From assembly GCF_001307295.1 (NCBI RefSeq), contig NZ_CP012700.1, forward strand, positions 499,001-563,000: 64,000 nt of DNA, given 5' to 3'. Position numbers and translations under genes: made by a program. A model generated the notes under the pieces. That model was not told the origin of the DNA and ran no database searches. It saw nothing but the letters and a program-made list of their open reading frames with translations. This stretch comes from Sphingopyxis macrogoltabida (GTDB taxonomy: Bacteria > Pseudomonadota > Alphaproteobacteria > Sphingomonadales > Sphingomonadaceae). This document shows, piece by piece, positions 1 to 64,000 of the stretch; position 1 is the stretch's first letter, and every line of letters begins with the position of its first letter.

Positions 1-1000
1 CGCCGGTGACGGCGAGCAGGGTGATGACGATCTGGTAGACGCCGAGCAGCGTGATCGCGCCGACGACGCCGTCGCGCTTTTCGATGCGCCGCAGCAAGAG
101 GCCTGCGGCGAGGGTTCCGAGCAGCATGCCGAGCGGCAGAACGAGCAGCGGCAGCTGCATATAGGCGGTCGGCAGCTCCCAGAAATAGCGGTACGCGTGA
201 AGGTTGAGCGCCGTCGTCGCGCCCTGGCCGACCAGCACCAGCACCGCGCCGCCGAACATCGGCACGAAGGACGGATTGCGAAACAGCTGTGCCATGTCCG
301 ACAGGAAGCCGGTGCCCGTCGCCTCGCCGGGCGGCATCGGCAGCCTGCGCACGGTCTTGAAGATCCCCCCCACGCAGACCGACCCGAACCCGCCGATCAG
401 GCAGGCGGTCATGAGCCCGAGCCACTGGTAGGGCGGCCGGGTCTGGAGCGCGCCGTCTTCGGCGAACAGGAAGCCGAAGGCGGGGAGAAGCGCGGCCGCG
501 GTGCCCAGCACGATGAACAGGGCCCGGTAGGTGCTGATAATCGAGCGCTCGCCATAATCGTCGCTGAGTTCGGCGGTCAGCGCCGAATGAGGGAGCGCGA
601 AAACCGACAGGCCGACACGCAGGACGATGTTGAGCGCCAGCACATAAGCGAAGAGGGCGCCGCCGGCGAGATTGGCGGGGAGCGTGAACAGCAGCGCCGA
701 GGCGATCATCATGGGCGGAAGCGCGATCGTCATGAAGGGGAGGCGGCGGCCCCAGCGCGACCGCCAATTGTCCGAGAGCCGCCCGATGAACGGATCGAGC
801 AACCCGTCGACGCCAAGCGAGATCAGGAAAATGCTGCCGGCGGCAGCCCCCGACATCCCGCATACGGCGGTGAGATAGAAGAGGAGGAAGGTGTTGACGA
901 TCGCCTGGACGATGGCGTCGACGGCTTGACCGCTCCCGTAATAAAGCTTCGTCGAAGTGCCGACTTTGGCGCCTTTCGGAAGGTCGGTCGGTCCTGTCAT
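1..1000 (-). CDS. GPH-family (MelB-like) sugar/cation symporter, C-terminus beyond window
   Basis: The minus strand is open from an ATG at 998-1000 to the window edge, giving the first 333 residues. It starts MTGPTDLPKGAKVG and continues with the GPH signature YYGSGQAVDAIVQAI, then repeated hydrophobic helices with the short charged loop SDNWRSRWGRRLPF typical of the cytoplasmic loop between helices 2 and 3. Proteins of this family (glycoside-pentoside-hexuronide symporters) import sugars across the inner membrane. The gene diverges from the TonB receptor at 1130, and the shared intergenic region carries two LacI-type palindromes. With the GH68 and fructokinase genes, import of sucrose or a sucrose derivative is the best guess. 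Family assignment is firm; the substrate is inferred. Confidence 0.88.
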   Translation of the reverse strand, partial: MTGPTDLPKGAKVGTSTKLYYGSGQAVDAIVQAIVNTFLLFYLTAVCGMSGAAAGSIFLISLGVDGLLDPFIGRLSDNWRSRWGRRLPFMTIALPPMMIASALLFTLPANLAGGALFAYVLALNIVLRVGLSVFALPHSALTAELSDDYGERSIISTYRALFIVLGTAAALLPAFGFLFAEDGALQTRPPYQWLGLMTACLIGGFGSVCVGGIFKTVRRLPMPPGEATGTGFLSDMAQLFRNPSFVPMFGGAVLVLVGQGATTALNLHAYRYFWELPTAYMQLPLLVLPLGMLLGTLAAGLLLRRIEKRDGVVGAITLLGVYQIVITLLAVTG

Positions 1001-1043
1001 GCGTGCTCTCCACCTACATTCGTTGCCGCCGGGTAACAGAGAG

Positions 1044-1090
1044 TTGACAACTGCGCAATCGATTGCGTAAACCGCACGCAATCGATTGCG
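1044..1090. promoter_or_regulatory. Tandem LacI-type operators in a divergent promoter
   Basis: The perfect 14-bp palindrome CGCAATCGATTGCG occurs twice, at 1054-1067 and 1077-1090, with centres 23 bp apart (about two helical turns). A TTGACA hexamer at 1044-1049 sits just before the first copy, so a bound repressor would cover the plus-strand promoter; the matching -10 is weak. The central AATCGATT with a CpG at the dyad is typical of LacI-family operators. The sites lie between the GPH symporter (minus) and the TonB receptor (plus). No matching regulator gene is visible here; it may lie beyond the left edge. Confidence 0.8.
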
Positions 1091-1129
1091 TATTCCATCG
1101 CGGATTCGCAGCTTATGGGGAGAGGACCT

Positions 1130-3253
1130 ATGACACGCCGCCTGACCGCCGCCGCCTTTACCGGCATTGCACATATCGCATTGATCACTCCGGTGATGGC
1201 GCAAGATGCAGCTTCCACGACGGAAAGCAGTGACAGCGACATCGTCGTGACGGCGTCGCGCCAGGGCTCGCAGTCGCTGATCGACACGCCGCTCGCGATC
1301 CAGGCCTTCAGCGGCGAGCAGCTCGAAGAGCGCGGAATCCGCGAGACGACCGATCTTGTGAACTCGATCCCGGGTGCTTCGCCGGGCGAACAGGTCGGCT
1401 CGGTGATCAAGACCTTCTCGCTGCGCGGCGTGGGAGCCGCGGGCGGCATCGGCGACTCGCCGATCGGCTACTATATCGACGACGTTCCCTTCGCGATTCC
1501 CAATTCGCCGATCGCGCCGCCGCTCCGCTTCATCGATATCGACCGCATCGAGGTCCTGCGCGGGCCGCAGGGTACACTCTATGGGCAGGGTTCGGCAGGG
1601 GGCACGATCATCTACCATACGCGCGAGCCCGATCTCGACAATTTCGAGATGCGCGGCGAGGCGACGATCGCGAAGATGGATGATGCGAGCGCGCTGAACT
1701 ACGGGGTGTCGGCAGCGATCTCGGTGCCGCTGATCAAGGATCGGCTCGCGATCCGCATCAGCGGCGGCTATGACAAGCGTGCCGGCTATGTCGATATCTT
1801 CAGCGAGACGCCGGCGACCGGTGGGCCGTCGTTCAAGAATGCCAACGACGTCACCAACCGCGACGTGCGGGCGGTCCTGCTCTGGCAGCCGACCGACGCG
1901 CTGCGCATCCGGGCGCAGGCCGCGCACTGGGAACCGCGCCAGAATTATACGCAGAGCATCAACCAGCTTGAGCCTGCCCAGCAGTGGTTCAGCGGAACCA
2001 CGCGCGGATATGAGAACGGGAATTTCGATCTCTACAGCGTGTCGGTCGAATATGACGCCGGCGCCGCGATCCTCAGCAGTTCGACCAGCTATCTCGATGC
2101 CGAATATGGCTATCTGACCGGACAGACCTTCGGACCGCTCGGCACCGGCGCGCTCTTCAACGGTTATGATGCGCGCAGCTTCGCGCAGGAAATCCAGCTT
2201 CGCTCGAACGGCGATGGTCCGTTCCACTGGCTGGTCGGCGGTTTCTACCAGAATGCTAAGGCGCTCTTCAGCTTCGATGCCAACTTGACCGCGCTCACCA
2301 TCAGTGGGTTCAACGATACGCGGACCCGCAACTATTCCGCTTTCGGCGAAATCAGCTACGATCTGTTCGGCGGCAAGCTCGTGCCGCTGGTCGGCATCCG
2401 CTATTACAAGGACAATCGACGCTTCGATGCGGACTCGATCCTGACCGGAACGGGCTCGGGGCAAACCAAACCCGACAAGGTGACGTGGCGCGCGAACCTT
2501 TCCTGGTTCCCGACCGACGATCTGACCGCCTTCGTGACGGTCAGCACGGGATTCCGGAGCGGCATTACCCAGACGCCGTTCCAGGCCTCGCTGGTCGAGG
2601 CCTCGGGAATTCCGTCCTCGATCGCGCTCGCTCCCGATACGCTCACCAACTATGAGGCGGGCATCAAGGCGAAGCTCGCCGACGGCCGCGTCCAGCTCGG
2701 GCTCAACGTCTACCGCATCGACTTCAAGGATCTGCAATTCGGTCTCACGCCGTTCGGCGTTTCCGCGTTCGCGAACGTCGGCAAAGCCCGCACGACGGGG
2801 GTCGATCTCGAAGCGCGGTGGCGCACCCCGATCGATGGCCTCAATCTCGGCGCGGTCGCCAACTGGAACGACAGCGAATTCCGCGACATCTATCCCGCCG
2901 TCACCGCCTCGCTTCCCAACGTCGCCAATGGCGAGCGCCTCTCGAGCACAGCGAAGTATAATTATCGTCTCGATGCCGATTTCGAGCGGCCGCTCGGCAG
3001 CGGCGACCTGCGCTTCTTCCTCAACGGTGCGGCCAGCCGCACCAGCAGCCGGGTCATGTACGACGGCTATGTCGTCCGGCCCTACTCGCTCTACAATGCC
3101 AGTGCGGGAATCCGCACGGACCGCTGGGAACTTTCGATCTTCGGCGAGAATCTCGCCGACGAACGCGGTCCGTCTTTCGTTCGCAACAGTCTGCTGCTCG
3201 CCGGACCTTATCCGCGCACCATCGGCCTGCGCTTGCGCACCACCATCGATTGA
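1130..3253 (+). CDS. TonB-dependent outer-membrane receptor (sucrose locus)
   Basis: The 707-residue product has a signal peptide (MTRRLTAAAFTGIAH..., cleavage near PVMA|QD), then the plug domain: TonB-box-like DIVVTASR, LIDTPLAIQAFSGEQLEERG, and IEVLRGPQGTLYGQGSAGG. A long beta-barrel follows, ending RTIGLRLRTTID. There is no N-terminal FecA-type signalling domain. I chose the ATG at 1130 over the in-frame ATG at 1115 because GGGGAGAGG at 1117-1125 is a good ribosome site. Such receptors bring ligands too large for porins across the outer membrane using TonB energy. The gene follows tandem LacI-type operators and precedes sucrose catabolic genes, so the ligand is probably a sucrose-containing compound. 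The ligand is inferred. Confidence 0.93.
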   Translation: MTRRLTAAAFTGIAHIALITPVMAQDAASTTESSDSDIVVTASRQGSQSLIDTPLAIQAFSGEQLEERGIRETTDLVNSIPGASPGEQVGSVIKTFSLRGVGAAGGIGDSPIGYYIDDVPFAIPNSPIAPPLRFIDIDRIEVLRGPQGTLYGQGSAGGTIIYHTREPDLDNFEMRGEATIAKMDDASALNYGVSAAISVPLIKDRLAIRISGGYDKRAGYVDIFSETPATGGPSFKNANDVTNRDVRAVLLWQPTDALRIRAQAAHWEPRQNYTQSINQLEPAQQWFSGTTRGYENGNFDLYSVSVEYDAGAAILSSSTSYLDAEYGYLTGQTFGPLGTGALFNGYDARSFAQEIQLRSNGDGPFHWLVGGFYQNAKALFSFDANLTALTISGFNDTRTRNYSAFGEISYDLFGGKLVPLVGIRYYKDNRRFDADSILTGTGSGQTKPDKVTWRANLSWFPTDDLTAFVTVSTGFRSGITQTPFQASLVEASGIPSSIALAPDTLTNYEAGIKAKLADGRVQLGLNVYRIDFKDLQFGLTPFGVSAFANVGKARTTGVDLEARWRTPIDGLNLGAVANWNDSEFRDIYPAVTASLPNVANGERLSSTAKYNYRLDADFERPLGSGDLRFFLNGAASRTSSRVMYDGYVVRPYSLYNASAGIRTDRWELSIFGENLADERGPSFVRNSLLLAGPYPRTIGLRLRTTID

Positions 3254-3259
3254 TCAGGA

Positions 3260-3285
3260 GGGGCGAGCGCAGCGGCGCTCGCCCC
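3260..3285 (+). terminator. Strong hairpin between receptor and GH68 genes
   Basis: Ten-bp GC-rich arms (GGGGCGAGCG at 3260-3269, CGCTCGCCCC at 3276-3285) enclose a 6-nt loop, just after the receptor stop codon. No U-run follows (CCTCATTTGATT), so it may be a partial terminator or an mRNA-stabilising hairpin that sets the ratio of receptor to downstream enzymes. Confidence 0.5.
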
Positions 3286-3351
3286 CTCATTTGATTCCGA
3301 TGTTCGACGGCGCGTCCGTCCGGTTTTCGAATATTTGAGAGTGAAATTATC

Positions 3352-4458
3352 ATGATGGTTCCGGCTCGCTGGACGGGTGATCATATCGAGGCGATCGACG
3401 CAGCGCCCGTTCTGCGGGCGCCGCTGCTCAGCGAGGAAGATTTCGCACCGATCGCTCCCGATCTCGGCGTCTGGGACGCCTGGCCTGTGCAGGACGAGGC
3501 CGGAAAGCCGATCATCCTGGCCGGTGGCAGGCAGCTGTGGATGGCACTCGGCGCGCCGCGCTTCGCCGACCCGGACGAGCGCCACGGGCATGCACGCATC
3601 CACCTGCTGCTGCACAGCGCGGAAGGATGGCGGCACCTCGGGCCGGCCATGCCAGACGGCTTTTCACCCGGTAGCCGCGAATGGTCGGGGTCGGCCGTCG
3701 CTTCCGCGGACCTTGCGACCGTCGCCCTATATTTTACCGCTACCGGGCGTCGCGGCGAGCAGATTTTGACCTTCGAGCAGCGTTTATTTTCAGCGTTGGC
3801 GACGCTCGACCTGTCGGGCGAGGCACCCAGGCTTGGCGATTGGCGCGAGCTGGAAGAAATCGTCCCGATCGACCTCGAGCATTATATGTCCACCTGCGGC
3901 GGCCCGAGCGAGGTTGGGAAGATCAAGGCGTTCCGCGATCCGGCCTTCTTCCGTGATCCGGCGGGAGGCGATGATTATCTGCTGTTCGCGGGATCGCAGG
4001 CGCGCTCGCGGTCCGAATATAACGGCGTCATCGGAATTGTTCGCCGACAATGCGGCGAGCAGGGCTGGACCCTCCTTCCGCCGATCGTCAGCGCAGACAC
4101 GCTCAACAACGAACTCGAGCGACCGCACATCATTTTCCACGCCGGCCTTTATTATCTCTTCTGGTCGACGCAGCGTCATGTTTTTGCGCCGTCGGGGCCT
4201 GCCGGCCCGACCGGGCTCTACGCAATGGTATCCCCCGCGCTCTTCGAGGGCTGGCGCCCGGTCAATGGTAGCGGGCTGGTGTTCGCCAATCCCGAAGCCG
4301 CGCCGGCGCAGGCCTATAGCTGGTTCGTACTGCCCGACTTGTCCGTCACGAGCTTTGTCGATGACTGGAGCGGCGGCGATGACCGGAACTTCGGCGGCGC
4401 GTTTGCGCCGTTCGTTCATCTGTGGCTGGCAGGCGACAAGGCAGGGATCGCGCGATAG
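3352..4458 (+). CDS. GH68 beta-fructofuranosidase / sucrose hydrolase, cytoplasmic
   Basis: The 368-residue protein has the GH68 catalytic landmarks in order: WDAWPVQD (residues about 40-47) with the nucleophile Asp, EWSGSA (about 108), FRDPAFF with the transition-state Asp of the RDP motif (about 196), and ELERPHIIFH with the acid/base Glu (about 258). GH68 enzymes cleave sucrose and either release fructose or build fructan. This one is shorter than secreted levansucrases and has no signal peptide. The next gene is a fructokinase, so intracellular sucrose hydrolysis is more likely than levan synthesis. A second ATG three bases downstream is also possible as start. The fructokinase begins three bases after the stop. 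Confidence 0.92.
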   Translation: MMVPARWTGDHIEAIDAAPVLRAPLLSEEDFAPIAPDLGVWDAWPVQDEAGKPIILAGGRQLWMALGAPRFADPDERHGHARIHLLLHSAEGWRHLGPAMPDGFSPGSREWSGSAVASADLATVALYFTATGRRGEQILTFEQRLFSALATLDLSGEAPRLGDWRELEEIVPIDLEHYMSTCGGPSEVGKIKAFRDPAFFRDPAGGDDYLLFAGSQARSRSEYNGVIGIVRRQCGEQGWTLLPPIVSADTLNNELERPHIIFHAGLYYLFWSTQRHVFAPSGPAGPTGLYAMVSPALFEGWRPVNGSGLVFANPEAAPAQAYSWFVLPDLSVTSFVDDWSGGDDRNFGGAFAPFVHLWLAGDKAGIAR

Positions 4459-4460
4459 CT

Positions 4461-5381
4461 ATGGTCCCTATGAAGACAATCGCCGGCATCGAACTGGGGG
4501 GGACGAAAGCGCTGGCTGTCCTTGCCCGCGGGAGCGAAATTCTGGCGAGCGCGCGATTTGCGACGACGACGCCAAATGAAACGCTCGGCGCCCTCGTCGA
4601 CACGCTCGAAGGGTGGAAGCGGCGCGAAGGATTTGCCGCGCTCGGAATAGCTTCTTTCGGTCCGCTGCGGCTTGATCCGGGTGCAACGGATTTTGGCACA
4701 ATGCTCGCCACGCCCAAGGCAGGCTGGAGCGGAGCCGATATCGCGGGTGCGCTGGGCGCGGTCGCGGATTGCCCGTGGCGTATCGATACCGACGTCAATG
4801 CCGCGGCCCTTGCCGAATGGCGCTGGGGCGCTGGACAGGGCCTCGACAGCCTCTGCTATCTGACGCTCGGCACCGGCGTCGGCGGGGGCTTGCTGCTCGG
4901 AGGGCGCCCCGTGCACGGGGCGCTCCATCCCGAGATCGGGCATCTCCGATTGCGGCGCGCAAACGGCGACGAGTTTTCGGGTAGCTGCCCGTTTCATGGC
5001 GACTGCATCGAGGGCCTGTTGTCGGGTCCTGCGCTGCAGGCGCGGTTCGGCAGGGCGGGCGAGGAAATACGGGCAGATGATCCGCGCTGGTCGTTTGTCG
5101 CGCACGACCTGGCCCAGCTGATCGGTGCTCTTCTGCTGGTAACGAGCCCGCAGAAAATCCTGATAGGCGGCGGGATCGGCATGGGCCGCTCCTTTCTGCT
5201 CGAACGCGCCTGGCAGCATGTCGTCGCGGACCTGGCTGGCTATCTTCCCTTCGTCCCGGGCGACGCGGCCGAAGATCTGGTCACGCTTCCGGCGCTCGGA
5301 GACCGGGCCGGGCCGCTTGGCGCCGTCGCGCTCGGCGAAGCCGTGTTGATCGATGCCCGAACCAAGGAGGGAAAATTTTGA
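4461..5381 (+). CDS. ROK-family fructokinase
   Basis: This is a ROK sugar kinase of about 306 residues. The phosphate-binding loop IELGGTKALAVLA is at the N-terminus, the catalytic region LGTGVGGGLLLGG is at about 145, and the ROK zinc site HPEIGHLRLRR...CPFHGDCIEG is at about 170-200. It would phosphorylate the fructose released by the preceding GH68 enzyme (fructose + ATP to fructose 6-phosphate). The frame is open back into the GH68 gene. I use the ATG at 4461; the ATG at 4470 (MKTIAGIELGG) is equally plausible because neither has a strong ribosome site. The stop overlaps the next gene's start. Family is certain; fructose specificity rests on context. Confidence 0.9.
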   Translation: MVPMKTIAGIELGGTKALAVLARGSEILASARFATTTPNETLGALVDTLEGWKRREGFAALGIASFGPLRLDPGATDFGTMLATPKAGWSGADIAGALGAVADCPWRIDTDVNAAALAEWRWGAGQGLDSLCYLTLGTGVGGGLLLGGRPVHGALHPEIGHLRLRRANGDEFSGSCPFHGDCIEGLLSGPALQARFGRAGEEIRADDPRWSFVAHDLAQLIGALLLVTSPQKILIGGGIGMGRSFLLERAWQHVVADLAGYLPFVPGDAAEDLVTLPALGDRAGPLGAVALGEAVLIDARTKEGKF

Positions 5382-6550
5382 CCAACCGTTCCCAAATTCA
5401 GGGCACCGTCGATCCGCAATTCGCGGCGTGCCGCGACGCATTCGAAGCGAACTTCCAGGAGGGCGGCGAACGCGGGGCCGCCTGCGCCATCTATCGTGAC
5501 GGCCAGCCGGTGCTCGATCTCTGGGGCGGCTCGGCAGATGCCAGCGATCAAACCCCCTGGTATCGCAATACCGCCGTCCCCGTTTTCTCGGTCACCAAGG
5601 GAATATCGGCACTGTGCGTCCTGTCGCAGGTCTCGAACGGCAGGATCGATCTCGATCTGCCGCTCGCGCACTACTGGCCCGAGTTCGCGGCGCACGGCAA
5701 GGGCGATATCAGTGTCCGCAAGGCGCTCGCACATCAGGCTGGCGTTCCCCTGATAAGCGGACCGATCACGATCGCAGGCCTGGCCGATATAGCCGCGATG
5801 GCAGCAAGGCTTGCGGCGGAAGCTCCGCTGTTCGAACCGGGCACGGCACACGCCTATCATGCGATCACCGTGGGCTGGATCACGTCGGAACTGATGCGGC
5901 GGGTGACCGGCCAGACCATCGGAGAATGGTTCCGCGCCAATCTTGCTGGGCCGTTGGAACTCAACATACAGATTGGCCGCAGCGGCGACGCGCAGTCGCC
6001 CATTGCCGCCGTCGAGGTTCCGGCCGAATATGACACGCCCGAACTTGACCCGTCATCGATCGCAGCGCGCGCGATATCGCTGAATGGCCTTTTCCCCGCG
6101 CGGATGAGCGGTCTCGCCGACGCCATGAACGATCCCGCCGTGCAGCGCGTCGAACTGGCGGGCGCAAATGGTGTCGCCGACGCGCGCTCGCTCGCGCGGC
6201 TCTATTCGAAGGCGATCGGTAGCGTCGGCCAGGCTCCGCTTGTTTCGGAGGATTGCCTTCGCGACGCCTGTCGTACCGTGTCTTCGGGAACGCCTTTCGG
6301 TCAGGACTTCGCCGGTCCGACCTGGGGCGCGGGCCTCATGCTGCCATGGGCGATCCAGCCGATGCTCGGCGAGGGATCGTTCGGCCATGACGGGGCGGGG
6401 GGCTCGCTCGCCTTTGCCCACCCATCCTCGGGTGTCAGCTTTGCCTATGTCCGCAACCGCACCGGCCAACCCGGCGTCAGGGACCCACAAGTGTACCGCG
6501 TCGTCGATGCGCTGGCGCGCATCCTCGGCCTTTCCATTCCAACTTATTGA
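5378..6550 (+). CDS. Serine hydrolase of the beta-lactamase class C / EstB esterase type
   Basis: This 390-residue protein has the class C beta-lactamase fold motifs: SVTK (Ser-x-x-Lys nucleophile, about residue 72), a YHAITVGW motif carrying the Tyr (about 162), and the HDGAGG motif (about 337) in place of KTG. That combination is typical of carboxylesterases of family VIII rather than true beta-lactamases. There is no signal peptide, so it should act in the cytoplasm. Translation starts at a TTG whose last two bases are part of the fructokinase stop (TTGA), with AAGGAGG at 5363-5369 as ribosome site, so the genes are translationally coupled. Placement in a sucrose locus suggests removal of acyl groups from a sucrose ester; this is inferred. 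Confidence 0.88.
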   Translation: MTNRSQIQGTVDPQFAACRDAFEANFQEGGERGAACAIYRDGQPVLDLWGGSADASDQTPWYRNTAVPVFSVTKGISALCVLSQVSNGRIDLDLPLAHYWPEFAAHGKGDISVRKALAHQAGVPLISGPITIAGLADIAAMAARLAAEAPLFEPGTAHAYHAITVGWITSELMRRVTGQTIGEWFRANLAGPLELNIQIGRSGDAQSPIAAVEVPAEYDTPELDPSSIAARAISLNGLFPARMSGLADAMNDPAVQRVELAGANGVADARSLARLYSKAIGSVGQAPLVSEDCLRDACRTVSSGTPFGQDFAGPTWGAGLMLPWAIQPMLGEGSFGHDGAGGSLAFAHPSSGVSFAYVRNRTGQPGVRDPQVYRVVDALARILGLSIPTY

Positions 6551-6561
6551 CGGAGTTTATC

Positions 6562-7503
6562 GTGGCGCTCGACCCAGTATTGCAGCAACTTGTCGACCAA
6601 CTGCCTTCCGTGCCGCCGGGGCCCGTCGACTATCCGACGCTTCGGGCGCAGGCTGCCGCGATGATCCCGATGATCGTTGGGCCGGGCGGCCGCATAGACG
6701 TTGCTTCGATCGAAGACCGGCAGATCGAAACGCGCGACGCCAAGGTCCCACTCCGGATTTACCGTCCATCGACCGAGCCGACGGGGACGCTGCACTATAT
6801 TCACGGCGGCGGCTGGGCCATCGGCGACCTCGACACCGTCGATCATACCATCCGCCGGCTATGCCGGGATCTCTCGATGGTGGTGGTGGCCAGCAGCTAT
6901 CGTCTCGCCCCCGAGCATCCCTTCCCGGCGGGATTTGACGACAGCCTCGCGGCCGCGCGCTGGATTGCCGCCAATCGGTCGTCCCTCGGCGGTGATAGTT
7001 TGCCAGCGATCATCGGCGGCGATAGCGCCGGCGGCAATCTAGCGGCCGCAATCTGCATCGCTATGCGCGACGAGCCCCAAGAGGGACGGCCCTTTGATGC
7101 ACAGCTCCTGCTCTACCCGGCCGTCGACCTCGACGCCGGCGAGAATGACTATCCGTCCCGCGTTCGCGACGCTGATCCGACGCTCCGCCGCGCGAGTCTG
7201 ACGGTGTGTGTCGCCGATTATGCGCAGGGCGCCGACACCGCCGATCCGCGCCTTTCGCCTCTCAAGGCAGACGATCTCTCGCGCTTGCCGCGTGCGTTGA
7301 CGGTCGTCCTATCGGTCGATCCGCTGCGCGACGAGGCCGTTGCCTACGCCGGACGCCTGCGAGATGCGGGGGTTCGCTCCGAACTCCTGGAGTTCGATCA
7401 TCTGACGCATGGTTTCGTGCATTTTGCCGGGATCATACCGGCTGCCGCCGAGGCGACCGATGAGGTCGTCGCGCGGCTGCAAGCTTTGCTGGCGAATGGG
7501 TAG
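6562..7503 (+). CDS. HSL-type (family IV) alpha/beta-hydrolase esterase
   Basis: The alpha/beta hydrolase of about 313 residues has the oxyanion motif HGGGW, the RLAPEHPFPA segment, the nucleophile elbow GGDSAGGN (about residue 155), a late acid residue in VDPLRDEA and the catalytic His in THGF. This is the hormone-sensitive-lipase group, GDSAG subgroup, which hydrolyses short to medium acyl esters. It lacks a signal peptide. The GTG at 6562 is preceded by CGGAG at 6551-6555 with good spacing; a TTG at 6547 overlapping the previous stop is less likely. It sits between another esterase and an acyl-CoA synthetase, fitting deacylation followed by acyl activation. Confidence 0.9.
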   Translation: MALDPVLQQLVDQLPSVPPGPVDYPTLRAQAAAMIPMIVGPGGRIDVASIEDRQIETRDAKVPLRIYRPSTEPTGTLHYIHGGGWAIGDLDTVDHTIRRLCRDLSMVVVASSYRLAPEHPFPAGFDDSLAAARWIAANRSSLGGDSLPAIIGGDSAGGNLAAAICIAMRDEPQEGRPFDAQLLLYPAVDLDAGENDYPSRVRDADPTLRRASLTVCVADYAQGADTADPRLSPLKADDLSRLPRALTVVLSVDPLRDEAVAYAGRLRDAGVRSELLEFDHLTHGFVHFAGIIPAAAEATDEVVARLQALLANG

Positions 7504-7540
7504 ACTGCGGCTGGCCGCGATCAGGTTGAGGACATGCTAG

Positions 7541-9148
7541 ATGACAATCCCGGGTTTGATGCAGAACCTGCCGCTCAACATTTCGCAGATATTGCGCTTT
7601 GCAGCGACAGCGCACGGCGATCGCGAGATCGTATCGAAGGACTGCGACGGCAAGCTCTTTCGTTACGATTATGCGGGTGCGCTCTCGCGAGCGGCGGCGG
7701 GGGCCGAGTGGCTCATGAGCCTCGGGCTCGAACCGGGGGACCGGATCAGCTCGCTCGCTTGGAATACGCACCGGCATTTCGAACTGTTTTTTGCTGCGCC
7801 CGGGAAGGGGCTTGTTCTCCACACCGCCAATCCGAGGCTCCCGGACGAACATATCGCATTTACGATCAACCATGCCGAAAGCCGGGTGCTTCTCTATGAC
7901 GCCAATCTGCACGAGATCGTCGAGCGGCTGAAACCCGCGCTCCATACGATCGAGCATTTCGTGATGCTGACCGGGGATGACTATGATCGGCGCATCGCTG
8001 AATTTTCCGGGACAACCCTTTGGCCCGACCTCGAGGAGAACAGCGGGGCCTTTCTCTGCTACACATCGGGCACCACCGGCGATCCGAAGGGCGTGCTCTA
8101 CTCGCACCGCTCGGTGGTGCTGCACGCGCTTGTCGCCGGTCTGTCGGGCGCGCTCGGTTTCTCTGCCTTCGACGTGATCTTGCCGTGCCAGTCGCTCTAT
8201 CACGCGACGGCCTGGGGCCTCCCATTCGCGGGAGCGATTAACGGAGCGAAGTTCGTATTTCCGTGCGACAAATTCGACGGAGCGAGCCTGCAAGAGCTGA
8301 TCAAGTCCGAGGGCGTCACCTTCTCGGGCGGCGTGCCGACAATCTGGACCATGTATCTCGATCACCTCGCCCGCACGGGCGAGGACACGGGGACGCTCGA
8401 GCGTGTCGTGATTGGCGGGTCGGCCGTGCCGCGCGCGATGGCGGAGACGTTCGAGACCCAATATGGCGTCAAGGTTCGCCAGATCTGGGGCATGACCGAG
8501 ATGTCGCCGCTCGGCGTGCTCGCAACGCCGACGCCCAAGGTTGCAGCGCTAGGCCATGATGAAATGAACGACATCATCTGGACGCGGCAAGGCCGGCTCC
8601 AGTTCGGCGTCGAGCTCAAGATTGTCGACGATGATGGTCAGGACTTGCCGCACGACGGTGTCGCGGCAGGCAACGTGCTCGTCCGTGGGCCTTGGGTTCT
8701 GGAACGGTATTACCGGCAGTCGGTCAGTGCGCTCGACGCCGACGGATGGTTCGATACCGGCGACATCGCCACTGTAGATGCGAATGGCTTTATGCGCATC
8801 ACCGACCGGAAGAAGGACGTCATCAAATCGGGCGGCGAATGGATCAGTTCGATTGACATCGAAAATGTCGCCGTCGCTTGCCCCGGCGTCAAAATCGCGG
8901 CCGTTGTCGGCGTGTTTCATCCCAAGTGGGAGGAACGGCCGCTCCTCGTCATCGAGCGCATGCCCGAATCCGTCTTGGATGAGGAGGCTGTTCGGGCCTG
9001 GCTCGAGCCCAGGCTTGTGCGCTGGTGGCTGCCCGACCGGGTCATTTTCGACTACATTCCGCTCACCGCTACGGGCAAAATCGACAAGAAGGCTTTGCGC
9101 GGACGTTACGCGGATTGTCTTTCGGTCGCTCCGCTATCAGCAGCCTAG
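7541..9148 (+). CDS. AMP-forming acyl-CoA synthetase (medium/long-chain type)
   Basis: The 535-residue adenylate-forming enzyme has the P-loop-like [18 protein letters not shown] (about residue 168), the motif [12 protein letters not shown] (about 316), [13 protein letters not shown] (about 402), and the C-terminal [10 protein letters not shown] with the catalytic Lys. It activates fatty acids to acyl-CoA. It is closely similar along its length to the synthetase at 54380-55966 in the trehalose locus; for example both contain SLAWNTHRH and HTANPRL. The pairing of these relatives with esterases suggests that acyl chains cut from a sugar ester are fed into beta-oxidation. Chain length is not readable from sequence. 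Confidence 0.93.
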
Positions 9149-9187
9149 GCGCGTCCGAGGTCGCCGTCGCACGTGTCGCGCCGCCCT

Positions 9188-10096
9188 ATGACGAACGAAC
9201 ATCCGGTATTGGCGAAAGAACCGAGCATGCCCCGCGGTCTGAAACGATCGATTGTTGGAGCGGCGTTGTTACTCGCGCTGGGCGCGACGGCGGTCCTTGG
9301 GATCATGATGTATCAAGGCCATCGCAAGCCGGTCGGAAACCCTGAATATGTCGCCTTGGGAAGTTCGTTCGCCGCGGAACTCGGTCTGGGCGAGTTGGCG
9401 CCGGGCGCTCCGTTAGCATGCCAGCGGAGTGTCAACGGCTATCCCCAACAGCTTGCGCGGTCTGCCGGTCTATCGCTCGTCGACATGAGCTGTTCGGGCG
9501 CGACCGTCAAACATCTGGTGGGTGGCGGACAGTTTTTCCAAGGCCCGCAGATCGCGCCGATCAACGCAAACACCCGGCTGGTAACCCTCACCGTCGGCGG
9601 AAACGACATTGGCTACATCGGAAGTCTCGTCTCGGCCGGCTACCGCAATCGCGGCGGTATCATGCGCTGGCTCACAGCCATGTCGGGTGGCGAAACATAC
9701 CCCGAGCAACAAGATTTCATTGCCGTGCAAAACGAAATCGTGGCGACCATTGCGGCGATACGCCGGCGGTCGCCCAAAGCGCTGGTCGTTGTGGTCACCT
9801 ATCCACCGGTTTTGCCTGAAAATGGCACGTGCGACGCACTGCACCTCACGCAGCAGCAAGTCAGGTCGTCGCTCGGAGTGGCCGCGAGATTGGCAGAAGC
9901 GACGAGGAAAACCGCTCACCAGAGCGGCGCAGTGTTGGTTGACATGGCGACGATCGGAAGCGGCCATGATGCATGCTCAGCGCAACCTTGGACCTACGAT
10001 CTCGCCCCGCCGGAAGGCGCATCCTTTCATCCGACCAGGGCTGGAGCAGCGGCGACGGCGGAGCAGATAGAGCATATACTGACATCGCGTATGTAG
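9188..10096 (+). CDS. Membrane-anchored SGNH/GDSL hydrolase
   Basis: After a basic N-terminus, one hydrophobic segment (AALLLALGATAVLGIMM, about residues 22-38) anchors a periplasmic SGNH domain. Block I is ALGSSFAAE with the nucleophile Ser, block II has the Gly in CSGATV, block III is GGND, and block V is HPTRAGA with the catalytic His; DACS supplies the Asp region. Two or more Cys pairs suggest disulphides and export. Start is uncertain: ATG 9188 is used, but GTG 9173 and ATG 9227 are possible and none has a clear ribosome site. It lies 39 bases after the acyl-CoA synthetase and may be the periplasmic esterase of the sucrose locus. Confidence 0.85.
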   Translation: MTNEHPVLAKEPSMPRGLKRSIVGAALLLALGATAVLGIMMYQGHRKPVGNPEYVALGSSFAAELGLGELAPGAPLACQRSVNGYPQQLARSAGLSLVDMSCSGATVKHLVGGGQFFQGPQIAPINANTRLVTLTVGGNDIGYIGSLVSAGYRNRGGIMRWLTAMSGGETYPEQQDFIAVQNEIVATIAAIRRRSPKALVVVVTYPPVLPENGTCDALHLTQQQVRSSLGVAARLAEATRKTAHQSGAVLVDMATIGSGHDACSAQPWTYDLAPPEGASFHPTRAGAAATAEQIEHILTSRM

Positions 10097-10267
10097 TCAG
10101 GACAGTGCGCCGCAAGAGCGTCGTTCAACCGCTAGATGCCGACTAATTCCTGTCCGAAAAAGCGTTTTGCGGATGTCGGTTACACAGGACCGCTTGCATT
10201 ATTCATTGCCATCATTTGTCGATGTTGTGCGTCAGCTAAGCCAAGCTTCCTCTTCAAAGCGGATGAG

Positions 10268-10282
10268 GTGGATGGCTCCCGC
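10268..10282 (+). repeat. IS left subterminal inverted repeat
   Basis: GTGGATGGCTCCCGC; it is the exact reverse complement of 11631-11645. Its inner part also pairs with the transposase ribosome-binding region (see 10270-10343). Confidence 0.9.
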
Positions 10283-10343
10283 TCACGGCATCTAGGTGCC
10301 AAGATGGGTTGCTGTCATGCAAACCCGAGCAGAGGAGCCATCC
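10270..10343 (+). promoter_or_regulatory. Hairpin that could mask the transposase ribosome site
   Basis: GGATGGCTCC at 10270-10279 is perfectly complementary to GGAGCCATCC at 10334-10343, which contains the Shine-Dalgarno of the transposase (AGAGGAG at 10331-10337). In a transcript entering from outside the element the ten base pairs would sequester the ribosome site. A transcript started inside the 54-nt loop would lack the left arm and be translatable. Confidence 0.6.
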
Positions 10344-10346
10344 GCC

Positions 10347-11384
10347 ATGGAGATTACCACGATCGGCCTGGATCTGGCCAAGAATGTTTTTCAGGTTCAC
10401 GCAGTTGATGCAGCGGGCGATGTCGTTGTGCGCAAGACGCTTCGTCGTGCGCAGCTTCTGCCGTTCGTTGCGAAGACGGGGCCGTGCCTGGTCGGCATCG
10501 AGGCCTGCGGGACGTCGCACCATTGGGCACGCGAGCTGGTCGCGCTCGGGCACGAGGTGCGGCTGATGCCGCCTGCCTACGTCAAGCCTTACGTGAAGCG
10601 CGGGAAGAATGATGCTGTCGATGCGGAAGCAATCTGTGAAGCGGTCACGCGTCCGACAATGCGCTTCGTTGCGGTGAAGTCGCGCGAGCAGCAGGCGGCG
10701 CTGGCACTGCATCGAAGCCGCAGCTTGCTCGTCGGTCAGCGAACGCAGCTGATAAACATGATCCGAAGTCTGCTCGCAGAGTTTGGGATCGTCATCCCGG
10801 AAGGGCGGGATCGAGCGCTGGTCCTGGCACGGCAGATCGTCGACAGCGAGCGCACCCCGGAGGTGCCCGACGACGCAGCAATGATCGTCGGGATGCTCTC
10901 GCAGCAAGCACTCGATATCCATGCGCGACTTCACGCGATTGAGCTTCGGCTGGCAGTTCTCCAGCGTAGCGACGAGGTCGCGCAGCGCCTGTCGACGATC
11001 CCTGGTATCGGCCCGGTCGGCGCAACGGCTTTGGCGGCGTCGGTCAGCGATCCTCACCAGTTCCGTTCTGGCCGGCAGTTCGCCGCCTGGCTCGGGCTCA
11101 CGCCGCTGCAAAAGTCGAGCGGCGGTAAGGAGCGGCTAGGACGGATCAGCAAGATGGGGGATAAATATCTGCGCCGACTGCTGGTCATAGGCGCGACCTC
11201 ATTGGTCCGCCGCGCGAAATACAAGCCTGACACGGCAGACCCGCGCCTTGTCGCCCTGCTGGCCCGCAAGCCGGTGAGGGTCGCCACGGTCGCCATGGCG
11301 AACAAGATGGCCCGGATCGCTTGGGCGCTCATGACGCGCGGGCAAGTTTATCAGCGCCATCATGCCCCGATGCTGGCAGGATAA
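10347..11384 (+). CDS. IS110/IS1111-family transposase (DEDD recombinase)
   Basis: The 345-residue protein has the N-terminal RuvC-like DEDD domain (GLDLAKNVFQV with the first Asp, GIEACGTSHHWA with the Glu, NDAVDAEAI with the later Asp residues). A C-terminal Transposase_20 domain follows, with the helix-hairpin-helix TIPGIGPVGATALAA (about residue 218) and the conserved Ser region KSSGGKERLGRISKMGD (about 256). Length is normal for the family. ATG 10347 follows AGAGGAG at 10331-10337. The enzyme recombines IS ends with the target, in this family guided by an element-encoded RNA. No frameshift or stop is seen, so it may be active. Confidence 0.95.
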   Translation: MEITTIGLDLAKNVFQVHAVDAAGDVVVRKTLRRAQLLPFVAKTGPCLVGIEACGTSHHWARELVALGHEVRLMPPAYVKPYVKRGKNDAVDAEAICEAVTRPTMRFVAVKSREQQAALALHRSRSLLVGQRTQLINMIRSLLAEFGIVIPEGRDRALVLARQIVDSERTPEVPDDAAMIVGMLSQQALDIHARLHAIELRLAVLQRSDEVAQRLSTIPGIGPVGATALAASVSDPHQFRSGRQFAAWLGLTPLQKSSGGKERLGRISKMGDKYLRRLLVIGATSLVRRAKYKPDTADPRLVALLARKPVRVATVAMANKMARIAWALMTRGQVYQRHHAPMLAG

Positions 11385-11630
11385 TAGAAGGAGCTTGGCT
11401 GAGGAGATCAGCCTTACGATGTTGTAAGCGCGATGCGATGTGATGGCGATACCGGTCAGACCGGGAGCCGGGACAACCCATGGACAGTCAAAGGCGCTAT
11501 AGCCTGATAAGCCGATCGGGACCCGGTTCGCGGACTCCATCAGGGCCAGCAGTCCCTACCGACTGCATCAACAGGCCGGACAGACGACTGCAACCGACCA
11601 GAACGCCGAACGTCAATTTATGCTTGCAAC
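11385..11630 (+). ncRNA. Candidate bridge RNA region of the IS1111-group element
   Basis: This 246-nt non-coding right end lies between the transposase stop and the right inverted repeat. It begins with two compact stem-loops: GGCTGA/TCAGCC at 11397-11413, and CTTAC/GTAAG at 11413-11428. Further self-complementary stretches follow (for example CCGGTCAGACCGG around 11452). In IS110-family elements a structured RNA from the non-coding end selects target and donor DNA, and in the IS1111 group it is at the right end. Boundaries and guide loops are not determined here. Confidence 0.45.
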
Positions 11631-11645
11631 GCGGGAGCCATCCAC
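11631..11645 (-). repeat. IS right subterminal inverted repeat
   Basis: GCGGGAGCCATCCAC, exact reverse complement of the left repeat at 10268-10282. Confidence 0.9.
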
Positions 11646-11725
11646 AGAAGACCGTCTCCTTCCGGCCACTAGCAGTCGCACGCTCGTGGCTTTCGCGAAT
11701 CCCGATACATCTCTACGGCACACGC

Positions 11726-11950
11726 ATGGCTACAAGATCAACAACGGCAGAACGTGTCGAGGCGCTGGTCCGGCGCATGGACGGAACGCCACTCTGCGAC
11801 GAATGCATCGCGGATCGGCTCGATCTCTCGTCCGTTGCGCAGGCCGGCACCGCAACGCAGGCTGCCGGCGGTGCTCGCGGCTTCGAATTGTTGAAAGCCC
11901 CATGCGGCCTGTGCGGCGAACCGCGACACGTCATTCGCTCCAAGAGTTGA
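11726..11950 (+). CDS. Small double-CxxC (zinc-ribbon-like) protein
   Basis: The 74-residue product begins MATRSTTAERVEALVRRMDG and holds two Cys pairs, PLCDECIADRL (about residue 26) and APCGLCGEPRHVIR (about 61), spaced as in a small zinc ribbon with a helical insert. The open frame extends upstream into the IS right end, but the ATG at 11726 is the natural start of the conserved-looking part. It is the first gene on the conjugative-element side of the IS, so it may be a DNA-binding accessory protein of the element. Function is unknown. Confidence 0.6.
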   Translation: MATRSTTAERVEALVRRMDGTPLCDECIADRLDLSSVAQAGTATQAAGGARGFELLKAPCGLCGEPRHVIRSKS

Positions 11951-12225
11951 ACGCCGGGCAGTTGCCGCTGCCGGATCGAGCGCGGCTCGATTGGGCGTGC
12001 TCTGGCGCCGGCACGCGGCGCCAGGGGCCGCGCGATGTTCTGGCCGCGCAGCGCACTTGGCTCGCCATCCTTGCCGGGCGGCGGCTGGCCCCCAAGCCCG
12101 CGCGCACGCCGCCCGGCGGCGGGCTCGCCAAGAGCGCGTTTCTTGTGGGCGCTTCGCGCCATCCTTTGGCGCTTGGGTCGGTTTGGGCGTTTGAATCGGT
12201 CGATCCTCAGCGTTAGGGCGGGTTG

Positions 12226-12654
12226 ATGTTCGCTCTGTTCCTGCTCGCCTCGGTCGTTCCGTCCGGCCAGTCCTTCACATGTACTCCGCTCGCAGTGTGG
12301 GACGGCGACGGGCCGATCTGGTGCGCCGAAGGGCCGCATGTCCGTCTCTCGGGCGTCGCGGCGCGCGAGATGGATGGCAGCTGCAGCGCAGGCCATCCCT
12401 GTCCCGATGCCGACCCCATAGCGGCGCGCGATCATCTCGCCCGTCTGCTGGGGGAGCCGCAGGGGCGGAACCGGACGGGCCATATTCTTGTTCGCGGGCC
12501 GGCCATGCGCTGTGTGTCGCGCGGCGGGGCCGGCGGCACCCGTACCGCCGCCTTCTGCACGTCGCCCCGCTCGGGCGATGTCTCCTGCGCGATGGTCCGC
12601 AGCGGTCTCACGGCGCAGTGGGCCAAATATTGGGGCTCGCATCGCTGCGACTGA
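12226..12654 (+). CDS. Exported thermonuclease-like (SNase-fold) protein
   Basis: The 142-residue product has a short hydrophobic leader (MFALFLLASVVPSGQSF) followed by CTPLAVWDGDGPIWC, which resembles the V-x-DGD segment opening staphylococcal-nuclease-like domains, and VRLSGVAAREMDG, which resembles the R-L-x-G-I-x-x-x-E segment. Six or more Cys residues fit an oxidised periplasmic protein. ATG 12226 follows an AGGGCGGG-type site. Such proteins are common among cargo of proteobacterial conjugative elements; whether this one still cleaves nucleic acid is unclear because the usual Arg/Glu pattern is incomplete by eye. Confidence 0.65.
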   Translation: MFALFLLASVVPSGQSFTCTPLAVWDGDGPIWCAEGPHVRLSGVAAREMDGSCSAGHPCPDADPIAARDHLARLLGEPQGRNRTGHILVRGPAMRCVSRGGAGGTRTAAFCTSPRSGDVSCAMVRSGLTAQWAKYWGSHRCD

Positions 12655-12908
12655 TCGAACGGAATCGGGAGCGGTAGTTGGGAGTGGCCCGCCAATTCTG
12701 TCGGTGCCCGTCCCTCGATGGCCGTGAGGGCATTTGTCTCCGTCGCTCGAGGCCTGTCCCTTCCTGTCGCCCTTCTGCGGGCCCGGCTCGCCTCTGGCCG
12801 TCAACCCCATGCGGGGTTCGCCCTCGCGTGCCGCTCGGTGACGGCAGCTCGCGGTCCCTTCTTCCGGCGCCATCGGGAAAGTCCCCGAGCAACCGAAGGA
12901 GAAAGTTC

Positions 12909-13229
12909 ATGCCCACCATCGCCAATCTCCACGTCAAGGCCGACGGCAGCTTCGAAGGTACGCTGGCCACCCTCAACGTCACCGCGCCGATCGCGATCGT
13001 GCCGAATGGCCGCAAGATCAAGGAAAACGAGCCTGATTATCGCATCCTCAGCCGCAAGAACGGATTCGAACTGGGCGCCGGTTGGAAGCGCTTCTCGCAG
13101 AGCAACGGCGCCGAATATGTGTCGGTGACGATGTCGGCCCCCGAATTCGGGACCATCTACGGCAATGTCGCCAACGCCCCTGGCGACGACCCGATGAAAA
13201 AGGTCATCATCTGGAACCCGCCGGCCTGA
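12909..13229 (+). CDS. DUF736 protein, copy 1
   Basis: The 106-residue protein MPTIANLHVKADGSFEGTL... has the DUF736 pattern: a short beta-rich domain containing PDYRILSRKNGFELGAGW and YVSVTMSAPEFGTIYGN. DUF736 proteins are small, widespread in alphaproteobacterial plasmids and integrative elements, and of unknown molecular function. A GAAGGAG ribosome site precedes the ATG. It is flanked by its own long leader (12655-12908, no gene seen) and a rho-independent terminator at 13280-13307, so it is probably a separate, well-expressed unit. Two paralogues follow at 14714 and 17414. Confidence 0.88.
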   Translation: MPTIANLHVKADGSFEGTLATLNVTAPIAIVPNGRKIKENEPDYRILSRKNGFELGAGWKRFSQSNGAEYVSVTMSAPEFGTIYGNVANAPGDDPMKKVIIWNPPA

Positions 13230-13239
13230 CGGGATCCCC

Positions 13240-13261
13240 GGCTCCGCCTTCGGGCGGAGCC
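13240..13261 (+). other. UUCG-tetraloop hairpin
   Basis: GGCTCCGCC and GGCGGAGCC form a perfect 9-bp stem closed by a TTCG tetraloop ten bases after the DUF736 stop. No U-run follows; it probably stabilises the mRNA 3' end or acts together with the terminator 18 bases on. Confidence 0.65.
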
Positions 13262-13279
13262 GATCGCTGCAAGACATCG

Positions 13280-13307
13280 AAGGGCGGTCCGACGGGCCGT
13301 CCTTTTT
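13280..13307 (+). terminator. Rho-independent terminator after DUF736 copy 1
   Basis: AAGGGCGG (13280-13287) pairs with CCGTCCTT (13297-13304, one G-U pair) across a 9-nt loop and is followed by a T5 run at 13303-13307. Confidence 0.8.
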
Positions 13308-13680
13308 GTGCTGCCATAAGGCGGGGGGTACCGGGCTTCCTTCCCGTGTATTCGTTCCTGCGCTTTTCGTTCCGGTCGGTTGGAACAGGACGGACGGTGC
13401 GCCGCGCTATGGCGCCATTGGAAGCTCGGTGGGGCCGGGACGGGGCCGTGCGGCTGGGGCGGGGAAGGCGTGGGGCTCTGCCGCATGGGAGCGGGCCATT
13501 CCCGCTCTCAATTGCCGCTGATCCCTTGGCCGAGGCCAGGCCTCCTTCAATCAACCCGCTTCGGGGTCCCCACGCTTCGCTCGGGCCGCGGCTGCGCTCG
13601 CGGTGATTGCGGCCTGTCCCCGTCCGGCGGGGCGCCTGTCGAGCGGGAATGGCCCGCTCCCAAGGACAGGAGTTGATCCC
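13308..13680 (+). other. Gene-free leader before the small-protein genes
   Basis: About 370 bases with no supported gene on either strand. They are GC-rich with short self-complementary runs, and resemble in style the gene-free stretches before the other DUF736 genes (12655-12908 and 14401-14713). Promoter elements could not be identified by eye. Confidence 0.4.
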
Positions 13681-13845
13681 ATGCCGCTTACCACCGCCCA
13701 ATCGCTCGGCTGGAACCTCGCCCGGACGATGATGACCGTAATCATCCTCGTCGAGACCGGCGCCGGCTATTCGGTCATGCCGCTCGACGAGTTCGACGGC
13801 GACCCCGAAACGATCGTCTGCGAATATGACCCGTTCGCCCGCTAA
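13681..13845 (+). CDS. Small conserved-looking element protein (54 aa)
   Basis: ATG 13681 follows an AGGAG site at about 13665. The product starts MPLTTAQSLGWNLARTMMT, has one moderately hydrophobic helix, and ends in an acidic tail (DEFDGDPETIVCEYDPFAR). Its strong ribosome site and position among conjugation-linked small genes support a real gene. Function is not recognised. Confidence 0.55.
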   Translation: MPLTTAQSLGWNLARTMMTVIILVETGAGYSVMPLDEFDGDPETIVCEYDPFAR

Positions 13846-13968
13846 CCTCCGGGGATTACGTCCAACTTGGTTCCGGTTCGGGTTCAACCCCGAGCCGGCC
13901 TTTGCTATGTCCTTATTGCAGGTTGCGCTGAGGAGGTGGTGGCGGGCGCGTCCGGATGGAGGACGGTC

Positions 13969-14106
13969 ATGACTCTGATGCTGATCCTGGGCGGCGTAGC
14001 CATAGTCTACGCCCTGCTCCTGCTCCTTCGCTGTGCGAAATACGCGTTGCCGCTCTTTACCGGCCTCGCGCTTGCCTTCTATCTGCGCGATCATGGCTTT
14101 GGCTGA
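13969..14106 (+). CDS. Small two-helix membrane protein (45 aa)
   Basis: ATG 13969 follows GGAGGA at about 13958-13963. The product is almost entirely two transmembrane helices (MTLMLILGGVAIVYALLLLL and YALPLFTGLALAFYL). Its stop codon is directly followed by the ATG of the next membrane protein, so the two are likely co-translated. Function is unknown. Confidence 0.6.
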   Translation: MTLMLILGGVAIVYALLLLLRCAKYALPLFTGLALAFYLRDHGFG

Positions 14107-14400
14107 ATGACGATATTGGCCGCGGGATTGCTGGCGGGATTTTCGGTCCATGCGTTCGGTCGGTACGTCGCTGGCAGTAGTGCGCCCTTCGCTGTTCGCT
14201 TCTGCGTCGTCTTGCTGTTCGCCGGCACGGCCGCGGCTGCAGGATATCAGGCGGGCGGCGCGCTTGCGGAGCTGGCCGACCTCGAGCCATGGGCTGATCG
14301 CGGCATTTCCGTCCTTGTCGCCATCCTCACCGGGCTCGCCAGTTGGCGCGATCTGGTGCTGCCGGGGAATGGCATCGCGCGAGCGGAGTTGCAGGCCTAG
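14107..14400 (+). CDS. Small membrane protein (97 aa, about three helices)
   Basis: The gene starts immediately after the preceding stop (TGAATG). Hydrophobic segments cover ILAAGLLAGFSVHAFG, FAVRFCVVLLFAGTAAAAG and ISVLVAILTGLASW. It forms a two-gene unit with the 45-residue membrane protein; together they may be an accessory of the transfer apparatus. No family was recognised. Confidence 0.6.
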   Translation: MTILAAGLLAGFSVHAFGRYVAGSSAPFAVRFCVVLLFAGTAAAAGYQAGGALAELADLEPWADRGISVLVAILTGLASWRDLVLPGNGIARAELQA

Positions 14401-14713
14401 GTCTTCATTGCCCTTCGCTATCGCCGACTTGCTTGTCGACCGGGCGACACATCCCTCCGCCGAGCCGCATCATCACGGCCTCTCGAAATGCGCCATCTGT
14501 CGGCGGGCCGCTTCGCTGATCCGGCCTCGCGCAACCGCGCCGGTCGCGACTTTCTTCCCCCGGCGTGCCGCCGTTCCTCGCGAAACAAGAAAGACGCGCC
14601 GGCGCGGTCCTCCGCTTCGCTGCGGGCCTGCGGCTGCCCGCCCGGCCCCCCGCCGACGGTCGATGCGCATCGAGGCCGCGATGGTGCGGCCCGAGCCAAG
14701 GAAGGAATGCATC
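14401..14713 (+). other. Gene-free leader before DUF736 copy 2
   Basis: 313 bases with no convincing gene. Long open frames cross it on both strands but have no start signals and no recognisable domain, and look like a by-product of high GC. Only the last part (AAGGAA at about 14699-14706) is clearly functional, as the ribosome site of the next gene. Confidence 0.4.
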
Positions 14714-15028
14714 ATGGCCAGGATCGGCACGTTCAAGAAAGTCTCCGGCGAATATCGGGGTCAGATCACCACCCTCTCGGTGCAGGCGAAATCGGTTCGC
14801 ATCACGCCCGAGAAAGACCCCAGCGGCAATGCTCCGAGCCACCGTGTCTTCATCGGCGATGTCGAGGTCGGTGCGGCCTGGGAGAAGCTGACGCAGGATC
14901 AGCGCCCCTACCTCTCGGTCAAGCTCGACGATCCGAGCTTCACCGCGCCGATCTTCGCACAGCTCTTCGCGGGCGAAGATGGCGAGCACGACCTCGTCTG
15001 GAGCCGCCAGACGCGGCGCGGCGACTGA
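14714..15028 (+). CDS. DUF736 protein, copy 2
   Basis: The 104-residue protein MARIGTFKKVSGEYRGQI... has the canonical DUF736 features: SHRVFIGDVEVGAAWEKL, then YLSVKLDDPSFTAPIFAQLF. It shares the plan of the copies at 12909 and 17414 but differs in most positions, so these are old duplicates. ATG 14714 follows AAGGAA. Function of the family is unknown; it is routinely found near tra/trb genes in alphaproteobacteria. Confidence 0.9.
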   Translation: MARIGTFKKVSGEYRGQITTLSVQAKSVRITPEKDPSGNAPSHRVFIGDVEVGAAWEKLTQDQRPYLSVKLDDPSFTAPIFAQLFAGEDGEHDLVWSRQTRRGD

Positions 15029-15037
15029 GCCGCAGGA

Positions 15038-15060
15038 CCCGCCCGGCGCCGCCGGGCGGG
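15038..15060 (+). terminator. GC-rich hairpin after DUF736 copy 2
   Basis: CCCGCCCGGC / GCCGGGCGGG form a perfect 10-bp stem with a 3-nt loop, ten bases after the stop codon. There is no U-run, so termination strength is uncertain. Confidence 0.5.
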
Positions 15061-15150
15061 ATACCCATTTATGGGGATGGGGATTCCCGCCTCTTGGAAT
15101 TGGCGGTCGTGGCTCGCTCGCCCATTCTGTTGCCTCGGAAGGAGGCGGTC

Positions 15151-15940
15151 ATGGCGCGGAAAGGGAGGCGAGACGATGACCGCCAGCCCCGCCTCGACTT
15201 TCCCGGCTACGCCCAGGAATTTCTGCGCCGCAGCCCGGACTATCGCCGCGACTATCAAAGCGTGATGGCGGACCCTGACGCGGGTCCGGCGTTGCAGGAG
15301 GTGATGGCCCGGCGATGGGGCCTCTGCTTTCCCGGCCGACCCGCGCATCCCGGCACGCGCGGCACCGGCCTTCTGGGAGGCGGCCGCCTGTCCTTATGTC
15401 GTCATGGTCGATGCCGCGGATTCTGCTCTCCCGGACGAGCCGGTTCTCGGCTACGGATTGGGTTCGTGCCTCGCCGAGCGGCGTGTCGCTCACCGGGCCG
15501 CGGCGGGCGGGCGCCATTATATCCTTGAGCATGAGTGCGCGCTTCACCGGATCTGGCTGCGCGGCGATCCGGAACGCGCTTCTTTCGCCGCCGTCATCCC
15601 GCTCGATGGCATGACCGGGACGCGGCTCCGAGCGGTTCAGGATCTCGATCGATGGCTGCGCGGGGCGGCTCCTTCACCCTCCGCAGCGTCGCCGACCTTC
15701 TACCAGGCGCAGCGGCTCGACCTGCTGCTCGCGATACTCGACCTCCGCGAAGGCGCCCGCGTCACGAGCCATGAGGTCGCCTGCCGCCTCGTCTATCCGC
15801 GCATGACCATCGGCCGCGGCGCGGCCTGGAAAGCCTCGCCCGAACGGCGGCGGACCCAGCGCCTGATCCGCGAAGCCGAGTCGCTGGCCGCCGGCGGCTA
15901 CCGCGCGCTGCTCGCGGGTATGCCGGGGCGACAAAAGTAA
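15151..15940 (+). pseudogene. DUF6499-DUF2285 protein split by a +1 frameshift
   Basis: ATG 15151 (after GGAAGGAGG) opens a frame with the N-terminal DUF6499 pattern: FPGYAQEFLRRSPDYRRDYQ and ARRWGLC. Near 15328 the expected continuation (FPADPRIPARAAPAFWEAA, then CPYVVMVDA) is in the +1 frame. It runs to the stop at 15938-15940 with the DUF2285 part (RLDLLLAILDLREGARVTSHEVA, helical, C-terminal). One extra T in TGCTTTCCC explains the break. The joined protein would be about 262 residues, normal for this family of element-linked putative regulators. It may be a pseudogene, a sequencing error or a slippage-expressed gene; TTT to TTC re-pairing by one tRNA-Phe makes +1 slippage possible. Confidence 0.7.
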
Positions 15941-16042
15941 CGTCGGAATTGAGCCGCTCCCCTGTGCGTCCTGCGCCGCGCCATGACGCGACATCGCCCG
16001 CCGACCCGCTCTCGAAGGTCCGGCGGCTGGAAGGAGCACCCC

Positions 16043-16285
16043 ATGACGACCGGTCACCCTCCACGCTTTCTCACCACGCCCGAGGCGGCAAGGCGCGTCG
16101 GCCTTTCGCACCGGACGCTCGAGAAGCATCGCGTCTATGGAACGGGGCCAGTCTATCGCAAGCTCGGGGGCCGCGTCGTCTACGCGATCGACGAACTCGA
16201 CGCCTGGGTCGAGCTCGGCCGCCGCACCTCGACGTCCGATCCCGGCAGCGGCATCGTGCGTCCCGCGCGGCGAGAGCCGCGCTGA
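16043..16285 (+). CDS. Excisionase/AlpA-like helix-turn-helix protein
   Basis: The 80-residue protein has a MerR-like winged HTH of the excisionase family: FLTTPEAARRVGLSHRTLEK, then GTGPVYRKLGGRVVYAIDEL. AAGGAG at 16031-16036 precedes ATG 16043; the open frame extends further up without a ribosome site. In sphingomonad conjugative elements this gene regularly precedes DUF2840 and traF. It may control transfer genes or act as recombination directionality factor for the integrase at 27510. Its stop overlaps the next ATG (TGATG). Confidence 0.85.
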   Translation: MTTGHPPRFLTTPEAARRVGLSHRTLEKHRVYGTGPVYRKLGGRVVYAIDELDAWVELGRRTSTSDPGSGIVRPARREPR

Positions 16286-16830
16286 TGCGCCGCATCGATT
16301 TCGATGCGGCGCTCGGGTCGCCGGGGCTTTCGCCGCGCAGCGGTCGCGCGATTGCGGCGCCGCCGCAGGGTGCGTCGACCGAGGTCGAACTGACTTGGAT
16401 CGAAGGCCGGCACGAACAATGGATCCGCTTCGGCCGCGTTGCTGCCGAGCGCATCCTGAGCCGCCGGACACGCGTCGCGGCCTTCCGTCCCGGCGCGGTC
16501 TTCGCTTTCGTCCGCTGGACGTCGAACGACTTCGGCACCATCCATTCGAACATCGCCATCGCCCTCGCCGTCGCGCCGGGCGAGTCCCATTCGACGCTGC
16601 CGTTCGTCAGACCCGGCGCCGAGATACTGGCGCGGATCGACGGCTGGCCGAAGGTCCAGAAGGCGCTCGAGGCGATCGATGCGGTCGAGGCCGTCGGCAT
16701 CGACGCCTGCGATGCGGCGCCCGACCATTGGCGCCACATCGGCAACCGGATTGCAGCCGGCCTGCCGTTCCGGCCCTATTCGCTCGAACGCCACACGGCG
16801 TGGCTTCGCCGCCGGGCGGTCGGATCATGA
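16285..16830 (+). CDS. DUF2840 protein
   Basis: The 181-residue product starts MRRIDFDAALG. The DUF2840-like central part contains VELTWIEGRHEQWIRFG, the pattern RVAAFRPGAVFAFVRW and NDFGTIHSNIAIAL, and a C-terminal GLPFRPYSLERH. DUF2840 proteins occur between an HTH gene and traF in alphaproteobacterial integrative elements; their role is unknown. Start and stop overlap both neighbours (TGATG upstream, ATGA downstream), showing one translationally coupled operon. Confidence 0.85.
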   Translation: MRRIDFDAALGSPGLSPRSGRAIAAPPQGASTEVELTWIEGRHEQWIRFGRVAAERILSRRTRVAAFRPGAVFAFVRWTSNDFGTIHSNIAIALAVAPGESHSTLPFVRPGAEILARIDGWPKVQKALEAIDAVEAVGIDACDAAPDHWRHIGNRIAAGLPFRPYSLERHTAWLRRRAVGS

Positions 16831-17417
16831 ACCGCCGGATCCTGTCCTTCACGGTAGCGACCGTCTCGCTTTTCGGCACGCTCTTCGTCGCGGTCGAATG
16901 GGCGAAGCCCGCGCCGCGCCTGCTCTGGAATGCGAGCGCCAGCGCGCCGATCGGCCTTTACCGGATCGACGCGGATGCCGCGCCGCGGGTCGGCGACCTC
17001 GTCGTCATCGACCCGCCGCCGGCGCTCGCTGGCTTCCTATCCGCGCGCGGCTATCTGCCGCGCGGCGTGCCGCTCCTGAAGCGCGTCGCCGCGATTCCCG
17101 GCGCGCTCGTCTGCCGTTCGGGTACCTTCGTCACCGTCGACGGAGCGGGGGCTGCCCGCGCGTTGGCGCGCGACCGGGCGAACCGCTCGCTGCCGGTCTG
17201 GACCGGCTGCCGGACCGTCGGGCGCGGCGAGATCTTTCTCCTCAACGCGGCACCCGACAGCCTCGACGGCCGCTATTTCGGGCCGCTGCCCGCTGCCGGG
17301 CTGATCGGCACCGCGCATCCGCTTTTCACCCGCTCGAAAGCTGCCGCGCCGCTTCGCAGGCGCGGTGGAGACACCTCTGACGATTCTGCCAACGGCAAAA
17401 GGGAGCGCGAAAAATGA
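16827..17417 (+). CDS. traF: TraF-type S26 signal peptidase of conjugation
   Basis: The 196-residue product has one N-terminal membrane helix (LSFTVATVSLFGTLFVAVEW), the serine-nucleophile region SASAPIGLYRID (about residue 33), the lysine of the Ser/Lys dyad in LLKRVAAIPG (about 75), and the late box RGEIFLLNAAPDSLDGRYFGPL. TraF peptidases mature the conjugative pilin in RP4-like systems. The pilin gene trbC is not found in this window, so its substrate may be missing or elsewhere. ATGA overlaps couple it to DUF2840 and DUF736 copy 3. Confidence 0.92.
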   Translation: MNRRILSFTVATVSLFGTLFVAVEWAKPAPRLLWNASASAPIGLYRIDADAAPRVGDLVVIDPPPALAGFLSARGYLPRGVPLLKRVAAIPGALVCRSGTFVTVDGAGAARALARDRANRSLPVWTGCRTVGRGEIFLLNAAPDSLDGRYFGPLPAAGLIGTAHPLFTRSKAAAPLRRRGGDTSDDSANGKREREK

Positions 17418-17740
17418 TCATCGGAACGCTGACCGGAAGCGCTTCGCACGGGTTCTCGGGGATGATCGAGACCGTCGCCTACCAAGCTCATATCACCCTT
17501 GAGAGCCTGCCCGACTTCGGCGGCGAAGACGATCCCGATTGGCGCATCCTGGTCGGCAATCCGGCCAACGAAGCCGAAATTGGCGCGGGTTGGAACCGCA
17601 CTCTCGCGGGCCATCCCTACATCGAGATCATGATCGACGACCCGGGCCTCCCGGCTCCGCTCTACGCTCATCTGACCCAGAGACTTCCCGATAAGCGCAA
17701 ATATTCGATCCGGTGGATCCGCGGCGATGACGGCGAGTGA
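17414..17740 (+). CDS. DUF736 protein, copy 3
   Basis: The 108-residue third DUF736 paralogue starts MIIGTLTGSASHGFSGMIET and includes PDWRILVGNPANEAEIGAGW and YIEIMIDDPGLPAPLYAHL. Unlike copies 1 and 2 it has no leader of its own. It is embedded in the traF operon with ATGA overlap upstream and a 14-base overlap with the transglycosylase downstream, so the copies are expressed differently. Confidence 0.88.
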   Translation: MIIGTLTGSASHGFSGMIETVAYQAHITLESLPDFGGEDDPDWRILVGNPANEAEIGAGWNRTLAGHPYIEIMIDDPGLPAPLYAHLTQRLPDKRKYSIRWIRGDDGE

Positions 17741-18443
17741 GCGCATGCGCCGCCTGCGCGGCAATCGACCCGCATGGCATTGCGCTGCGCTTGTCGGCGC
17801 CTTCGTCGTGCAGCCCTTATGCACGCCGGCTGTCGCCGCGGTGCAGCCGGGCGAGCATCCCTATGCCGCGCCGGTCGCCGAAGCGGCGCAGCGTTTCGCC
17901 ATTCCCGAACTCTGGATCTGGCGCGTGATGCACGCCGAAAGCCGGGGCAGGGCGGGCGCGGTTTCGCATGCGGGAGCGATGGGGCTGATGCAGATCATGC
18001 CCGGAACCTGGGCGTCGCTGACCGCCCGCCACCGGCTCGGCCCGGACCCCTTCGACCCCCGCGCGAACATCCTTGCGGGTGCGGCCTATCTGCGCGCGAT
18101 GTGGGACCGCTATGGCGACATCGCGCTGATGCTCGCCGCCTATAATGCAGGACCTGGGCGCGCCGATGCCTATGCATCGGGCCGCCGCGGCTTGCCCGCC
18201 GAAACCGTCGCCTATGTCGCGAAGATCGCCCCCGAACTACATGGCGCCGACAGCGTCAACGGCGTTGGAAATGCCGCCGCGGCGCCAAGGCCTTCGCATG
18301 GCTGGCGGGATGCGGCGATCTTCGCCGGGCGCCGCGACGACCTCGAGGGTGCGCATTCCGCATCGGCGCCCGAAGCCGCCGCGCCGTCTTCCGCGCCGGC
18401 TGCGTCGCTCTTCATTTCGCTCTCCACCGCGCGGGACCGCTGA
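17727..18443 (+). CDS. Conjugation-associated lytic transglycosylase
   Basis: The 238-residue protein has a basic N-terminus and export signal (CAALVGAFVVQPLCTPAVAA), then an SLT domain. HAESRGRAGAVSHAGAMGLMQ holds the catalytic Glu (about residue 70), followed by PGTW, a DPRANILAGAAYL motif and MLAAYNAGPG. It cuts peptidoglycan to let the type IV secretion channel through the wall (VirB1-like role). The C-terminal 60 residues are low-complexity Ala/Ser/Pro. ATG 17727 overlaps the preceding gene; a later start would shorten the signal region. Confidence 0.92.
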   Translation: MTASERMRRLRGNRPAWHCAALVGAFVVQPLCTPAVAAVQPGEHPYAAPVAEAAQRFAIPELWIWRVMHAESRGRAGAVSHAGAMGLMQIMPGTWASLTARHRLGPDPFDPRANILAGAAYLRAMWDRYGDIALMLAAYNAGPGRADAYASGRRGLPAETVAYVAKIAPELHGADSVNGVGNAAAAPRPSHGWRDAAIFAGRRDDLEGAHSASAPEAAAPSSAPAASLFISLSTARDR

Positions 18444-18581
18444 TGTCTCGCCGGTGGATCAGCCTTGCTGGATGCCGCGGTTCGGGAGCAGCAGGATCTT
18501 GCTGGAAGGGAAATGGGGGATCGCAAGATAAAAACCGTGCCAGCTGCGGGCCCGGGATGGTCGGTTTTCGGCGGCTTTGGG

Positions 18582-18659
18582 CGTATGGCATAGGCAAAAT
18601 CAGCCATACGGATCGCACAGAGCCCGCATATTCTGCGCCCTTTTCGTATGGCAGGGCGC
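18582..18659 (+). repeat. Triple octamer repeat before the relaxase; candidate oriT or operator
   Basis: CGTATGGC occurs at 18582-18589 and 18645-18652, and its reverse complement GCCATACG at 18603-18610. The first two form an 8-bp inverted repeat with a 13-nt spacer. The third is centred in another inverted repeat (GCGCCC at 18635-18640, GGGCGC at 18654-18659). The region lies directly upstream of the relaxase start at 18663 and has no gene. Both an origin of transfer and an autoregulatory operator fit. Confidence 0.55.
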
Positions 18660-18662
18660 CCG

Positions 18663-20408
18663 ATGCGGCGTGACGACGGCGATTTCCGGATCAGGCCGGG
18701 ACGGAGCCGCGATCGCGGCTCGGGTTCCGCGGACAGGGGCAAGCGGCTCGCGGCCCAGGTCCGCAGGGCGGCCGCCCGCTCGGGATATACCCGCTCGCGA
18801 TCCGGGCGAAGCCGCGGCGGCGGCACCGGGACGCATGGGCGCGGCCGACGGGCTCTGGCCGCGATGCGCAGCCAGCCGGGCAGCCGGCGCGTCACCGTCA
18901 TGGCGCGCGTGGTCCGTCATCGCGGCGCACGGTTTCGTGCAGCGCCGCTAGCGCGCCATATCTCTTATCTGGAGCGCGAGGGCGTCACCCGCGACGGACG
19001 CGACGCCACCATGTTCGATGCCGATGGCGATGCCGCCGACCGCGACGCGTTCGCCGCGCGCTGCGAGGACGACCGGCATCATTTCCGGCTGATCGTCAGC
19101 CCCGAGGACGCGGCCGAACTCGGCGACCTTCGTACCTTCACCCGCGATCTTCTGACCGACATGCAAAGGGATCTGGATACGCGCCTCGACTGGGTCGCGG
19201 TCGACCATTGGAATACCGACAATCCGCACGTCCATATTCTCGTGCGCGGCGTCGCCGACGATGGCGCCGATCTCGTCATCGACCGCGGCTATATCGCCGC
19301 CGGCATCCGCGGCCGCGCCGAGGCCTTGGCGACGCTCGAGCTCGGTCCGCGGAGCGAGCTCGACATTCAGGATGCGCTCGCACGCGAGGTCGATGCCGAA
19401 CGCTGGACGAGCCTCGACGCCCGGCTGCAGCGCATCGCCGACGAAACGGGCGGGATGATCGACCTGCGCCCATCCGCCGGTGACGATCGGCGCCTGCAGG
19501 GGTTGCTCATTGGCCGCGCCGCGAAGCTCGAGGCGATGGGGCTTGCCGAGCGAAGCGGCGCCGGTCTCTGGACTATGGACGCGGGCGCCGAACAGGCGCT
19601 ACGCGAGGTCGCGGTGCGCGGCGATGTCATCAAGACGATGCACCGGGCGCTCGCCCGCGGCGGCGGTCGCTTCGATCCCGCAGCGCTCGCGCTCCACGAG
19701 GGAGCTCCGGACGGGCCGGTCATCGGCCGGTTGGTCGAACGCGGTCTCCATGACGAGTTCGCGGGCAGTGCCTATGCGATCGTCGACGGTGCCGATGGGC
19801 GCACCCACCATATCCGCTTCGATGACATGGAGATGACCGGCGACGCGCGGCCCGGCGCGATCGTCGAACTGCGCAAGTGGCAGGACGGCAAGGGGCGCGA
19901 TCAGATATCGCTGGCGACCCGCTCCGACCTGCCGCTTGCTTCGCAGGTGGTCGCGCCCGGCGCGACCTGGCTCGACCGCCAGCTCGTCGCCCGCGAACCC
20001 GTCGCATGCGGCAATGGCTTCGGTCTCGAAATCCGCCAGGCGATGGACGAACGCGCGCGCTATCTTGTGAGCGAAGGACTGGCTTCGCGCGCCGGCGATC
20101 GGCTGAGCCTGTCACCGGGACTGATCGACAAGCTCGCCTCGCGCGAGCTTGAGGCCGCGACCGCCGCGATCGCCGAGCGGACCGGCCTTACTGCGAAACC
20201 CTCGGCTGCCGGGGAGTATGTGAGCGGCATCTACCGCGAACGCGTCACCCTCGCATCGGGGCGCTTCGCGATGATCGACGACGGGCTCGGCTTCCAGCTC
20301 GTTCCCTGGCGCCCCGCGCTCGACCGCCACCTCGGCCAGCATATCACCGGCACCATGTCGCCCGGCGGCACGGTCGACTGGGCGCTGGGCCGGGGCATCG
20401 GCATCTAG
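18663..20408 (+). CDS. DUF3363 relaxase (RlxS/VirD2-like)
   Basis: The 581-residue protein has an Arg-rich N-terminus of about 85 residues, then the relaxase core: ARHISYLEREGVTRDG (about 98), RHHFRLIVSPEDAAEL, and the metal-binding HUH-type motif NPHVHILVRG (about 185). A long C-terminal DUF3363 domain follows. It nicks oriT and leads the strand into the recipient. It matches the RlxS-type relaxases of Tn4371-like elements. ATG 18648 is also open, but the third CGTATGGC repeat covers it, so I use ATG 18663; neither has a good ribosome site. Confidence 0.9.
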   Translation: MRRDDGDFRIRPGRSRDRGSGSADRGKRLAAQVRRAAARSGYTRSRSGRSRGGGTGTHGRGRRALAAMRSQPGSRRVTVMARVVRHRGARFRAAPLARHISYLEREGVTRDGRDATMFDADGDAADRDAFAARCEDDRHHFRLIVSPEDAAELGDLRTFTRDLLTDMQRDLDTRLDWVAVDHWNTDNPHVHILVRGVADDGADLVIDRGYIAAGIRGRAEALATLELGPRSELDIQDALAREVDAERWTSLDARLQRIADETGGMIDLRPSAGDDRRLQGLLIGRAAKLEAMGLAERSGAGLWTMDAGAEQALREVAVRGDVIKTMHRALARGGGRFDPAALALHEGAPDGPVIGRLVERGLHDEFAGSAYAIVDGADGRTHHIRFDDMEMTGDARPGAIVELRKWQDGKGRDQISLATRSDLPLASQVVAPGATWLDRQLVAREPVACGNGFGLEIRQAMDERARYLVSEGLASRAGDRLSLSPGLIDKLASRELEAATAAIAERTGLTAKPSAAGEYVSGIYRERVTLASGRFAMIDDGLGFQLVPWRPALDRHLGQHITGTMSPGGTVDWALGRGIGI

Positions 20409-20423
20409 AAGGACAGCTTCCGC

Positions 20424-22169
20424 ATGAACGACAAGATACTCTGGGGCCAGATCGCCGCCGTCGGCGCGATCGTGATCCTCGCGGTCTGGGCGGCGACGCA
20501 ATGGACTGCCGCTGCGCTCGGATATCAGCCCGCGCTGGGTGCGCCATGGTTTCGGATCGGCGACTATCCGGTCTATCCGCCGCCGGCCTTCTTCTGGTGG
20601 TGGTTCGTCTATGACGCCTACGCGCCGCCGCTCTTCTACCGCGGCGCCATGATCGCCGCATCGGGCGGCTTCGTCTCGATCATCGTCGCGATCGCCATGT
20701 CGGTATGGCGCGCCCGCGAGCGGCGGCGCGCCGAAACCTATGGCTCGGCGCGCTGGGCCGATGCGGGCGATATCCGGCGCGCGGGCATGCTCGGCGATGC
20801 CGGCGTGATCCTTGGACGCTTTCGCCGGCACTATCTGCGTCACGATGGCGCAGAGCATATCCTCTGCTTCGCGCCGACGCGTTCGGGCAAGGGTGTCGGT
20901 CTTGTCGTCCCGACGCTGCTCACCTGGCCCGGCAGCTGTATCGTGCACGACATCAAGGGTGAGAACTGGCAGCTGACCTCGGGTTTCCGGGCGCAGCACG
21001 GCCGCGTGCTCCTCTTCGATCCCACCAACATCGCGTCATCCGCCTACAACCCTTTGCTCGAAATCCGGCGCGGTCAGTGGGAGGTGCGCGATGCGCAGAA
21101 TGTCGCCGACGTGCTCGTCGATCCCGAAGGCAGCCTCGAGAAGCGCAACCACTGGGAAAAGACGAGCCATTCGCTGCTCGTCGGGGCGATCCTCCATGTC
21201 CTCTATGCTGAGGAAGACAAGTCGCTGGCCGGGGTGGCGGCGTTTCTGTCCGATCCCCGCCGCGGCATCGCCTCGACGGTGCGGATCATGCAGACGACCG
21301 CGCATCTCGGCGAGGCGGGCGTGCATCCGGTCGTTGCCCGTGCGGCGCAGGATCTGCTGAACAAGTCGGCCAACGAACGCTCGGGGGTGCTGTCGACGGC
21401 CATGTCCTTCCTCGGCCTCTATCGCGACCCGGTCATAGCGGCGGTGACGGGGCGGTCCGACTGGCGCATCGCCGATCTCGTCACCGGCGATACCCCGACC
21501 TCGCTCTATCTCGTCGTCCCGCCCGGCGACATCAGCCGCACCAAGCCGCTCATCCGCCTCATCCTCAACCAGATCGGGCGGCGGCTCACCGAGGAGCTCA
21601 ATCCCGCCGCTCGGCCGCAGCGCCTTCTGTTCATGCTCGACGAGTTTCCGGCGCTCGGACGACTCGATTTCTTCGAGAGCGCGCTGGCCTTCATGGCGGG
21701 CTACGGGATCAAGGCCTTCCTGATCGCCCAGTCGCTGAACCAGATCGAAAAGGCCTATGGGCCGAACAATGCCATTCTCGATAATTGCCACGTCCGGGTA
21801 AGTTTCGCGACGATCATCGAGAGCTGCCCGACCCGCATATTTCTGCCGAACGAGCGCGCGGCGGAGCCGCAAATCGCGCGGGTCTACGAGCGCTTTGGGC
21901 TCAACCACCGGCAGATCGAAATCCTGAGCCGGGCGACCCCGAAGCGCGACTATTATTGCCAGTCGCGCCGCGGCAACCGCTTGTTCGACCTTGGTCTCGG
22001 CGACATCGCGCTCGCCTTCGCCGCCGCCTCATCGAAGTCCGACCAGATGCGCATCGGCGAGCTGGTGGCCGCGCATGGCCAGCAGCAGTTCGCCGCCGCC
22101 TGGCTTCGCCACCGCGGCCTCACCTGGGCCGCCGACCTGCTCGGCAATCTCGAAATCGCAGCCCCCTGA
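20424..22169 (+). CDS. traG: TraG/VirD4 type IV coupling protein
   Basis: The 581-residue inner-membrane ATPase has two N-terminal membrane helices (IAAVGAIVILAVWAATQW and MIAASGGFVSIIVAIAMSV), Walker A in APTRSGKGVG (about residue 153), Walker B in LLFMLDEFPALGR (about 403), and the TraG C-terminal region SFATIIESC...LPNERA. It links the relaxase-DNA complex to the secretion channel. An AAGGA site precedes the ATG. In RP4/Tn4371-type clusters trbB-C-D-E should come next; here trbJ follows after 13 bases. Confidence 0.95.
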   Translation: MNDKILWGQIAAVGAIVILAVWAATQWTAAALGYQPALGAPWFRIGDYPVYPPPAFFWWWFVYDAYAPPLFYRGAMIAASGGFVSIIVAIAMSVWRARERRRAETYGSARWADAGDIRRAGMLGDAGVILGRFRRHYLRHDGAEHILCFAPTRSGKGVGLVVPTLLTWPGSCIVHDIKGENWQLTSGFRAQHGRVLLFDPTNIASSAYNPLLEIRRGQWEVRDAQNVADVLVDPEGSLEKRNHWEKTSHSLLVGAILHVLYAEEDKSLAGVAAFLSDPRRGIASTVRIMQTTAHLGEAGVHPVVARAAQDLLNKSANERSGVLSTAMSFLGLYRDPVIAAVTGRSDWRIADLVTGDTPTSLYLVVPPGDISRTKPLIRLILNQIGRRLTEELNPAARPQRLLFMLDEFPALGRLDFFESALAFMAGYGIKAFLIAQSLNQIEKAYGPNNAILDNCHVRVSFATIIESCPTRIFLPNERAAEPQIARVYERFGLNHRQIEILSRATPKRDYYCQSRRGNRLFDLGLGDIALAFAAASSKSDQMRIGELVAAHGQQQFAAAWLRHRGLTWAADLLGNLEIAAP

Positions 22170-22182
22170 AGGAGTGAGTTTG

Positions 22183-22902
22183 ATGAAGAAGAATATCTAT
22201 CGCTATGCGGCGCTGGCCGGTCTGATCGCGGCCGCGATGCTGCCTGCGGGTTCGATGATCGCGCCCGCCGCGGCGCAGATCGGCGGGATCGTCCATGATC
22301 CGCGCAACTATGCCCAGAATATCCTGACCGCTGCGCGCACGCTCGAGCAGATCAACAACCAGATCAAGCAACTCCAGAACCAGGCGACCTCGCTCGTCAA
22401 CGAGGCGCGCAATCTTCAGAGCCTGCCGACCTCGACGCTGCAGGAGCTGCAGGGGCAGGTCGATCGCACCCGGGGTCTTTTGGCCGAAGCGCAGCGCATC
22501 GCTTTCGACGTCGGCGATATCCAGAAGGCGTTCGATGCCCGCTACAAGGGTGCGGCGCTGTCGGGTCCGCAGGCGGCGCTCGTCGCCAATGCCGAGGCGC
22601 GCTGGACCAACAGCGTCGGCGCCTTCCAGGACGCGATGAAGGTGCAGGCCGGCGTCGTCACCAATATGGGCGCGGCCCGCCAGTCGATCTCGACGCTGGT
22701 CACCGCCAGCCAGTCGGCGACCGGCGCGCTGCAGGCGGCGCAGGCGGGCAACCAACTGCTCGCGCTCCAGTCGCAGCAACTCGGCGACCTCGCCGCCGCG
22801 ATCGCGGCGCAGGGCCGCGCCGAAATGCTGGATGCCGCGCGCGCGGCGGCGGCCGAGGCCGAAGGGCGTGAGCGCTTCCGTCGCTTCCGCAAGGGCAATT
22901 GA
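22183..22902 (+). CDS. trbJ: TrbJ conjugal transfer protein (VirB5-like)
   Basis: The 239-residue product has a signal peptide (MKKNIYRYAALAGLIAAAML..., cleavage after AAAQ) and long helical, Gln-rich heptads (LEQINNQIKQLQNQATSLVN), typical of TrbJ/VirB5 minor pilus components. GAAGGAG at 22168-22174 serves ATG 22183 and overlaps the traG stop. It is followed by trbK after one base. In related clusters trbE precedes this gene; its absence marks an internal deletion or rearrangement. Confidence 0.93.
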   Translation: MKKNIYRYAALAGLIAAAMLPAGSMIAPAAAQIGGIVHDPRNYAQNILTAARTLEQINNQIKQLQNQATSLVNEARNLQSLPTSTLQELQGQVDRTRGLLAEAQRIAFDVGDIQKAFDARYKGAALSGPQAALVANAEARWTNSVGAFQDAMKVQAGVVTNMGAARQSISTLVTASQSATGALQAAQAGNQLLALQSQQLGDLAAAIAAQGRAEMLDAARAAAAEAEGRERFRRFRKGN

Positions 22903-22903
22903 G

Positions 22904-23158
22904 ATGGGCCGGGCGGGGAAGCTCGTCGCCGGAGCGATCGTGGGCGGCATGGCGCTGACGCTTGCGCTTCTGGCGGCGGTCGACCCGCCCGCGCCGCGTG
23001 CGTCCGTTTCTGGTCACATTTCCAGAGCGGATGCAGGGCCCGAGCTTGGCGAGACGCTCCGCCGCTGCCGAACCGTCACGGTCGCGGACCCCGAATGCGA
23101 GGCGGCTTGGGAAACGAAGCGCCGCCACTTCTTTGGTCAAGAGAAGGACGAAAAATGA
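22904..23158 (+). CDS. TrbK-like small entry-exclusion-type protein
   Basis: The 84-residue product has one N-terminal membrane segment (LVAGAIVGGMALTLALLAAV), then a short periplasmic tail with LRRCRTVTVADPECEAAWET. This CRxx...DxxCxxAW pattern is that of the alternative TrbK family found between trbJ and trbL. A role in entry exclusion is known for RP4 TrbK but not shown for this family. The stop overlaps the trbL start (ATGA). Confidence 0.8.
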   Translation: MGRAGKLVAGAIVGGMALTLALLAAVDPPAPRASVSGHISRADAGPELGETLRRCRTVTVADPECEAAWETKRRHFFGQEKDEK

Positions 23159-24435
23159 ACGACACCGGGGTAATCGATCAATTCCTGTCGGTCTTCTCGA
23201 CCTATATCGACAGCGGCTTCGGGCTGCTCGGAGGTGAAGTCGGCTTCTTGTCCTCGACGCTGATCGTCATCGACGTAACGATCGCAGCGCTCTTCTGGGC
23301 GTGGGGCGCCGACGAGGATGTCCTCCAGCGTCTCGTCAAGAAGACGCTCTATATCGGCGTCTTTGCCTTCATCATCGGCAATTTCCAGAGCCTGGCGACG
23401 ATCATGCTCGAAAGTTTCGCTGGGCTGGGCCTGAAAGCGAGCGGCGGCGCCATGGCGATCGGCGACTTCATGCGTCCGGGGTTCGTCGCGGCGACCGGGC
23501 TCGAAGCCGCCGAGCCGCTGCTCGATGCATCGGCCGATTTGTTGGGGCCGATCGGCCTGTTCGTCAATTTTATGCAGATACTGATCTTGCTTGTCGCCTG
23601 GATCATCGTCGTGCTCGCCTTCTTCATCCTCGCGGTGCAGGTGTTCGTGACGATCCTCGAGTTCAAGCTCGTGACGCTCGCGGGCTTCGTCCTCATCCCC
23701 TTCGCCTTCTTCGGGCGGACGGCCTTCATGGCCGAGCGCGTGCTCGGTCATATCATTTCCTCGGGCATCAAGCTGCTCGTGCTCGCGGTCATCACCGGCA
23801 TCGGAACGACCTTGTTCGACCGCTTCCTCGACGCCAGCGTCGGCCCTGAACCCGATATCGAACAGGCAATGGCGATCGCGCTCGGCGCGCTGACGCTTCT
23901 CGGCCTTGGTATCTTCGGCCCCAGCGTCGCCAACGGCATCGTCGCGGGCGGGCCGCAGCTCGGCGCCGGTGCGGCTGCAGGGACCGCCGTCGCGGCGGGC
24001 GCCACGCTCGCCGCCGGTGCGGCCGGCGCGACGCTCGCCGGCGGCGCGGTGGCCACCGCGGCACGCGGCGCCGCTTCAGCCAGCGCGCGCGGGGCCGGCA
24101 GCGCCTCGGCGGCCTATTCCGCGGGAGAGGCCGGGAAGAGCGGGGCAGGGGCGGTCGGTTCCGGCTTGGCCAATGTCGCGCGCAGTGCCGCCAGCGGCGC
24201 CGCATCGCCGCTCCGCCGCGCCGCAGAGAAGCTGCGGGCCGACTTCGAGGCCGGGCGCAGCGGGTCCGCCGAGAGCGCTGCGCCTTCCCGGCCTGCCGAC
24301 GGCCCTCCCGCATGGGCGGCCACAATGCGCCGCCGCCAGGTGATGACGCAGGGTGCGACCATCGGTGCCCATACTCTCAAGGGCGGCGACAGCCACGGCG
24401 GCGCCTCGGCTCCCGACATCAGCGAAAAGGACTGA
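23155..24435 (+). CDS. trbL: TrbL conjugal transfer membrane protein (VirB6-like)
   Basis: The 426-residue polytopic protein MNDTGVIDQFLSVFSTYIDS... has six or so membrane helices over the first 275 residues (including LILLVAWIIVVLAFFILAVQ and VTLAGFVLIPFAFFG). A 150-residue Ala/Gly-rich, low-complexity C-terminal tail follows (residues about 275-400). TrbL forms part of the inner-membrane channel. ATG 23155 overlaps trbK; a GTG/ATG further up is open but lies inside trbK. Confidence 0.94.
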   Translation: MNDTGVIDQFLSVFSTYIDSGFGLLGGEVGFLSSTLIVIDVTIAALFWAWGADEDVLQRLVKKTLYIGVFAFIIGNFQSLATIMLESFAGLGLKASGGAMAIGDFMRPGFVAATGLEAAEPLLDASADLLGPIGLFVNFMQILILLVAWIIVVLAFFILAVQVFVTILEFKLVTLAGFVLIPFAFFGRTAFMAERVLGHIISSGIKLLVLAVITGIGTTLFDRFLDASVGPEPDIEQAMAIALGALTLLGLGIFGPSVANGIVAGGPQLGAGAAAGTAVAAGATLAAGAAGATLAGGAVATAARGAASASARGAGSASAAYSAGEAGKSGAGAVGSGLANVARSAASGAASPLRRAAEKLRADFEAGRSGSAESAAPSRPADGPPAWAATMRRRQVMTQGATIGAHTLKGGDSHGGASAPDISEKD

Positions 24436-24441
24436 TCGAAC

Positions 24442-25125
24442 ATGTTCAGAAGACCCAGCAATCATTATGGCCGCACGCCGGAGCCCGTCACGCCCTATCA
24501 GCGCGCCGCGCAGGTCTGGGACGATCGCATCGGTTCGGCGCGGGTGCAGGCGAAGAACTGGCGCCTCGCCTTTTTCGGTTCGCTCCTCCTCTCGGGCGGT
24601 CTCGCCTGCGGCCTCGTCTGGCATTCGGCGCGCGGTACGATCACGCCCTGGGTGGTCGAAGTCGACAAACTCGGCGAGGCTCGCGCGGTCGCCCCGGCGG
24701 ACGGGGATTATAAGCCGACTGACCCGCAGACCGCCTTTCACCTCGCGCGTTTCATCGAGCATGTCCGCTCGATCCCCGCCGATCCGGTCGTGCTGCGCAA
24801 GGACTGGCTTTCGGCCTATGATTTCACCACGGCGACGGGCGCCCAGGCGCTCAACGACCATGCGCGCAATAACGACCCCTTCGCCGAGGTCGGCAAGGTC
24901 CAGGTCGCGGTCGATGTGTCGAGCGTGATCCGCGCCTCGAAGAACAGCTTTCGGATCGCTTGGACCGAGCGCCGCTATCAGGACGGCAGCCTGATCGAGA
25001 CATCGCGCTGGTCCGCCATCCTCACCGTCACCCATGTACCGCCGCGCACCCCGGACGCGCTGCGCCGCAATCCGCTTGGCGTTTTTGTGTCCGCTATTTC
25101 ATGGTCCAAGGAGCTCAATCAATGA
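24442..25125 (+). CDS. trbF: TrbF conjugal transfer protein (VirB8-like)
   Basis: The 227-residue protein has a cytoplasmic N-terminus (MFRRPSNHYGRTPEPVTPYQ), one membrane helix (LAFFGSLLLSGGLACGLVW) and a periplasmic NTF2-like domain with RIAWTERRYQDGSL. It nucleates the type IV secretion channel. It starts six bases after trbL and ends overlapping trbG (ATGA). Confidence 0.95.
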   Translation: MFRRPSNHYGRTPEPVTPYQRAAQVWDDRIGSARVQAKNWRLAFFGSLLLSGGLACGLVWHSARGTITPWVVEVDKLGEARAVAPADGDYKPTDPQTAFHLARFIEHVRSIPADPVVLRKDWLSAYDFTTATGAQALNDHARNNDPFAEVGKVQVAVDVSSVIRASKNSFRIAWTERRYQDGSLIETSRWSAILTVTHVPPRTPDALRRNPLGVFVSAISWSKELNQ

Positions 25126-25973
25126 AGCCAGTTTCCTCCGAATTTCTTCTCGCCGGCGCCGCCTTGCTTGGTCTCGCGTCGCCTTCGCTTGCCGCTGAAA
25201 GCCGCGATCCGCGCCAGAATGTCGGGCGCGCGAATGATGCCGCCCGTGTCCAGCCCGAGCGGGCCACCTTCCTCAATGCTATCCAGAAATATGCCTGGGC
25301 CGAAGGGGCACTCTACCAGGTTTACGCATCGCCGGGGCAGGTCACCGATATCGTGCTGCAGGAGGGTGAGGAGCTCGTCGGGCCGGGGCCCGTTGCCGCC
25401 GGCGATACGGTGCGCTGGATCATCGGCGACACGGTGAGCGGCAGCGGCTCCGCGCGCCGCGTGCATATCCTCGTGAAACCAACGCGGCCCGACATCGTGA
25501 CGAATATCGTCATCAACACGAGCAGGCGGACCTATCATATCGAGCTGCGCGCAACGCCCGCAACTTATATGGCATCGGTGTCCTGGTCCTATCCGGAAGC
25601 CGAGCTCATCGCGCTGCGCATGGCCGAAGCAGAGCGCGAGCGGACCGCCCCGGTCGCGGCGGGGCTCGACCTCGGCGCCCTCAACTTTCGCTATCGGCTC
25701 TCTGGCGACAAGCCCGGGTGGCGCCCGGTAAGGGTCTTCGACGACGGACGGCAGACCTTCGTGGAATTCGGCGACGATATCGCGACAGGTGAGATGCCGC
25801 CGCTGTTCGCCACCGGTGCGAAAGGAGAGGCGGAGCTTCTCAACTACCGTGTCCAGGGACGCTACATGATCGTCGACCGGCTGTTCGAGCGCGGCGAACT
25901 GCGGATGGGTGCCGGCCGCGCGGCGCGCAAGGTGATCATCGAACGCGCCTCGCGCGGCGGGGGCCGCTCATGA
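25122..25973 (+). CDS. trbG: TrbG conjugal transfer protein (VirB9-like)
   Basis: The 283-residue product has a signal peptide (MKPVSSEFLLAGAALLGLASPSLA). The VirB9/TrbG domain includes YASPGQVTDIVLQEGEEL near the N-terminus and the C-terminal lobe LNFRYRLSGDKPGWRPVRVF, FVEFGDDI, YMIVDRLFERGELRMG. It builds the outer-membrane core complex with TrbI. Overlaps with both neighbours show tight coupling. Confidence 0.95.
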   Translation: MKPVSSEFLLAGAALLGLASPSLAAESRDPRQNVGRANDAARVQPERATFLNAIQKYAWAEGALYQVYASPGQVTDIVLQEGEELVGPGPVAAGDTVRWIIGDTVSGSGSARRVHILVKPTRPDIVTNIVINTSRRTYHIELRATPATYMASVSWSYPEAELIALRMAEAERERTAPVAAGLDLGALNFRYRLSGDKPGWRPVRVFDDGRQTFVEFGDDIATGEMPPLFATGAKGEAELLNYRVQGRYMIVDRLFERGELRMGAGRAARKVIIERASRGGGRS

Positions 25974-27178
25974 GCGCGCCGGAACGAGACGATGCGATTG
26001 TGACGGGGCCCGCAGCAGCCCCCCCCTCCGGTGCCGAACCTTTCCGGCTCGGCGCTGAACCTCCGAAGGTCGTGCGTCTTTCTCGCAAGGCGCTTGCCAT
26101 CATGGGCGGTACCGCGGGCATCGCGATTGGCGGCGCGCTGCTCTACGCGCTGCAGTCGACGGAACCGAAGGTAGCAGAAAACCTCCATAACAGCGATCGC
26201 GCAAACCGGTCCGAACTCGTGACCGGTGCGCCGGGTGCTTATGACAAGATTCCAAAGCTCGGCGACCCGCTCCCCGGCGACCTCGGGAGACCGATTCTCT
26301 CGGCGCGCGAGAAAGGCGAGGCGGTACCCATGCCCCCGATAGGCGCGCCGCATACTGACTCCCGGACAGCTGCCGCCGAACAGGCACGCGCGAGGGTAGC
26401 ACAGGAGCGCGACAGTGCTCGGGCCAGCCAGATATTTCTTGGTGGCGGGGCATCTCTTCCATCGCCTGTGCCGGTCTTGGGCGATACGGCACTGCCACCT
26501 GCGCCCGGCAATCCCCAAGCCGTTCAAACGTTGGCCGGAAAGCGGAGGGATTTCCTCGGTGGCGACAGTGCGCGGCCGACGGAAAGCGCGGCGCGGATCG
26601 TCGCGCCCTCGTCGCCCAATGTGGTTCAGGCGGGCAGTGTGATTCCGGCCGCGCTCATCACCGGCATCCGCTCCGACCTCCCGGGGCAGGTCACGGCGCA
26701 GGTGACGCAGAATGTCTATGACAGCCCCACCGGGCGCATCCTGCTGATCCCGCAGGGTGCTCGGCTGATCGGCGAATATGACAGCGAGATCGCTGACGGG
26801 CAGAACCGGGTGCTGCTCGTCTGGGAGAGGCTCATCCTTCCGGGCGGCCGTTCGCTCGCGCTCGATCGCCAGCCAGGGGCCGACGCGTCGGGCCGGGCAG
26901 GCCTCGCCGATCGCACCGACCATCATTGGGGTCGGGTCTTGCGCGCCGCGCTGATATCGACCTTGCTCGGCATCGGTGTCGAAACGGGATCGGGCGGCGA
27001 TGACGCCCTCCTTCGGGCGCTCCGGGACGGGGCGCAGGACAGCGTGAACCAGGCGGGTCAGCGGATCGTGGAGCGCGAGATGAAGGTGCCGCCTACGCTC
27101 ACGATCCGCCCCGGCCACACGCTGCGCGTCATCGTGACGCGCGACCTCGTCTTCGAGAACAAGGGCAGCGAAGGATGA
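25970..27178 (+). CDS. trbI: TrbI conjugal transfer protein (VirB10-like)
   Basis: The 402-residue protein has a short cytoplasmic part, one membrane helix (IMGGTAGIAIGGALLYAL, about residue 45), a Pro/Ala/Arg-rich linker to about 215, and the VirB10 beta-barrel domain (VIPAALITGIRSDLPGQV, ILLIPQGARLIGEYDSEI). The end is TLTIRPGHTLRVIVTRDLVF. It spans the periplasm and connects TrbG to the inner-membrane complex. It has ATGA overlaps at both ends. Confidence 0.95.
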   Translation: MSAPERDDAIVTGPAAAPPSGAEPFRLGAEPPKVVRLSRKALAIMGGTAGIAIGGALLYALQSTEPKVAENLHNSDRANRSELVTGAPGAYDKIPKLGDPLPGDLGRPILSAREKGEAVPMPPIGAPHTDSRTAAAEQARARVAQERDSARASQIFLGGGASLPSPVPVLGDTALPPAPGNPQAVQTLAGKRRDFLGGDSARPTESAARIVAPSSPNVVQAGSVIPAALITGIRSDLPGQVTAQVTQNVYDSPTGRILLIPQGARLIGEYDSEIADGQNRVLLVWERLILPGGRSLALDRQPGADASGRAGLADRTDHHWGRVLRAALISTLLGIGVETGSGGDDALLRALRDGAQDSVNQAGQRIVEREMKVPPTLTIRPGHTLRVIVTRDLVFENKGSEG

Positions 27179-27396
27179 GCGCGCTTCGCCTTGGACCGAT
27201 CGCCGATGACAAGCCGGTCAAATTGACGATCGAGGTTCCGGGACGGCTGCACCGCGATCTGCTTGTCTATGCCGAGATCCACGCGAAGGCCACGGGCCTC
27301 GCCGAGCCGCTGGCGCCCGAGAAGATTGCGGTCCCAATGATCGAGCGCTTCATTTCCGCTGACCGCGGGTTCGCGAGTGCGCGGCGGCAGCGCTGA
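27175..27396 (+). CDS. DUF2274 protein
   Basis: The 73-residue product MSALRLGPIADDKPVKLTI... contains VPGRLHRDLLVYAEIHA and KIAVPMIERFISADRGFA, the pattern of DUF2274. This is a small, ribbon-helix-helix-like protein that closes trb operons in many alphaproteobacterial elements. It may bind DNA; the role is unknown. The start overlaps trbI (ATGA). Confidence 0.85.
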   Translation: MSALRLGPIADDKPVKLTIEVPGRLHRDLLVYAEIHAKATGLAEPLAPEKIAVPMIERFISADRGFASARRQR

Positions 27397-27509
27397 GGGC
27401 TGCATTCCGCATCATGCGCGTCGCTTTTGGCGTTTTCATACAATCGGCAGGCAAGGGCGGCGCCTAAGGGCGCTGGGCGACCCAGAAGAGCTCGCCTTTC
27501 TTGCAAGGG

Positions 27510-28892
27510 CTAGACCTTCATTCCTGCCCGCCCGCGTCCTCGTCGGGCGGGCACTTTTTCAACCTTCCTGGTGTTAGAGACCATTCGGCGTTGTATTTCG
27601 CCATTGCGCGATGCGTCGTTGGCGCGAGCATCTTGACGGTCCGTCGGGTCCGAAGCTGGAGCAGGCTGCGGAAAAGCTCGCAAGGCATTCGTTGCTGCCT
27701 GGATGGCCGAGGAAACATGATCATTCCAAAGTTTTAGCGCTTCCTGCTTTTCTTCCTTCCAATCATGGCGCTGATATATTCCGGCTACACCCGCACGCGA
27801 ACCTCCCACATGGTTCAGCACAGCCTCGGTAACCTCGAAGCGAATCCCGAGCCTCTGAAACCCTGTTGCGAGCGTGCGCCTCAGGTCATGCAGACGCCAG
27901 TCGGGCACAGGCTCGCCGCCGTCCTGCGATAAGAGCAAAACCAGCTTGTCTTTGCCCTTGCTGTAGCCCGTGAAAGCGCCTCCGCGCGCCGTCGCGAACA
28001 GCTTCCCGGCACGCGGCCATTTTGCTGCGCCAGCCACCTGATCCAGAACGGCTACGGCCAGATCGTTCAGTGGTATCTGGTTCGACTTGCCATTCTTTGC
28101 CCGTTCCTTTGGCAAGGTCCACATACGTTCGACTTGGTCGACTTCCTCCCAGCGGAGCGACGAAACTTCCTCTCGTCGCTGTCCAGTGACGATCAGCAGC
28201 CGAATGATTGGGCCGAAGCAATGGTGCGTGTGCGGCGCCGCGAGCCAAACGCGGGCGAGCTCTTGGTCCGACAGCCAGCGGTCGCGCGGGGTAACGGCAG
28301 GCGGAGTCTCCATCCCTTCCATCGGGCTGCGGTCGATGTCCCCACGGCCCACCGCCCAGCGAAAGAGCCGGCGCATCACTGCAAAGACGTTTCGGATATT
28401 GCCGATCTGCTCCCTCGGCATTCGGTCCATCACCGCAATAATATCGGACCGAACAAGCCGCGGCAGGGGCTTTGAGCCCAACACCGGCTTCACATGGAGT
28501 CTCAGGCCTTGCTCCGCGAGCCGCTTCCAACCTTTGCCAACGCAAGAGTCGACAAATCGATCGGCATAATTGTCGAATGCCAGATCGACCGCCTCACGCC
28601 GGCGCTGCCGCTCCGCCTCTCCTGGATCCGTGCCTTGGGCGACTAGAATGAACAGCCGTTCCGCTTCGGCTCTCGCCGTGCTTGGGCTCCAAGGCGAGCC
28701 GTGACTGCCGATCGTATATCGGCGGGTCTTTGATTCTCGTCCGCCCATTCGAAATTGCAGGACGTATGAAACGGCCCCCGATTTTGTTCGCTTGGCGCCG
28801 AAGCCTCTTATGCTATCATCCCAGAGGATGTCATTTTCGCTACTTGCGATGAGAACATCGATAGAGCGTTTTGTGATCTTTCCGCGTGCCAT
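27510..28892 (-). CDS. Tyrosine-type site-specific integrase
   Basis: The 460-residue protein has an N-terminal DUF4102-like arm-binding domain (MARGKITKRSIDVL..., DDSIRGFGAKRTKSG) and a SAM-like core-binding domain. The catalytic domain shows Arg I in TGQRREEVSSLRW, the box HDLRRTLATGFQRLG (His-x-x-Arg), and HVGGSRAGVAGIYQRHDW with the nucleophile Tyr. ATG 28892 follows GGGAGA; upstream in-frame codons lack a ribosome site. It is convergent with the trb operon and faces trmB across 132 bases, where an attachment site is expected. The gene looks intact. Confidence 0.94.
   Translation of the reverse strand: MARGKITKRSIDVLIASSENDILWDDSIRGFGAKRTKSGAVSYVLQFRMGGRESKTRRYTIGSHGSPWSPSTARAEAERLFILVAQGTDPGEAERQRRREAVDLAFDNYADRFVDSCVGKGWKRLAEQGLRLHVKPVLGSKPLPRLVRSDIIAVMDRMPREQIGNIRNVFAVMRRLFRWAVGRGDIDRSPMEGMETPPAVTPRDRWLSDQELARVWLAAPHTHHCFGPIIRLLIVTGQRREEVSSLRWEEVDQVERMWTLPKERAKNGKSNQIPLNDLAVAVLDQVAGAAKWPRAGKLFATARGGAFTGYSKGKDKLVLLLSQDGGEPVPDWRLHDLRRTLATGFQRLGIRFEVTEAVLNHVGGSRAGVAGIYQRHDWKEEKQEALKLWNDHVSSAIQAATNALRAFPQPAPASDPTDRQDARANDASRNGEIQRRMVSNTRKVEKVPARRGRGRAGMKV
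27526..27559 (+). terminator. Rho-independent terminator of the trb operon
   Basis: GCCCGCCCG (27526-27534) pairs perfectly with CGGGCGGGC (27544-27552) across a 9-nt loop, followed after two bases by a T5 run (27555-27559). It is oriented for transcription from trbI/DUF2274 and lies inside the 3' end of the convergent integrase gene. Confidence 0.85.
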
Positions 28893-28983
28893 AAATGGGT
28901 CTCCCAATACGGCGTTTCCAGCAATCACCGGGCAATCACCGTGACGGAAATTGCCGCGTAATTGGAGAAAAGATAGCATAGGG

Positions 28984-29008
28984 AAGGCCTAGAAAAAACT
29001 AGCCTTTT
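28984..29008. other. AT-rich imperfect palindrome between integrase and trmB
   Basis: AAGGCCTAG and CTAGCCTT (one unpaired C) flank an A6 loop, and the plus strand continues TTTTC. Read on the plus strand it resembles a weak terminator. Its place between the integrase and the 3' end of trmB also makes it a candidate core of the element attachment site. No matching copy was found near the left side of the element by eye. Confidence 0.35.
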
Positions 29009-29024
29009 CAACTCTATAGCACTC

Positions 29025-29750
29025 TTATCTACGCCTCCAGCGCATATACCAGACTTCGTGCCCTTGCGTGCGCGCCTTGGCTTCGTAGCGGGTTTCGGGC
29101 CAGCCGCCCGGCCGGACGAGGAAGTCGCCTGACGCCTGTGCCAGCCATTCAAACTGGTGGCGGTGGCGGCGCATGATCATCAGCGCGTGGGCGAGATAGA
29201 TGGGGTGATCGGTGCCGAAGCGGAATTCGCCGCCGGGTTTGAGCTTCGCCGCGATCAGGTCGACCGGGCCGTCGTTCATCATCCGCCGCTTGGCGTGGCG
29301 CGCTTTCGGCCAGGGGTCGGGATGGAGCAGATAGGCGAAGCTCAGCGCGCCGTCGGGAATCCGGCGCAGCACTTCCAGCGCATCGCCGTGATGGATGCGG
29401 ACGTTGGCGAGCGGCAGGCGTTCGCCGTGGTCGCCCGACACATGCACCAGCGCCTGCGCGACGCCGTTGACGAAGGGCTCGGCGCCGATGAAGCCATGGT
29501 CGGGCAACATGTCGGCGCGCCCGGCCATATGTTCGCCGCCGCCGAAACCGATCTCGAAGTGCAGGGGGCGCCCCTGTCCCTCGGCGTCGCCGAACAGCCG
29601 CGCCGCGGTGACTTCGCCTTCCGCGGGAACGGCAATCTGCGGCAGCAGCTTGTCGACAAGGTCCTGCTGTCCCGCGCGCAGCGGCTTGCCCTTGGCGCGG
29701 CCATAGAGGCGGTTGATCGTCGTCGGATCGCCGGATTTGTAAGCGGTCAT
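29025..29750 (-). CDS. trmB: tRNA (guanine-N7-)-methyltransferase
   Basis: This 241-residue Rossmann methyltransferase has the SAM-binding motif FEIGFGGGEH (about residue 65), GAEPFVNGVA, the TrmB signature HPDPWPKARHAKRR (about 145) and FGTDHPIY. It methylates guanosine 46 in the tRNA variable loop. It is the first core gene beyond the conjugative element. The C-terminal MRWRRR and stop at 29025 lie 132 bases from the integrase start, so the 3' end could be an integration target that kept the reading frame. metK and lnt lie upstream on the same strand. Confidence 0.95.
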   Translation of the reverse strand: MTAYKSGDPTTINRLYGRAKGKPLRAGQQDLVDKLLPQIAVPAEGEVTAARLFGDAEGQGRPLHFEIGFGGGEHMAGRADMLPDHGFIGAEPFVNGVAQALVHVSGDHGERLPLANVRIHHGDALEVLRRIPDGALSFAYLLHPDPWPKARHAKRRMMNDGPVDLIAAKLKPGGEFRFGTDHPIYLAHALMIMRRHRHQFEWLAQASGDFLVRPGGWPETRYEAKARTQGHEVWYMRWRRR

Positions 29751-29812
29751 GCCGCGCGCCCTAGCCGAGCGGTGGCGTTCCGGTCAACGCGCCCCGGCTC
29801 GATGCGGGGGGC

Positions 29813-30790
29813 TCAGCGCGGCGGCCATGTCGCCGTCGTTCCGGCGGCGCGTTTCTTTTCAACAAGGTCGAGTGCGCGCTGCGGCGTGGGCAGGCGGTCC
29901 TGCGCGACAAGCGCGACGATCTGCGCCGCGACGATGAAATTGGCGGAATAATATCCCGCCGCGTGCGGCTGGACCGCGACCGCCTTGCCGTTGTCACCGA
30001 TTGCCAGCAGATAGCGGTCGGCTGTCCCCTCGGGGCGATAGACGGCGCGATTGCCGCCGACGACGCTGTCGATGCACCAGCGGGGTGCGGTCAGGCGCGG
30101 GGCTGGCGTCTGCACCCCGGCTGTCAGCGTTGGTGCAGGAAGCGCCGAATCGGCGGCGTTCCCGGTGAAGGCGAGCTTGGTCGCGCAATCGGCGATCGGC
30201 TCTGCCGCGACGGCGGCACCGGTCTGCGGCAAGCGGATTTCCGAGAGGGCAGCCTCCATGGATGCCGACAGCTCGCCGGGCGATTGCGTCGCCGAGGTTG
30301 CGCGCATCTTTACATACCAATCGCCGACGGCGAACGGCGCCACGCCGGTGCTGCGAATGCCCTCGACCCCTGCGGGTGCGAACACTGCCTTGAGGCCGCT
30401 CGCCGCAGCCTGCCCGGGCGGGGTGAAGGCGACCGGCGCGATCGCCAGCGCCGGGTTTTTCAGATCCTCGCGCAAACTGATCGCGCGCTGCGCCTGCGCA
30501 AACCAGATCGGTACGGCGCCGTTGGTATTGCGGAAAATATAGACGGTCAGTTGCTGGTTGCCGTCGCTGGACCCGAAATTCTGGCTGATGTCGAGTTCGG
30601 GTTCGGCGAAGCTCGTCGCGCGCATGCGCGCGAGGCCGCCGAGCGTTGCCGGGATGACGATGCCGCTATGGGCATGCGCCCATGCTGCCCCGGCATTGAC
30701 CGGCAGCGGCTGCTGGGCCGACGCTGCACCGGGCAAAGCCATGGCCAGCGCGGCGGCGAACAGGCTCGTGATAAGGCTCGTTTTTGCCAT
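29813..30790 (-). CDS. Exported hypothetical protein
   Basis: The 325-residue product has a clear signal peptide (MAKTSLITSLFAAALAMALP..., cleavage after ASAQ). The mature part is mixed alpha/beta, with TVYIFRNTNGAVPIWFAQA and GDWYVKMRATSA near the middle and two Cys (ADCATKL, RWCIDSV). ATG 30790 is best spaced from GGGGAGGA; an ATG six bases upstream is too close. It is between trmB and metK. No family was recognised. Confidence 0.75.
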   Translation of the reverse strand: MAKTSLITSLFAAALAMALPGAASAQQPLPVNAGAAWAHAHSGIVIPATLGGLARMRATSFAEPELDISQNFGSSDGNQQLTVYIFRNTNGAVPIWFAQAQRAISLREDLKNPALAIAPVAFTPPGQAAASGLKAVFAPAGVEGIRSTGVAPFAVGDWYVKMRATSATQSPGELSASMEAALSEIRLPQTGAAVAAEPIADCATKLAFTGNAADSALPAPTLTAGVQTPAPRLTAPRWCIDSVVGGNRAVYRPEGTADRYLLAIGDNGKAVAVQPHAAGYYSANFIVAAQIVALVAQDRLPTPQRALDLVEKKRAAGTTATWPPR

Positions 30791-30857
30791 CGCCATTCCT
30801 CCCCGATCCTGAAGCATTAGCTGTCAGATCGGGTTGGCGATAGCAAGCAGCCCTGCG

Positions 30858-32078
30858 TCAGCTGGCGAGCGCGGCCTTCAGCTTGTCGACGAGGTCGGTG
30901 CGTTCCCACGGAAAGGCGCTGCCGTCCGACTGGCGGCCGAAATGGCCATAGGCCGCGGTCTGCCGGTAGATCGGCTTGTTGAGGCCGAGGTGGGTGCGGA
31001 TACCCTTCGGCGTCAGGCGAACGAGCTCCGGAATCACCGCCTCGATGCGGCCTTCCTCGACGGTGCCGGTGCCGTGCAGGTCGACATAGATCGACAGCGG
31101 TTCGGCGACGCCGATCGCGTAGCTCAACTGGATCGTGCAGCGACGCGCGAGACCCGCGGCAACGATGTTCTTGGCGAGGTAACGGGTGATATATGCCGCC
31201 GAACGGTCGACCTTGGTCGGGTCCTTGCCGCTGAACGCGCCGCCGCCGTGCGGGCTGGCGCCGCCATAGGTGTCGACGATGATCTTGCGGCCGGTGAGGC
31301 CGGCGTCGCCGTCGGGGCCGCCGATCTCGAAACGCCCCGTCGGGTTGATATGATAGACGGTGTTCGCGGTCAGCAGTTCGGCAGGCAGCACGTCCGCGAT
31401 CACGCCGAGCACATATTTGCGCAGCTCGGTATATTTCGCTTCGTCGCCCTCGCCGTTGTGGAAGAAATAGCCCGGGGCATGCTGGGTCGACACGACGATT
31501 GCGGTCGCTTCGACCGGCCGTTCGTTGGCATAGCGCAGCGTGACCTGGCTCTTTGCGTCGGGTTCGAGGAAGGGGGCGATGCCCGCCTTGCGGTCGGCGG
31601 CCATGCGTTCGAGGATCTTGTGGCTGTAATCGAGCGTCGCGGGCATCAGGTCGGGGGTTTCATCCGATGCATAACCGAACATGATCCCCTGATCGCCGGC
31701 GCCCTCATCCTTGTCGGCCGCTTCGTCGACGCCCTGCGCGATATGCGCTGACTGGGCATGGAGGTTGTTTTCAAAGCGGAAGGTCTGCCAGTGGAAGCCG
31801 TCCTGTTCGTAACCGATCTCCTTGACCGTCCGGCGGACGGTGGCCTCGATCTCTTCGAGCGCGCCGGGCGCCCATTCGCCATTCTCGAACACGCCCTTGC
31901 AGCGGATTTCGCCGGCGAGCACGACAAGCTGGGTCGTCGTCAGCGTTTCGCACGCGACGCGCGCCTCGGGGTCCTTCGACAGGAACAGGTCGACGATCGA
32001 ATCGCTGATCTGGTCGGCCACCTTGTCGGGATGCCCTTCGGACACGCTTTCGGAGGTGAAGAGGAAGCTGTTGCGCAT
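30858..32078 (-). CDS. metK: S-adenosylmethionine synthetase
   Basis: The 406-residue protein starts [20 protein letters not shown]. Family landmarks are [16 protein letters not shown] (about residue 123), [20 protein letters not shown] (about 265) and the phosphate loop [19 protein letters not shown]. It makes S-adenosylmethionine from methionine and ATP. Length is slightly above the E. coli enzyme because of inserts typical for alphaproteobacteria. The lnt stop is 49 bases upstream, so the two may be co-transcribed, but a palindrome in the gap suggests separate control. Confidence 0.97.
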
Positions 32079-32100
32079 GAGAGCCTTCTTTGGAGCAAAT

Positions 32101-32116
32101 ATAAAGGATGCTTTAT
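32101..32116. promoter_or_regulatory. Palindrome upstream of metK
   Basis: ATAAAG-GATG-CTTTAT is a perfect 6-4-6 inverted repeat, unusually AT-rich for this genome, in the 49-bp gap between lnt and metK. Size and composition suit a dimeric repressor. The ArsR-type methionine-cycle regulator SahR controls metK in many Proteobacteria and is one candidate; I cannot confirm its consensus here. Confidence 0.5.
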
Positions 32117-32127
32117 GTGTGGGGCTG

Positions 32128-33711
32128 TTAGCGTCCGCGCCGCCGAAAAGCAATGGCGGCGGCGAGCAACAGCAGCGCGAAGCCGACCGGCAGGACGTTG
32201 CCGAAGCGGGCAAAAAGGGTCGGGGCGTGTGGTGGGGGCAGGGTGGTATCGATCCGCCCCGGGGTATGCATCGGAATCGATGCGAGGATATGACCGTCGG
32301 CGTCGATCACCGCGCTGATGCCGGTCGGCGTCGCGCGCACGACGGGCAGGCCCTCCTCGATTGCGCGCAGCCGCGCCTGCGCCAGATGCTGCGGCGGTCC
32401 CCACGCGCCGAACCATGCGTCGTTCGACGGATTGAAGAGGAAGTCGGGACGGTGCGCGCGGTCGACGACCTGCCCCGAGAAGATGATCTCGTAACAGATT
32501 TGCAGGCCCGCGCGACCGAAGGCGCCGAGGTCGAGCGTGTGCGGCCCCGGTCCCGGCCAGAAGTCGATATCGCCCGGCGCGAGGCGCGACAGGCCGATCG
32601 CCGAGAGGATCGGGCGCATCGGGAGATATTCGCCATAGGGAACGAGGTGCGCCTTGTCGTAGCGCGGTCCGAGCGTGCCGTCTGCATGGACGGTCATCAC
32701 CGCGTTGCGGGCGCCGACCGCATCCCCCGTCTTGTTGAACTCGAGCTTCAGCGCACCGAGCAGCATCAGATCGCCGGGGTTCATCAGGTTCGTCAGCCGA
32801 CCGCGCGCCGCCGCCGGCGCGCGGTCGTAATAATAGGAGGGGTATCCGGTTTCGAGATAGTCGGGGATCGCTGCCTCGGGCCACAGGATCAGCCGCGGCC
32901 GCTCATCCCTCGGCGCGGTCAGCCGGGCGAGCTTGGCGAAATTGGCATCGGCCTTGCTGCCTTCCCATTTGTCCTGCTGACCGACATTGGGCTGGACGAC
33001 GGTGATGGGGGTGCGCTTCGCCCCCTTCGACCGGACCGCGGCATCGGCGCCCGCCTGAGCCAGGAAGGCCGTACCCCAAAGGGCGAGCAGGCCGCCAAAT
33101 AAGGCAGCCGCGGCGACACTGCGGCGAAACCATGCCAGAATCAGCACCGCCGCCAACAGGCAGACGAGCGCGCTCATGCCGTAGGTGCCGATCCAGCGAG
33201 CCGGCGCCGCGACATGCGGAACGGCGACCACTCCCAGCGGATTCCATGCAAAGCCTGTGAAAATCCAGCTGCGAAGCCATTCGGTCAGCGCCCACAGCGC
33301 CGCAAAGGCAAGGAGATAGGATGGCGCAGCAAAATGCGTGTCGGCCTTGGGTCGAATCATCCATGCGCCCCACGCCGCGATTGCCGGATAGACTGCGAGA
33401 TACAGCGACAACAGGACGACTGCGACCCAGCCGAGCCAGGCGGGCATTGCGGCCTGATAGGTGAAAGCGGTCGCGATCCAGTTGAGGCCGAGCGCGAAAT
33501 GGCCGACCCCGAACGCCCAGCCGGTTCCGAAGGCGCGCCGGCCGCGCGGGGCTCGCGCGACGAGCGCCATCCATCCGGCGACAGCAAGCAGGGTCAGCGG
33601 CCAGAAGCTCAGCGGCGCAAATCCCGTTGCCGAAACGGCTCCGAGGAGCAGGGCGACGAGCTTTGGCCAGCGGTCGGCGAAAGCGGCGATGCGGGAGGAG
33701 GTCGCGGTCAC
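32128..33711 (-). CDS. lnt: Apolipoprotein N-acyltransferase
   Basis: The 527-residue inner-membrane enzyme has N-terminal helices followed by the nitrilase domain. The catalytic Glu is in [12 protein letters not shown], the Lys in [15 protein letters not shown], and the Cys in [13 protein letters not shown]. It N-acylates lipoproteins after signal peptidase II. I chose GTG 33711 ([11 protein letters not shown]) because it gives normal family length; the longer frame from 33876 runs through non-conserved, Arg-rich sequence. No strong ribosome site is visible for any start. Confidence 0.94.
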
Positions 33712-33929
33712 GCCGGCTGCTTTAGCGCCGCGCCTGCGGCCCCACAATGGCGCTCGCGCGGTTGGACGACGGCAGCAACCCGGCGCGGACCGGCAGACGG
33801 CGGATTTCGAGTGGAAGCGGACAAGCAGAGATCGTGAGGCCTCGGAAAACTGCGCAACTTCACGCGCGATTGACATATCTCCATAGCACGGCGGATCCGA
33901 GGTTCAGTGCTGTGCGCCGCGCCAAATGG

Positions 33930-33950
33930 ATCCCGGATCAAGTCCGGGAT
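33930..33950 (+). repeat. Palindromic repeat type A, single copy
   Basis: ATCCCGGA-TCAAG-TCCGGGAT, arms of 8 bp, followed by GACGAA. The same 21-mer recurs at 46605-46625 and inverted at 46561-46581. Confidence 0.8.
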
Positions 33951-34181
33951 GACGAAAGAAGCGGACGGAGCGAGGTCGTGAAACCGCAGAACACTGCGCA
34001 ACTTCACACGCGATCGGCTATTTAGCCGCTGCGATCGGTAACGATGACGAGCAAGATCGTGCAATAGTGGGCTCATCGACCAGCTTGGAGCATGGCGGCG
34101 CATTTTAGGAAAGCGGTTTTGACCGGCAATGAGGCTGGTGGGTTGCGGCCGCTTTCGGCCGGAAGCGGTCATCAATGCTGT

Positions 34182-34268
34182 GTACCCCGGCGAAAGCCGG
34201 GGCCCAGAGCGCCATAGCGCAACCTTGGCATTCCGACGCCCTGGACCCCGGCCTTCGCCGGGGTACAC
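34182..34268. repeat. Inverted pair of REP-type hairpins (type B)
   Basis: CCCCGGC-GAAA-GCCGGGG (34185-34202, a GNRA-like loop) and CCCCGGC-CTTC-GCCGGGG (34246-34263) are near-exact reverse complements including flanking GTGTA/TACAC. They are separated by about 40 bases. This head-to-head arrangement is typical of bacterial REP doublets mobilised by RAYT transposases; none is encoded in the window. Confidence 0.75.
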
Positions 34269-34325
34269 AAAACGGGCGAACATCCGCTCCCCACCCCAAA
34301 ATGGACTTGGATGTGGTGGCGGCTC

Positions 34326-34799
34326 CTACAGCATATATTTCATCCTGATCGACTGGCGCATATCGCCCGCCACGGCGAAGCTCGCCGATTTGAAGCTGGG
34401 CGGGCCGACGGTGATCGTCGGGTTGCGCGAAAAGCCGAAGCCTTCCTTGGGCAGGAAGATCGCGACGTCCATCTTGTCGTTGCTGTTTTCGTCATGGACG
34501 ACGGCAATCGCATAGGTGCCCGCCTTGGGCGCGTGCATGACGAAGTCGCCCGCGTCGGCGGCCTTCACTGCCATGCGCACCGAGCCCACGTCCTTGCTGC
34601 AATCGGGAAAGGCCTTGGGATTGGTGGTCAGGCAGACGAGGAGCTGCCCTTTCATGCTGCGCAGGCCGGTGACGCTGACCTCAACTGTCGGCGGCGGGGC
34701 GCTCGCGGCGGCGGTGAGCAGCGTCAAGGCTGCCCCCGAAGCCGCCCAGCCCGATATCCGTGCGGCACGCCTTGTCCCAGAAGCGGAAATAGAGACCAT
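34326..34799 (-). CDS. DUF2141 exported protein
   Basis: The 157-residue product has an export signal (WAASGAALTLLTAAASA) and a DUF2141 immunoglobulin-like domain: VEVSVTGLRSMKGQLLVCL, TYAIAVVHDENSNDKMD, FLPKEGFGFSRNP. Function of the family is unknown; it often sits near carotenoid or hydroxylase genes in sphingomonads. With ATG 34799 it overlaps the upstream hydroxylase by 119 bases in another frame. No later ATG preserves the signal peptide. Confidence 0.82.
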   Translation of the reverse strand: MVSISASGTRRAARISGWAASGAALTLLTAAASAPPPTVEVSVTGLRSMKGQLLVCLTTNPKAFPDCSKDVGSVRMAVKAADAGDFVMHAPKAGTYAIAVVHDENSNDKMDVAIFLPKEGFGFSRNPTITVGPPSFKSASFAVAGDMRQSIRMKYML

Positions 34800-35451
34800 A
34801 ATTCCCCCGGTAGACGGCGTGATGCCGTTCGTGGTGGGTCGCGGTTATCAGCCAGCGGCCCGCGGGTCCATGGACAAGCGCGCGCGGGAACATCTCCCAC
34901 CCCATATGATTGCCCACCCCCATCAGCGTCATGATCGCAAGGACGAGGCCGAGCATGGCGACATGGATCGGGATCAGGAAGACGAGCGCCGGGATGACGA
35001 CCGCGCCGGTGACCGCTTCGAGCGGATGAAAGCTCATCGCCGCCCATGCGGTCGGCGGGCGGCTGTCGTGGTGGACGCTGTGCGCAAGGCGGAACAGGGC
35101 GGGACGATGCATCCAGCGGTGGGTCCAGTAGAACCATGTGTCGTGGATAAGCAGATAGGCGAAGAGGCTGACGGGCAGGTACCAGAGCGGCAAGGCATTC
35201 CAGTCGCTGTAGATGCGCGTCCAGCCATGCGCCTGCCAGCCCCAGGCGACGATACCGGCAGGAATGCCGTAGATGGCGGCGCTCGCAAGACTCCAGCCGA
35301 TCTCGCGCCGCATCTGCTTTTCGAGGCCGCGATAGAGGCCGGGGTGCTTCAGCCGCGTCGCCAGCGCGAAGCCGCCGCTGCTGATCAGATAGCGGACGCC
35401 GACGATCGCCGTCATCGCCAGGGCGGAATAAAGGATCGGCCAACCGGTCAC
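34681..35451 (-). CDS. Fatty-acid hydroxylase / sterol-desaturase family membrane protein
   Basis: The 256-residue membrane protein has the three His clusters of the di-iron family: HDTWFYWTHRWMH (about residue 103), HSVHHDS (about 124) and HHERHH (about 205). These enzymes hydroxylate or desaturate lipids using O2. Next to crtY a carotenoid-modifying role is possible, but it is longer than CrtZ-type beta-carotene hydroxylases and I do not assign one. The last 25 residues (Ala/Arg-rich) lie in the overlap with DUF2141 and look non-conserved. It diverges from crtY. Confidence 0.85.
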   Translation of the reverse strand: MTGWPILYSALAMTAIVGVRYLISSGGFALATRLKHPGLYRGLEKQMRREIGWSLASAAIYGIPAGIVAWGWQAHGWTRIYSDWNALPLWYLPVSLFAYLLIHDTWFYWTHRWMHRPALFRLAHSVHHDSRPPTAWAAMSFHPLEAVTGAVVIPALVFLIPIHVAMLGLVLAIMTLMGVGNHMGWEMFPRALVHGPAGRWLITATHHERHHAVYRGNYGLYFRFWDKACRTDIGLGGFGGSLDAAHRRRERPAADS

Positions 35452-35525
35452 GGTGGAAGGCTAGCCGCTTCACGGCGCGTTGCAATGGCTTTGCACCGGC
35501 GCGCGCGGACGGCTAGGGCTGTGCC

Positions 35526-36683
35526 ATGGCGGCGAAGGATCTGGGCAAATGCGACATCGCGATCGTCGGCGGCGGGCTCGCCGGCGGGCTCGCGGCGCTG
35601 GCGCTCGCTGCGAAGCGCCCCGACCTCGACGTGCGGCTGGTCGAGCCGGGGCCGATCGGCGGCAACCATGTCTGGTCCTTCTTCGACAGCGACATTGCGA
35701 AAAAGCATCGCTGGCTGGTCGCGCCGCTGGTGCGTTACCATTGGGACAAATATGGCGTCATTTTCCCCGCGCATCGCCGCACGCTGCGGATGGGATATAA
35801 AAGCATCACCGGCGAGGCGCTGGCCGAGGCGGTCGCGGCGGCGCTGCCCGAGGATCATATCATCGCCGAAAAGGCGAAGCATGTCGCGCCCGACCATGTG
35901 TTGCTGGCGCGCGGCGGGCGATTGTCGGCGCGCCATGTCCTCGATGCGCGCGGCGCGGTGAAGAACCCGTCGTTCGATTGCGGCTGGCAGAAATTCGTCG
36001 GACAGGCGCTGACCATCGCGGGCGGGCACGGCGTCGACCGGCCTGTGGTGATGGACGCCGGGGTCGAGCAGGTCGACGGCTATCGCTTTATTTATCTGCT
36101 GCCCTTCGACGCCGAGACCTTGTTCGTCGAGGATACTTATTACAGCGATGGCGGCGATCTCGACGTCGCGGCGATTCGTGATCGCATCGCGGATTATGCC
36201 GCGGCGCGGCAATGGCAGGTGACGGCAGTGACCCGTGAGGAAACGGGTGTTTTGCCGGTGGTGATCGGCGGCGATTTCGATCGTCTGTGGCCCCAATCCG
36301 ACCGCACCGCGCGGATCGGGACGCGCGCGGGGAGCTTTCATGCGACGACCGGCTATTCGCTGCCCGATGCCGTACGGACCGCGGCGGCGCTGCCCGAACT
36401 CGCCGACCGCCGCGATCTGGTCGCGGTGCTCCGCGCCCGCGCCGCGGCCTCGTGGCGGCGCCAGCGCTTCTATCGCATGCTCGGCGCGATGCTGTTCCGC
36501 GCTGCCGAACCCGACGAGCGCTATCGCATCTTCCAGCGTTTCTACCGCCTGCCATCGGGCCTGATCGCGCGCTTCTATGCCGGGCAGTCGCGGACGGCCG
36601 ACAAGCTGCGCATCCTGTCGGGCAAGCCGCCGGTGCCGGTCGGCCGTGCGCTCGCGGCGCTGCGGCGTTTCGACTGGAAATGA
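35526..36683 (+). CDS. crtY: Lycopene beta-cyclase
   Basis: The 385-residue flavoprotein has an N-terminal dinucleotide fold (CDIAIVGGGLAGGLAALAL). CrtY motifs are GGNHVWSFF (about residue 45), FIYLLPFDAETLFVEDTYY (about 185), and a C-terminal segment with FYRMLGAMLFRAAEP, then RFYRLP and ARFYAG. It closes both ends of lycopene to beta-carotene. The stop overlaps crtI (ATGA), so both are translated together. It diverges from the hydroxylase gene at 35451. Confidence 0.95.
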   Translation: MAAKDLGKCDIAIVGGGLAGGLAALALAAKRPDLDVRLVEPGPIGGNHVWSFFDSDIAKKHRWLVAPLVRYHWDKYGVIFPAHRRTLRMGYKSITGEALAEAVAAALPEDHIIAEKAKHVAPDHVLLARGGRLSARHVLDARGAVKNPSFDCGWQKFVGQALTIAGGHGVDRPVVMDAGVEQVDGYRFIYLLPFDAETLFVEDTYYSDGGDLDVAAIRDRIADYAAARQWQVTAVTREETGVLPVVIGGDFDRLWPQSDRTARIGTRAGSFHATTGYSLPDAVRTAAALPELADRRDLVAVLRARAAASWRRQRFYRMLGAMLFRAAEPDERYRIFQRFYRLPSGLIARFYAGQSRTADKLRILSGKPPVPVGRALAALRRFDWK

Positions 36684-38155
36684 CGCGCCGCGCCATCGTG
36701 ATCGGCGCCGGGTTCGGCGGCCTCGCGCTCGCGATCCGGCTGCAATCGGCCGGAGTCGCGACCACGGTGGTCGAAGCGCGCGACAAGCCCGGCGGCCGGG
36801 CCTATCACTGGGTGAAGGACGGCTTTACCTTCGATGCGGGGCCGACGGTGGTCACCGACCCGCCGTGCCTTCGCGAACTGTGGGCGCTCTCCGGGCAGGA
36901 TATGGCGGCCGACGTCGAGCTTGTCCCCGTGATGCCCTTCTATCGGCTCAACTGGCCCGACGGGACGAATTTCGATTATTCGAACGACGAGGCGGCGCTC
37001 CGCGCCGAGATCGCGAAGCTCTGCCCTGCTGACGTCGAGGGCTATGACCGCTTCCTCGATTATTCGCGCGGCGTCTACGAGCAGGGCTATGTAAAGCTCG
37101 GCGCGGTCGCCTTCCTAGACTTCGCGTCGATGATCAAGGCGGCGCCGGCGCTGATGAAATATCGGGCGTGGCGCAGCGTCTATGGGGTCGTGTCCTCCTA
37201 TGTGAAGGACGAGCGGCTGCGGCAGGCGCTGTCGTTCCACACGCTGCTCGTCGGCGGCAATCCGATGACGACAAGCGCGATCTATGCGCTGATCCACACG
37301 ATCGAGAAGCAGGGCGGCGTGTGGTTCGCGCGCGGCGGCACCAATGCGCTGGTCGGCGCTATGGTGCGGCTGTTCGAGCGGCTGGGTGGGACGTTGCGGC
37401 TCGGCGACCCGGTCGTGACGATCGCAACCGCGAGCGACCGCGCGACGGGCGTCGCGACGCAAAGCGGCTGGCACGGCGAGGCCGATATGATCGCGTGCAA
37501 CGGCGACCTGATGCACAGCTACCGCGACCTGCTCGATCACTCGCGCGGGTCCAAGGTCGCGCGCGGCCTGTCGCGCAAGCGCTGGTCGCCGTCGCTGTTC
37601 GTCGTCCATTTCGGGGTGAAGGGCGAATATCCCGATATCGCGCACCACAGCATATTGTTCGGGCCGCGCTACAAGGGGCTGCTCGACGACATCTACCGGG
37701 GCGGCGTTATCCCCGACGACTTCTCGCTCTATCTCCATCATCCGAGCATCACCGATCCCGGCATGGCGCCGCCGGGGCACGAAACCTTTTATGCACTCGC
37801 GCCGGTCGCGCATCTCGGCAAGGCGGCGGCGGACTGGGACGGTGCGTTCGGTGAGCGCTTTGCCGCCGCGATCCTCGCGGAGGTCGAGCGGCGCGTGCTG
37901 CCGGGGCTGCGCGCCAATCTCGTCACCCGCTTCCATTACACGCCCGCCGATTTCGGCCGCGACCTGTCGGCGCATCTGGGGAGCGCGTTCAGCCTCGAAC
38001 CCCTGCTGTGGCAGAGTGCCTGGTTTCGCGCCCACAACCGCGACGACGATATTTCGAACCTTTACTTCGTCGGCGCGGGGACGCATCCGGGCGCGGGTAT
38101 CCCGGGGGTCGTCGGCAGCGCGAAGGCGACGGCTCAATTGATGTTGGACCAATAA
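36680..38155 (+). CDS. crtI: Phytoene desaturase
   Basis: The 491-residue protein has the FAD fold AIVIGAGFGGLALAIRL, PGGRAYHW and FDAGPTVVTDP near the N-terminus. The C-terminal CrtI signature is LYFVGAGTHPGAGIPGVVGS (about residue 460). It converts phytoene to lycopene in four desaturation steps. The start is embedded in the crtY stop. A palindromic repeat follows before the LOG gene. Confidence 0.97.
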   Translation: MTRRAIVIGAGFGGLALAIRLQSAGVATTVVEARDKPGGRAYHWVKDGFTFDAGPTVVTDPPCLRELWALSGQDMAADVELVPVMPFYRLNWPDGTNFDYSNDEAALRAEIAKLCPADVEGYDRFLDYSRGVYEQGYVKLGAVAFLDFASMIKAAPALMKYRAWRSVYGVVSSYVKDERLRQALSFHTLLVGGNPMTTSAIYALIHTIEKQGGVWFARGGTNALVGAMVRLFERLGGTLRLGDPVVTIATASDRATGVATQSGWHGEADMIACNGDLMHSYRDLLDHSRGSKVARGLSRKRWSPSLFVVHFGVKGEYPDIAHHSILFGPRYKGLLDDIYRGGVIPDDFSLYLHHPSITDPGMAPPGHETFYALAPVAHLGKAAADWDGAFGERFAAAILAEVERRVLPGLRANLVTRFHYTPADFGRDLSAHLGSAFSLEPLLWQSAWFRAHNRDDDISNLYFVGAGTHPGAGIPGVVGSAKATAQLMLDQ

Positions 38156-38163
38156 TTCCGCTC

Positions 38164-38233
38164 GCATCGAGCGAAGTCGAGATGCCCATCGGGCTTGTCG
38201 CCATGACGATGGGTGTCTCGACTTCGCTCGACA
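38164..38233. repeat. Imperfect inverted repeat (type C) after crtI
   Basis: GCATCGAGCGAAGTCGAGAT at the left and its imperfect reverse complement ending TCGACTTCGCTCGACAC at the right form arms of about 27 bp around a short centre. In RNA it gives a long hairpin between crtI and the LOG gene. The style is that of REP-like repeats dispersed in sphingomonad genomes; no second copy is seen in this window. Confidence 0.65.
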
Positions 38234-38253
38234 CGAACGCGTAAGGGGAGTTT

Positions 38254-38835
38254 ATGAAACGCCTTGCCGTCTATTGCGGATCCGCGAGCCCCGAGGATCC
38301 CGTTTATCTCGAGACCGCGCGCCACGTCGGCCGGACGCTTGCCGCGCGGGGGATCGGCGTCGTCTATGGCGGCGGCCGGTTGGGGCTGATGGGGGCGGTC
38401 GCCGATAGTGCCCTGGAGGCGGGCGGCGAGGTGATCGGGATCATCCCCGACGCGCTCGTAGGTGCCGAGGTTGCGCATCGCGGCTGCACCGAATTGCATG
38501 TCGTTTCGGGGATGCACGAACGCAAGCGCATGTTCACGGACCTGTCGGACGGCTTCCTGACCATTCCCGGCGGGGTCGGGACGATGGACGAATTGTGGGA
38601 AGCGATCAGCTGGGCGCAGCTTGGCTATCACAACAAGCCGGTCGGGCTGCTCAACACCGCGGGTTTCTATAATGACCTCATCGCCTTCAACCGCAAGATG
38701 ATCGATGTCGGCTTCGTCCGCGCCGCGCATGCCGGGATCATGATCGTCGATGCGGGGCTCGACGAACTGCTCGCCAAGATGGCGGCGTACGAGCCCCATG
38801 CGCCGATTTTTGCGATGAAGGCCGACGATCTTTAA
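38254..38835 (+). CDS. LOG-family nucleoside 5'-monophosphate phosphoribohydrolase
   Basis: The 193-residue protein contains VYCGSASPEDPVY, VVYGGGRLGLMG, the catalytic GMHERKRMF and PGGVGTMDELWE (about residue 108), all diagnostic of the LOG/YvdD type. Members cleave cytokinin ribotides or AMP to the free base and ribose phosphate. A good GGGGAG site precedes the ATG. It lies between crtI and crtB, and its stop overlaps the crtB start (TAATG). Confidence 0.93.
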   Translation: MKRLAVYCGSASPEDPVYLETARHVGRTLAARGIGVVYGGGRLGLMGAVADSALEAGGEVIGIIPDALVGAEVAHRGCTELHVVSGMHERKRMFTDLSDGFLTIPGGVGTMDELWEAISWAQLGYHNKPVGLLNTAGFYNDLIAFNRKMIDVGFVRAAHAGIMIVDAGLDELLAKMAAYEPHAPIFAMKADDL

Positions 38836-39785
38836 TGGCTGAAGCGGGGGCCTATGACGCGCACGCCCTCCACGGTTTCGCGCACGACAGTATCGCGCGC
38901 GGATCGAAAAGTTTCGCGCTCGCCAGCCAGCTCTTCGACCGCGAAACGCGCGAGCGGGTGTGGCTGCTCTATGCCTGGTGCCGTGCCGCCGACGATCTGA
39001 CCGATGGGCAGGACCATGGCGGCGCGATGAAGCCGGGGCATGATCCGGTGGCGGCGGTCGCGCATATCCGCGCGCAGACCGACCGGGTTTTCGCGGGCGA
39101 GCCGACGGGCGAAGCCGCCTTCGATGCGCTCGGCCTGCTGCTGACCGAAGTCGATATCCCGCGCGGGGTGATCGACGATATCATCGCCGGCTTCGAACTC
39201 GATGCGCAGGACTGGCGGCCGCGCAGCGAGAGCGACCTGCTCCGTTACAGCTATCATGTCGCGGGCGCGGTCGGCGTCGCGATGGCGCTCGTCATGGGCA
39301 TCGACCCCGCCGACGAAACGACGCTCGACCGGGCGTCCGACCTCGGGATCGCGTTCCAGCTTGCGAATATCGCCCGCGATGTCGCCGAGGATGCCGCAGC
39401 CGACCGCTGCTACCTGCCCGTCGAGTGGATGGTCGAACTGGACATTCCGCCGGGCCAGCATATGCACCCTGCCTTTCGTCCGCGGCTGTCGGTGATGGCC
39501 AAATGGCTCGCCGAAATGGCCGAGGAATATGAGGCATCGGCGCGCTGGGGCGCCCGCAAACTGCCGCCGCGCAGTCGCTGGGCGGTGCTCGCCGCCGCGG
39601 GCATTTACGGCGATATCGCCCGCGAGGTGCGCGCGCGCGGCGATCATGCGTGGGACCACCGCGCCGCGAGCTCGCTTGCCGCTAAATTGGGCTGGGTCGC
39701 GCGCGCTGGCTGGTCGGTGCTGCGCCGTCCCCCGCAGCGCCGGATCAGCCGCGACGGGTTGTGGACGCGGCCGCGGCAGGCATGA
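38835..39785 (+). CDS. crtB: Phytoene synthase
   Basis: This 316-residue squalene/phytoene synthase family protein has the first Asp-rich motif in WCRAADDLTDG (about residue 53) and the second in LANIARDVAEDA (about 180), with YSYHVAGAVG between them. It condenses two geranylgeranyl diphosphates to phytoene, the first committed carotenoid step. It is separated from crtI by LOG, and both ends overlap neighbouring genes, so crtB is co-translated with LOG and pnuC. Confidence 0.96.
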   Translation: MAEAGAYDAHALHGFAHDSIARGSKSFALASQLFDRETRERVWLLYAWCRAADDLTDGQDHGGAMKPGHDPVAAVAHIRAQTDRVFAGEPTGEAAFDALGLLLTEVDIPRGVIDDIIAGFELDAQDWRPRSESDLLRYSYHVAGAVGVAMALVMGIDPADETTLDRASDLGIAFQLANIARDVAEDAAADRCYLPVEWMVELDIPPGQHMHPAFRPRLSVMAKWLAEMAEEYEASARWGARKLPPRSRWAVLAAAGIYGDIAREVRARGDHAWDHRAASSLAAKLGWVARAGWSVLRRPPQRRISRDGLWTRPRQA

Positions 39786-40351
39786 GCCAACTCGAATGGA
39801 TCGCCGCGGCGCTGGTGCTGATCAACGTCGCGCTGGTCGCGTTGCGCAACGTCTGGAACTATCCGTTCGCGCTGGTTGCGGTGAGCCTTTATGCCGTCGT
39901 TTTCTATGAAGCGCGGCTTTACAGCGACATGCTGCTGCAGGGCTTTTTCTTCGCGCTCAATCTATACGGCTGGGCGGCTTGGCTGCGCGCGCGCGACGAA
40001 AGCGGCGTCCCCGTCGGCTGGATGACGCAGCAGGCGCGCGCCGTCTGGGGCGCACTGACCATCGCGGCGTGGGTGGGCTGGAGCGCCATGATGCATCGCC
40101 ATACCGACGCCGCGGCGCCATGGGTGGACGGCGCCGTCGCGATGCTCAGCATTACGGCACAATGGCTGCTCGCGCGGCGCCGCGTCGAAAGCTGGTACCT
40201 GTGGATTCTTGTCGATCTGATCGCGATCCCGCTCTTCGCGTCGCGCGGCCTTTATGCGACGAGCGCGGTCTACGTCGTGCTGCTGGGTCTGTCGATCGAC
40301 GGGCTGATCCAGTGGCGCCGCGCCGCCGGGCCGCGGCGGGTAGCGGCATGA
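39782..40351 (+). CDS. pnuC: PnuC-type nicotinamide riboside transporter
   Basis: The 189-residue, seven-helix protein has PnuC features: LRNVWNYPFALVAVSLY near the N-terminus, FFFALNLYGWAAW, and ESWYLWILVDLIAIPLF. It imports nicotinamide riboside by facilitated diffusion coupled to phosphorylation. ATG 39782 overlaps crtB (ATGA), and the next gene is the matching kinase, also overlapping. Confidence 0.93.
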   Translation: MSQLEWIAAALVLINVALVALRNVWNYPFALVAVSLYAVVFYEARLYSDMLLQGFFFALNLYGWAAWLRARDESGVPVGWMTQQARAVWGALTIAAWVGWSAMMHRHTDAAAPWVDGAVAMLSITAQWLLARRRVESWYLWILVDLIAIPLFASRGLYATSAVYVVLLGLSIDGLIQWRRAAGPRRVAA

Positions 40352-40869
40352 CGCGGCATATCTGCCTGCACGGCGCCGAAAGTACCGGCAAGTCGACGCT
40401 TGCGCCGCGTCTCGCCGCGCGGCTGGGCGGCTTGGTCGTTCCCGAATATGGCCGCGCCTACAGCGAAGCCAATGGCACCGATTTCGACGCGGCCGACCTG
40501 CTCGCGATTTTCGAAGGGCACATCGCGGCGACGGGGGCGGCGATGGCGAGCGATCCCGCCTGGCTCGTCTCGGACACCGATCCGCTGATGACGCAGGCAT
40601 GGGCGATCATGCTGCTTGGGCAACGCTTGCCGCGGATCGATGCGTGGAGCGCGGTAGCGGATCTCTATCTCGTACCGGCAATGGATCTGCCGTGGGAAGA
40701 GGACGGCACGCGCCTGTTCGGTAGCGACCTCGCCCGGCGGCAGTTCATGGAGGTCGCGATCGGCGAGCTCGATCGGCGGCGACTGGCATGGGCATGGGTA
40801 GAGGGTGAAGGCGACGCGCGGCTCGACAGCGCGCTCGCGGCAATTCAGGCGGCCGGGCTGACCGAATAG
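40348..40869 (+). CDS. NadR-like ribosylnicotinamide kinase (AAA_28 ATPase)
   Basis: The 173-residue P-loop kinase has Walker A in HGAESTGKSTLAPRLA at the N-terminus, VPEYGRAY (about residue 33) and WLVSDTDPLMTQAW (about 72), as in the kinase domain of NadR. It lacks the NMN adenylyltransferase and HTH domains of enterobacterial NadR. It would trap imported nicotinamide riboside as NMN. The 3' end overlaps the convergent acyl-CoA synthetase gene by 25 bases. Confidence 0.88.
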   Translation: MTRHICLHGAESTGKSTLAPRLAARLGGLVVPEYGRAYSEANGTDFDAADLLAIFEGHIAATGAAMASDPAWLVSDTDPLMTQAWAIMLLGQRLPRIDAWSAVADLYLVPAMDLPWEEDGTRLFGSDLARRQFMEVAIGELDRRRLAWAWVEGEGDARLDSALAAIQAAGLTE

Positions 40870-42389
40870 GCGTCGCGGAGTTCGCGCTTCAGGACCTTGC
40901 CGATCGGACTACGCGGCAGTTCATCGACCACGGTAATCGCGCTCAGCCGCTGCGTCTTGCCGACCTTCGCGTTGCAGTCGGCGCGCACCGCCTCGGCGTC
41001 GGCGCCTTCCCTGAGCACAACGAAGGCGACCGGCGTTTCGCCCCATTCTTCGCTCGGCATCCCGACCACCGCCGCTTCGACGACGCGGTCGTCGGCGAGC
41101 AAAATGCCTTCGAGGTCGCTCGGGAAGATGTTGAAACCGCCGGAGATGATCATGTCCTTGGCGCGGTCCATCAAGGTCAGGAAGCCGTCCTCGTCGATCC
41201 GCCCGATGTCGCCGTGGCGATAGAAGAGATTGCCGTCGGCATCATGCCAGTGCATTGCCTTGGTCGCATCCGGGCGGTTGTTATAGCCGGTCATCATCGC
41301 GGGCGAGCGGCCGACGACTTCGCCGACCGATCCTTGCGGCAGTTCGTTGCCCTCCTCGTCGATCACCTTCGCGACATGGCCCGGCGCCGGGCGGCCGACG
41401 GTGTGGAGTTTGTCGGGAAACTGGTGCGCCTCGAGGATGAACGCCGCACCGCCTTCGGTCATGCCGTAGATTTCGACGAGCCCGCCCGGCCAGCGCTTCA
41501 GCACATCGGCTTTGAGCGACGCCGGAAACGGTGCCGAGGTGCAATATTTCATGATGAAGCTGGTGAGGTCGAAGCGGCCGAAATCTTCGAGCGCCATGAT
41601 GCGACGGTACTGCACCGGCACCAGCATCGTATTGGTTGCGCGCTCGCGCTCGGCGAGTTCGAGGAAGCCGCGCGCGTCGAATTTCTTCATCAGCACGACC
41701 TGCCCGCCCGAGCCGACCGTCGGCATGAAACTCGCCATCGTCGTGTTCGAATAGAGCGGGGTCGAGAGGATCGTCACTGCGTGCGGGCCATAGGCGGGGG
41801 CGCCGCGGACGATATGCTGCCATCGCATCGCGTGGCTGTGCACAATGCCTTTGGGGGTGCCTGTAGTGCCCGACGAATAGATGATGTTGAAGCCGTCTTC
41901 GGGCAGGATTTCGACATGCACCGGCTTGGCCCCGGCGAGCGCCAGCCAGGCGTCGAGCGGGGGGCCGGCATCGCTGCCGTCCATCGCGATGCGGTCGCTC
42001 GCTGTCACGACCTGCCCTTCGAGGCTGGCCGCCGCGGCGCTGTCGAGGAACAGGTGGCGCGCGCCGGTGTCGGCGATCATCGCCGCCATCTGCTCGCCCG
42101 TCGCGCTGTTGGTGACGAGCCCCGCGACCCCGCCGGCGCGGAGTGTGCCGAGGATCACCGCCATCTGTTCGACGCTGTTGAGCCCGGCGATCGCGGTGCG
42201 GTCGCCCTTCGCAAAGCCGTCCTGCTGCAGCCGCGCGGCGACTCGGTCGGTCAATTGATCCAGTTCGGACCAGCTCAGCCGCCGCGACGGGTCGGCAGCC
42301 GCTACGGCATCGGGACGTTCCGCGGCATGGGCACGGACGAGGTCGGGCAGGGTGGCGAAGTCGCCGTCAAGCATTTCGATACTGGTCAT
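40845..42389 (-). CDS. AMP-dependent acyl-CoA synthetase/ligase
   Basis: The 514-residue adenylate-forming enzyme has the core motif IIYSSGTTGTPKGIVHSHAM (about residue 170), VEIYGMTEGGA (about 305), FYRHGDIGRIDEDGF (about 395) and the hinge/lysine region RSPIGKVLKRELRD. It activates a carboxylic acid to a CoA thioester. It is only distantly related to the synthetases at 7541 and 54380. It is monocistronic, convergent with the nadR-like gene and divergent from the regulator at 42477. Confidence 0.92.
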   Translation of the reverse strand: MTSIEMLDGDFATLPDLVRAHAAERPDAVAAADPSRRLSWSELDQLTDRVAARLQQDGFAKGDRTAIAGLNSVEQMAVILGTLRAGGVAGLVTNSATGEQMAAMIADTGARHLFLDSAAAASLEGQVVTASDRIAMDGSDAGPPLDAWLALAGAKPVHVEILPEDGFNIIYSSGTTGTPKGIVHSHAMRWQHIVRGAPAYGPHAVTILSTPLYSNTTMASFMPTVGSGGQVVLMKKFDARGFLELAERERATNTMLVPVQYRRIMALEDFGRFDLTSFIMKYCTSAPFPASLKADVLKRWPGGLVEIYGMTEGGAAFILEAHQFPDKLHTVGRPAPGHVAKVIDEEGNELPQGSVGEVVGRSPAMMTGYNNRPDATKAMHWHDADGNLFYRHGDIGRIDEDGFLTLMDRAKDMIISGGFNIFPSDLEGILLADDRVVEAAVVGMPSEEWGETPVAFVVLREGADAEAVRADCNAKVGKTQRLSAITVVDELPRSPIGKVLKRELRDAYSVSPAA

Positions 42390-42476
42390 GGCTATGGGGT
42401 AGCACAGCCGAAAGGCGGTGCAATGCCGGTGGGGCGGCGGGGCAACAAATTGTTGCGTCGACGACGGGGGATGCGG

Positions 42477-43190
42477 ATGGCATCATCGGATATTGTGGAT
42501 AGGTGCGACAGAAAGTTGCTTGTCGCCATCTATCATCCGCAGACGGAGCGGGCGGCGCTGCTCGGCGATGCGGTCGAGGCCGCGGGAATGGCGGCGCAGC
42601 TTTTGCCGCCGCATACGAACGACCTCCGTCCGTGGATTGACAGTTGTTTCGACCTGTTGCTGATCAACCCGTTCCTCGACTGGCAGGAGCCGTTCGATTT
42701 CGTCCGACTGGCGGTGTCGATCGTCGGGCGGCGGCCGCTGATCGTCGTCTCGGATCGCGATTCGCTCGACGAGCGGATGGTGGCGCTCGACGCCGGTGCC
42801 GCCGACGCGGTCGGCTGGACCGACAATCTGCCCGAAGTGGTGGCGCGGGTTGCCGGCCTGCTGCGCCGCAGCCGCATTGCGGCGGGGCAGCTTGGTGAGG
42901 GTGAATTGCGTATCGACCTGATCGACCGGCGCGTCGAGCGCGCGGGGCGGCTCATTCGCCTGCCGCTGCGCGAATATGATCTGCTGACCAATCTCGCGCG
43001 CGTGCCCGACCACCCGGTATCGCGCGATACGCTTTTGCGCGCGGTCTGGCGTATCGATTTCGATCCCGGGACCAACCGGGTCGAGGTGCATATGTCGCGG
43101 CTTCGCGCCAAGGTCGATCGAGGCTTCGACTGGCCGATGCTGCATACCGTGAAGGGCATGGGCTATGCGCTGCGCTCGCGACCCGAATAG
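42477..43190 (+). CDS. OmpR-type winged-helix regulator with degenerate receiver
   Basis: The 237-residue product has an N-terminal receiver-like half (LLVAIYHPQTERAALLGDAV..., FDLLLINPFLD, RPLIVVSDRD). It lacks the acidic pair after strand 1 and has Asn where the phosphorylated Asp is expected. The C-terminal half is a Trans_reg_C winged helix (LRIDLIDRRVERAGRLIRLP, HPVSRDTLLRAVWRI, VEVHMSRLRAKVDRG, LHTVKGMGYAL). ATG 42477 is six bases after GGGGG. No kinase gene is adjacent. It probably works without classical phosphorylation. Confidence 0.88.
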   Translation: MASSDIVDRCDRKLLVAIYHPQTERAALLGDAVEAAGMAAQLLPPHTNDLRPWIDSCFDLLLINPFLDWQEPFDFVRLAVSIVGRRPLIVVSDRDSLDERMVALDAGAADAVGWTDNLPEVVARVAGLLRRSRIAAGQLGEGELRIDLIDRRVERAGRLIRLPLREYDLLTNLARVPDHPVSRDTLLRAVWRIDFDPGTNRVEVHMSRLRAKVDRGFDWPMLHTVKGMGYALRSRPE

Positions 43191-43297
43191 ATGAAAGAAA
43201 CTGGCCGGTCGCCGCTCCCAGCTTGCTTGACCGAAAGTTTCAGGTTGCTACTGATCTCCGACATAAAGAAACCAGCGATTCCGGAGATGATGGCCAG

Positions 43298-44830
43298 ATG
43301 CACCCTTTCGTCCATGCCCGAAACAACCCCGACAAGCCTGCGATCATCGTCGCCGAGACGGGCGAGGCGATCAGCTATGGCGAGCTCGACGCCGCATCGA
43401 ATCGCGCCGCGCAATTGTTCCGCGCGCACGGGCTGGGACATGAGGATGTCGTCGCCTTCATGCTCGACAACACGCCGCATTATTACGGGCTGACGTGGGG
43501 CGCGCAGCGTTCGGGGCTGCGCTATGTCTGCATCTCGTCGCGGCTGACGCAGGACGAAACCGATTATATTCTCGAAAATTCCGGGGCGCAGATTCTGGTC
43601 GTATCGGCGAGCCTTGCCGGCGCCGCGCAGCAATTGACGACGGGGATCAAGCGCTTTGCCATGGGCGGCGCGATTTCCGGCTATGAAAGCTGGGAAGATG
43701 CCGTCGCCGCCATGCCCGCCACGCCGGTTGCGGACGAGCGCGCCGGGGTCGATATGCTCTATTCGTCGGGAACCACCGGCCGGCCGAAGGGCGTCCGCGT
43801 GCCGCTGCCCGAAGATCCGGCGATCGAGGCGACGAACAGCCTCGTCATGCTCGCCTCCGCGGTGTTCCAGATCGACGAAAACAGCATCTATCTGTCGCCA
43901 GCGCCGCTGTATCATGCCGCGCCGCTGCGCTGGTCGATGACGATCCATCGTCTCGGCGGCACCGTCGTGCTGATGAAGAAATTCGACGAGGAGGCGGCGC
44001 TCGCGCATATCGAGACATATCGCGTCAACGCGAGCCAGTGGGTGCCGACGCATTTCGTCCGCATGCTCAAGCTGCCCGAGGCGGTGCGCGCGCGTTACGA
44101 CCACAGCAGTCTGAAGGTCGCGATCCATGCCGCGGCGCCGTGCCCCGTGCCGGTCAAGCAGGCGATGATCGACTGGTGGGGGCCGGTCCTGTTCGAATAT
44201 TATGCCGGGTCCGAAGGCAATGGCATGACCTTCATCTCGAGCCAGGACTGGCTGACCCACAAGGGATCGGTCGGGCGGCCGATCCTCGGCGCGGTGCACA
44301 TCGTCGGCGAGGACAATGAAACCGAGCTCGGCACGGGCGAGGAAGGCTGCGTCTTTTTCGAAAGCGACAATGTCTTCGAGTATCACGGCGACAGCGAAAA
44401 AACCGCGTCGAGCCGGAACAGCAAGGGCTGGTCGACGCTGGGCGATGTCGGCAAGCTCGACGAGGAGGGCTTCCTCTATCTCACCGATCGCAAGAGCTTC
44501 ATGATCATCTCGGGCGGGGTGAATATCTACCCGCAGGAGATCGAAAATCACCTCGTCACCCATCCGAAGGTGGCCGACGTCGCGGTGGTCGGCGGACCGC
44601 ACGATGAAATGGGCGAGGAGGTGATCGCGGTGATTCAGCCCGCCGATATGGCCGATGCGACCGATGCATTCCGCGACGAACTCTGTGCCTATGCGCGCGA
44701 GAAATTGTCGGGCGTGAAGATCCCGCGCCGCATCGATTTCATGGCGGCGCTGCCGCGCCACGATACGGGCAAGCTCTACAAGCGTCTGCTGCGCGACCAA
44801 TATTGGGCGAAGGACAAGGCGGGGGTTTGA
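43298..44830 (+). CDS. AMP-dependent acyl-CoA synthetase
   Basis: The 510-residue product has MLYSSGTTGRPKGVRVPL (about residue 160), EYYAGSEGNGMTF (about 304), TLGDVGKLDEEGFLYLTDR (about 384) and the C-terminal Lys region HDTGKLYKRLLRD. I chose ATG 43298 (MHPFVHARNNPDKPA), where family similarity begins; the frame is open to 43223. It heads a three-gene unit with an HCCA-isomerase/DsbA-like gene and a crotonase, suggesting degradation of a specific carboxylic acid. The substrate is unknown. Confidence 0.92.
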   Translation: MHPFVHARNNPDKPAIIVAETGEAISYGELDAASNRAAQLFRAHGLGHEDVVAFMLDNTPHYYGLTWGAQRSGLRYVCISSRLTQDETDYILENSGAQILVVSASLAGAAQQLTTGIKRFAMGGAISGYESWEDAVAAMPATPVADERAGVDMLYSSGTTGRPKGVRVPLPEDPAIEATNSLVMLASAVFQIDENSIYLSPAPLYHAAPLRWSMTIHRLGGTVVLMKKFDEEAALAHIETYRVNASQWVPTHFVRMLKLPEAVRARYDHSSLKVAIHAAAPCPVPVKQAMIDWWGPVLFEYYAGSEGNGMTFISSQDWLTHKGSVGRPILGAVHIVGEDNETELGTGEEGCVFFESDNVFEYHGDSEKTASSRNSKGWSTLGDVGKLDEEGFLYLTDRKSFMIISGGVNIYPQEIENHLVTHPKVADVAVVGGPHDEMGEEVIAVIQPADMADATDAFRDELCAYAREKLSGVKIPRRIDFMAALPRHDTGKLYKRLLRDQYWAKDKAGV

Positions 44831-44836
44831 CGGGTG

Positions 44837-45442
44837 ATGGAGCGCGTCGAATTCTTCTTCGACCTGTCGAGCCCGTGGACCTGCCTCGCCTTTCATAACC
44901 TGCCGGGCGTGCTCGAGCGGACGGGGGTCGCGGCGATCTATCGGCCGATCCTTGTCGGCGGGGTGTTCAATGCCGTGAACCCCGCCGTTTATGCGGCGCG
45001 CGAACAGGCCGACAACCGGCGGCTCCAGCATAGCTGGAAGGTGCTGCAGGACTGGGCCCGGCTCGCGAGCGTGCCGATGAACTTTCCGTCGCAATGGCAT
45101 CCGGCGAAGAGCGTCCATGCGATGCGTTTCGCCGCGGCGCTCGAAGACGATCAGACGGCGCTCGTCCGTTTCGCGCGCGGAGCGTTTGCGAGCTATTTCG
45201 GCCGGCAGGAAAATCTCGACGACCCGGCGGTGCTCACCGCGGTCGCCGATGCCGAAGGGCTCGACGGAGCAGCGCTTGCCGCAGCGGCCGTGAACGACGC
45301 GGTCAAGGCGCGGCTGCGCGCCAACACCGAAGAGGTCGTCGCGCGCGGCGGCTATGGCTCGCCAACGATCTTCGTCGACCGGACCGACATGTATTTCGGC
45401 AACGACCAGCTTCCGCTCGTCGAAGCCGCGTTGAAACGCTGA
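44837..45442 (+). CDS. 2-hydroxychromene-2-carboxylate isomerase / DsbA-family (GST kappa-like) protein
   Basis: The 201-residue protein has a thioredoxin-like N-terminus MERVEFFFDLSSPWTCLAFH with the Ser-Pro-Trp of the glutathione-binding site instead of a CxxC, and the late GYGSPTIFVDRTDMYFGNDQL. This group includes aromatic-degradation isomerases and kappa-class glutathione transferases. It lies six bases after the synthetase and 13 before the crotonase. ATG 44837 is preferred to the GTG three bases earlier. Confidence 0.88.
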   Translation: MERVEFFFDLSSPWTCLAFHNLPGVLERTGVAAIYRPILVGGVFNAVNPAVYAAREQADNRRLQHSWKVLQDWARLASVPMNFPSQWHPAKSVHAMRFAAALEDDQTALVRFARGAFASYFGRQENLDDPAVLTAVADAEGLDGAALAAAAVNDAVKARLRANTEEVVARGGYGSPTIFVDRTDMYFGNDQLPLVEAALKR

Positions 45443-45455
45443 AAGGGACTCCCGC

Positions 45456-46259
45456 GTGAAAGACCGTATTTCGATCACCATGCTCGATGGCGGCATCGCC
45501 GACGTCCGGCTGATCCGCAGCGACAAGATGAATGCGCTCGACCCCGCGATGTGGGCCGCGCTTGTCGAAGCGATCGACACGCTGAAAGCCCAGGCGGGGC
45601 TGCGCGTCGTCGTGCTGTCGGGGGAGGGGCGCGCTTTCTGCGCCGGACTCGATCTGTCGAGCCTCAGCAACGAGCGCGACCCGGGAGCAAGCAGCGCCGG
45701 CGGCACGCTGGCCGATCGCACCAAGGGCATTTCGAACAATGCGCAATATGCGGCCTGGGGCTGGCGCGAGCTGCCGGTGCCGGTGATCGCGGCGGTGCAC
45801 GGCGTCGCGTTCGGCGCGGGCAGCCAGATCATGGCGGCCGCCGACATCCGCATCGTTCACCCCGACACGCGCATTGCGATCATGGAAATGCGCTGGGGCC
45901 TCGTCCCCGACGTTGCCGGCATGGCGCTGTGGCGGACGCAGGTCGCCGACGATGTGCTGCGCGAGCTGATCTACACCAACCGCGAATTCAACGGATCGGA
46001 GGCGAAGCTGCTGGGCTTTGCGACGCATGTGTCGGACGATCCGCTGGCGAAGGCGATGGAACTGGCGGCGGTGATCGCCGACAAGAACCCGCACGCGATC
46101 CGCGGCGCGAAGCGGCTGTGCAACATGCTGGCCGACGCCAGCGACGCCGAAATCCTGCAGGCCGAAAGCGACGAGCAGGTGAAGGTCATCCGCACCCCGA
46201 ACCAGATGGAAGCGGTGATGGCCGGGATGGAAAAGCGGCGGCCGAAGTTTGCGGATTGA
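45456..46259 (+). CDS. Enoyl-CoA hydratase/isomerase family protein
   Basis: This 267-residue crotonase-fold protein has SDKMNALDPAMWAAL near the N-terminus, the oxyanion-hole segments GRAFCAGLDLSSL (about 58) and HGVAFGAGSQIMAAADIRI (about 112), and WGLVPDVAG. The Glu usually found after GLVP is replaced by DVAG, so it may be an isomerase or hydrolase rather than a hydratase. The GTG start at 45456 follows AAAGGGA. It ends a three-gene unit with the synthetase at 43298. Confidence 0.9.
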   Translation: MKDRISITMLDGGIADVRLIRSDKMNALDPAMWAALVEAIDTLKAQAGLRVVVLSGEGRAFCAGLDLSSLSNERDPGASSAGGTLADRTKGISNNAQYAAWGWRELPVPVIAAVHGVAFGAGSQIMAAADIRIVHPDTRIAIMEMRWGLVPDVAGMALWRTQVADDVLRELIYTNREFNGSEAKLLGFATHVSDDPLAKAMELAAVIADKNPHAIRGAKRLCNMLADASDAEILQAESDEQVKVIRTPNQMEAVMAGMEKRRPKFAD

Positions 46260-46348
46260 GGGCGGGACGGCGAGCGTCGGGAGGCGGTCGATTCCGGTCA
46301 TTCCATCCAGATCGGCACGAATGGCAGCTACCGACCGGTTGCGGACAT

Positions 46349-46548
46349 AAATCCTCCCTGCGGCGAAGCCATGGGGAGGTGGCAGCGCGAAGCGCTGACG
46401 GAGGGGCGATAGCGCTGCCGCCCTTGCCCCTCCACCACCGCCTGCGGCGGCGTGCTGGGTCGTCCAGTCCCCCGGACTGGACTTGGATTGCCGGGGGCAA
46501 TCCAATCCTGCACTCCCCCTCCCCATCGCTGCGCGACAGGGAGGATTT
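46349..46548. repeat. 200-bp element with imperfect terminal inverted repeats (MITE-like)
   Basis: AAATCCTCCCTG at 46349-46360 is repeated inverted as CAGGGAGGATTT at 46537-46548. The similarity extends about 30 bases inward on each side (ATGGGGAGG on the left, CCTCCCCAT on the right). The interior has further short palindromes (CCCCCGGACTGG region, ATTGCCGGGGGCAAT) and no coding frame. It lies between convergent genes and is probably a non-autonomous or REP-derived element. Confidence 0.7.
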
Positions 46549-46560
46549 TCCTGTGTCGTC

Positions 46561-46625
46561 ATCCCGGACTTGATCCGGGATCCATAACCGCGCCGTCGTC
46601 GTGGATCCCGGATCAAGTCCGGGAT
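46561..46625. repeat. Inverted pair of palindromic repeats type A
   Basis: A 21-bp unit at 46561-46581 (ATCCCGGACTTGATCCGGGAT) and its reverse complement at 46605-46625 are separated by 23 bases. The pair can act as a bidirectional terminator between the convergent crotonase and ATP12 genes. The same unit occurs singly at 33930-33950. Confidence 0.8.
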
Positions 46626-46758
46626 GACGAAGGAGAGGACGTAGACGTCCGCTCACCACCCCAGGTCGGCCATTCCGGCACACGCTGAATTGGTCGTCAC
46701 TGGCGCGATATCGTAGGGTATCGCGGCTGCTGCGGATGCAAGCGGATCCGGGGACGAA

Positions 46759-47448
46759 TCAGAGCAGAGTCAAGAACCGCGCCGCATTGTCCCAGTCGCG
46801 CTTGTGCGCCGCGCGCTGTGCCTGCGCTTCGCTGTCGGCGCCCCAGCGGCGTTCCTGATAGAGCTCGTCGAGGCTGACCGCCTGCCACAGCAGGTCGGGA
46901 TCGAACGCAGCTTCGGCAAGCGCCAGCGCCGCGACGAGCGACCCGCCGATCGTCACCAGGGGGGTCAGCGCCGTCATCCGCCATGGATCGAGCGCGAACA
47001 CCGCCGTGCGCAGCGCGGCGACGGTTTCCGCCGACTGGTCGATCGGCAATATGCCCTGCGTCAGCGCGAATTCTAGTGCGAAGCGTTCCTCGGCCCAGGC
47101 GAGCAGCGGGTTCCACGCCGCCGCCTGTTCGGCCTGCAAGGCCGCGTCGCGGTCGTCGCGGTAGCAGAAAAGGTCGGTCGCGGCGTAGGCGGCAACAGTT
47201 TCGGCAAAGGCAGCGGGATCGGGCGATGCAAGGTCGATCGAGGCGTTGGTGAGGCCGGTCATCGGCATTGCGGCGGGATCGATCATCTCGCCGACCGCCT
47301 GCCATTCAGCCGCGATCGCTTCGGCAAGCGCGGCGCTCGCGACAACCAGCGGCGCGCGCTGCGGCGTCCGCACCGGCCGGCCGTCGAGCGCGATGCCCCA
47401 GCCGCCGTCCTCGCGAACGGCGGCCGCCTCTTTCCAGAAACGCTTCAC
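46759..47448 (-). CDS. ATP12-family F1-ATPase assembly chaperone
   Basis: The 229-residue product starts at GTG 47448 (V/MKRFWKEAAAVREDG), where the ATP12 pattern begins: WGIALDGRPVRTPQRAPLVV, EWQAVGEMIDPAAMPMTGL, AAYAATDLFCYRDDRDAAL, and WNPLLAWAEERF. ATP12 helps incorporate the alpha subunit into F1. The start codon overlaps the upstream stop (GTGA), so it is the last gene of the crcB-rluA-paiB operon. Confidence 0.92.
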   Translation of the reverse strand: MKRFWKEAAAVREDGGWGIALDGRPVRTPQRAPLVVASAALAEAIAAEWQAVGEMIDPAAMPMTGLTNASIDLASPDPAAFAETVAAYAATDLFCYRDDRDAALQAEQAAAWNPLLAWAEERFALEFALTQGILPIDQSAETVAALRTAVFALDPWRMTALTPLVTIGGSLVAALALAEAAFDPDLLWQAVSLDELYQERRWGADSEAQAQRAAHKRDWDNAARFLTLL

Positions 47449-47681
47449 AGCTCTTTGGGCGAGCGCCAGCGCCGCGCGAGCAGCATCGGCATCACCGCGA
47501 AATCGAAGGCGCCGAGCAGGACGACGGCGACCCCGATCCAGCGATCGGTCGGCTGTCCCGCCAGTTCGAACCCGCCGCGGATCAGCACGAAGCCCGCGAG
47601 CACGAAGAGCGCGCCCATGACGCGCATCGCGGCGATGGCGAAGAAGCGCTTTTTGGCGAGGGCGTCGTCGGCGGGGGGCAT
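47445..47681 (-). CDS. Small two-helix membrane protein
   Basis: The 78-residue product MPPADDALAKKRFFAIAAMR... has two hydrophobic segments (VMGALFVLAGFVLIRGGFEL and WIGVAVVLLGAFDFAVMPML). GGGAG five bases before the ATG supports the start. It overlaps the PaiB-like reading frame by 100 bases and the ATP12 start by four. Small proteins of this type commonly precede ATP12 in sphingomonads, but no function was recognised. Confidence 0.75.
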   Translation of the reverse strand: MPPADDALAKKRFFAIAAMRVMGALFVLAGFVLIRGGFELAGQPTDRWIGVAVVLLGAFDFAVMPMLLARRWRSPKEL

Positions 47682-48298
47682 GCGCTCTCCCTATCGCCGC
47701 CAAGGTGCCGCATCAACTGTGCGAGCGCGCCGTGACCGGTCGCTTCGACGCCCGCGGCAACCCTTTCGCGTTCGTCGGCGGGCTTGTTCTGCGACAGCTT
47801 GATCGTCGGCCGCCATGCGGCGATGCGCATCTCGAAGCCGGTGATCGCGCCAGTCATCCGGCTGAACAGCGCCGGGTTCATCTTGGCGCGCGTCCACGGC
47901 GGATTGGCGCCGGCGCGCGCTTCATGGGCGGCGGACAGCGTGTCGAGCAGCGCGACCAGCGCGCTGTCGTCGATCCGGCGCACGGCGCCTTCCATCTCGA
48001 TCGCGACATAGTTCCAGGTCGGTACCTGATCGGCCTCGGCATACCAGCTTGCGCTGACATAGGCGTCAGGCCCCTGCACCACGGCGAGCGCGGTCGTGCC
48101 TTCCAGATGGCGGGTCAGCGCATTGCCGCGTGCGAGATGGAATTGCAGCGCCTTGCGGTCGTCGCTCAGCACCACCGGTGTGTGAGCGACGCGCGGGCCG
48201 TCAGGGGTGCCCGCGAAGATTGCGGCGAAACCGATCTCGCGGACGAGAAGCTCGGCGAGATCGTCCTGTTTCGGACGGAAGGCGCCGTTGGGGTGCAT
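47582..48298 (-). CDS. PaiB-like FMN-binding negative transcriptional regulator family protein
   Basis: The 238-residue protein starts MHPNGAFRPKQDDLAELLV, with HLARGNALTRHLE, AYVSASWYAEADQVPTWNYV (about 85) and KLSQNKPADERERVAAGVEA (about 168), all typical of the PaiB family (split-barrel, flavin-binding). The family normally ends near residue 205. The last 30 residues here (Ser/Pro/Cys-rich, from about CPPPTTPSPKSA) are encoded in the overlap with the next gene and look like read-through after a lost stop. The ATG overlaps the rluA stop. Confidence 0.85.
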   Translation of the reverse strand: MHPNGAFRPKQDDLAELLVREIGFAAIFAGTPDGPRVAHTPVVLSDDRKALQFHLARGNALTRHLEGTTALAVVQGPDAYVSASWYAEADQVPTWNYVAIEMEGAVRRIDDSALVALLDTLSAAHEARAGANPPWTRAKMNPALFSRMTGAITGFEMRIAAWRPTIKLSQNKPADERERVAAGVEATGHGALAQLMRHLGGDRESACPPPTTPSPKSASSPSPRCASWARSSCSRASC

Positions 48299-49512
48299 TA
48301 GCGGGGCCGTGCCGGGCGCGGCAACGGCTTCTTCGTTCCGGGCTTTTTGTCTGCGGGCTTGCCCGGTTTCGCTTTAGCCTTCGGTTTCGGCTTCGGCTTG
48401 CCGACATGGTCGGTGGGTTTGCTCGTCGCGGTGCGTCCGCGCCGCTCGCCGCGCCGCGCCTTGCGAATCTGCTTGCTGTGCGCCTTCGCTGCCGCCTTTT
48501 CGGCCGCTTTGGAGGGCGGGCCCTTGACGATATCGTCGATCCCGACCTCGCCGAGCAGCAGGTCGAAGCCGAGTGCGTCGAGGCTCGCGGCGAAATGCTC
48601 GGGTACCTCGGCGCTGATATCGATTGCGCCGCCGTCGGGGTGATCGATGCGCAGGCGGCGGCTGTGCAGGTGCATCTTGCGGCTGATCGAGCCGGTCAGG
48701 AAGGCGCCCTTGCCGCCATATTTGCCGTCGCCGACAATCGGATGGCCGATCGCCGCCATATGGACGCGCAACTGATGGGTGCGGCCGGTGAGCGGTTGCA
48801 GTTCGACCCACGCGGCGCTGTTGCCTGCGCGCTCGATGACCCGGTAGCGTGTCTTCGCGGCGAGGCCGCTGTCGTGCACATGCATCTTCTCGCCGCCCGA
48901 TCCGGGCTGCTTGGCGAGCGGCAGATCAATCTCGCCCTGCGCGATGTCGGGGACGCCGACGATGATCGCCCAATAGGTCTTTTTCGCGCTGCGGTTGGAA
49001 AAACTCTTGGCGAAATAGGCCGCGGCGCGCGGAGTCCGCGCGACGAGCAGCGCGCCCGACGTATCCTTGTCGAGCCGGTGGACGAGCTTGGGCCGCACCG
49101 GCGCATCGAACTTGAGCGCGTCGAGTAGCCCGTCGACATGCTGCTCGGTCTTGGTGCCGCCCTGCGTCGCAAGACCGGGCAGCTTGTTGAGCACGATCGC
49201 GCTCGCGTCGCGGTGAATCAGCATGCCGGTCGCCAGCTCGATGTCGGCATCGGTCAACGGGCGGCCTTTGCGCGCCGGACGGGCTTCGGTTTCGACCGGC
49301 GGCACCGGCATGACGAGCGTCTGCCCGGTCTCGATGCGGTCCGACACATCGGCCTTCTTGCCGTCGAGCGTCAACTGCCCTGAACGCGCCCATCGCGCGA
49401 GCAGCGCGTGCGGCGTTCCCGGCCGGTGCCGTTTGAACCAGCGGTCGAGGCGGATGCCGTCATCCTCTTCGGCGATCGTCGCCCCGTCGAGCTTTGCTTT
49501 GCTTTCGCTCAT
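48298..49512 (-). CDS. RluA-family 23S rRNA pseudouridine synthase
   Basis: The 404-residue protein has an N-terminal S4 domain (IRLDRWFKRHRPGTPHALLA), the catalytic motif KLVHRLDKDTSGALLVA with the active Asp (about residue 148), and QPLTGRTHQLRVHMAAIGHP (about 238). A non-conserved Lys/Pro/Arg-rich tail of about 65 residues follows at the C-terminus. It isomerises uridines in 23S rRNA (RluC-like); the exact sites are not predictable. The start overlaps the crcB stop (ATGA). Confidence 0.92.
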   Translation of the reverse strand: MSESKAKLDGATIAEEDDGIRLDRWFKRHRPGTPHALLARWARSGQLTLDGKKADVSDRIETGQTLVMPVPPVETEARPARKGRPLTDADIELATGMLIHRDASAIVLNKLPGLATQGGTKTEQHVDGLLDALKFDAPVRPKLVHRLDKDTSGALLVARTPRAAAYFAKSFSNRSAKKTYWAIIVGVPDIAQGEIDLPLAKQPGSGGEKMHVHDSGLAAKTRYRVIERAGNSAAWVELQPLTGRTHQLRVHMAAIGHPIVGDGKYGGKGAFLTGSISRKMHLHSRRLRIDHPDGGAIDISAEVPEHFAASLDALGFDLLLGEVGIDDIVKGPPSKAAEKAAAKAHSKQIRKARRGERRGRTATSKPTDHVGKPKPKPKAKAKPGKPADKKPGTKKPLPRPARPR

Positions 49513-49889
49513 GCCGGTACCTGCCGCACGATGAACAGGCCGATGCCGCAGGCGAGGACCGCGCCGATCACCGACGCGAGGACGTAAGCGGCCGCCTGCC
49601 CGGTCTGACCGCGTTCGAAGAGCAGCCAGAATTCAAGGCTAAAAGAGGAGAAGGTGGTGAAGCCGCCGAGGATGCCGACGCCGACGAACAGCCGCGCGGT
49701 CTCGCCGCCGTCGCTGCTCCGCGCCAGCCAGCCGATCAGCAGGCCCATCAGCAAGCTGCCGGCGATATTGATCGAGAGCGTCCACCACGGAAAGCCGGGG
49801 CCGAGGCGCGCGAGCATGACCTGCCCGACGAGGTGGCGGCAGCCGGCGCCGATCGCGCCGCCGATCATGACTGGAAACAGGCCGTTCAT
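49509..49889 (-). CDS. crcB: CrcB/FluC fluoride channel
   Basis: The 126-residue, four-helix protein has the Fluc signatures GGAIGAGCRHLVG near the N-terminus, NIAGSLLMGLLIG (with the conserved Asn) and GILGGFTTFSSFSLE (sodium-site and Phe-box region). It exports fluoride as a dual-topology dimer. It is the first gene of a five-gene coupled operon. The short upstream gap has no recognisable fluoride riboswitch. Confidence 0.95.
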   Translation of the reverse strand: MNGLFPVMIGGAIGAGCRHLVGQVMLARLGPGFPWWTLSINIAGSLLMGLLIGWLARSSDGGETARLFVGVGILGGFTTFSSFSLEFWLLFERGQTGQAAAYVLASVIGAVLACGIGLFIVRQVPA

Positions 49890-49955
49890 GCGCTCGCCCT
49901 AGCCGCAAAATGCAGTAAGGCATAGCACCGCAATTTGCGGCGGGGCGTGGCGACC

Positions 49956-50546
49956 TCACTCGTCGGGGCGCGGCGCGGTGAGTGCTGTGGCCGGGCGTTC
50001 GTGCGTCGCACGCCAGTCGGCGGGCCGGACGAAATCGCCCTGCCAGATCCCGCGCCGCTTCGCCTGCGCCTCGGCTTCCTCGACCGGATAGGCGCCGTCC
50101 GTCGCGACAGCCCAGCCCTGCCGGACCATTTCAGCGCTCAGGTCGATGCCCTCGGGAAAGGGGAGGGTGCGGCATGTGGCGAGCGTGCGGTGGTAGGCAT
50201 CCTTTGCGGTCAGGTCGCAATGCAGCGGCCCGCCCCCGGCAAGTCTTTCGAGCGCGGTGCGGGCTTCGCGGCCGCAGGTCCAGCGGCCGCCGCCAGCGGC
50301 ACGCGCACAATCCTGCCGATATTCGACGGCATCGAGCCCGGTGAGGCGGATCGTGAGCACTGCATCGTCCTGGCGAACGGTCAGACTGTCGCCGTCGATG
50401 ACATGCACCAGCGGGACAGTAGCCGCGGGAGCGGGGCGCCATGTCTAGGCCGCGATCGCCAGCCCGGCGAGCAGGAGCAGCGCGGCGAACGAGCGCAAGC
50501 GGCGGCGCCAGCGGAGGCGGCTGAGGGATGAGATGATTTCCGGCAT
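49956..50546 (-). pseudogene. Thermonuclease-family protein interrupted by an in-frame TAG
   Basis: From GTG 50408 a 150-residue SNase-like domain is open: HVIDGDSLTV, then IRLTGLDAVEYRQDCA, AYHRTLATC and MVRQGWAVA, with Cys residues fitting an exported enzyme. The same frame upstream encodes a signal-like segment from ATG 50546 (MPEIISS...RSFAALLLLAGLAIAA). It is separated from the nuclease part only by a TAG at 50445-50447 and 12 sense codons. The simplest reading is one exported nuclease broken by a nonsense mutation. If the GTG is used alone, the protein would be leaderless. The catalytic domain itself is intact. Confidence 0.65.
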
Positions 50547-50780
50547 CGCGCGATCGGCCTGATGATGACGCCCGCAAATGGCAAGTGTGAATAAGCAGTT
50601 GACGACGAGAACAAAACATGTCCAAAATGGATGAAATCCGGCACGGCTGCTGTACGCCGACTCATCCGCTACGCAGGCTTGGGTCCGTATCGGCGGCAAA
50701 CAGGAATGAACAAAAGGTGAATATCGCCGAAATGACGACATAGTTGTGCCGGGGTGGAGCAATGAACGGGGACAGGCAGC

Positions 50781-51830
50781 ATGATGGACTTTGAAGCACG
50801 CGGCGGGCTCGACATGGCGGATTTTCCCCCGGGCGGTTTCCGGGCAGGAGAAGAGTCGGTGCCACCAGAGATGCCGGGATATTCGATGCCGCTTGGCACG
50901 CAATCGCCCTTGCTGGTCGTCGGTCAGGTGGATTTCGCACCCGACGCCCTGCCGCTCGTCGATGTGCGCCTCGCCACGGCATTGCCGGCGTTGCGAGCGG
51001 CGGGCCATATCAGGCAAAATGCCGCGCCGGATATCGTCTGGCTGGCTGCGGCCGATGCGATCGAAACCGAGATGCTGGCCGACATATGCGCGGCGGCGGG
51101 CGAGCGGGGCTGCCATCTCGTTTGCGAGACTTCGCTGGCGGCGCTCGACCGGATAGTCGCGGCGGTCCCCGCGTCGCTTCAGACCCAGTTTCTGGTCGAT
51201 GCCGATGCGACCGACCGGCTTGTCGCTCTGGCTGCCGCCCGGCGGACCCGATGTCAGAATATCCATGACGTCGCCCGCGACGCCGCGATGGAGCGGATCG
51301 ACCGGTTGCAGGAAGAGGTTGCGCGCATCTCGCGCCTGCTCGGCGATCTGGCAGGCCAGCGCGGCGGGCTGCCGGGGACGCCGGGCGGCTTTGCGCCGCG
51401 CCCCGAGGAATTTGCCGACTATCCGGGTCAGGTCCGCTCGGCGCCGCGCGACTTTGCGGCGGTGCCGCGGAGCTTCGTGCCCGAGGAACGCGCGCTGGAA
51501 CGACAGCGCGCCAAGGCGGTGCGGCGAGTGCTGCGCCAGCGGCGGATGCGCGAACAATATTTCCCGGCCGACCTGTTCGCCGACCCGGCGTGGGACATGC
51601 TGCTCGACCTTTATGCGGCGCGGCTCGAACGCCAGCCGGTGTCGGTGTCGAGCCTGTGCATCGCCGCCGCCGTGCCCGCGACGACGGCGCTGCGCTGGAT
51701 CAAGACGATGACCGACGCTGGCCTGTTTCTGCGCGAGGCCGATCCGCACGATGGCCGCCGCATCTTCATCGGGCTTGCCGAAGGCGCATTCGATTCGCTC
51801 GCGCGCTATTTCGAGGCGCTGGAGGAATAG
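50781..51830 (+). CDS. MarR-type winged-helix protein with N-terminal receiver-like domain
   Basis: In this 349-residue protein, residues 1-150 form an alpha/beta region (PLLVVGQVDFAPDALPLVDV, PDIVWLAAADAIETEMLADI). A helix-rich linker with a coiled-coil-like stretch (AAMERIDRLQEEVARISRLL, about 168) follows. The last 90 residues are a winged helix (PVSVSSLCIAAAVPATTALR, GLFLREADPHDGRRIFIGL). It probably regulates nearby or distant genes as a dimer. No partner is evident; tRNA-Val follows on the same strand. Confidence 0.82.
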   Translation: MMDFEARGGLDMADFPPGGFRAGEESVPPEMPGYSMPLGTQSPLLVVGQVDFAPDALPLVDVRLATALPALRAAGHIRQNAAPDIVWLAAADAIETEMLADICAAAGERGCHLVCETSLAALDRIVAAVPASLQTQFLVDADATDRLVALAAARRTRCQNIHDVARDAAMERIDRLQEEVARISRLLGDLAGQRGGLPGTPGGFAPRPEEFADYPGQVRSAPRDFAAVPRSFVPEERALERQRAKAVRRVLRQRRMREQYFPADLFADPAWDMLLDLYAARLERQPVSVSSLCIAAAVPATTALRWIKTMTDAGLFLREADPHDGRRIFIGLAEGAFDSLARYFEALEE

Positions 51831-51885
51831 CGGCGCGCTTGCCTCCGCGCCCAAGCTGTGGCAGGGGCGCGCTCTCCCGAAACGG

Positions 51886-51961
51886 GGGCGCTTAGCTCAG
51901 TTGGTAGAGCATCTCGTTTACACCGAGAGGGTCGGCGGTTCGAGCCCGTCAGCGCCCACCA
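51886..51961 (+). tRNA. tRNA-Val (anticodon TAC)
   Basis: The 76-nt cloverleaf includes encoded CCA. The 7-bp acceptor stem GGGCGCT/AGCGCCC is perfect, the D arm is TAGCTCAGTTGGTAGAGCA, and the anticodon stem TCTCG/CGAGA has loop TTTACAC, so the anticodon is TAC. The T arm contains GGTTCGAGCC. It lies 55 bases after the MarR-type gene. Confidence 0.97.
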
Positions 51962-52090
51962 AGGACACCCCCTTCTGCGATAAGATGATCGACGACCGTC
52001 CCGCGTTGCGTGGGAGCGGGCGCGTATGCGGGGCGGATCATAGTCCGGACGATCCGCTTTCGCCGTCAAAGCCACTTCGTCTATTCCTGA

Positions 52091-52104
52091 TGACATCGAT
52101 AACA
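52091..52104. promoter_or_regulatory. LacI-type operator before the MFS-esterase operon
   Basis: TGACATCGATAACA, one mismatch from the palindromes at 60802-60815 and 63804-63817. It is centred about 45 bp before ATG 52143. A second overlapping inverted repeat, ATAACA-TTAGT-TGTTAT, begins inside it. Confidence 0.7.
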
Positions 52105-52142
52105 TTAGTTGTTATGCGAGCGTCGAGAAACGGGAGAGGCAA

Positions 52143-53378
52143 ATGGTTCCGATGAGTGGTGAGGGGGCGGGCGCCGCCGCGCCGGGCGAGCTCGGCGGCA
52201 AGCGCGATCGTCTGGGCCTGGGGGTCTCGGGGCTCTATCTGGCGCTCTATCTTCACTACGGCTTTTTCGCTTTCCTGCCGTTGTGGCTCAAATCGACCGG
52301 GGCATCGCCGGAAGAAATCGGAATATTGTTGGCGATCCCGCTGGTGTTGCGGCTGCTGACCGTCGCCCCCTTTTCGGCGTTCGTCGGGCGGCGCGGCTGG
52401 GTGCGGAGCGCGATCGCCTATACCTCGCTCGCCTCGGCGGCGATCGTGCTGCTGTTGCTCGGCGAGCCCGATCATGCCGGGCGCGTCGTGATCGTGATCT
52501 TCTTTTCGATCGTGTGGGACCAGATCCCGGTGCTCACCGACGCCTATGCGGTGATGGCGGTGCGCAGCCGTTCGCTCGATTTCGGGCGGTTGCGCGTCTG
52601 GGGATCGATCGCGGTGGTCGCGTCGAACGCGGCGGCGGGCTGGGCGATAGGGGTCTTCGGCATCAAGATGCTGCCGTTGATGGTTGCGACGCTGTTGCTC
52701 GCGCCGGCCCTGGTCGCCTTTGCCTTGCCCGCCGACCGCAAGCTCGCCGGGGAAAGCGAGGAGCAGGGCGGACGCTGGCGCGACCTGATCGGCGATCGCG
52801 GCCTGATCCTCGCGATGGTCGCCGCATCGCTGATCATGGGCAGCCACGGCGTCCTGACCAGTTTCGGGGCGATCCAGTGGACCGCTCAGGGCATTTCGAC
52901 GACGACCGTCGGTCTGCTGCAGGCTTTGGCGGTCGCGGCGGAGATATTGGCCTTCTGGTTCGGCGCCAGGCTGCTCGGACCGCGCGATCCGCGGCTGCTG
53001 ATCTGCGCCGGGGCGATCGCGGGGGCGCTGCGCTGGGCGATCATGGCGACCAGCCCCGGCCTGCCCGTGCTGATCGCGGCGCAATTGCTCAACGGCATTA
53101 CTGCAACCGGCACCATCCTCGGTATCATGCTGGTGATCGCGACGCGCGTGCCGATGCATCTCAGCGCGACGGCGCAGGGGATGAACGCCGTGCTGCTCGG
53201 CGTTGTGCTCGCGCTCGCGACGGCGGGGTCGGGGCGGCTTTGGTCGCACGGACTGGACGTGGCTTATCTCGCGATGGCGGTACTCGCACTGCTCGGCGCG
53301 CTTTGTGCCTGGCCGGGGCGTATCGGAGCGACAGGCAGGATCGACACGGACGAATTGTCCGCAACTGGAGCCGAATGA
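52143..53378 (+). CDS. MFS importer (MFS_1-like / LacY-HcaT type), trehalose locus
   Basis: The 411-residue, twelve-helix protein has LYLALYLHYGFFAFLPLWLK at helix 1, TGASPEEIGILLAIPLVLRL, the helix 2-3 loop FVGRRGWVRSA, and LTDAYAVMAVRSRSLDFGRL with WGSIAVVASN, as in the LacY-related proton symporters for sugars, nucleosides or phenylpropionate. GGGAGAGG precedes the ATG. It is preceded by a LacI-type operator shared with the trehalase operon and overlaps the following esterase, so it is the likely inner-membrane importer of this locus. The substrate is inferred. Confidence 0.9.
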   Translation: MVPMSGEGAGAAAPGELGGKRDRLGLGVSGLYLALYLHYGFFAFLPLWLKSTGASPEEIGILLAIPLVLRLLTVAPFSAFVGRRGWVRSAIAYTSLASAAIVLLLLGEPDHAGRVVIVIFFSIVWDQIPVLTDAYAVMAVRSRSLDFGRLRVWGSIAVVASNAAAGWAIGVFGIKMLPLMVATLLLAPALVAFALPADRKLAGESEEQGGRWRDLIGDRGLILAMVAASLIMGSHGVLTSFGAIQWTAQGISTTTVGLLQALAVAAEILAFWFGARLLGPRDPRLLICAGAIAGALRWAIMATSPGLPVLIAAQLLNGITATGTILGIMLVIATRVPMHLSATAQGMNAVLLGVVLALATAGSGRLWSHGLDVAYLAMAVLALLGALCAWPGRIGATGRIDTDELSATGAE

Positions 53379-54379
53379 TCATGAATCGCAAGACCCTGCT
53401 TTTGGCCATGCTCCTTGCCGGAGCTGCGCCGGTGGGCGCGGAGGAGGCGCCTCCCATGCGCGATATGCAGAGCTGGCCGCTGCCCGAAACGCTCAGCCCG
53501 GAAGGGCGGGCGGCCGTGGCGGCGCTGGCGGCACAGAAGATGCCCGACCCGGTGCCGCCGATTGCCGAGGTCCGCAAGCTCATCGACATGATGCAGGCGG
53601 GCATGGGCGCGCCGCTCGAAAAGCGATACGAAGTGCGGATCGAAAACAGGGCAATCGCTGGTGTGCCGGTGCGCATCGTCTATCCCAAGGGGGTGACCGA
53701 GCTCGGCACGGGGCCGGTCCTGCTCAACCTTCACGGCGGCGGGTTCGCGGTCGATTCGGGGTCGCTGACCGAGACGATCCCGATTGCCGCGCGCAGCGGG
53801 ATTCCGGTCGTGGCGGTGCTGTATCGCCTGTCGCCCGAAAACCCTTATCCTGCGGCGCTCGACGATGCGCTGGCGGTCTATCGGGCGCTGGAGAAGGAGA
53901 GGACGGCGAAGCGGATCGCGGTGTTCGGAACCTCGGCGGGCGCGGCGCTGTCGGGGCAACTGGTCGCGAAGCTCGCCAGCCTGGGGCGGCCGATGCCCGC
54001 TGCGCTCGGCTATTTTTCGGGCAATGCCGACCTGTCGAAACGCGGCGATTCGGAATCGTGGATGCCGGGACCGCCGTTCGACTGGGTCGCCGACTATGTG
54101 GGCAAGAAGCCGGTGACCGATCCGGTCCTTTCGCCAATCCACGGCGATGTTTCGGGCTTCCCGCCGACGCTGTTGCTCAGCAGCACGCGCGATTTCCTGC
54201 TCAGCCCGACCGCGATTTTCGCGCGAAGGCTGACCGGGAAGGGCGTCGATGCGCGGCTCGTCGTCTTCGACGGGCTGCCGCACGCTTTCTGGGGCTATAT
54301 GGACATTCCTGAGACCGACGAGGCGAACGAGCTGATCGCGCGCTTCCTGAAGGACAAGCTCGCCGCTGCCGGGAAATGA
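53375..54379 (+). CDS. Secreted HSL-type esterase (GTSAG subgroup)
   Basis: The 334-residue product has a signal peptide (MIMNRKTLLLAMLLAGAAPVGA, cleavage before EEAPP). The alpha/beta hydrolase contains LNLHGGGFAVDSGS, RLSPENPYPAALDDAL, the nucleophile motif FGTSAGAAL (about 187), STRDFLLSP with the acid, and GLPHAFWGY with the His. It is the only clearly exported HSL esterase of the locus, and closely resembles the leaderless enzyme at 57478. I infer periplasmic removal of acyl groups before or during import. ATG 53375 overlaps the MFS stop; ATG 53381 is an alternative. Confidence 0.92.
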   Translation: MIMNRKTLLLAMLLAGAAPVGAEEAPPMRDMQSWPLPETLSPEGRAAVAALAAQKMPDPVPPIAEVRKLIDMMQAGMGAPLEKRYEVRIENRAIAGVPVRIVYPKGVTELGTGPVLLNLHGGGFAVDSGSLTETIPIAARSGIPVVAVLYRLSPENPYPAALDDALAVYRALEKERTAKRIAVFGTSAGAALSGQLVAKLASLGRPMPAALGYFSGNADLSKRGDSESWMPGPPFDWVADYVGKKPVTDPVLSPIHGDVSGFPPTLLLSSTRDFLLSPTAIFARRLTGKGVDARLVVFDGLPHAFWGYMDIPETDEANELIARFLKDKLAAAGK

Positions 54380-55966
54380 TCAGCCGGCCGCGGCGAGATG
54401 ATCGCGATAGGTATCGCGGAGCGCCTTCTTGTCGATCTTGCCGGTGGCGGTGAGCGGGACGCGCGCGAAGAGGATATCGTCGGGCATCCACCAGCGCACG
54501 ACGCGGGTTTCGAGATGCGCGCGAAGGGCCTCGGCGGTGACCGTTTCGCCTTCGTGGGCCTCGATGACCAGCAGCGGGCGTTCCTCCCACTTCGGATGAT
54601 AGACGCCGATGACGGCGGCGATGCGGACGCCGGGGCAGCCGACCGCGGCATTTTCGAGGTCGATCGAACTGATCCACTCGCCGCCCGACTTGATCACATC
54701 CTTCGCGCGGTCGGTCAGGCGCAGGAAACCGAAGCGGTCGATCGTGCCGATATCGCCGGTGTCGAACCAGCCGTCGCTGTCGGCGGCGGGCAGGTCGGGA
54801 TAATAATGGTCGACGACCCACGGCCCGCGCACCTGCAGCTTGCCCGCCTGCTCGCCATCCCACGCGAGCGGCGTGCCGTCGTCGTCGACGATGCGCAGCT
54901 CGATGCCGAACTGCATCCGCCCCTGCCGCGTCAGGATCGTTTCGGTCGCATAATCCTCGCCCTCCGCCATCAGCAGCGGGGTCGGGGTCGAGATCACGCC
55001 GAGCGGATTGGTTTCGGTCATCCCCCAGATCTGGAGGACGGTGACGCCATATTTTTCGCGAAAGGTTTCGGCCATCGCGCGCGGCACGGCCGAGCCGCCT
55101 ATGACAAGGCGTTTCAGGTCGCCGACACCCTGGCCGCTGTTCTCGAGATGCGACAGATACATCGTCCAGATCGTCGGGACGCCGCCCGAGAAGGTCACGC
55201 CCTCGCCCGCGATCAGCTCGGCAAGGCTCGCGCCGTCCATCCTGTCGCACGGCAGGACCAGCTTGCAGCCGTTGATCGCGGCGGTGAAGGGCAGGCCCCA
55301 CGCCGTCGCATGATACATCGATGAGCAGGGCATGATCGTGTCGAAAGCGCTGAATCCGAAGGCGCTGCTGAGCCCCGCCGCCATGCCGTGCAGCACGATC
55401 GAACGGTGGCTGTAGAGCACGCCCTTGGGATCGCCCGTCGTGCCCGAGGTATAGCAGAGGAAGGCTGCGGCATTTTCGTCGAACCGCGGCCAGTCGAAAA
55501 CGCCGTCCTCGGCAGCGATCAATTGCTCATAGGGGTCGGCGAGCAGGACATATTCTTCAATCGCGGGAAGCAGCGGCTTGAGGCGGTCGACGAGCTCGGC
55601 GAGATTGGCCTCGAAGAAGAGGACGCGGCTGCCGGCATGGTTGATCGTGAAGGCGATCTGTTCGTCGCTGAGCCGCGGGTTGGCGGTGTGGAGGACCGCA
55701 CCGATGCCGGGAACGGCATAGAAAAGTTCGAGATGCCGGTGCGTGTTCCAGGCCAGCGACGACACCCGGTCGCCGCTTTCGATCCCGAGCCTGCCGAGCA
55801 TCTGTGCGGCCTGCCGCGAGCGCTGCTCGCAGCCCGCCCAATCATAGCGCCACAACGGTTCGCCGACGAGCTTCGAGACGATTTCGCGCCCGCCATGCGC
55901 CCGTGCCGCATGGGTCAGGATCGCACTGATCAGCAGGGGGGCGTCCTGCATCAAGCCGGCCAGCAT
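54380..55966 (-). CDS. AMP-forming acyl-CoA synthetase, trehalose locus
   Basis: The 528-residue product has [18 protein letters not shown] (about residue 167), [12 protein letters not shown] (about 315), [17 protein letters not shown] (about 400) and the terminal [11 protein letters not shown]. It is a close relative of 7541-9148 in the sucrose locus, including the shared SLAWNTHRH and HTANPRL segments. As the last gene of the receptor-esterase-trehalase operon it would activate fatty acids released by the esterases. It ends one base from the convergent esterase gene. Confidence 0.94.
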
Positions 55967-55993
55967 CGTCTCTCCTCTTGCGGCGCACCGCAG

Positions 55994-57478
55994 CTATTCT
56001 GTCGGTGGTGACAGGTCGTAGCGGTCGATAAAATCGGCGGTGACGCCGTTTGTCCAGCCAAACCCGGTCTGGGTCGCATATTCGCCGCCGCCGCCGACGC
56101 CCGCCTGCTCGAGGTCATATTTTTCGAACAGCAGTCCGGTGCGGGCGAAGGTGGTGCCGACCGTATCGACCCAGCGGCCGGCAATGTCGCGCGCCAGCGC
56201 GTCGTGCCCGTAGCGCTTTAAACCCGCGACCGCGATCCATTGCAACGGCGCCCAGCCGTTCGGCCGGTCCCACTGCTGGCCTGTTGCGGCGAGCGTCGTG
56301 TGCAGGCCGCCGCGTGCAAGCAGCCGTTCGGCGACTGCCGCGGCGGTGCTGTCGGCCTGTTCCTGCGTCGCCACGCCGACCAGCAAGGGCGCCAGCGCGG
56401 CGGCGGTGAGCGGCGGACGCAGGCGGGCCCGTTCGACGTCGACATCGGCGAAATAGCCGCCTTCGGCGTGCCAGAGATGGCGGTTCATCGCGGCGCGTCG
56501 TTCTTCTGCCAACCGGGCGTAATGTCCCGCGTCGCTATCGTTGCTCGCTGCGATCGCCGACTCCAGCCCGAACAGGAAGGCGTTTAGGTCGACCGGGGCG
56601 ATCGCCGTCGTGCGGATCGACGGCAGGGCATCGCCGTCCAGCCAGCGCGACGAGAAATCCCAGCCGCTTTCGGCGCCGGCGCGCAGGTCGCGATAAACCT
56701 CGCCCACCGGGCGCCCGCTCGCGGCGGCGGTCGCGACATCCTCGCGCCAGCTTTCGTCGCGCGGGGTATCGCGCGGGTCCCAATAGCGGTTGAGGAGGTC
56801 GCCGTCGGCGAGCCGGACAACGCGCGCGTTGCTGCTGCCGGGGTCGAGATTGTCGGCGCCTGCCATCCACCACGCATGCTCGCGCTTCATTGCCGAAAGG
56901 CGGCGGGCTGCCACCATGCTTTGCCGGTCACCGAGCAATTCAACCATCATGTGGAAGAGCGGCGGCTGCGAGCGGCCGAGATAATAAGTGCGCGTGCCGT
57001 TCGGGATATGGCCATGCGTCTCGATCAGGTCGGTCATCGCGTCGACGATGCCGTTGGCGAGTTCCAGTTCGCTATCGCGGACGAGGCCCAGCATCGTGAA
57101 GAAGCTGTCCCAATAATAGATTTCGCGAAAGCGGCCGCCCGGCACGACATGGCGGTGCTGGACGGCGAGCGCCGATCCGCCGGCGGCCTGTTCGGGGGCG
57201 CGCGCGAGTTCCTTCCACAGCGCGCGGATATGCGCGCGGAGCGGCAGCACGGCGGGGCTGGCGCCGGTCGTCTGCGCGGGGAGGTCGAAGTTTGCCGCGA
57301 TGAAGGCGCGTAGCGCCGCGTCGCCCGGGGCCAGCGCCGCGAAGTCATGCATGATGTCGGCGACCGGACGCCGCGGCAGGGCATCGACGAAGGTCTTGCC
57401 GTCGGGCAGGATCGCGCGCTCCTGCACCTTGGCGAGGAGCGGTCCGTAGAGGTCGGCGGGGCTCGGTTCGGCGCCCAT
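55994..57478 (-). CDS. GH37 trehalase, cytoplasmic
   Basis: The 494-residue protein carries both trehalase signatures: PGGRFREIYYWDSFFTMLGL (about residue 140) and QWDRPNGWAPLQW (about 415). It also has the catalytic-Asp region SGWDFSSRWL (about 282), and the terminal Glu region GEYATQTGFGWTNGV. It hydrolyses alpha,alpha-trehalose to two glucoses. The ATG at 57478 overlaps the esterase stop (TGATG), and no signal peptide is present, so unlike TreA it acts in the cytoplasm. The operon position next to esterases and a TonB receptor suggests trehalose arrives as part of a larger molecule. Confidence 0.95.
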   Translation of the reverse strand: MGAEPSPADLYGPLLAKVQERAILPDGKTFVDALPRRPVADIMHDFAALAPGDAALRAFIAANFDLPAQTTGASPAVLPLRAHIRALWKELARAPEQAAGGSALAVQHRHVVPGGRFREIYYWDSFFTMLGLVRDSELELANGIVDAMTDLIETHGHIPNGTRTYYLGRSQPPLFHMMVELLGDRQSMVAARRLSAMKREHAWWMAGADNLDPGSSNARVVRLADGDLLNRYWDPRDTPRDESWREDVATAAASGRPVGEVYRDLRAGAESGWDFSSRWLDGDALPSIRTTAIAPVDLNAFLFGLESAIAASNDSDAGHYARLAEERRAAMNRHLWHAEGGYFADVDVERARLRPPLTAAALAPLLVGVATQEQADSTAAAVAERLLARGGLHTTLAATGQQWDRPNGWAPLQWIAVAGLKRYGHDALARDIAGRWVDTVGTTFARTGLLFEKYDLEQAGVGGGGEYATQTGFGWTNGVTADFIDRYDLSPPTE

Positions 57479-58434
57479 CAGCGTGCGAGATGCCTGTCGA
57501 AGAAAGCCGCCTGCGCCGCGAGCGCATCCTCGGTCTCGGGGCATTCCATATAGGCCCAGAAGGCATGCAGCATGCCTTCATAAACCATCAGATCGGCGTC
57601 GACCCCGGCTTTGCGCAGCGCGAGATGGAAGCGTATGGTTTGGCTCAATAGCTGGTCGCGCGTGCTGGTCATCAGCAGCGTCGGGGGAAGGCCGGTCAAG
57701 TCGCCGTAAAGCGGCGAGAGCAGCGGGTCGGTGCGCTCGGTCCCTGCGGCATAATCGGCGAGGACTTCGGGGCCTGTCCGTGTGCCCATGATCGACGGCA
57801 GGAAGGCTTCGCAGTCGCTGACGAGCGCGAGATCGGCCGATCCCGAGAAGAAGCCGGCGGCGGCGGGCATCGGCAGGCCTTCGGCCTTGATCCGCGCGAG
57901 GAGCTGGCCGGTCAGGACCGCGCCCGCCGAGGTGCCATAGATGCCGATCGATGCCGGCGATCGCTGCGACAGGGCGTTGCGATAGACTGCGAGCGCATCG
58001 TCGACCGCGGCCGGAAACGGATGTTCGGGCGCCATCCGGTACATCACCGTGGCAACCGATATTCCGGTCAGTCCGGCGATAGGGATTGTTTCGGTCTCCG
58101 AACCCGAATCGACCATGAAACCGCCGCCGTGGAAATTGATCAGCAGCCGCCGGTCGGGCGATGCGTCGCTTTCCCGGCGCCGCACGAACTTCACGGGAAC
58201 CCCCGCCACCGTCCCTTTGCCGACATCGACGCCGAAACGCTTCGCGCGGCTTTTGTTCAGCGGCTTCAGGTGACTGGCCGCTGCCGCGCGAACCGCCTTA
58301 CGCGTGATCGCATTGCGCATCAGCGTCGCGGTCATTTCCGGCGCCGACCCGGCTGCGAGCAGCGGCGTCATGACGGCGCGCGCTTCTTCGCTCACCGTCG
58401 GCGCAAAGGGCGGCTGGGCGGGGCTTTTACCCAT
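57478..58434 (-). CDS. HSL-type esterase (GTSAG subgroup), cytoplasmic
   Basis: The 318-residue product contains INFHGGGFMVDSGSETETI, RMAPEHPFPAAVDDALAVY, IYGTSAGAVLTGQLLA with the nucleophile Ser (about 170), MTSTRDQLLSQT with the acid, and EGMLHAFWAY with the His. It is closely similar to the secreted esterase at 53375 but has no signal peptide. It is four bases after the TonB receptor and overlaps trehalase, so it should deacylate an imported sugar ester just before sugar cleavage. Confidence 0.92.
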   Translation of the reverse strand: MGKSPAQPPFAPTVSEEARAVMTPLLAAGSAPEMTATLMRNAITRKAVRAAAASHLKPLNKSRAKRFGVDVGKGTVAGVPVKFVRRRESDASPDRRLLINFHGGGFMVDSGSETETIPIAGLTGISVATVMYRMAPEHPFPAAVDDALAVYRNALSQRSPASIGIYGTSAGAVLTGQLLARIKAEGLPMPAAAGFFSGSADLALVSDCEAFLPSIMGTRTGPEVLADYAAGTERTDPLLSPLYGDLTGLPPTLLMTSTRDQLLSQTIRFHLALRKAGVDADLMVYEGMLHAFWAYMECPETEDALAAQAAFFDRHLAR

Positions 58435-58438
58435 CGGC

Positions 58439-60742
58439 TCAGCTTCCGAAACGGTAGCCGATCCGCACGCCGTACATCCGGGGTTCGGTATAGGTCAGGC
58501 CGACCATGCCCGACGACTGGGCATATTGGTCGAGCACCCCGACCGGCTTCGCCTCGTTGGTGATGTTGTTTGCGAACAAGCTGACGTCGAGCGGCCGTCC
58601 GCCGATATCCTTGAGCCCGATGCTGGCGTTGAGCAGGCCATAGGCCGGCAAGTAATTATAGAAGGACGCGTTGGTCTGTGCGGTCGACACCTTGGTCTGG
58701 CGGGCATAGTTGACCGCGAGGACCAGATCGCCGGCGCTGCCCAGCGACGTCTCGTAAGAGCCGCCGACCGAAAATTTGTGCTTCGGTGTGTAAGGGAAGG
58801 GCGCGCCATTGAGGATCGCGCCGGCGCTGGCGTCGGCGACCTCGGTATAGCGCGCGTCGATGTAGGAATAGCTGCCGTTCAGCGTCAGCCCCTGCACCGG
58901 CATGACCAACAGGTTCAGCTCGACGCCCTGGATTTTGCCTTTCGCGGCGCTGCGCGTGACATTGAGCGGTATCGTGCCGCCCGGCGTTTCGACGACCTCG
59001 GCTGTCGTGCGCTGGATATTGTCGTAGATGCCGCGATAGGCGGCGACGTTGGCGCGGACATCGACATTGCCGAGCGAGAATTGCGACTTCAGCCCGACCT
59101 CGATGTCCGAAAGCCGCTCGGGCTTGTAGGTGCGGAATTCCGAATCGACCGGCACCGGCCCGTTGACGCCGCCCGACTTGTAGGCATCGCGCGCGGTGAC
59201 ATAGACATGGACGCCGGGCGTCACATCATAGTCGAGCGTCGCGGTGTAGCTCGGATAATCGCTGTCGACCGAACCCGAGACCGTCGGCGGACCGCCGATC
59301 GTCTGCGCGGTGAAGCTGTGCTCCCATGTGTAGCGAAGGCCGCCCGTGACGCTGAGCCCGGTCAGCGCGCCCGACAGCTTGCCGAGATCGACCGTCGCCT
59401 GCCCGAACACCGCCTCGCTCTTGTTCGTCTGGGTAAAGAAGCCCGAGATCGTCGGCAGCAGCGTCCCGATCGGGAAGAAGGTATATTCCTCGATCCCCGC
59501 CGGATCGCTCCAGCTCTGCCGGTCGAGATAGCCGCCGACCGAGAAATCGACCGCGTCGTCGAACAAGGTGCCCTGAAGCTGCAATTCCTCGGTGAAGAAA
59601 TTGGGCGCGATGGTCGGAATGCGCCCGCGCTGCCCGGCGATCGGGAAGGGCATGGCGTCATAGTCATAGCCGTAGATGGTGCGCAGTTCGGAATAGCTGA
59701 TGATGTTGCGCAGCTTGATATTGTCGCTGAGCTGGACCGAGGCCTGGTTGATCACCTGCCAATATTTCGTCTCCGAAAACTGGTCGAGATCATAGGAGAC
59801 GCGGCGCGGGCCGCGTGCTTGCTGTTCGGCGACCGCGGTCAGCACGCCGGGATAGAAGGCGGCGACCGGCAGGAAGCCCAGCCCCAGTGCCGTGGCGTCG
59901 TAACCCGCGACGGGGTTGTAGGCGCCGAGAACGGTGCCGCCGCCATTGGTGTCCGAATGATAGTAGCGCAGCATCGTATAAAGTTCGATGTCGTCGGTCG
60001 GCTGCAAGGTCAGGCCGAAACGGAAGCTTTCATACGCCAGATTGTCATAGTCCTTGCCCTCGAAGAAGGGGCCGACATCCTTGGTGTAGCCGTCGCGGCG
60101 GCCGACTTCGCCGGCGACGCGCAGCATCACCCGGCCGGGAACGATCGGCGTGTTGAGTGCGCCCTCGATCCGGCGGTCGTCATAATTGCCGAGCTGGACG
60201 CGGACATAACCTTCGAATTCGTCCTTCGGCTTGACCGGCTCGAACAGGATGTTGCCGCCCGTCGCATTCTTGCCGAACAGGGTGCCCTGCGGTCCGGCGA
60301 GCACCTGGATGTTGGCCATGTCGAAATAGGTGCCGACGCGGCCGTCGACGTTCACGCTGTTCGGGACTTCGGCGAAATAATTGACCACGCCGGGGGTCGA
60401 GCCGAAGGCCGGGCCCTGGCCGCGCAACGCGAAATAGGCGAATTCGCGGGGATAGCCGCCGCTGATCGTGAACAGCGAGGGGGTGTTGTCGGCGAGCGAG
60501 GTGCGATCGGTGACGCCCTTTTGTTCGAGCGCCTCGTCGGTGAAGGCCGTGACCGCGATCGGCACGCTCTGCAGATTTTCCTCGCGGCGACGGGCGGTGA
60601 CGATGATGTCGCCGAGGCCGCTGTCGTCGCTGGTGGTGGTCTCGTCGGCCGGCGGCGTTTCGGTCTGAGCAAAGGCGGCGGCGGGCAGCAGGCTCGCGCC
60701 GCTCGCGAGCGCGATCAGAAAGGCGGAACGCATCGAAATCAT
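58439..60742 (-). CDS. TonB-dependent outer-membrane receptor (trehalose locus)
   Basis: The 767-residue product has a signal peptide (MISMRSAFLIALASGASLLP..., cleavage after AFAQ), a TonB-box-like DIIVTARRREENLQSVPIAV, a plug with VLAGPQGTLFGKNATGGNIL, and a 22-strand-type barrel ending MYGVRIGYRFGS. ATG 60742 is seven bases after GGGAGGGAA. It is the first gene of the receptor-esterase-trehalase-synthetase operon. Two LacI-type operators lie in the 149-bp gap to the divergent esterase. The ligand is inferred to be an acylated trehalose or similar glycolipid. Confidence 0.94.
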   Translation of the reverse strand: MISMRSAFLIALASGASLLPAAAFAQTETPPADETTTSDDSGLGDIIVTARRREENLQSVPIAVTAFTDEALEQKGVTDRTSLADNTPSLFTISGGYPREFAYFALRGQGPAFGSTPGVVNYFAEVPNSVNVDGRVGTYFDMANIQVLAGPQGTLFGKNATGGNILFEPVKPKDEFEGYVRVQLGNYDDRRIEGALNTPIVPGRVMLRVAGEVGRRDGYTKDVGPFFEGKDYDNLAYESFRFGLTLQPTDDIELYTMLRYYHSDTNGGGTVLGAYNPVAGYDATALGLGFLPVAAFYPGVLTAVAEQQARGPRRVSYDLDQFSETKYWQVINQASVQLSDNIKLRNIISYSELRTIYGYDYDAMPFPIAGQRGRIPTIAPNFFTEELQLQGTLFDDAVDFSVGGYLDRQSWSDPAGIEEYTFFPIGTLLPTISGFFTQTNKSEAVFGQATVDLGKLSGALTGLSVTGGLRYTWEHSFTAQTIGGPPTVSGSVDSDYPSYTATLDYDVTPGVHVYVTARDAYKSGGVNGPVPVDSEFRTYKPERLSDIEVGLKSQFSLGNVDVRANVAAYRGIYDNIQRTTAEVVETPGGTIPLNVTRSAAKGKIQGVELNLLVMPVQGLTLNGSYSYIDARYTEVADASAGAILNGAPFPYTPKHKFSVGGSYETSLGSAGDLVLAVNYARQTKVSTAQTNASFYNYLPAYGLLNASIGLKDIGGRPLDVSLFANNITNEAKPVGVLDQYAQSSGMVGLTYTEPRMYGVRIGYRFGS

Positions 60743-60801
60743 GTCTTCCCTCCCAAAGGATAGCCGGATTCGTCCGGTCGGCAATGCGAATGACTGAAAA
60801 T

Positions 60802-60815
60802 GATATCGATGTCAA
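60802..60815. promoter_or_regulatory. LacI-type operator before the TonB receptor operon
   Basis: TGATATCGATGTCA, the exact reverse complement of the site at 63804-63817; the dyad is at the CpG. It is 60 bases upstream of ATG 60742 in the divergent control region. Confidence 0.78.
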
Positions 60816-60866
60816 CAGCTCTTGCATGAAGGACAGGAAAGTATATCAATAGCCGTGATTAAGATT

Positions 60867-60880
60867 TGCTATCGATAACA
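60867..60880. promoter_or_regulatory. LacI-type operator before the divergent esterase
   Basis: TGCTATCGATAACA, same dyad core (TATCGATA) with three changes from the consensus site. It ends 11 bases before ATG 60892, overlapping where the ribosome site region begins. Confidence 0.65.
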
Positions 60881-60891
60881 GAGAGGATGCC

Positions 60892-61821
60892 ATGAGTGAC
60901 GCCGGACAATTCGGGCCGTGGGTCAGCGACGAAGCGAAGGCGCGATTTGCCGCCTTTCTAGAAGAGTCGGTGACGCCGCCCAATCTCGCTGCGGCGCGGC
61001 CGTTCTTCCGCGACTACAACCAGCGCCTGCTGGACAAAGCGCAGGCGGGATATGCGGTCGATGTCGCCGAACGCACGATTGCCGGCGTCACGGGCTATGA
61101 GGTGGTCCCGGCGGGGGGCGCGGCCGATGCCCCGGTGCTGCTCTGCCTCCACGGCGGCGCCTTCATGTGGGGCGAAGGGCCGGGCGCGCTGCTCGAAGCG
61201 GTGCCGATTGCGGCGGTCGCCGGGATGCGCGTGCTCGCGGTCGATTATCGCCTCGCGCCCGAACATGTCTATCCGGCGGCGGTCGAGGACGTCGTCGCGG
61301 TTTACCGGGCGCTGATCGAAACGGTCGATCCCGCGCGGATCGGCATTTATGGCTGCTCGGCCGGCGCATTGCTGACGACGCAGGCGGTCGCGCGCTTCCT
61401 CCACGATGGCCTGCCGGGTCCCGGCGCGATCGGCCTGTTTCACGGCGCGCCGCTCCCCTTCTCGGGCGATGCGGCGCTGGCGCAGAAGCTGTTCGATCCG
61501 CGGGCGGGATCGGGCGCGGCGCCGAAAGTCGAGGAACTGCCCTATTTCCTGGGCGCGGACCTGTCCGATCCGCTCGTGCTGTCCGCCGGGCATCCTCAAT
61601 TGCTCGCGCTGTTCCCGCCGAGCCTGCTGATTTCAGCGACCCGTGATTTTGCCGCGAGCGCCGTGTCGGTCATGCATCGCCGCCTGCTCGCGGCGGGGAC
61701 CGATACAAGCTTCGTCCTGTTCGACGGGCTGTGGCACGCGCATCATATGGACGTCGACCTGCCCGAATCGGTCGAGACCTATGCGATCGTCGCGGACTTC
61801 TTCCGCAAGCGCCTCGGCTAG
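60892..61821 (+). CDS. HSL-like esterase with GCSAG nucleophile motif
   Basis: The 309-residue alpha/beta hydrolase has LLCLHGGAFMWGEGPG (HGGA instead of HGGG in the oxyanion loop), YRLAPEHVYPAAVEDVVAVY, IYGCSAGALLTTQ (nucleophile Ser about 161), SATRDFAAS with the acid, and GLWHAHHMD with the His. It is a relative of the GTSAG enzymes at 53375 and 57478. There is no signal peptide. A GAGAGGA site precedes the ATG. It diverges from the receptor operon under LacI-type operators and ends five bases from the LacI gene, tail to tail. Confidence 0.9.
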   Translation: MSDAGQFGPWVSDEAKARFAAFLEESVTPPNLAAARPFFRDYNQRLLDKAQAGYAVDVAERTIAGVTGYEVVPAGGAADAPVLLCLHGGAFMWGEGPGALLEAVPIAAVAGMRVLAVDYRLAPEHVYPAAVEDVVAVYRALIETVDPARIGIYGCSAGALLTTQAVARFLHDGLPGPGAIGLFHGAPLPFSGDAALAQKLFDPRAGSGAAPKVEELPYFLGADLSDPLVLSAGHPQLLALFPPSLLISATRDFAASAVSVMHRRLLAAGTDTSFVLFDGLWHAHHMDVDLPESVETYAIVADFFRKRLG

Positions 61822-61826
61822 GGTCC

Positions 61827-62828
61827 CTAGCGGCTCGTCTCGCGCGCGATCAGTTCGACCGGGAGCGCGTGCGCGGGGGCAGCGGTGTCGCCTTCGATCA
61901 AGGCGATGACGGCATGGGCCAGCGCGTGGCCGGCCTCGGCGCCGTCCTGACGGATCGAACTGATCGACGGGCGATGCACGCTGGCGATCGGCGCATCGTC
62001 GAAGCCGACGATCGCGACGTCGCCGGGGACGGAAAGCTTGCGTGCCGACAGGGCATCGCACGCGCCGGCAGCGATAAAATCGCTTGCAGCAAAGACCGCG
62101 TCGAACGTCGTTCCGGCATCGAGCGCGCTGCGGATCGCCTCGGCGCCGCCCTCGGCGGTGAACGGGCAGGAAAGCGCCCCGACGAGGCGCGCCTCGCTCG
62201 AGGCCAGCGCTTCGCGAAACCCTTCGAGGCGGGCGGCGATTTCGGGATGCTGGACGTCGCCGAGGAACAGCAGGCGCGTTGCGCCGCGGCCGACCAGATG
62301 CTCGGCGGCGAGCTTGCCGCCCATGCGATTGTCGCTGCCCACGACCTTGACGCTGACGCCGGGGACGGGCTCCCCCCAGACGACCATCGGCAGGTTCATG
62401 GCGGAAACCTGCGTGACGCGGTGCGCGCCCTCGCCCTGGCCGAGCATGACCGCGCCGTCGGCCCCGACCGCGCTCGACGACAGGAAATGCTCGTTGGTGG
62501 TCAGCAGGGTCGAATAGCCGGCCGGGGTCAGCGTTTCGAGCAGGCCGCCGATGATCGACAGGATCAGCGGGTCGGTGTGCGACTGGCGGCCGGGATCGAT
62601 CTGGTCGATCACGACGGCAATCGTCCGCGTTTCGCGGGTGCGCAGGCTGCGGGCCGCGACATTCATCCGGTAACCGACCTGGCCTGCGACCTGGACGATG
62701 CGTTCGCGGACTTCGGGGCGGACCAGATCGCTGCCGCGCAGGGCGCGCGACACGGTGATCTTCGAAACGCCGGCCAGCGTCGCGACCATTTCCATCGTCG
62801 GGCGTTCGCTCTTGCCTGTCCTGCTCAT
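61827..62828 (-). CDS. LacI-family transcriptional repressor
   Basis: The 333-residue protein has the LacI HTH at the N-terminus (TMEMVATLAGVSKITVSRAL), the hinge helix region VGYRMNVAARSLRT, and a periplasmic-binding-protein-like effector domain (GGLLETLTPAGYSTLLT, VAIVGFDDAPIASVHRPSIS). It most likely binds the TGACATCGATATCA palindromes at 52091, 60802, 60867 and 63804 and releases them when a sugar inducer is present. The link to these sites is inferred from proximity and from their LacI-type symmetry. Confidence 0.94.
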   Translation of the reverse strand: MSRTGKSERPTMEMVATLAGVSKITVSRALRGSDLVRPEVRERIVQVAGQVGYRMNVAARSLRTRETRTIAVVIDQIDPGRQSHTDPLILSIIGGLLETLTPAGYSTLLTTNEHFLSSSAVGADGAVMLGQGEGAHRVTQVSAMNLPMVVWGEPVPGVSVKVVGSDNRMGGKLAAEHLVGRGATRLLFLGDVQHPEIAARLEGFREALASSEARLVGALSCPFTAEGGAEAIRSALDAGTTFDAVFAASDFIAAGACDALSARKLSVPGDVAIVGFDDAPIASVHRPSISSIRQDGAEAGHALAHAVIALIEGDTAAPAHALPVELIARETSR

Positions 62829-62867
62829 GGCTGCCCGTTCCCCGAAGCCGATCCCGATCGATGGCCG

Positions 62868-63773
62868 TTATTGATTTGCGAAGTAGCGGCGGACCAGCCC
62901 TCCGATCAAGTCATTGGCTGCCGCCACTGCGGGAATTGTGATTGGCAGGAACTGGAAACCGTGCGGCAGGCCGGGCAGGCGGCGGGCCAGCGTCTCGACG
63001 CCGGCGCGAACGAGCGCCGCAGCATAATATTCGCCATCGTCGCGCAGCGGATCTTCGGATGCGGTCAGGACGATCGCGGGCGCAAGGCCGTCGAGGCGCT
63101 CGGCACGCAGCGGCGAGACGAACGGATCGGCGACCGAACCGCTGCCGAGATAAAATTCGCGGCACGCATCGAGATAGTTTTTCGACAGGCCCGGCGCCCC
63201 GACTTCGGCGAACGACGGCAAGGAAAAACTGAGGTCGGTGGCGGGATGGATCAGCAACTGGAACAGCGGCTGCGGCTTGTTTTCGGCGCGCAGGCGGAGG
63301 GTCGCGGCGGCGGTCAGATTGCCCCCTGCGCTTTCGCCGCCGAGCGCGATGCGCGCGGGATCGCAGCCGAGATCGCCGGCCGAGCGCCGCGCCCAGTCGA
63401 GCGCGGTCATCGCATCGTCGAGTCCGGCCGGGAATTTATGCTCGGGGGCGAGGCGATAATCGACACCGAGCACCGCGCAGCTGCTCGCTGCGGCAAGGTG
63501 CCGGGTCATCGCGTCGTGCGTGTCGAGGTCGCCGAACATCCAGCCGCCGCCGTGGAGGAAGACGAGCAGCGGCAGCGGCGTGTCGGACGCCGGGCGATAG
63601 AAGCGGACCGGCACCCCGTCGGCATCGAGATTTGCGACATGGTCGATGTCGGTTCCGGGCATCGCGGCCGCCATCATCGCCATATTGGCGCGCATCATCG
63701 GTATAAGCTCCGGGGTCAGCGGCGGCATTTCCTGCGGCTGTCCGGTGAAGGCGGCGATATCGGGATCGAGCAT
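62868..63773 (-). CDS. HSL-type esterase with GESAG motif
   Basis: The 301-residue product contains VFLHGGGWMFGDLDTHDAMT, YRLAPEHKFPAGLDDAMTAL, LGGESAGGNLTAA (nucleophile Ser about 149), TASEDPLRDDGE with the acid and GLPHGFQFL with the His. ATG 63773 (MLDPDIAAF) is six bases after AGAGG; the ATG six bases earlier is too close. There is no signal peptide. A perfect LacI-type operator lies 31 bases upstream of the start. It is the fourth HSL-type esterase of this locus. Confidence 0.92.
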   Translation of the reverse strand: MLDPDIAAFTGQPQEMPPLTPELIPMMRANMAMMAAAMPGTDIDHVANLDADGVPVRFYRPASDTPLPLLVFLHGGGWMFGDLDTHDAMTRHLAAASSCAVLGVDYRLAPEHKFPAGLDDAMTALDWARRSAGDLGCDPARIALGGESAGGNLTAAATLRLRAENKPQPLFQLLIHPATDLSFSLPSFAEVGAPGLSKNYLDACREFYLGSGSVADPFVSPLRAERLDGLAPAIVLTASEDPLRDDGEYYAAALVRAGVETLARRLPGLPHGFQFLPITIPAVAAANDLIGGLVRRYFANQ

Positions 63774-63803
63774 GGGCATCCTCTGATGATTGAATCGTCT
63801 TGA

Positions 63804-63817
63804 TGACATCGATATCA
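63804..63817. promoter_or_regulatory. LacI-type operator before the GESAG esterase
   Basis: TGACATCGATATCA, identical in reverse complement to 60802-60815. On the minus strand a TTGGAC hexamer about 20 bases upstream may be the -35 element. Confidence 0.78.
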
Positions 63818-63869
63818 ATAGGCAGCGCGCTTGTCCAACCGGCGTTTGGTGACGCACGGCCCAGACAAG

Positions 63870-63897
63870 AATGCGCCGGCACGATGGCCGGCGCATT
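63870..63897 (-). terminator. Hairpin terminator of the right-edge gene
   Basis: AATGCGCCGGC and GCCGGCGCATT form a perfect 11-bp stem with a 6-nt loop, 25 bases after the stop of the minus-strand gene at 63923. The minus strand continues CTTGTCT, a poor U-run. Confidence 0.7.
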
Positions 63898-63922
63898 CCC
63901 CCTTTCGGGACTTCATGAACGA

Positions 63923-64000
63923 TCAGCGTTCGGCGTTGCGGTCGCTGCGCTTGCCGCGCTCTGCCTGTGGCGCAGCGCCTTCCTGCTGCTCGGCGGTGTC
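63923..64000 (-). CDS. C-terminus of an unidentified protein, cut by the window edge
   Basis: The last 25 codons of a minus-strand frame end at TGA 63923-63925. The tail is hydrophilic, with EQQEGAAPQAERGKRSDRNAER, a disordered charged end. A strong hairpin follows in the right place for a terminator, supporting a real gene. The family cannot be told from this fragment. Confidence 0.6.
   Translation of the reverse strand, partial: DTAEQQEGAAPQAERGKRSDRNAER

What the first reader, a model, noticed from the sequence alone, without database searches (positions are those of the whole stretch)
52091..63817. Trehalose locus with four HSL-type esterases: possible acyl-trehalose (trehalolipid) catabolism
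The minus-strand operon TonB receptor, leaderless HSL esterase, leaderless GH37 trehalase, acyl-CoA synthetase has gaps of 4, overlap and 27 bases. An MFS importer with a secreted esterase, two further esterases and a LacI repressor surround it. A cytoplasmic trehalase with periplasmic and cytoplasmic esterases and a synthetase suggests that the nutrient is an ester of trehalose whose acyl groups are removed in two compartments and both halves consumed.
Basis: partly seen in the sequence, partly recalled or inferred. Interest (0 to 1): 0.85.

Follow-up and report, generated by a model that had tools for sequence, protein, structure and literature searches.

The report
Locus for eating acylated trehalose
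A gene cluster in a sphingomonad bacterium looks built to take in trehalose that carries fatty-acid groups, strip off the acids, split the sugar and use both halves, and in some relatives the acid-stripping and sugar-splitting enzymes are fused into one protein.

Summary
The given bounds are the outer two of four copies of a palindrome, TGNNATCGATNNCA, that precedes all four transcription units (4 in the window, 0.12 expected). Gene set and palindromes recur in 11 further contigs from at least four sphingomonad genera.

Three comparative results point to esters of trehalose as substrate. (1) An enzyme able to make acyl-CoA from the freed acid is present in 11 of 12 loci, but it belongs to unrelated families. 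(2) The trehalase has no leader here, whereas 58 of 65 compared relatives without esterases have one. (3) In Hyphomonadaceae an esterase of the same kind is fused to the trehalase (5 protein clusters, active-site motifs intact).

The genome also holds a second, separately regulated trehalase-esterase locus with GH1, GH3 and GH42 enzymes.

Acyl chains are unknown; HSL enzymes usually take short or medium chains, so mycolates are unlikely. The permease is not clearly a sugar permease. I saw no paper describing such a pathway. All function is inferred; nothing was assayed.

The parts
52091..52104 (.). operator-like palindrome O1, upstream of MFS-Est1
   Evidence: TGACATCGATAACA
52143..53378 (+). 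MFS permease (MFS_1_like family)
   Evidence: PF12832 over cut-off; NF037955 177.7, cut-off 100; 3-phenylpropionate transporter model 182, under cut-off 259
53381..54379 (+). Est1, HSL-type esterase with Sec-type leader
   Evidence: NF058649 445 bits over cut-off; HGGGF, GTSAG, STRDF, PHAF
54380..55966 (-). AMP-forming acyl-CoA synthetase
   Evidence: PF00501, PF13193; NF004837 long-chain ligase subfamily 511, cut-off 476; nearest solved 6ihk 508 bits
55994..57478 (-). GH37 trehalase without leader
   Evidence: PF01204 449 bits; catalytic motifs aligned to 2jf4 and 5z66
57478..58434 (-). Est2, HSL-type esterase without leader
   Evidence: PF07859; NF058649 373.6, cut-off 380; GTSAG
58439..60742 (-). 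TonB-dependent receptor
   Evidence: PF07715 Plug 38 bits over cut-off; start set at the ATG behind GGGAGGG
60801..60814 (.). operator-like palindrome O2, upstream of the receptor operon
   Evidence: TGATATCGATGTCA
60867..60880 (.). operator-like palindrome O3, upstream of Est3
   Evidence: TGCTATCGATAACA
60892..61821 (+). Est3, HSL-type esterase without leader
   Evidence: PF07859; NF058650 344.6, cut-off 410; HGGAF, GCSAG
61827..62828 (-). LacI-family regulator
   Evidence: PF00356 and PF13377 over cut-off; E. coli TreR model only 70 bits, cut-off 357
62868..63773 (-). Est4, HSL-type esterase without leader
   Evidence: PF07859 223 bits; HGGGW, GESAG
63804..63817 (.). operator-like palindrome O4, upstream of Est4-LacI
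   Evidence: TGACATCGATATCA

Best explanation
This is a LacI-controlled catabolic locus for esters of trehalose, most likely with short- to medium-chain acids. Proposed path: the TonB receptor takes the acyl trehalose through the outer membrane; secreted Est1 removes acyl groups in the periplasm; the MFS permease imports the sugar, free or partly acylated; Est2, Est3 and Est4 finish the deacylation in the cytoplasm; the leaderless GH37 enzyme splits trehalose into two glucoses; the synthetase turns the freed acid into acyl-CoA for beta-oxidation; the LacI protein keeps all four units off until a breakdown product binds it. Shown by sequence: gene content and order, shared palindromes, their conservation, the recurrence of unrelated acid-activating enzymes, the leader difference, the fusions. 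Inferred: substrate, transport, compartments, order of steps, inducer.
For: Same palindrome on all four units, 4 of the genome's 7. Gene set conserved in 12 contigs: trehalase and MFS 12 of 12, receptor 11 of 11, LacI, Est3 and Est4 10 of 10 that reach them, Est1 11 of 12, Est2 8 of 11. Acid-activating gene in 11 of 12, from unrelated families. Esterase-trehalase fusions in 5 of 120 listed protein clusters with motifs of both halves intact. Core GTSAG HSLs of 396 genomes: 5 of 6 over the cut-off lie within 3 kb of a GH37 gene. The five best HSL matches of the own genome (257-447 bits) all lie in its two trehalase loci. Leaderless trehalase in 15 of 19 esterase-linked cases against 7 of 65 others.
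Against: No assay. The permease is nearest a 3-phenylpropionate transporter model, and LacY_symp is under its cut-off (19 of 24 bits). The regulator is not of the E. coli TreR family. Three genomes with GTSAG-like HSLs below the cut-off (G236, G347, G366) have no GH37 gene and other surroundings. L017 has no acid-activating gene of the kinds sought. HSL enzymes are broad, so their presence does not name a substrate. The leader test is a crude rule of mine on related sequences.
Confidence: 0.75

Rival explanations
1. An ordinary trehalose locus: free trehalose is the nutrient, and the esterases and synthetase act on other esters found beside it, for example in fungal or insect debris.
For: The trehalase is an intact, normal GH37 enzyme; HSL esterases are broad (family knowledge); 65 of the 80 nearest trehalase loci have no HSL hit, so trehalose use needs none.
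Against: The fusion of esterase and trehalase in one polypeptide and the near-exclusive siting of core GTSAG HSLs beside GH37 genes.
Confidence: 0.12
2. The substrate is a larger acylated oligosaccharide or glycolipid of which trehalose is only one part, and the window locus works together with locus 2.
For: Locus 2 in the same genome adds GH1, GH3 and GH42 enzymes and more alpha/beta hydrolases.
Against: Locus 1 occurs without locus 2 neighbours in the other loci seen, holds no other glycosidase, and the two loci have different palindromes.
Confidence: 0.1
3. Mycolate-type lipids (trehalose mono- or dimycolate) are the specific substrate.
For: They are the best-known acyl trehaloses (established knowledge); the window synthetase passes a long-chain ligase subfamily cut-off (511 of 476 bits).
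Against: HSL enzymes usually prefer short chains, and PMGL2, the nearest solved relative of Est1, prefers C8 and C10 (passages of PMC6986724).
Confidence: 0.03

Closest known systems
LacI-regulated TonB-receptor sugar-utilisation loci of Proteobacteria (recalled as a class)
   Same: receptor, inner-membrane permease, hydrolases and a local LacI regulator with shared operators
   Different: four esterases and an acid-activating enzyme are part of the regulon
E. coli periplasmic trehalase TreA / Tre37A (2jf4; organism recalled)
   Same: aligned over residues 5-485 of 494 with 476 bits, catalytic motifs kept
   Different: no leader here; lies in an esterase operon
HSL esterases of the GTSAG/GCSAG group (PMGL2, E25)
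   Same: Est1 is over the NF058649 cut-off; PMGL2 is its nearest solved relative, 163.5 bits, E25 129.6
   Different: PMGL2 comes from a permafrost metagenome and was tested on p-nitrophenyl butyrate (passages of PMC6986724); here gene context suggests a natural substrate
Trehalose recycling from mycolates by mycobacteria (LpqY-SugABC; recalled)
   Same: trehalose freed from its esters is taken up again
   Different: an ABC importer and the cell's own lipid; here a TonB receptor, an MFS permease and probably a foreign lipid

Membership tests
GH37 trehalase | Pfam Trehalase domain and the conserved PGGRFRE, SGWDFSS, GQQWD and GGEY motifs (roles of the catalytic Asp and Glu recalled) | tested here: met
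   PF01204 449 bits; motifs aligned to two solved enzymes
GH37 trehalase | hydrolysis of alpha,alpha-trehalose | not testable with these tools
   needs an assay
HSL esterases, GTSAG subfamily | NF058649 score over 380 and GTSAG motif | tested here: met
   Est1 444.9 bits, GTSAG
HSL esterases, GTSAG subfamily | the same for Est2 | tested here: inconclusive
   373.6 bits, just under the cut-off, GTSAG present
HSL esterases, GCSAG subfamily | NF058650 score over 410 for Est3 | tested here: not met
   344.6 bits, although GCSAG is present; filed as HSL-type only
HSL esterases, LipP1 family | NF058653 score over 350 for Est4 | tested here: not met
   262.7 bits; filed as HSL-type only, PF07859 223 bits
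LacI-family regulator | LacI helix-turn-helix and sugar-binding domain | tested here: met
   PF00356 46.7, PF13377 97.7 bits
LacI-family regulator | binds the palindromes | not testable with these tools
   only co-conservation seen
E. coli-type trehalose repressor TreR | TIGR02405 score over 357 | tested here: not met
   69.8 bits
TonB-dependent receptor | plug and barrel domains | tested here: inconclusive
   Plug passes; no barrel family listed in Pfam; TIGR01783 90.8, under cut-off 223.5
fatty acyl-CoA synthetase | AMP-binding domains and a fatty-acid ligase subfamily cut-off | tested here: met
   PF00501, PF13193; NF004837 511.3, cut-off 476; its best model NF005426 (676.7, cut-off 822) is not met

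The most novel reading that the evidence does not exclude
Sphingomonads and Hyphomonadaceae carry a family of dedicated pathways for eating other organisms' trehalose glycolipids: locus 1 for simple acyl trehaloses, locus 2 (with GH1, GH3, GH42 and more esterases) for glycosylated acyl trehaloses such as lipooligosaccharide-like lipids, and a fused, secreted esterase-trehalase in Hyphomonadaceae. They would be trophic links to actinobacteria that make these lipids.
Probability: 0.3. Interest if true: 0.85.

Novelty: new variant of a known kind. Interest (0 to 1): 0.72.

Why it matters
Trehalose esters are made by many actinobacteria and are used as biosurfactants (established knowledge), but I saw no paper on a pathway that consumes them. 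If true, these loci name the receptor, esterases, trehalase and regulator to test, give a natural substrate to a group of HSL esterases known to me only from test esters, and supply enzymes that strip acyl trehaloses. The fused proteins, of which the one from Hyphomonas oceanitis is named only a trehalase, are ready-made test objects.

Tried and rejected
Mycolate specificity was set aside because of the chain preference reported for HSL enzymes. Gain from a plasmid: 75 plasmid records have a GH37 match, all under 60% identity, no closer than chromosomal relatives. A one-per-genus count in the family was too sparse to use alone: trehalase at E 1e-60 in 7 of 119 genomes, Est1-like at E 1e-50 in 3 of 119, one of these a partial match. 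The fused protein in 385 class genomes gave 0 matches at E 1e-200 with no positive control, so it says nothing. In the LacI search, 12 of the 15 matches in 396 genomes are only 248-282 bits; the neighbours of two of these 12 were scanned and both are GH65 enzymes, one of them next to a sulfatase; L108 stands beside a trehalase and an MFS2-like gene; the other nine were not scanned. In some searches at most five candidates per genome were scored. My gene caller misses genes (Est1 in L014 and L118, the trehalase of L077), so presence and absence were taken from tblastn. One search cut Est4 in the wrong frame; it was set right before use. The leader test is a rule of my own: L015 and L068 were dropped as cut off, and L077, L025 and L029 were moved to the esterase-linked side; the rows are related to one another, so the Fisher value of 3e-8 is not a true probability. 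Literature searches for such a locus, with what I saw of their listings: 5 of 5; none found; 15 of 151; 2 of 2; 8 of 4,340; 4 of 4; none of the listed titles is about it, and I opened none of these papers. The only paper opened, in passages, is PMC6986724.
Full report
THE OBSERVATION. The spacings given are exact. The pattern TGNNATCGATNNCA occurs four times in the window (52091, 60801, 60867, 63804) against a mean of 0.12 in shuffles and seven times in the 5.1-Mb genome. Of the other three genomic sites two lie inside genes and one near the starts of two divergent genes. The four sites here precede MFS-Est1, TBDR-Est2-trehalase-ACS, Est3 and Est4-LacI. A rough Poisson value for four in 12 kb is 1e-8.

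CONSERVATION. The scan for the closest trehalases in named genomes kept the best 80 loci. By tblastn trehalase and MFS are in 12 of 12, the receptor in 11 of 11, LacI, Est3 and Est4 in 10 of 10 that reach them, Est1 in 11 of 12 (two cut by the end of the stretch) and Est2 in 8 of 11. Est3 of L017 is in two pieces. Each of the 11 other contigs has at least one exact palindrome in front of the corresponding genes; in the ten that reach it, a pair 66-67 bp apart stands between Est3 and the receptor, in some with one mismatch in one member, down to 54% identity of the LacI protein. The locus is rare: a LacI of more than 370 bits is in 3 of 396 sampled order genomes; G005, outside that sample, has it too.

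ACID-TO-COA STEP. Eleven of the 12 loci have an enzyme that could activate the freed acid, but not the same one: an AMP ligase nearest PRK07008 in the window (677 bits, cut-off 822; it does pass the PRK06187 long-chain ligase cut-off, 511 of 476) with relatives of 90-91% identity in L014, L015, L117, L118; one nearest PRK12583 in L016 and L018 (708 and 718 bits, cut-off 832); one nearest PRK06155 in L035 and L053 (504 and 506 bits, cut-off 722), followed by a thiolase of the lipid-transfer type over its cut-off (641 and 647 bits); and an acetyl-CoA hydrolase/transferase family protein in L027, L035, L053 and L116, the only such gene found in L027 and L116. In L017 none of these kinds was found; that locus also lacks Est1 and has what looks by eye like a transposase next to the trehalase. 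The Brevundimonas loci L046 and L085, of another lineage, have yet another ligase (L046: 551 bits, over its cut-off 476). Repeated recruitment of unrelated enzymes for one step is good evidence that the step is needed (inference). Chain length cannot be read from these matches.

THE TREHALASE. It aligns with two solved periplasmic trehalases over nearly its whole length with the catalytic motifs intact. By my own rule, 15 of 19 esterase-linked trehalases (the window's included) have no leader; the four exceptions are the two Brevundimonas loci and the two fused proteins. Of 65 others, 7 have none and 58 have one. On the tree the 16 trehalases of loci 1 and 2 fall on one side of a weakly supported branch (79/93); the Brevundimonas and Hyphomonadaceae cases form another group (100/98), so the tie between esterase and trehalase arose more than once or was lost in between. 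An HSL hit is present in 15 of the 80 nearest trehalase loci, in 14 of them in the same cluster and in L087 about 9 kb away.

THE FUSION. In L025 and L029, two Hyphomonadaceae MAGs, esterase and trehalase are one frame of 873 codons with a leader that looks like a lipoprotein's; both domains are far over their Pfam cut-offs (481 and 115 bits). A search of 5.8 billion proteins found 3,323 matches and listed the best 120, of which five clusters (P0002, which is the query, and P0003-P0006, 60-69% identical) carry both domains; P0004 is from Hyphomonas oceanitis and is named only alpha,alpha-trehalase TreF. HGGA, GCSAG, PGGRFRE, SGWDFSS and GGGEY are present in all five, and the RDF and HAFF stretches that should hold the Asp and His of the esterase are invariant in their alignment (assignment from family knowledge). 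In L029 the next gene is a glucose/galactose-type MFS permease over its cut-off (250 of 203 bits), which would fit a version in which glucose is made outside the inner membrane and then imported. Fusion of two enzymes usually means successive steps (inference).

A SECOND LOCUS IN THE SAME GENOME. The genome has one more GH37 gene, at C1:3121710-3123122. It too lies in an esterase cluster: LacI, receptor, an alpha/beta hydrolase, two GH1, a GTSAG HSL, a GCSAG HSL, an MFS permease, a leaderless trehalase, another alpha/beta hydrolase, GH3 and GH42. Most of it recurs in L111, and parts in L077 and L115. Its palindrome, TGAAATGCATTTCA, is identical in the own genome and L111, similar in L077, and was not found in L115 or L019, so the two loci are probably controlled apart. 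Of the genome's 12 HSL matches the five best (257-447 bits) are all in these two loci and the sixth is Est4.

REVERSE TEST. Starting from the esterase, NF058649 over its cut-off gives 6 matches in 5 of 396 order genomes (at most five candidates scored per genome); 5 of the 6 are within 3 kb of a GH37 gene, and the sixth (G159) lies in a locus-2-like cluster, with that genome's GH37 gene on another contig beside a LacI and an MFS2-like gene. Six further matches are under the cut-off at E 1e-95 or better: three lie in locus 1 (G000, G008, G163) and three (G236, G347, G366) are in genomes with no GH37 match and in other surroundings. The tie is strong for the core of the subfamily and absent for its fringe.

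WHAT IT EATS. HSL enzymes usually prefer short chains, and PMGL2 prefers C8 and C10 (passages of PMC6986724). Natural trehalose esters with short or medium acids exist: trehangelins of the endophytic actinomycete Polymorphospora rubra (start of the abstract of PMC8770704; that the acid is angelic is recalled) and Rhodococcus trehalolipids (search listing). I favour such compounds over mycolates; which of them is open. Against a plain sugar path stands the permease, whose nearest named model is a 3-phenylpropionate transporter (182 bits, under its cut-off 259); it could carry a partly acylated sugar or the acid.

NOVELTY. Eight searches of the open-access library showed no paper on an acyl-trehalose utilisation locus or an esterase-trehalase fusion among the titles listed (for some only 15 of 151 and 8 of 4,340 were listed). 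Most subscription journals and all preprints are not covered. I rate it a new variant of a known kind: the layout is that of a sugar-utilisation locus; the substrate class and the fused enzyme are new to me.

Noticed in passing
L025:2805-5423, L029:8885-11503; proteins P0002-P0006: Natural fusion of a GCSAG HSL esterase with a GH37 trehalase in one polypeptide; the Hyphomonas oceanitis copy is named only a trehalase.
   Followed up: partly
L010 and L094 (G000:C1, about 3115900-3134000): Second trehalase-esterase locus of the same genome, with GH1, GH3 and GH42 enzymes, its own LacI and its own palindrome; the flanks hold genes that look mobile by eye (integrases, transposases).
   Followed up: partly
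L103 and L106: LacI proteins at 45-47% identity to the window's stand next to a GH65 enzyme, in L103 also next to a sulfatase; ten further relatives of this kind were not scanned or differ (L108).
   Followed up: partly
L017:5649-6573: Est3 of this Novosphingobium locus matches in two pieces, Est1 and an acid-activating gene are missing and a transposase-like gene follows: perhaps a decaying copy.
   Followed up: no
L010:8291-9658 and L010:16938-18506: Two alpha/beta hydrolases with no clear family (weak likeness to polyester depolymerase models) that recur in locus 2 and in the Brevundimonas and Hyphomonadaceae loci.
   Followed up: partly
window 51886-51961: A tRNA-Val gene lies directly at the left edge of the locus; not examined as an insertion site.
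   Followed up: no
L053:11572-18174 and L035:15054-18035: In these loci a CoA hydrolase/transferase family gene, an acyl-CoA ligase and a lipid-transfer-type thiolase are joined to the trehalase gene set, extending it towards beta-oxidation.
   Followed up: partly
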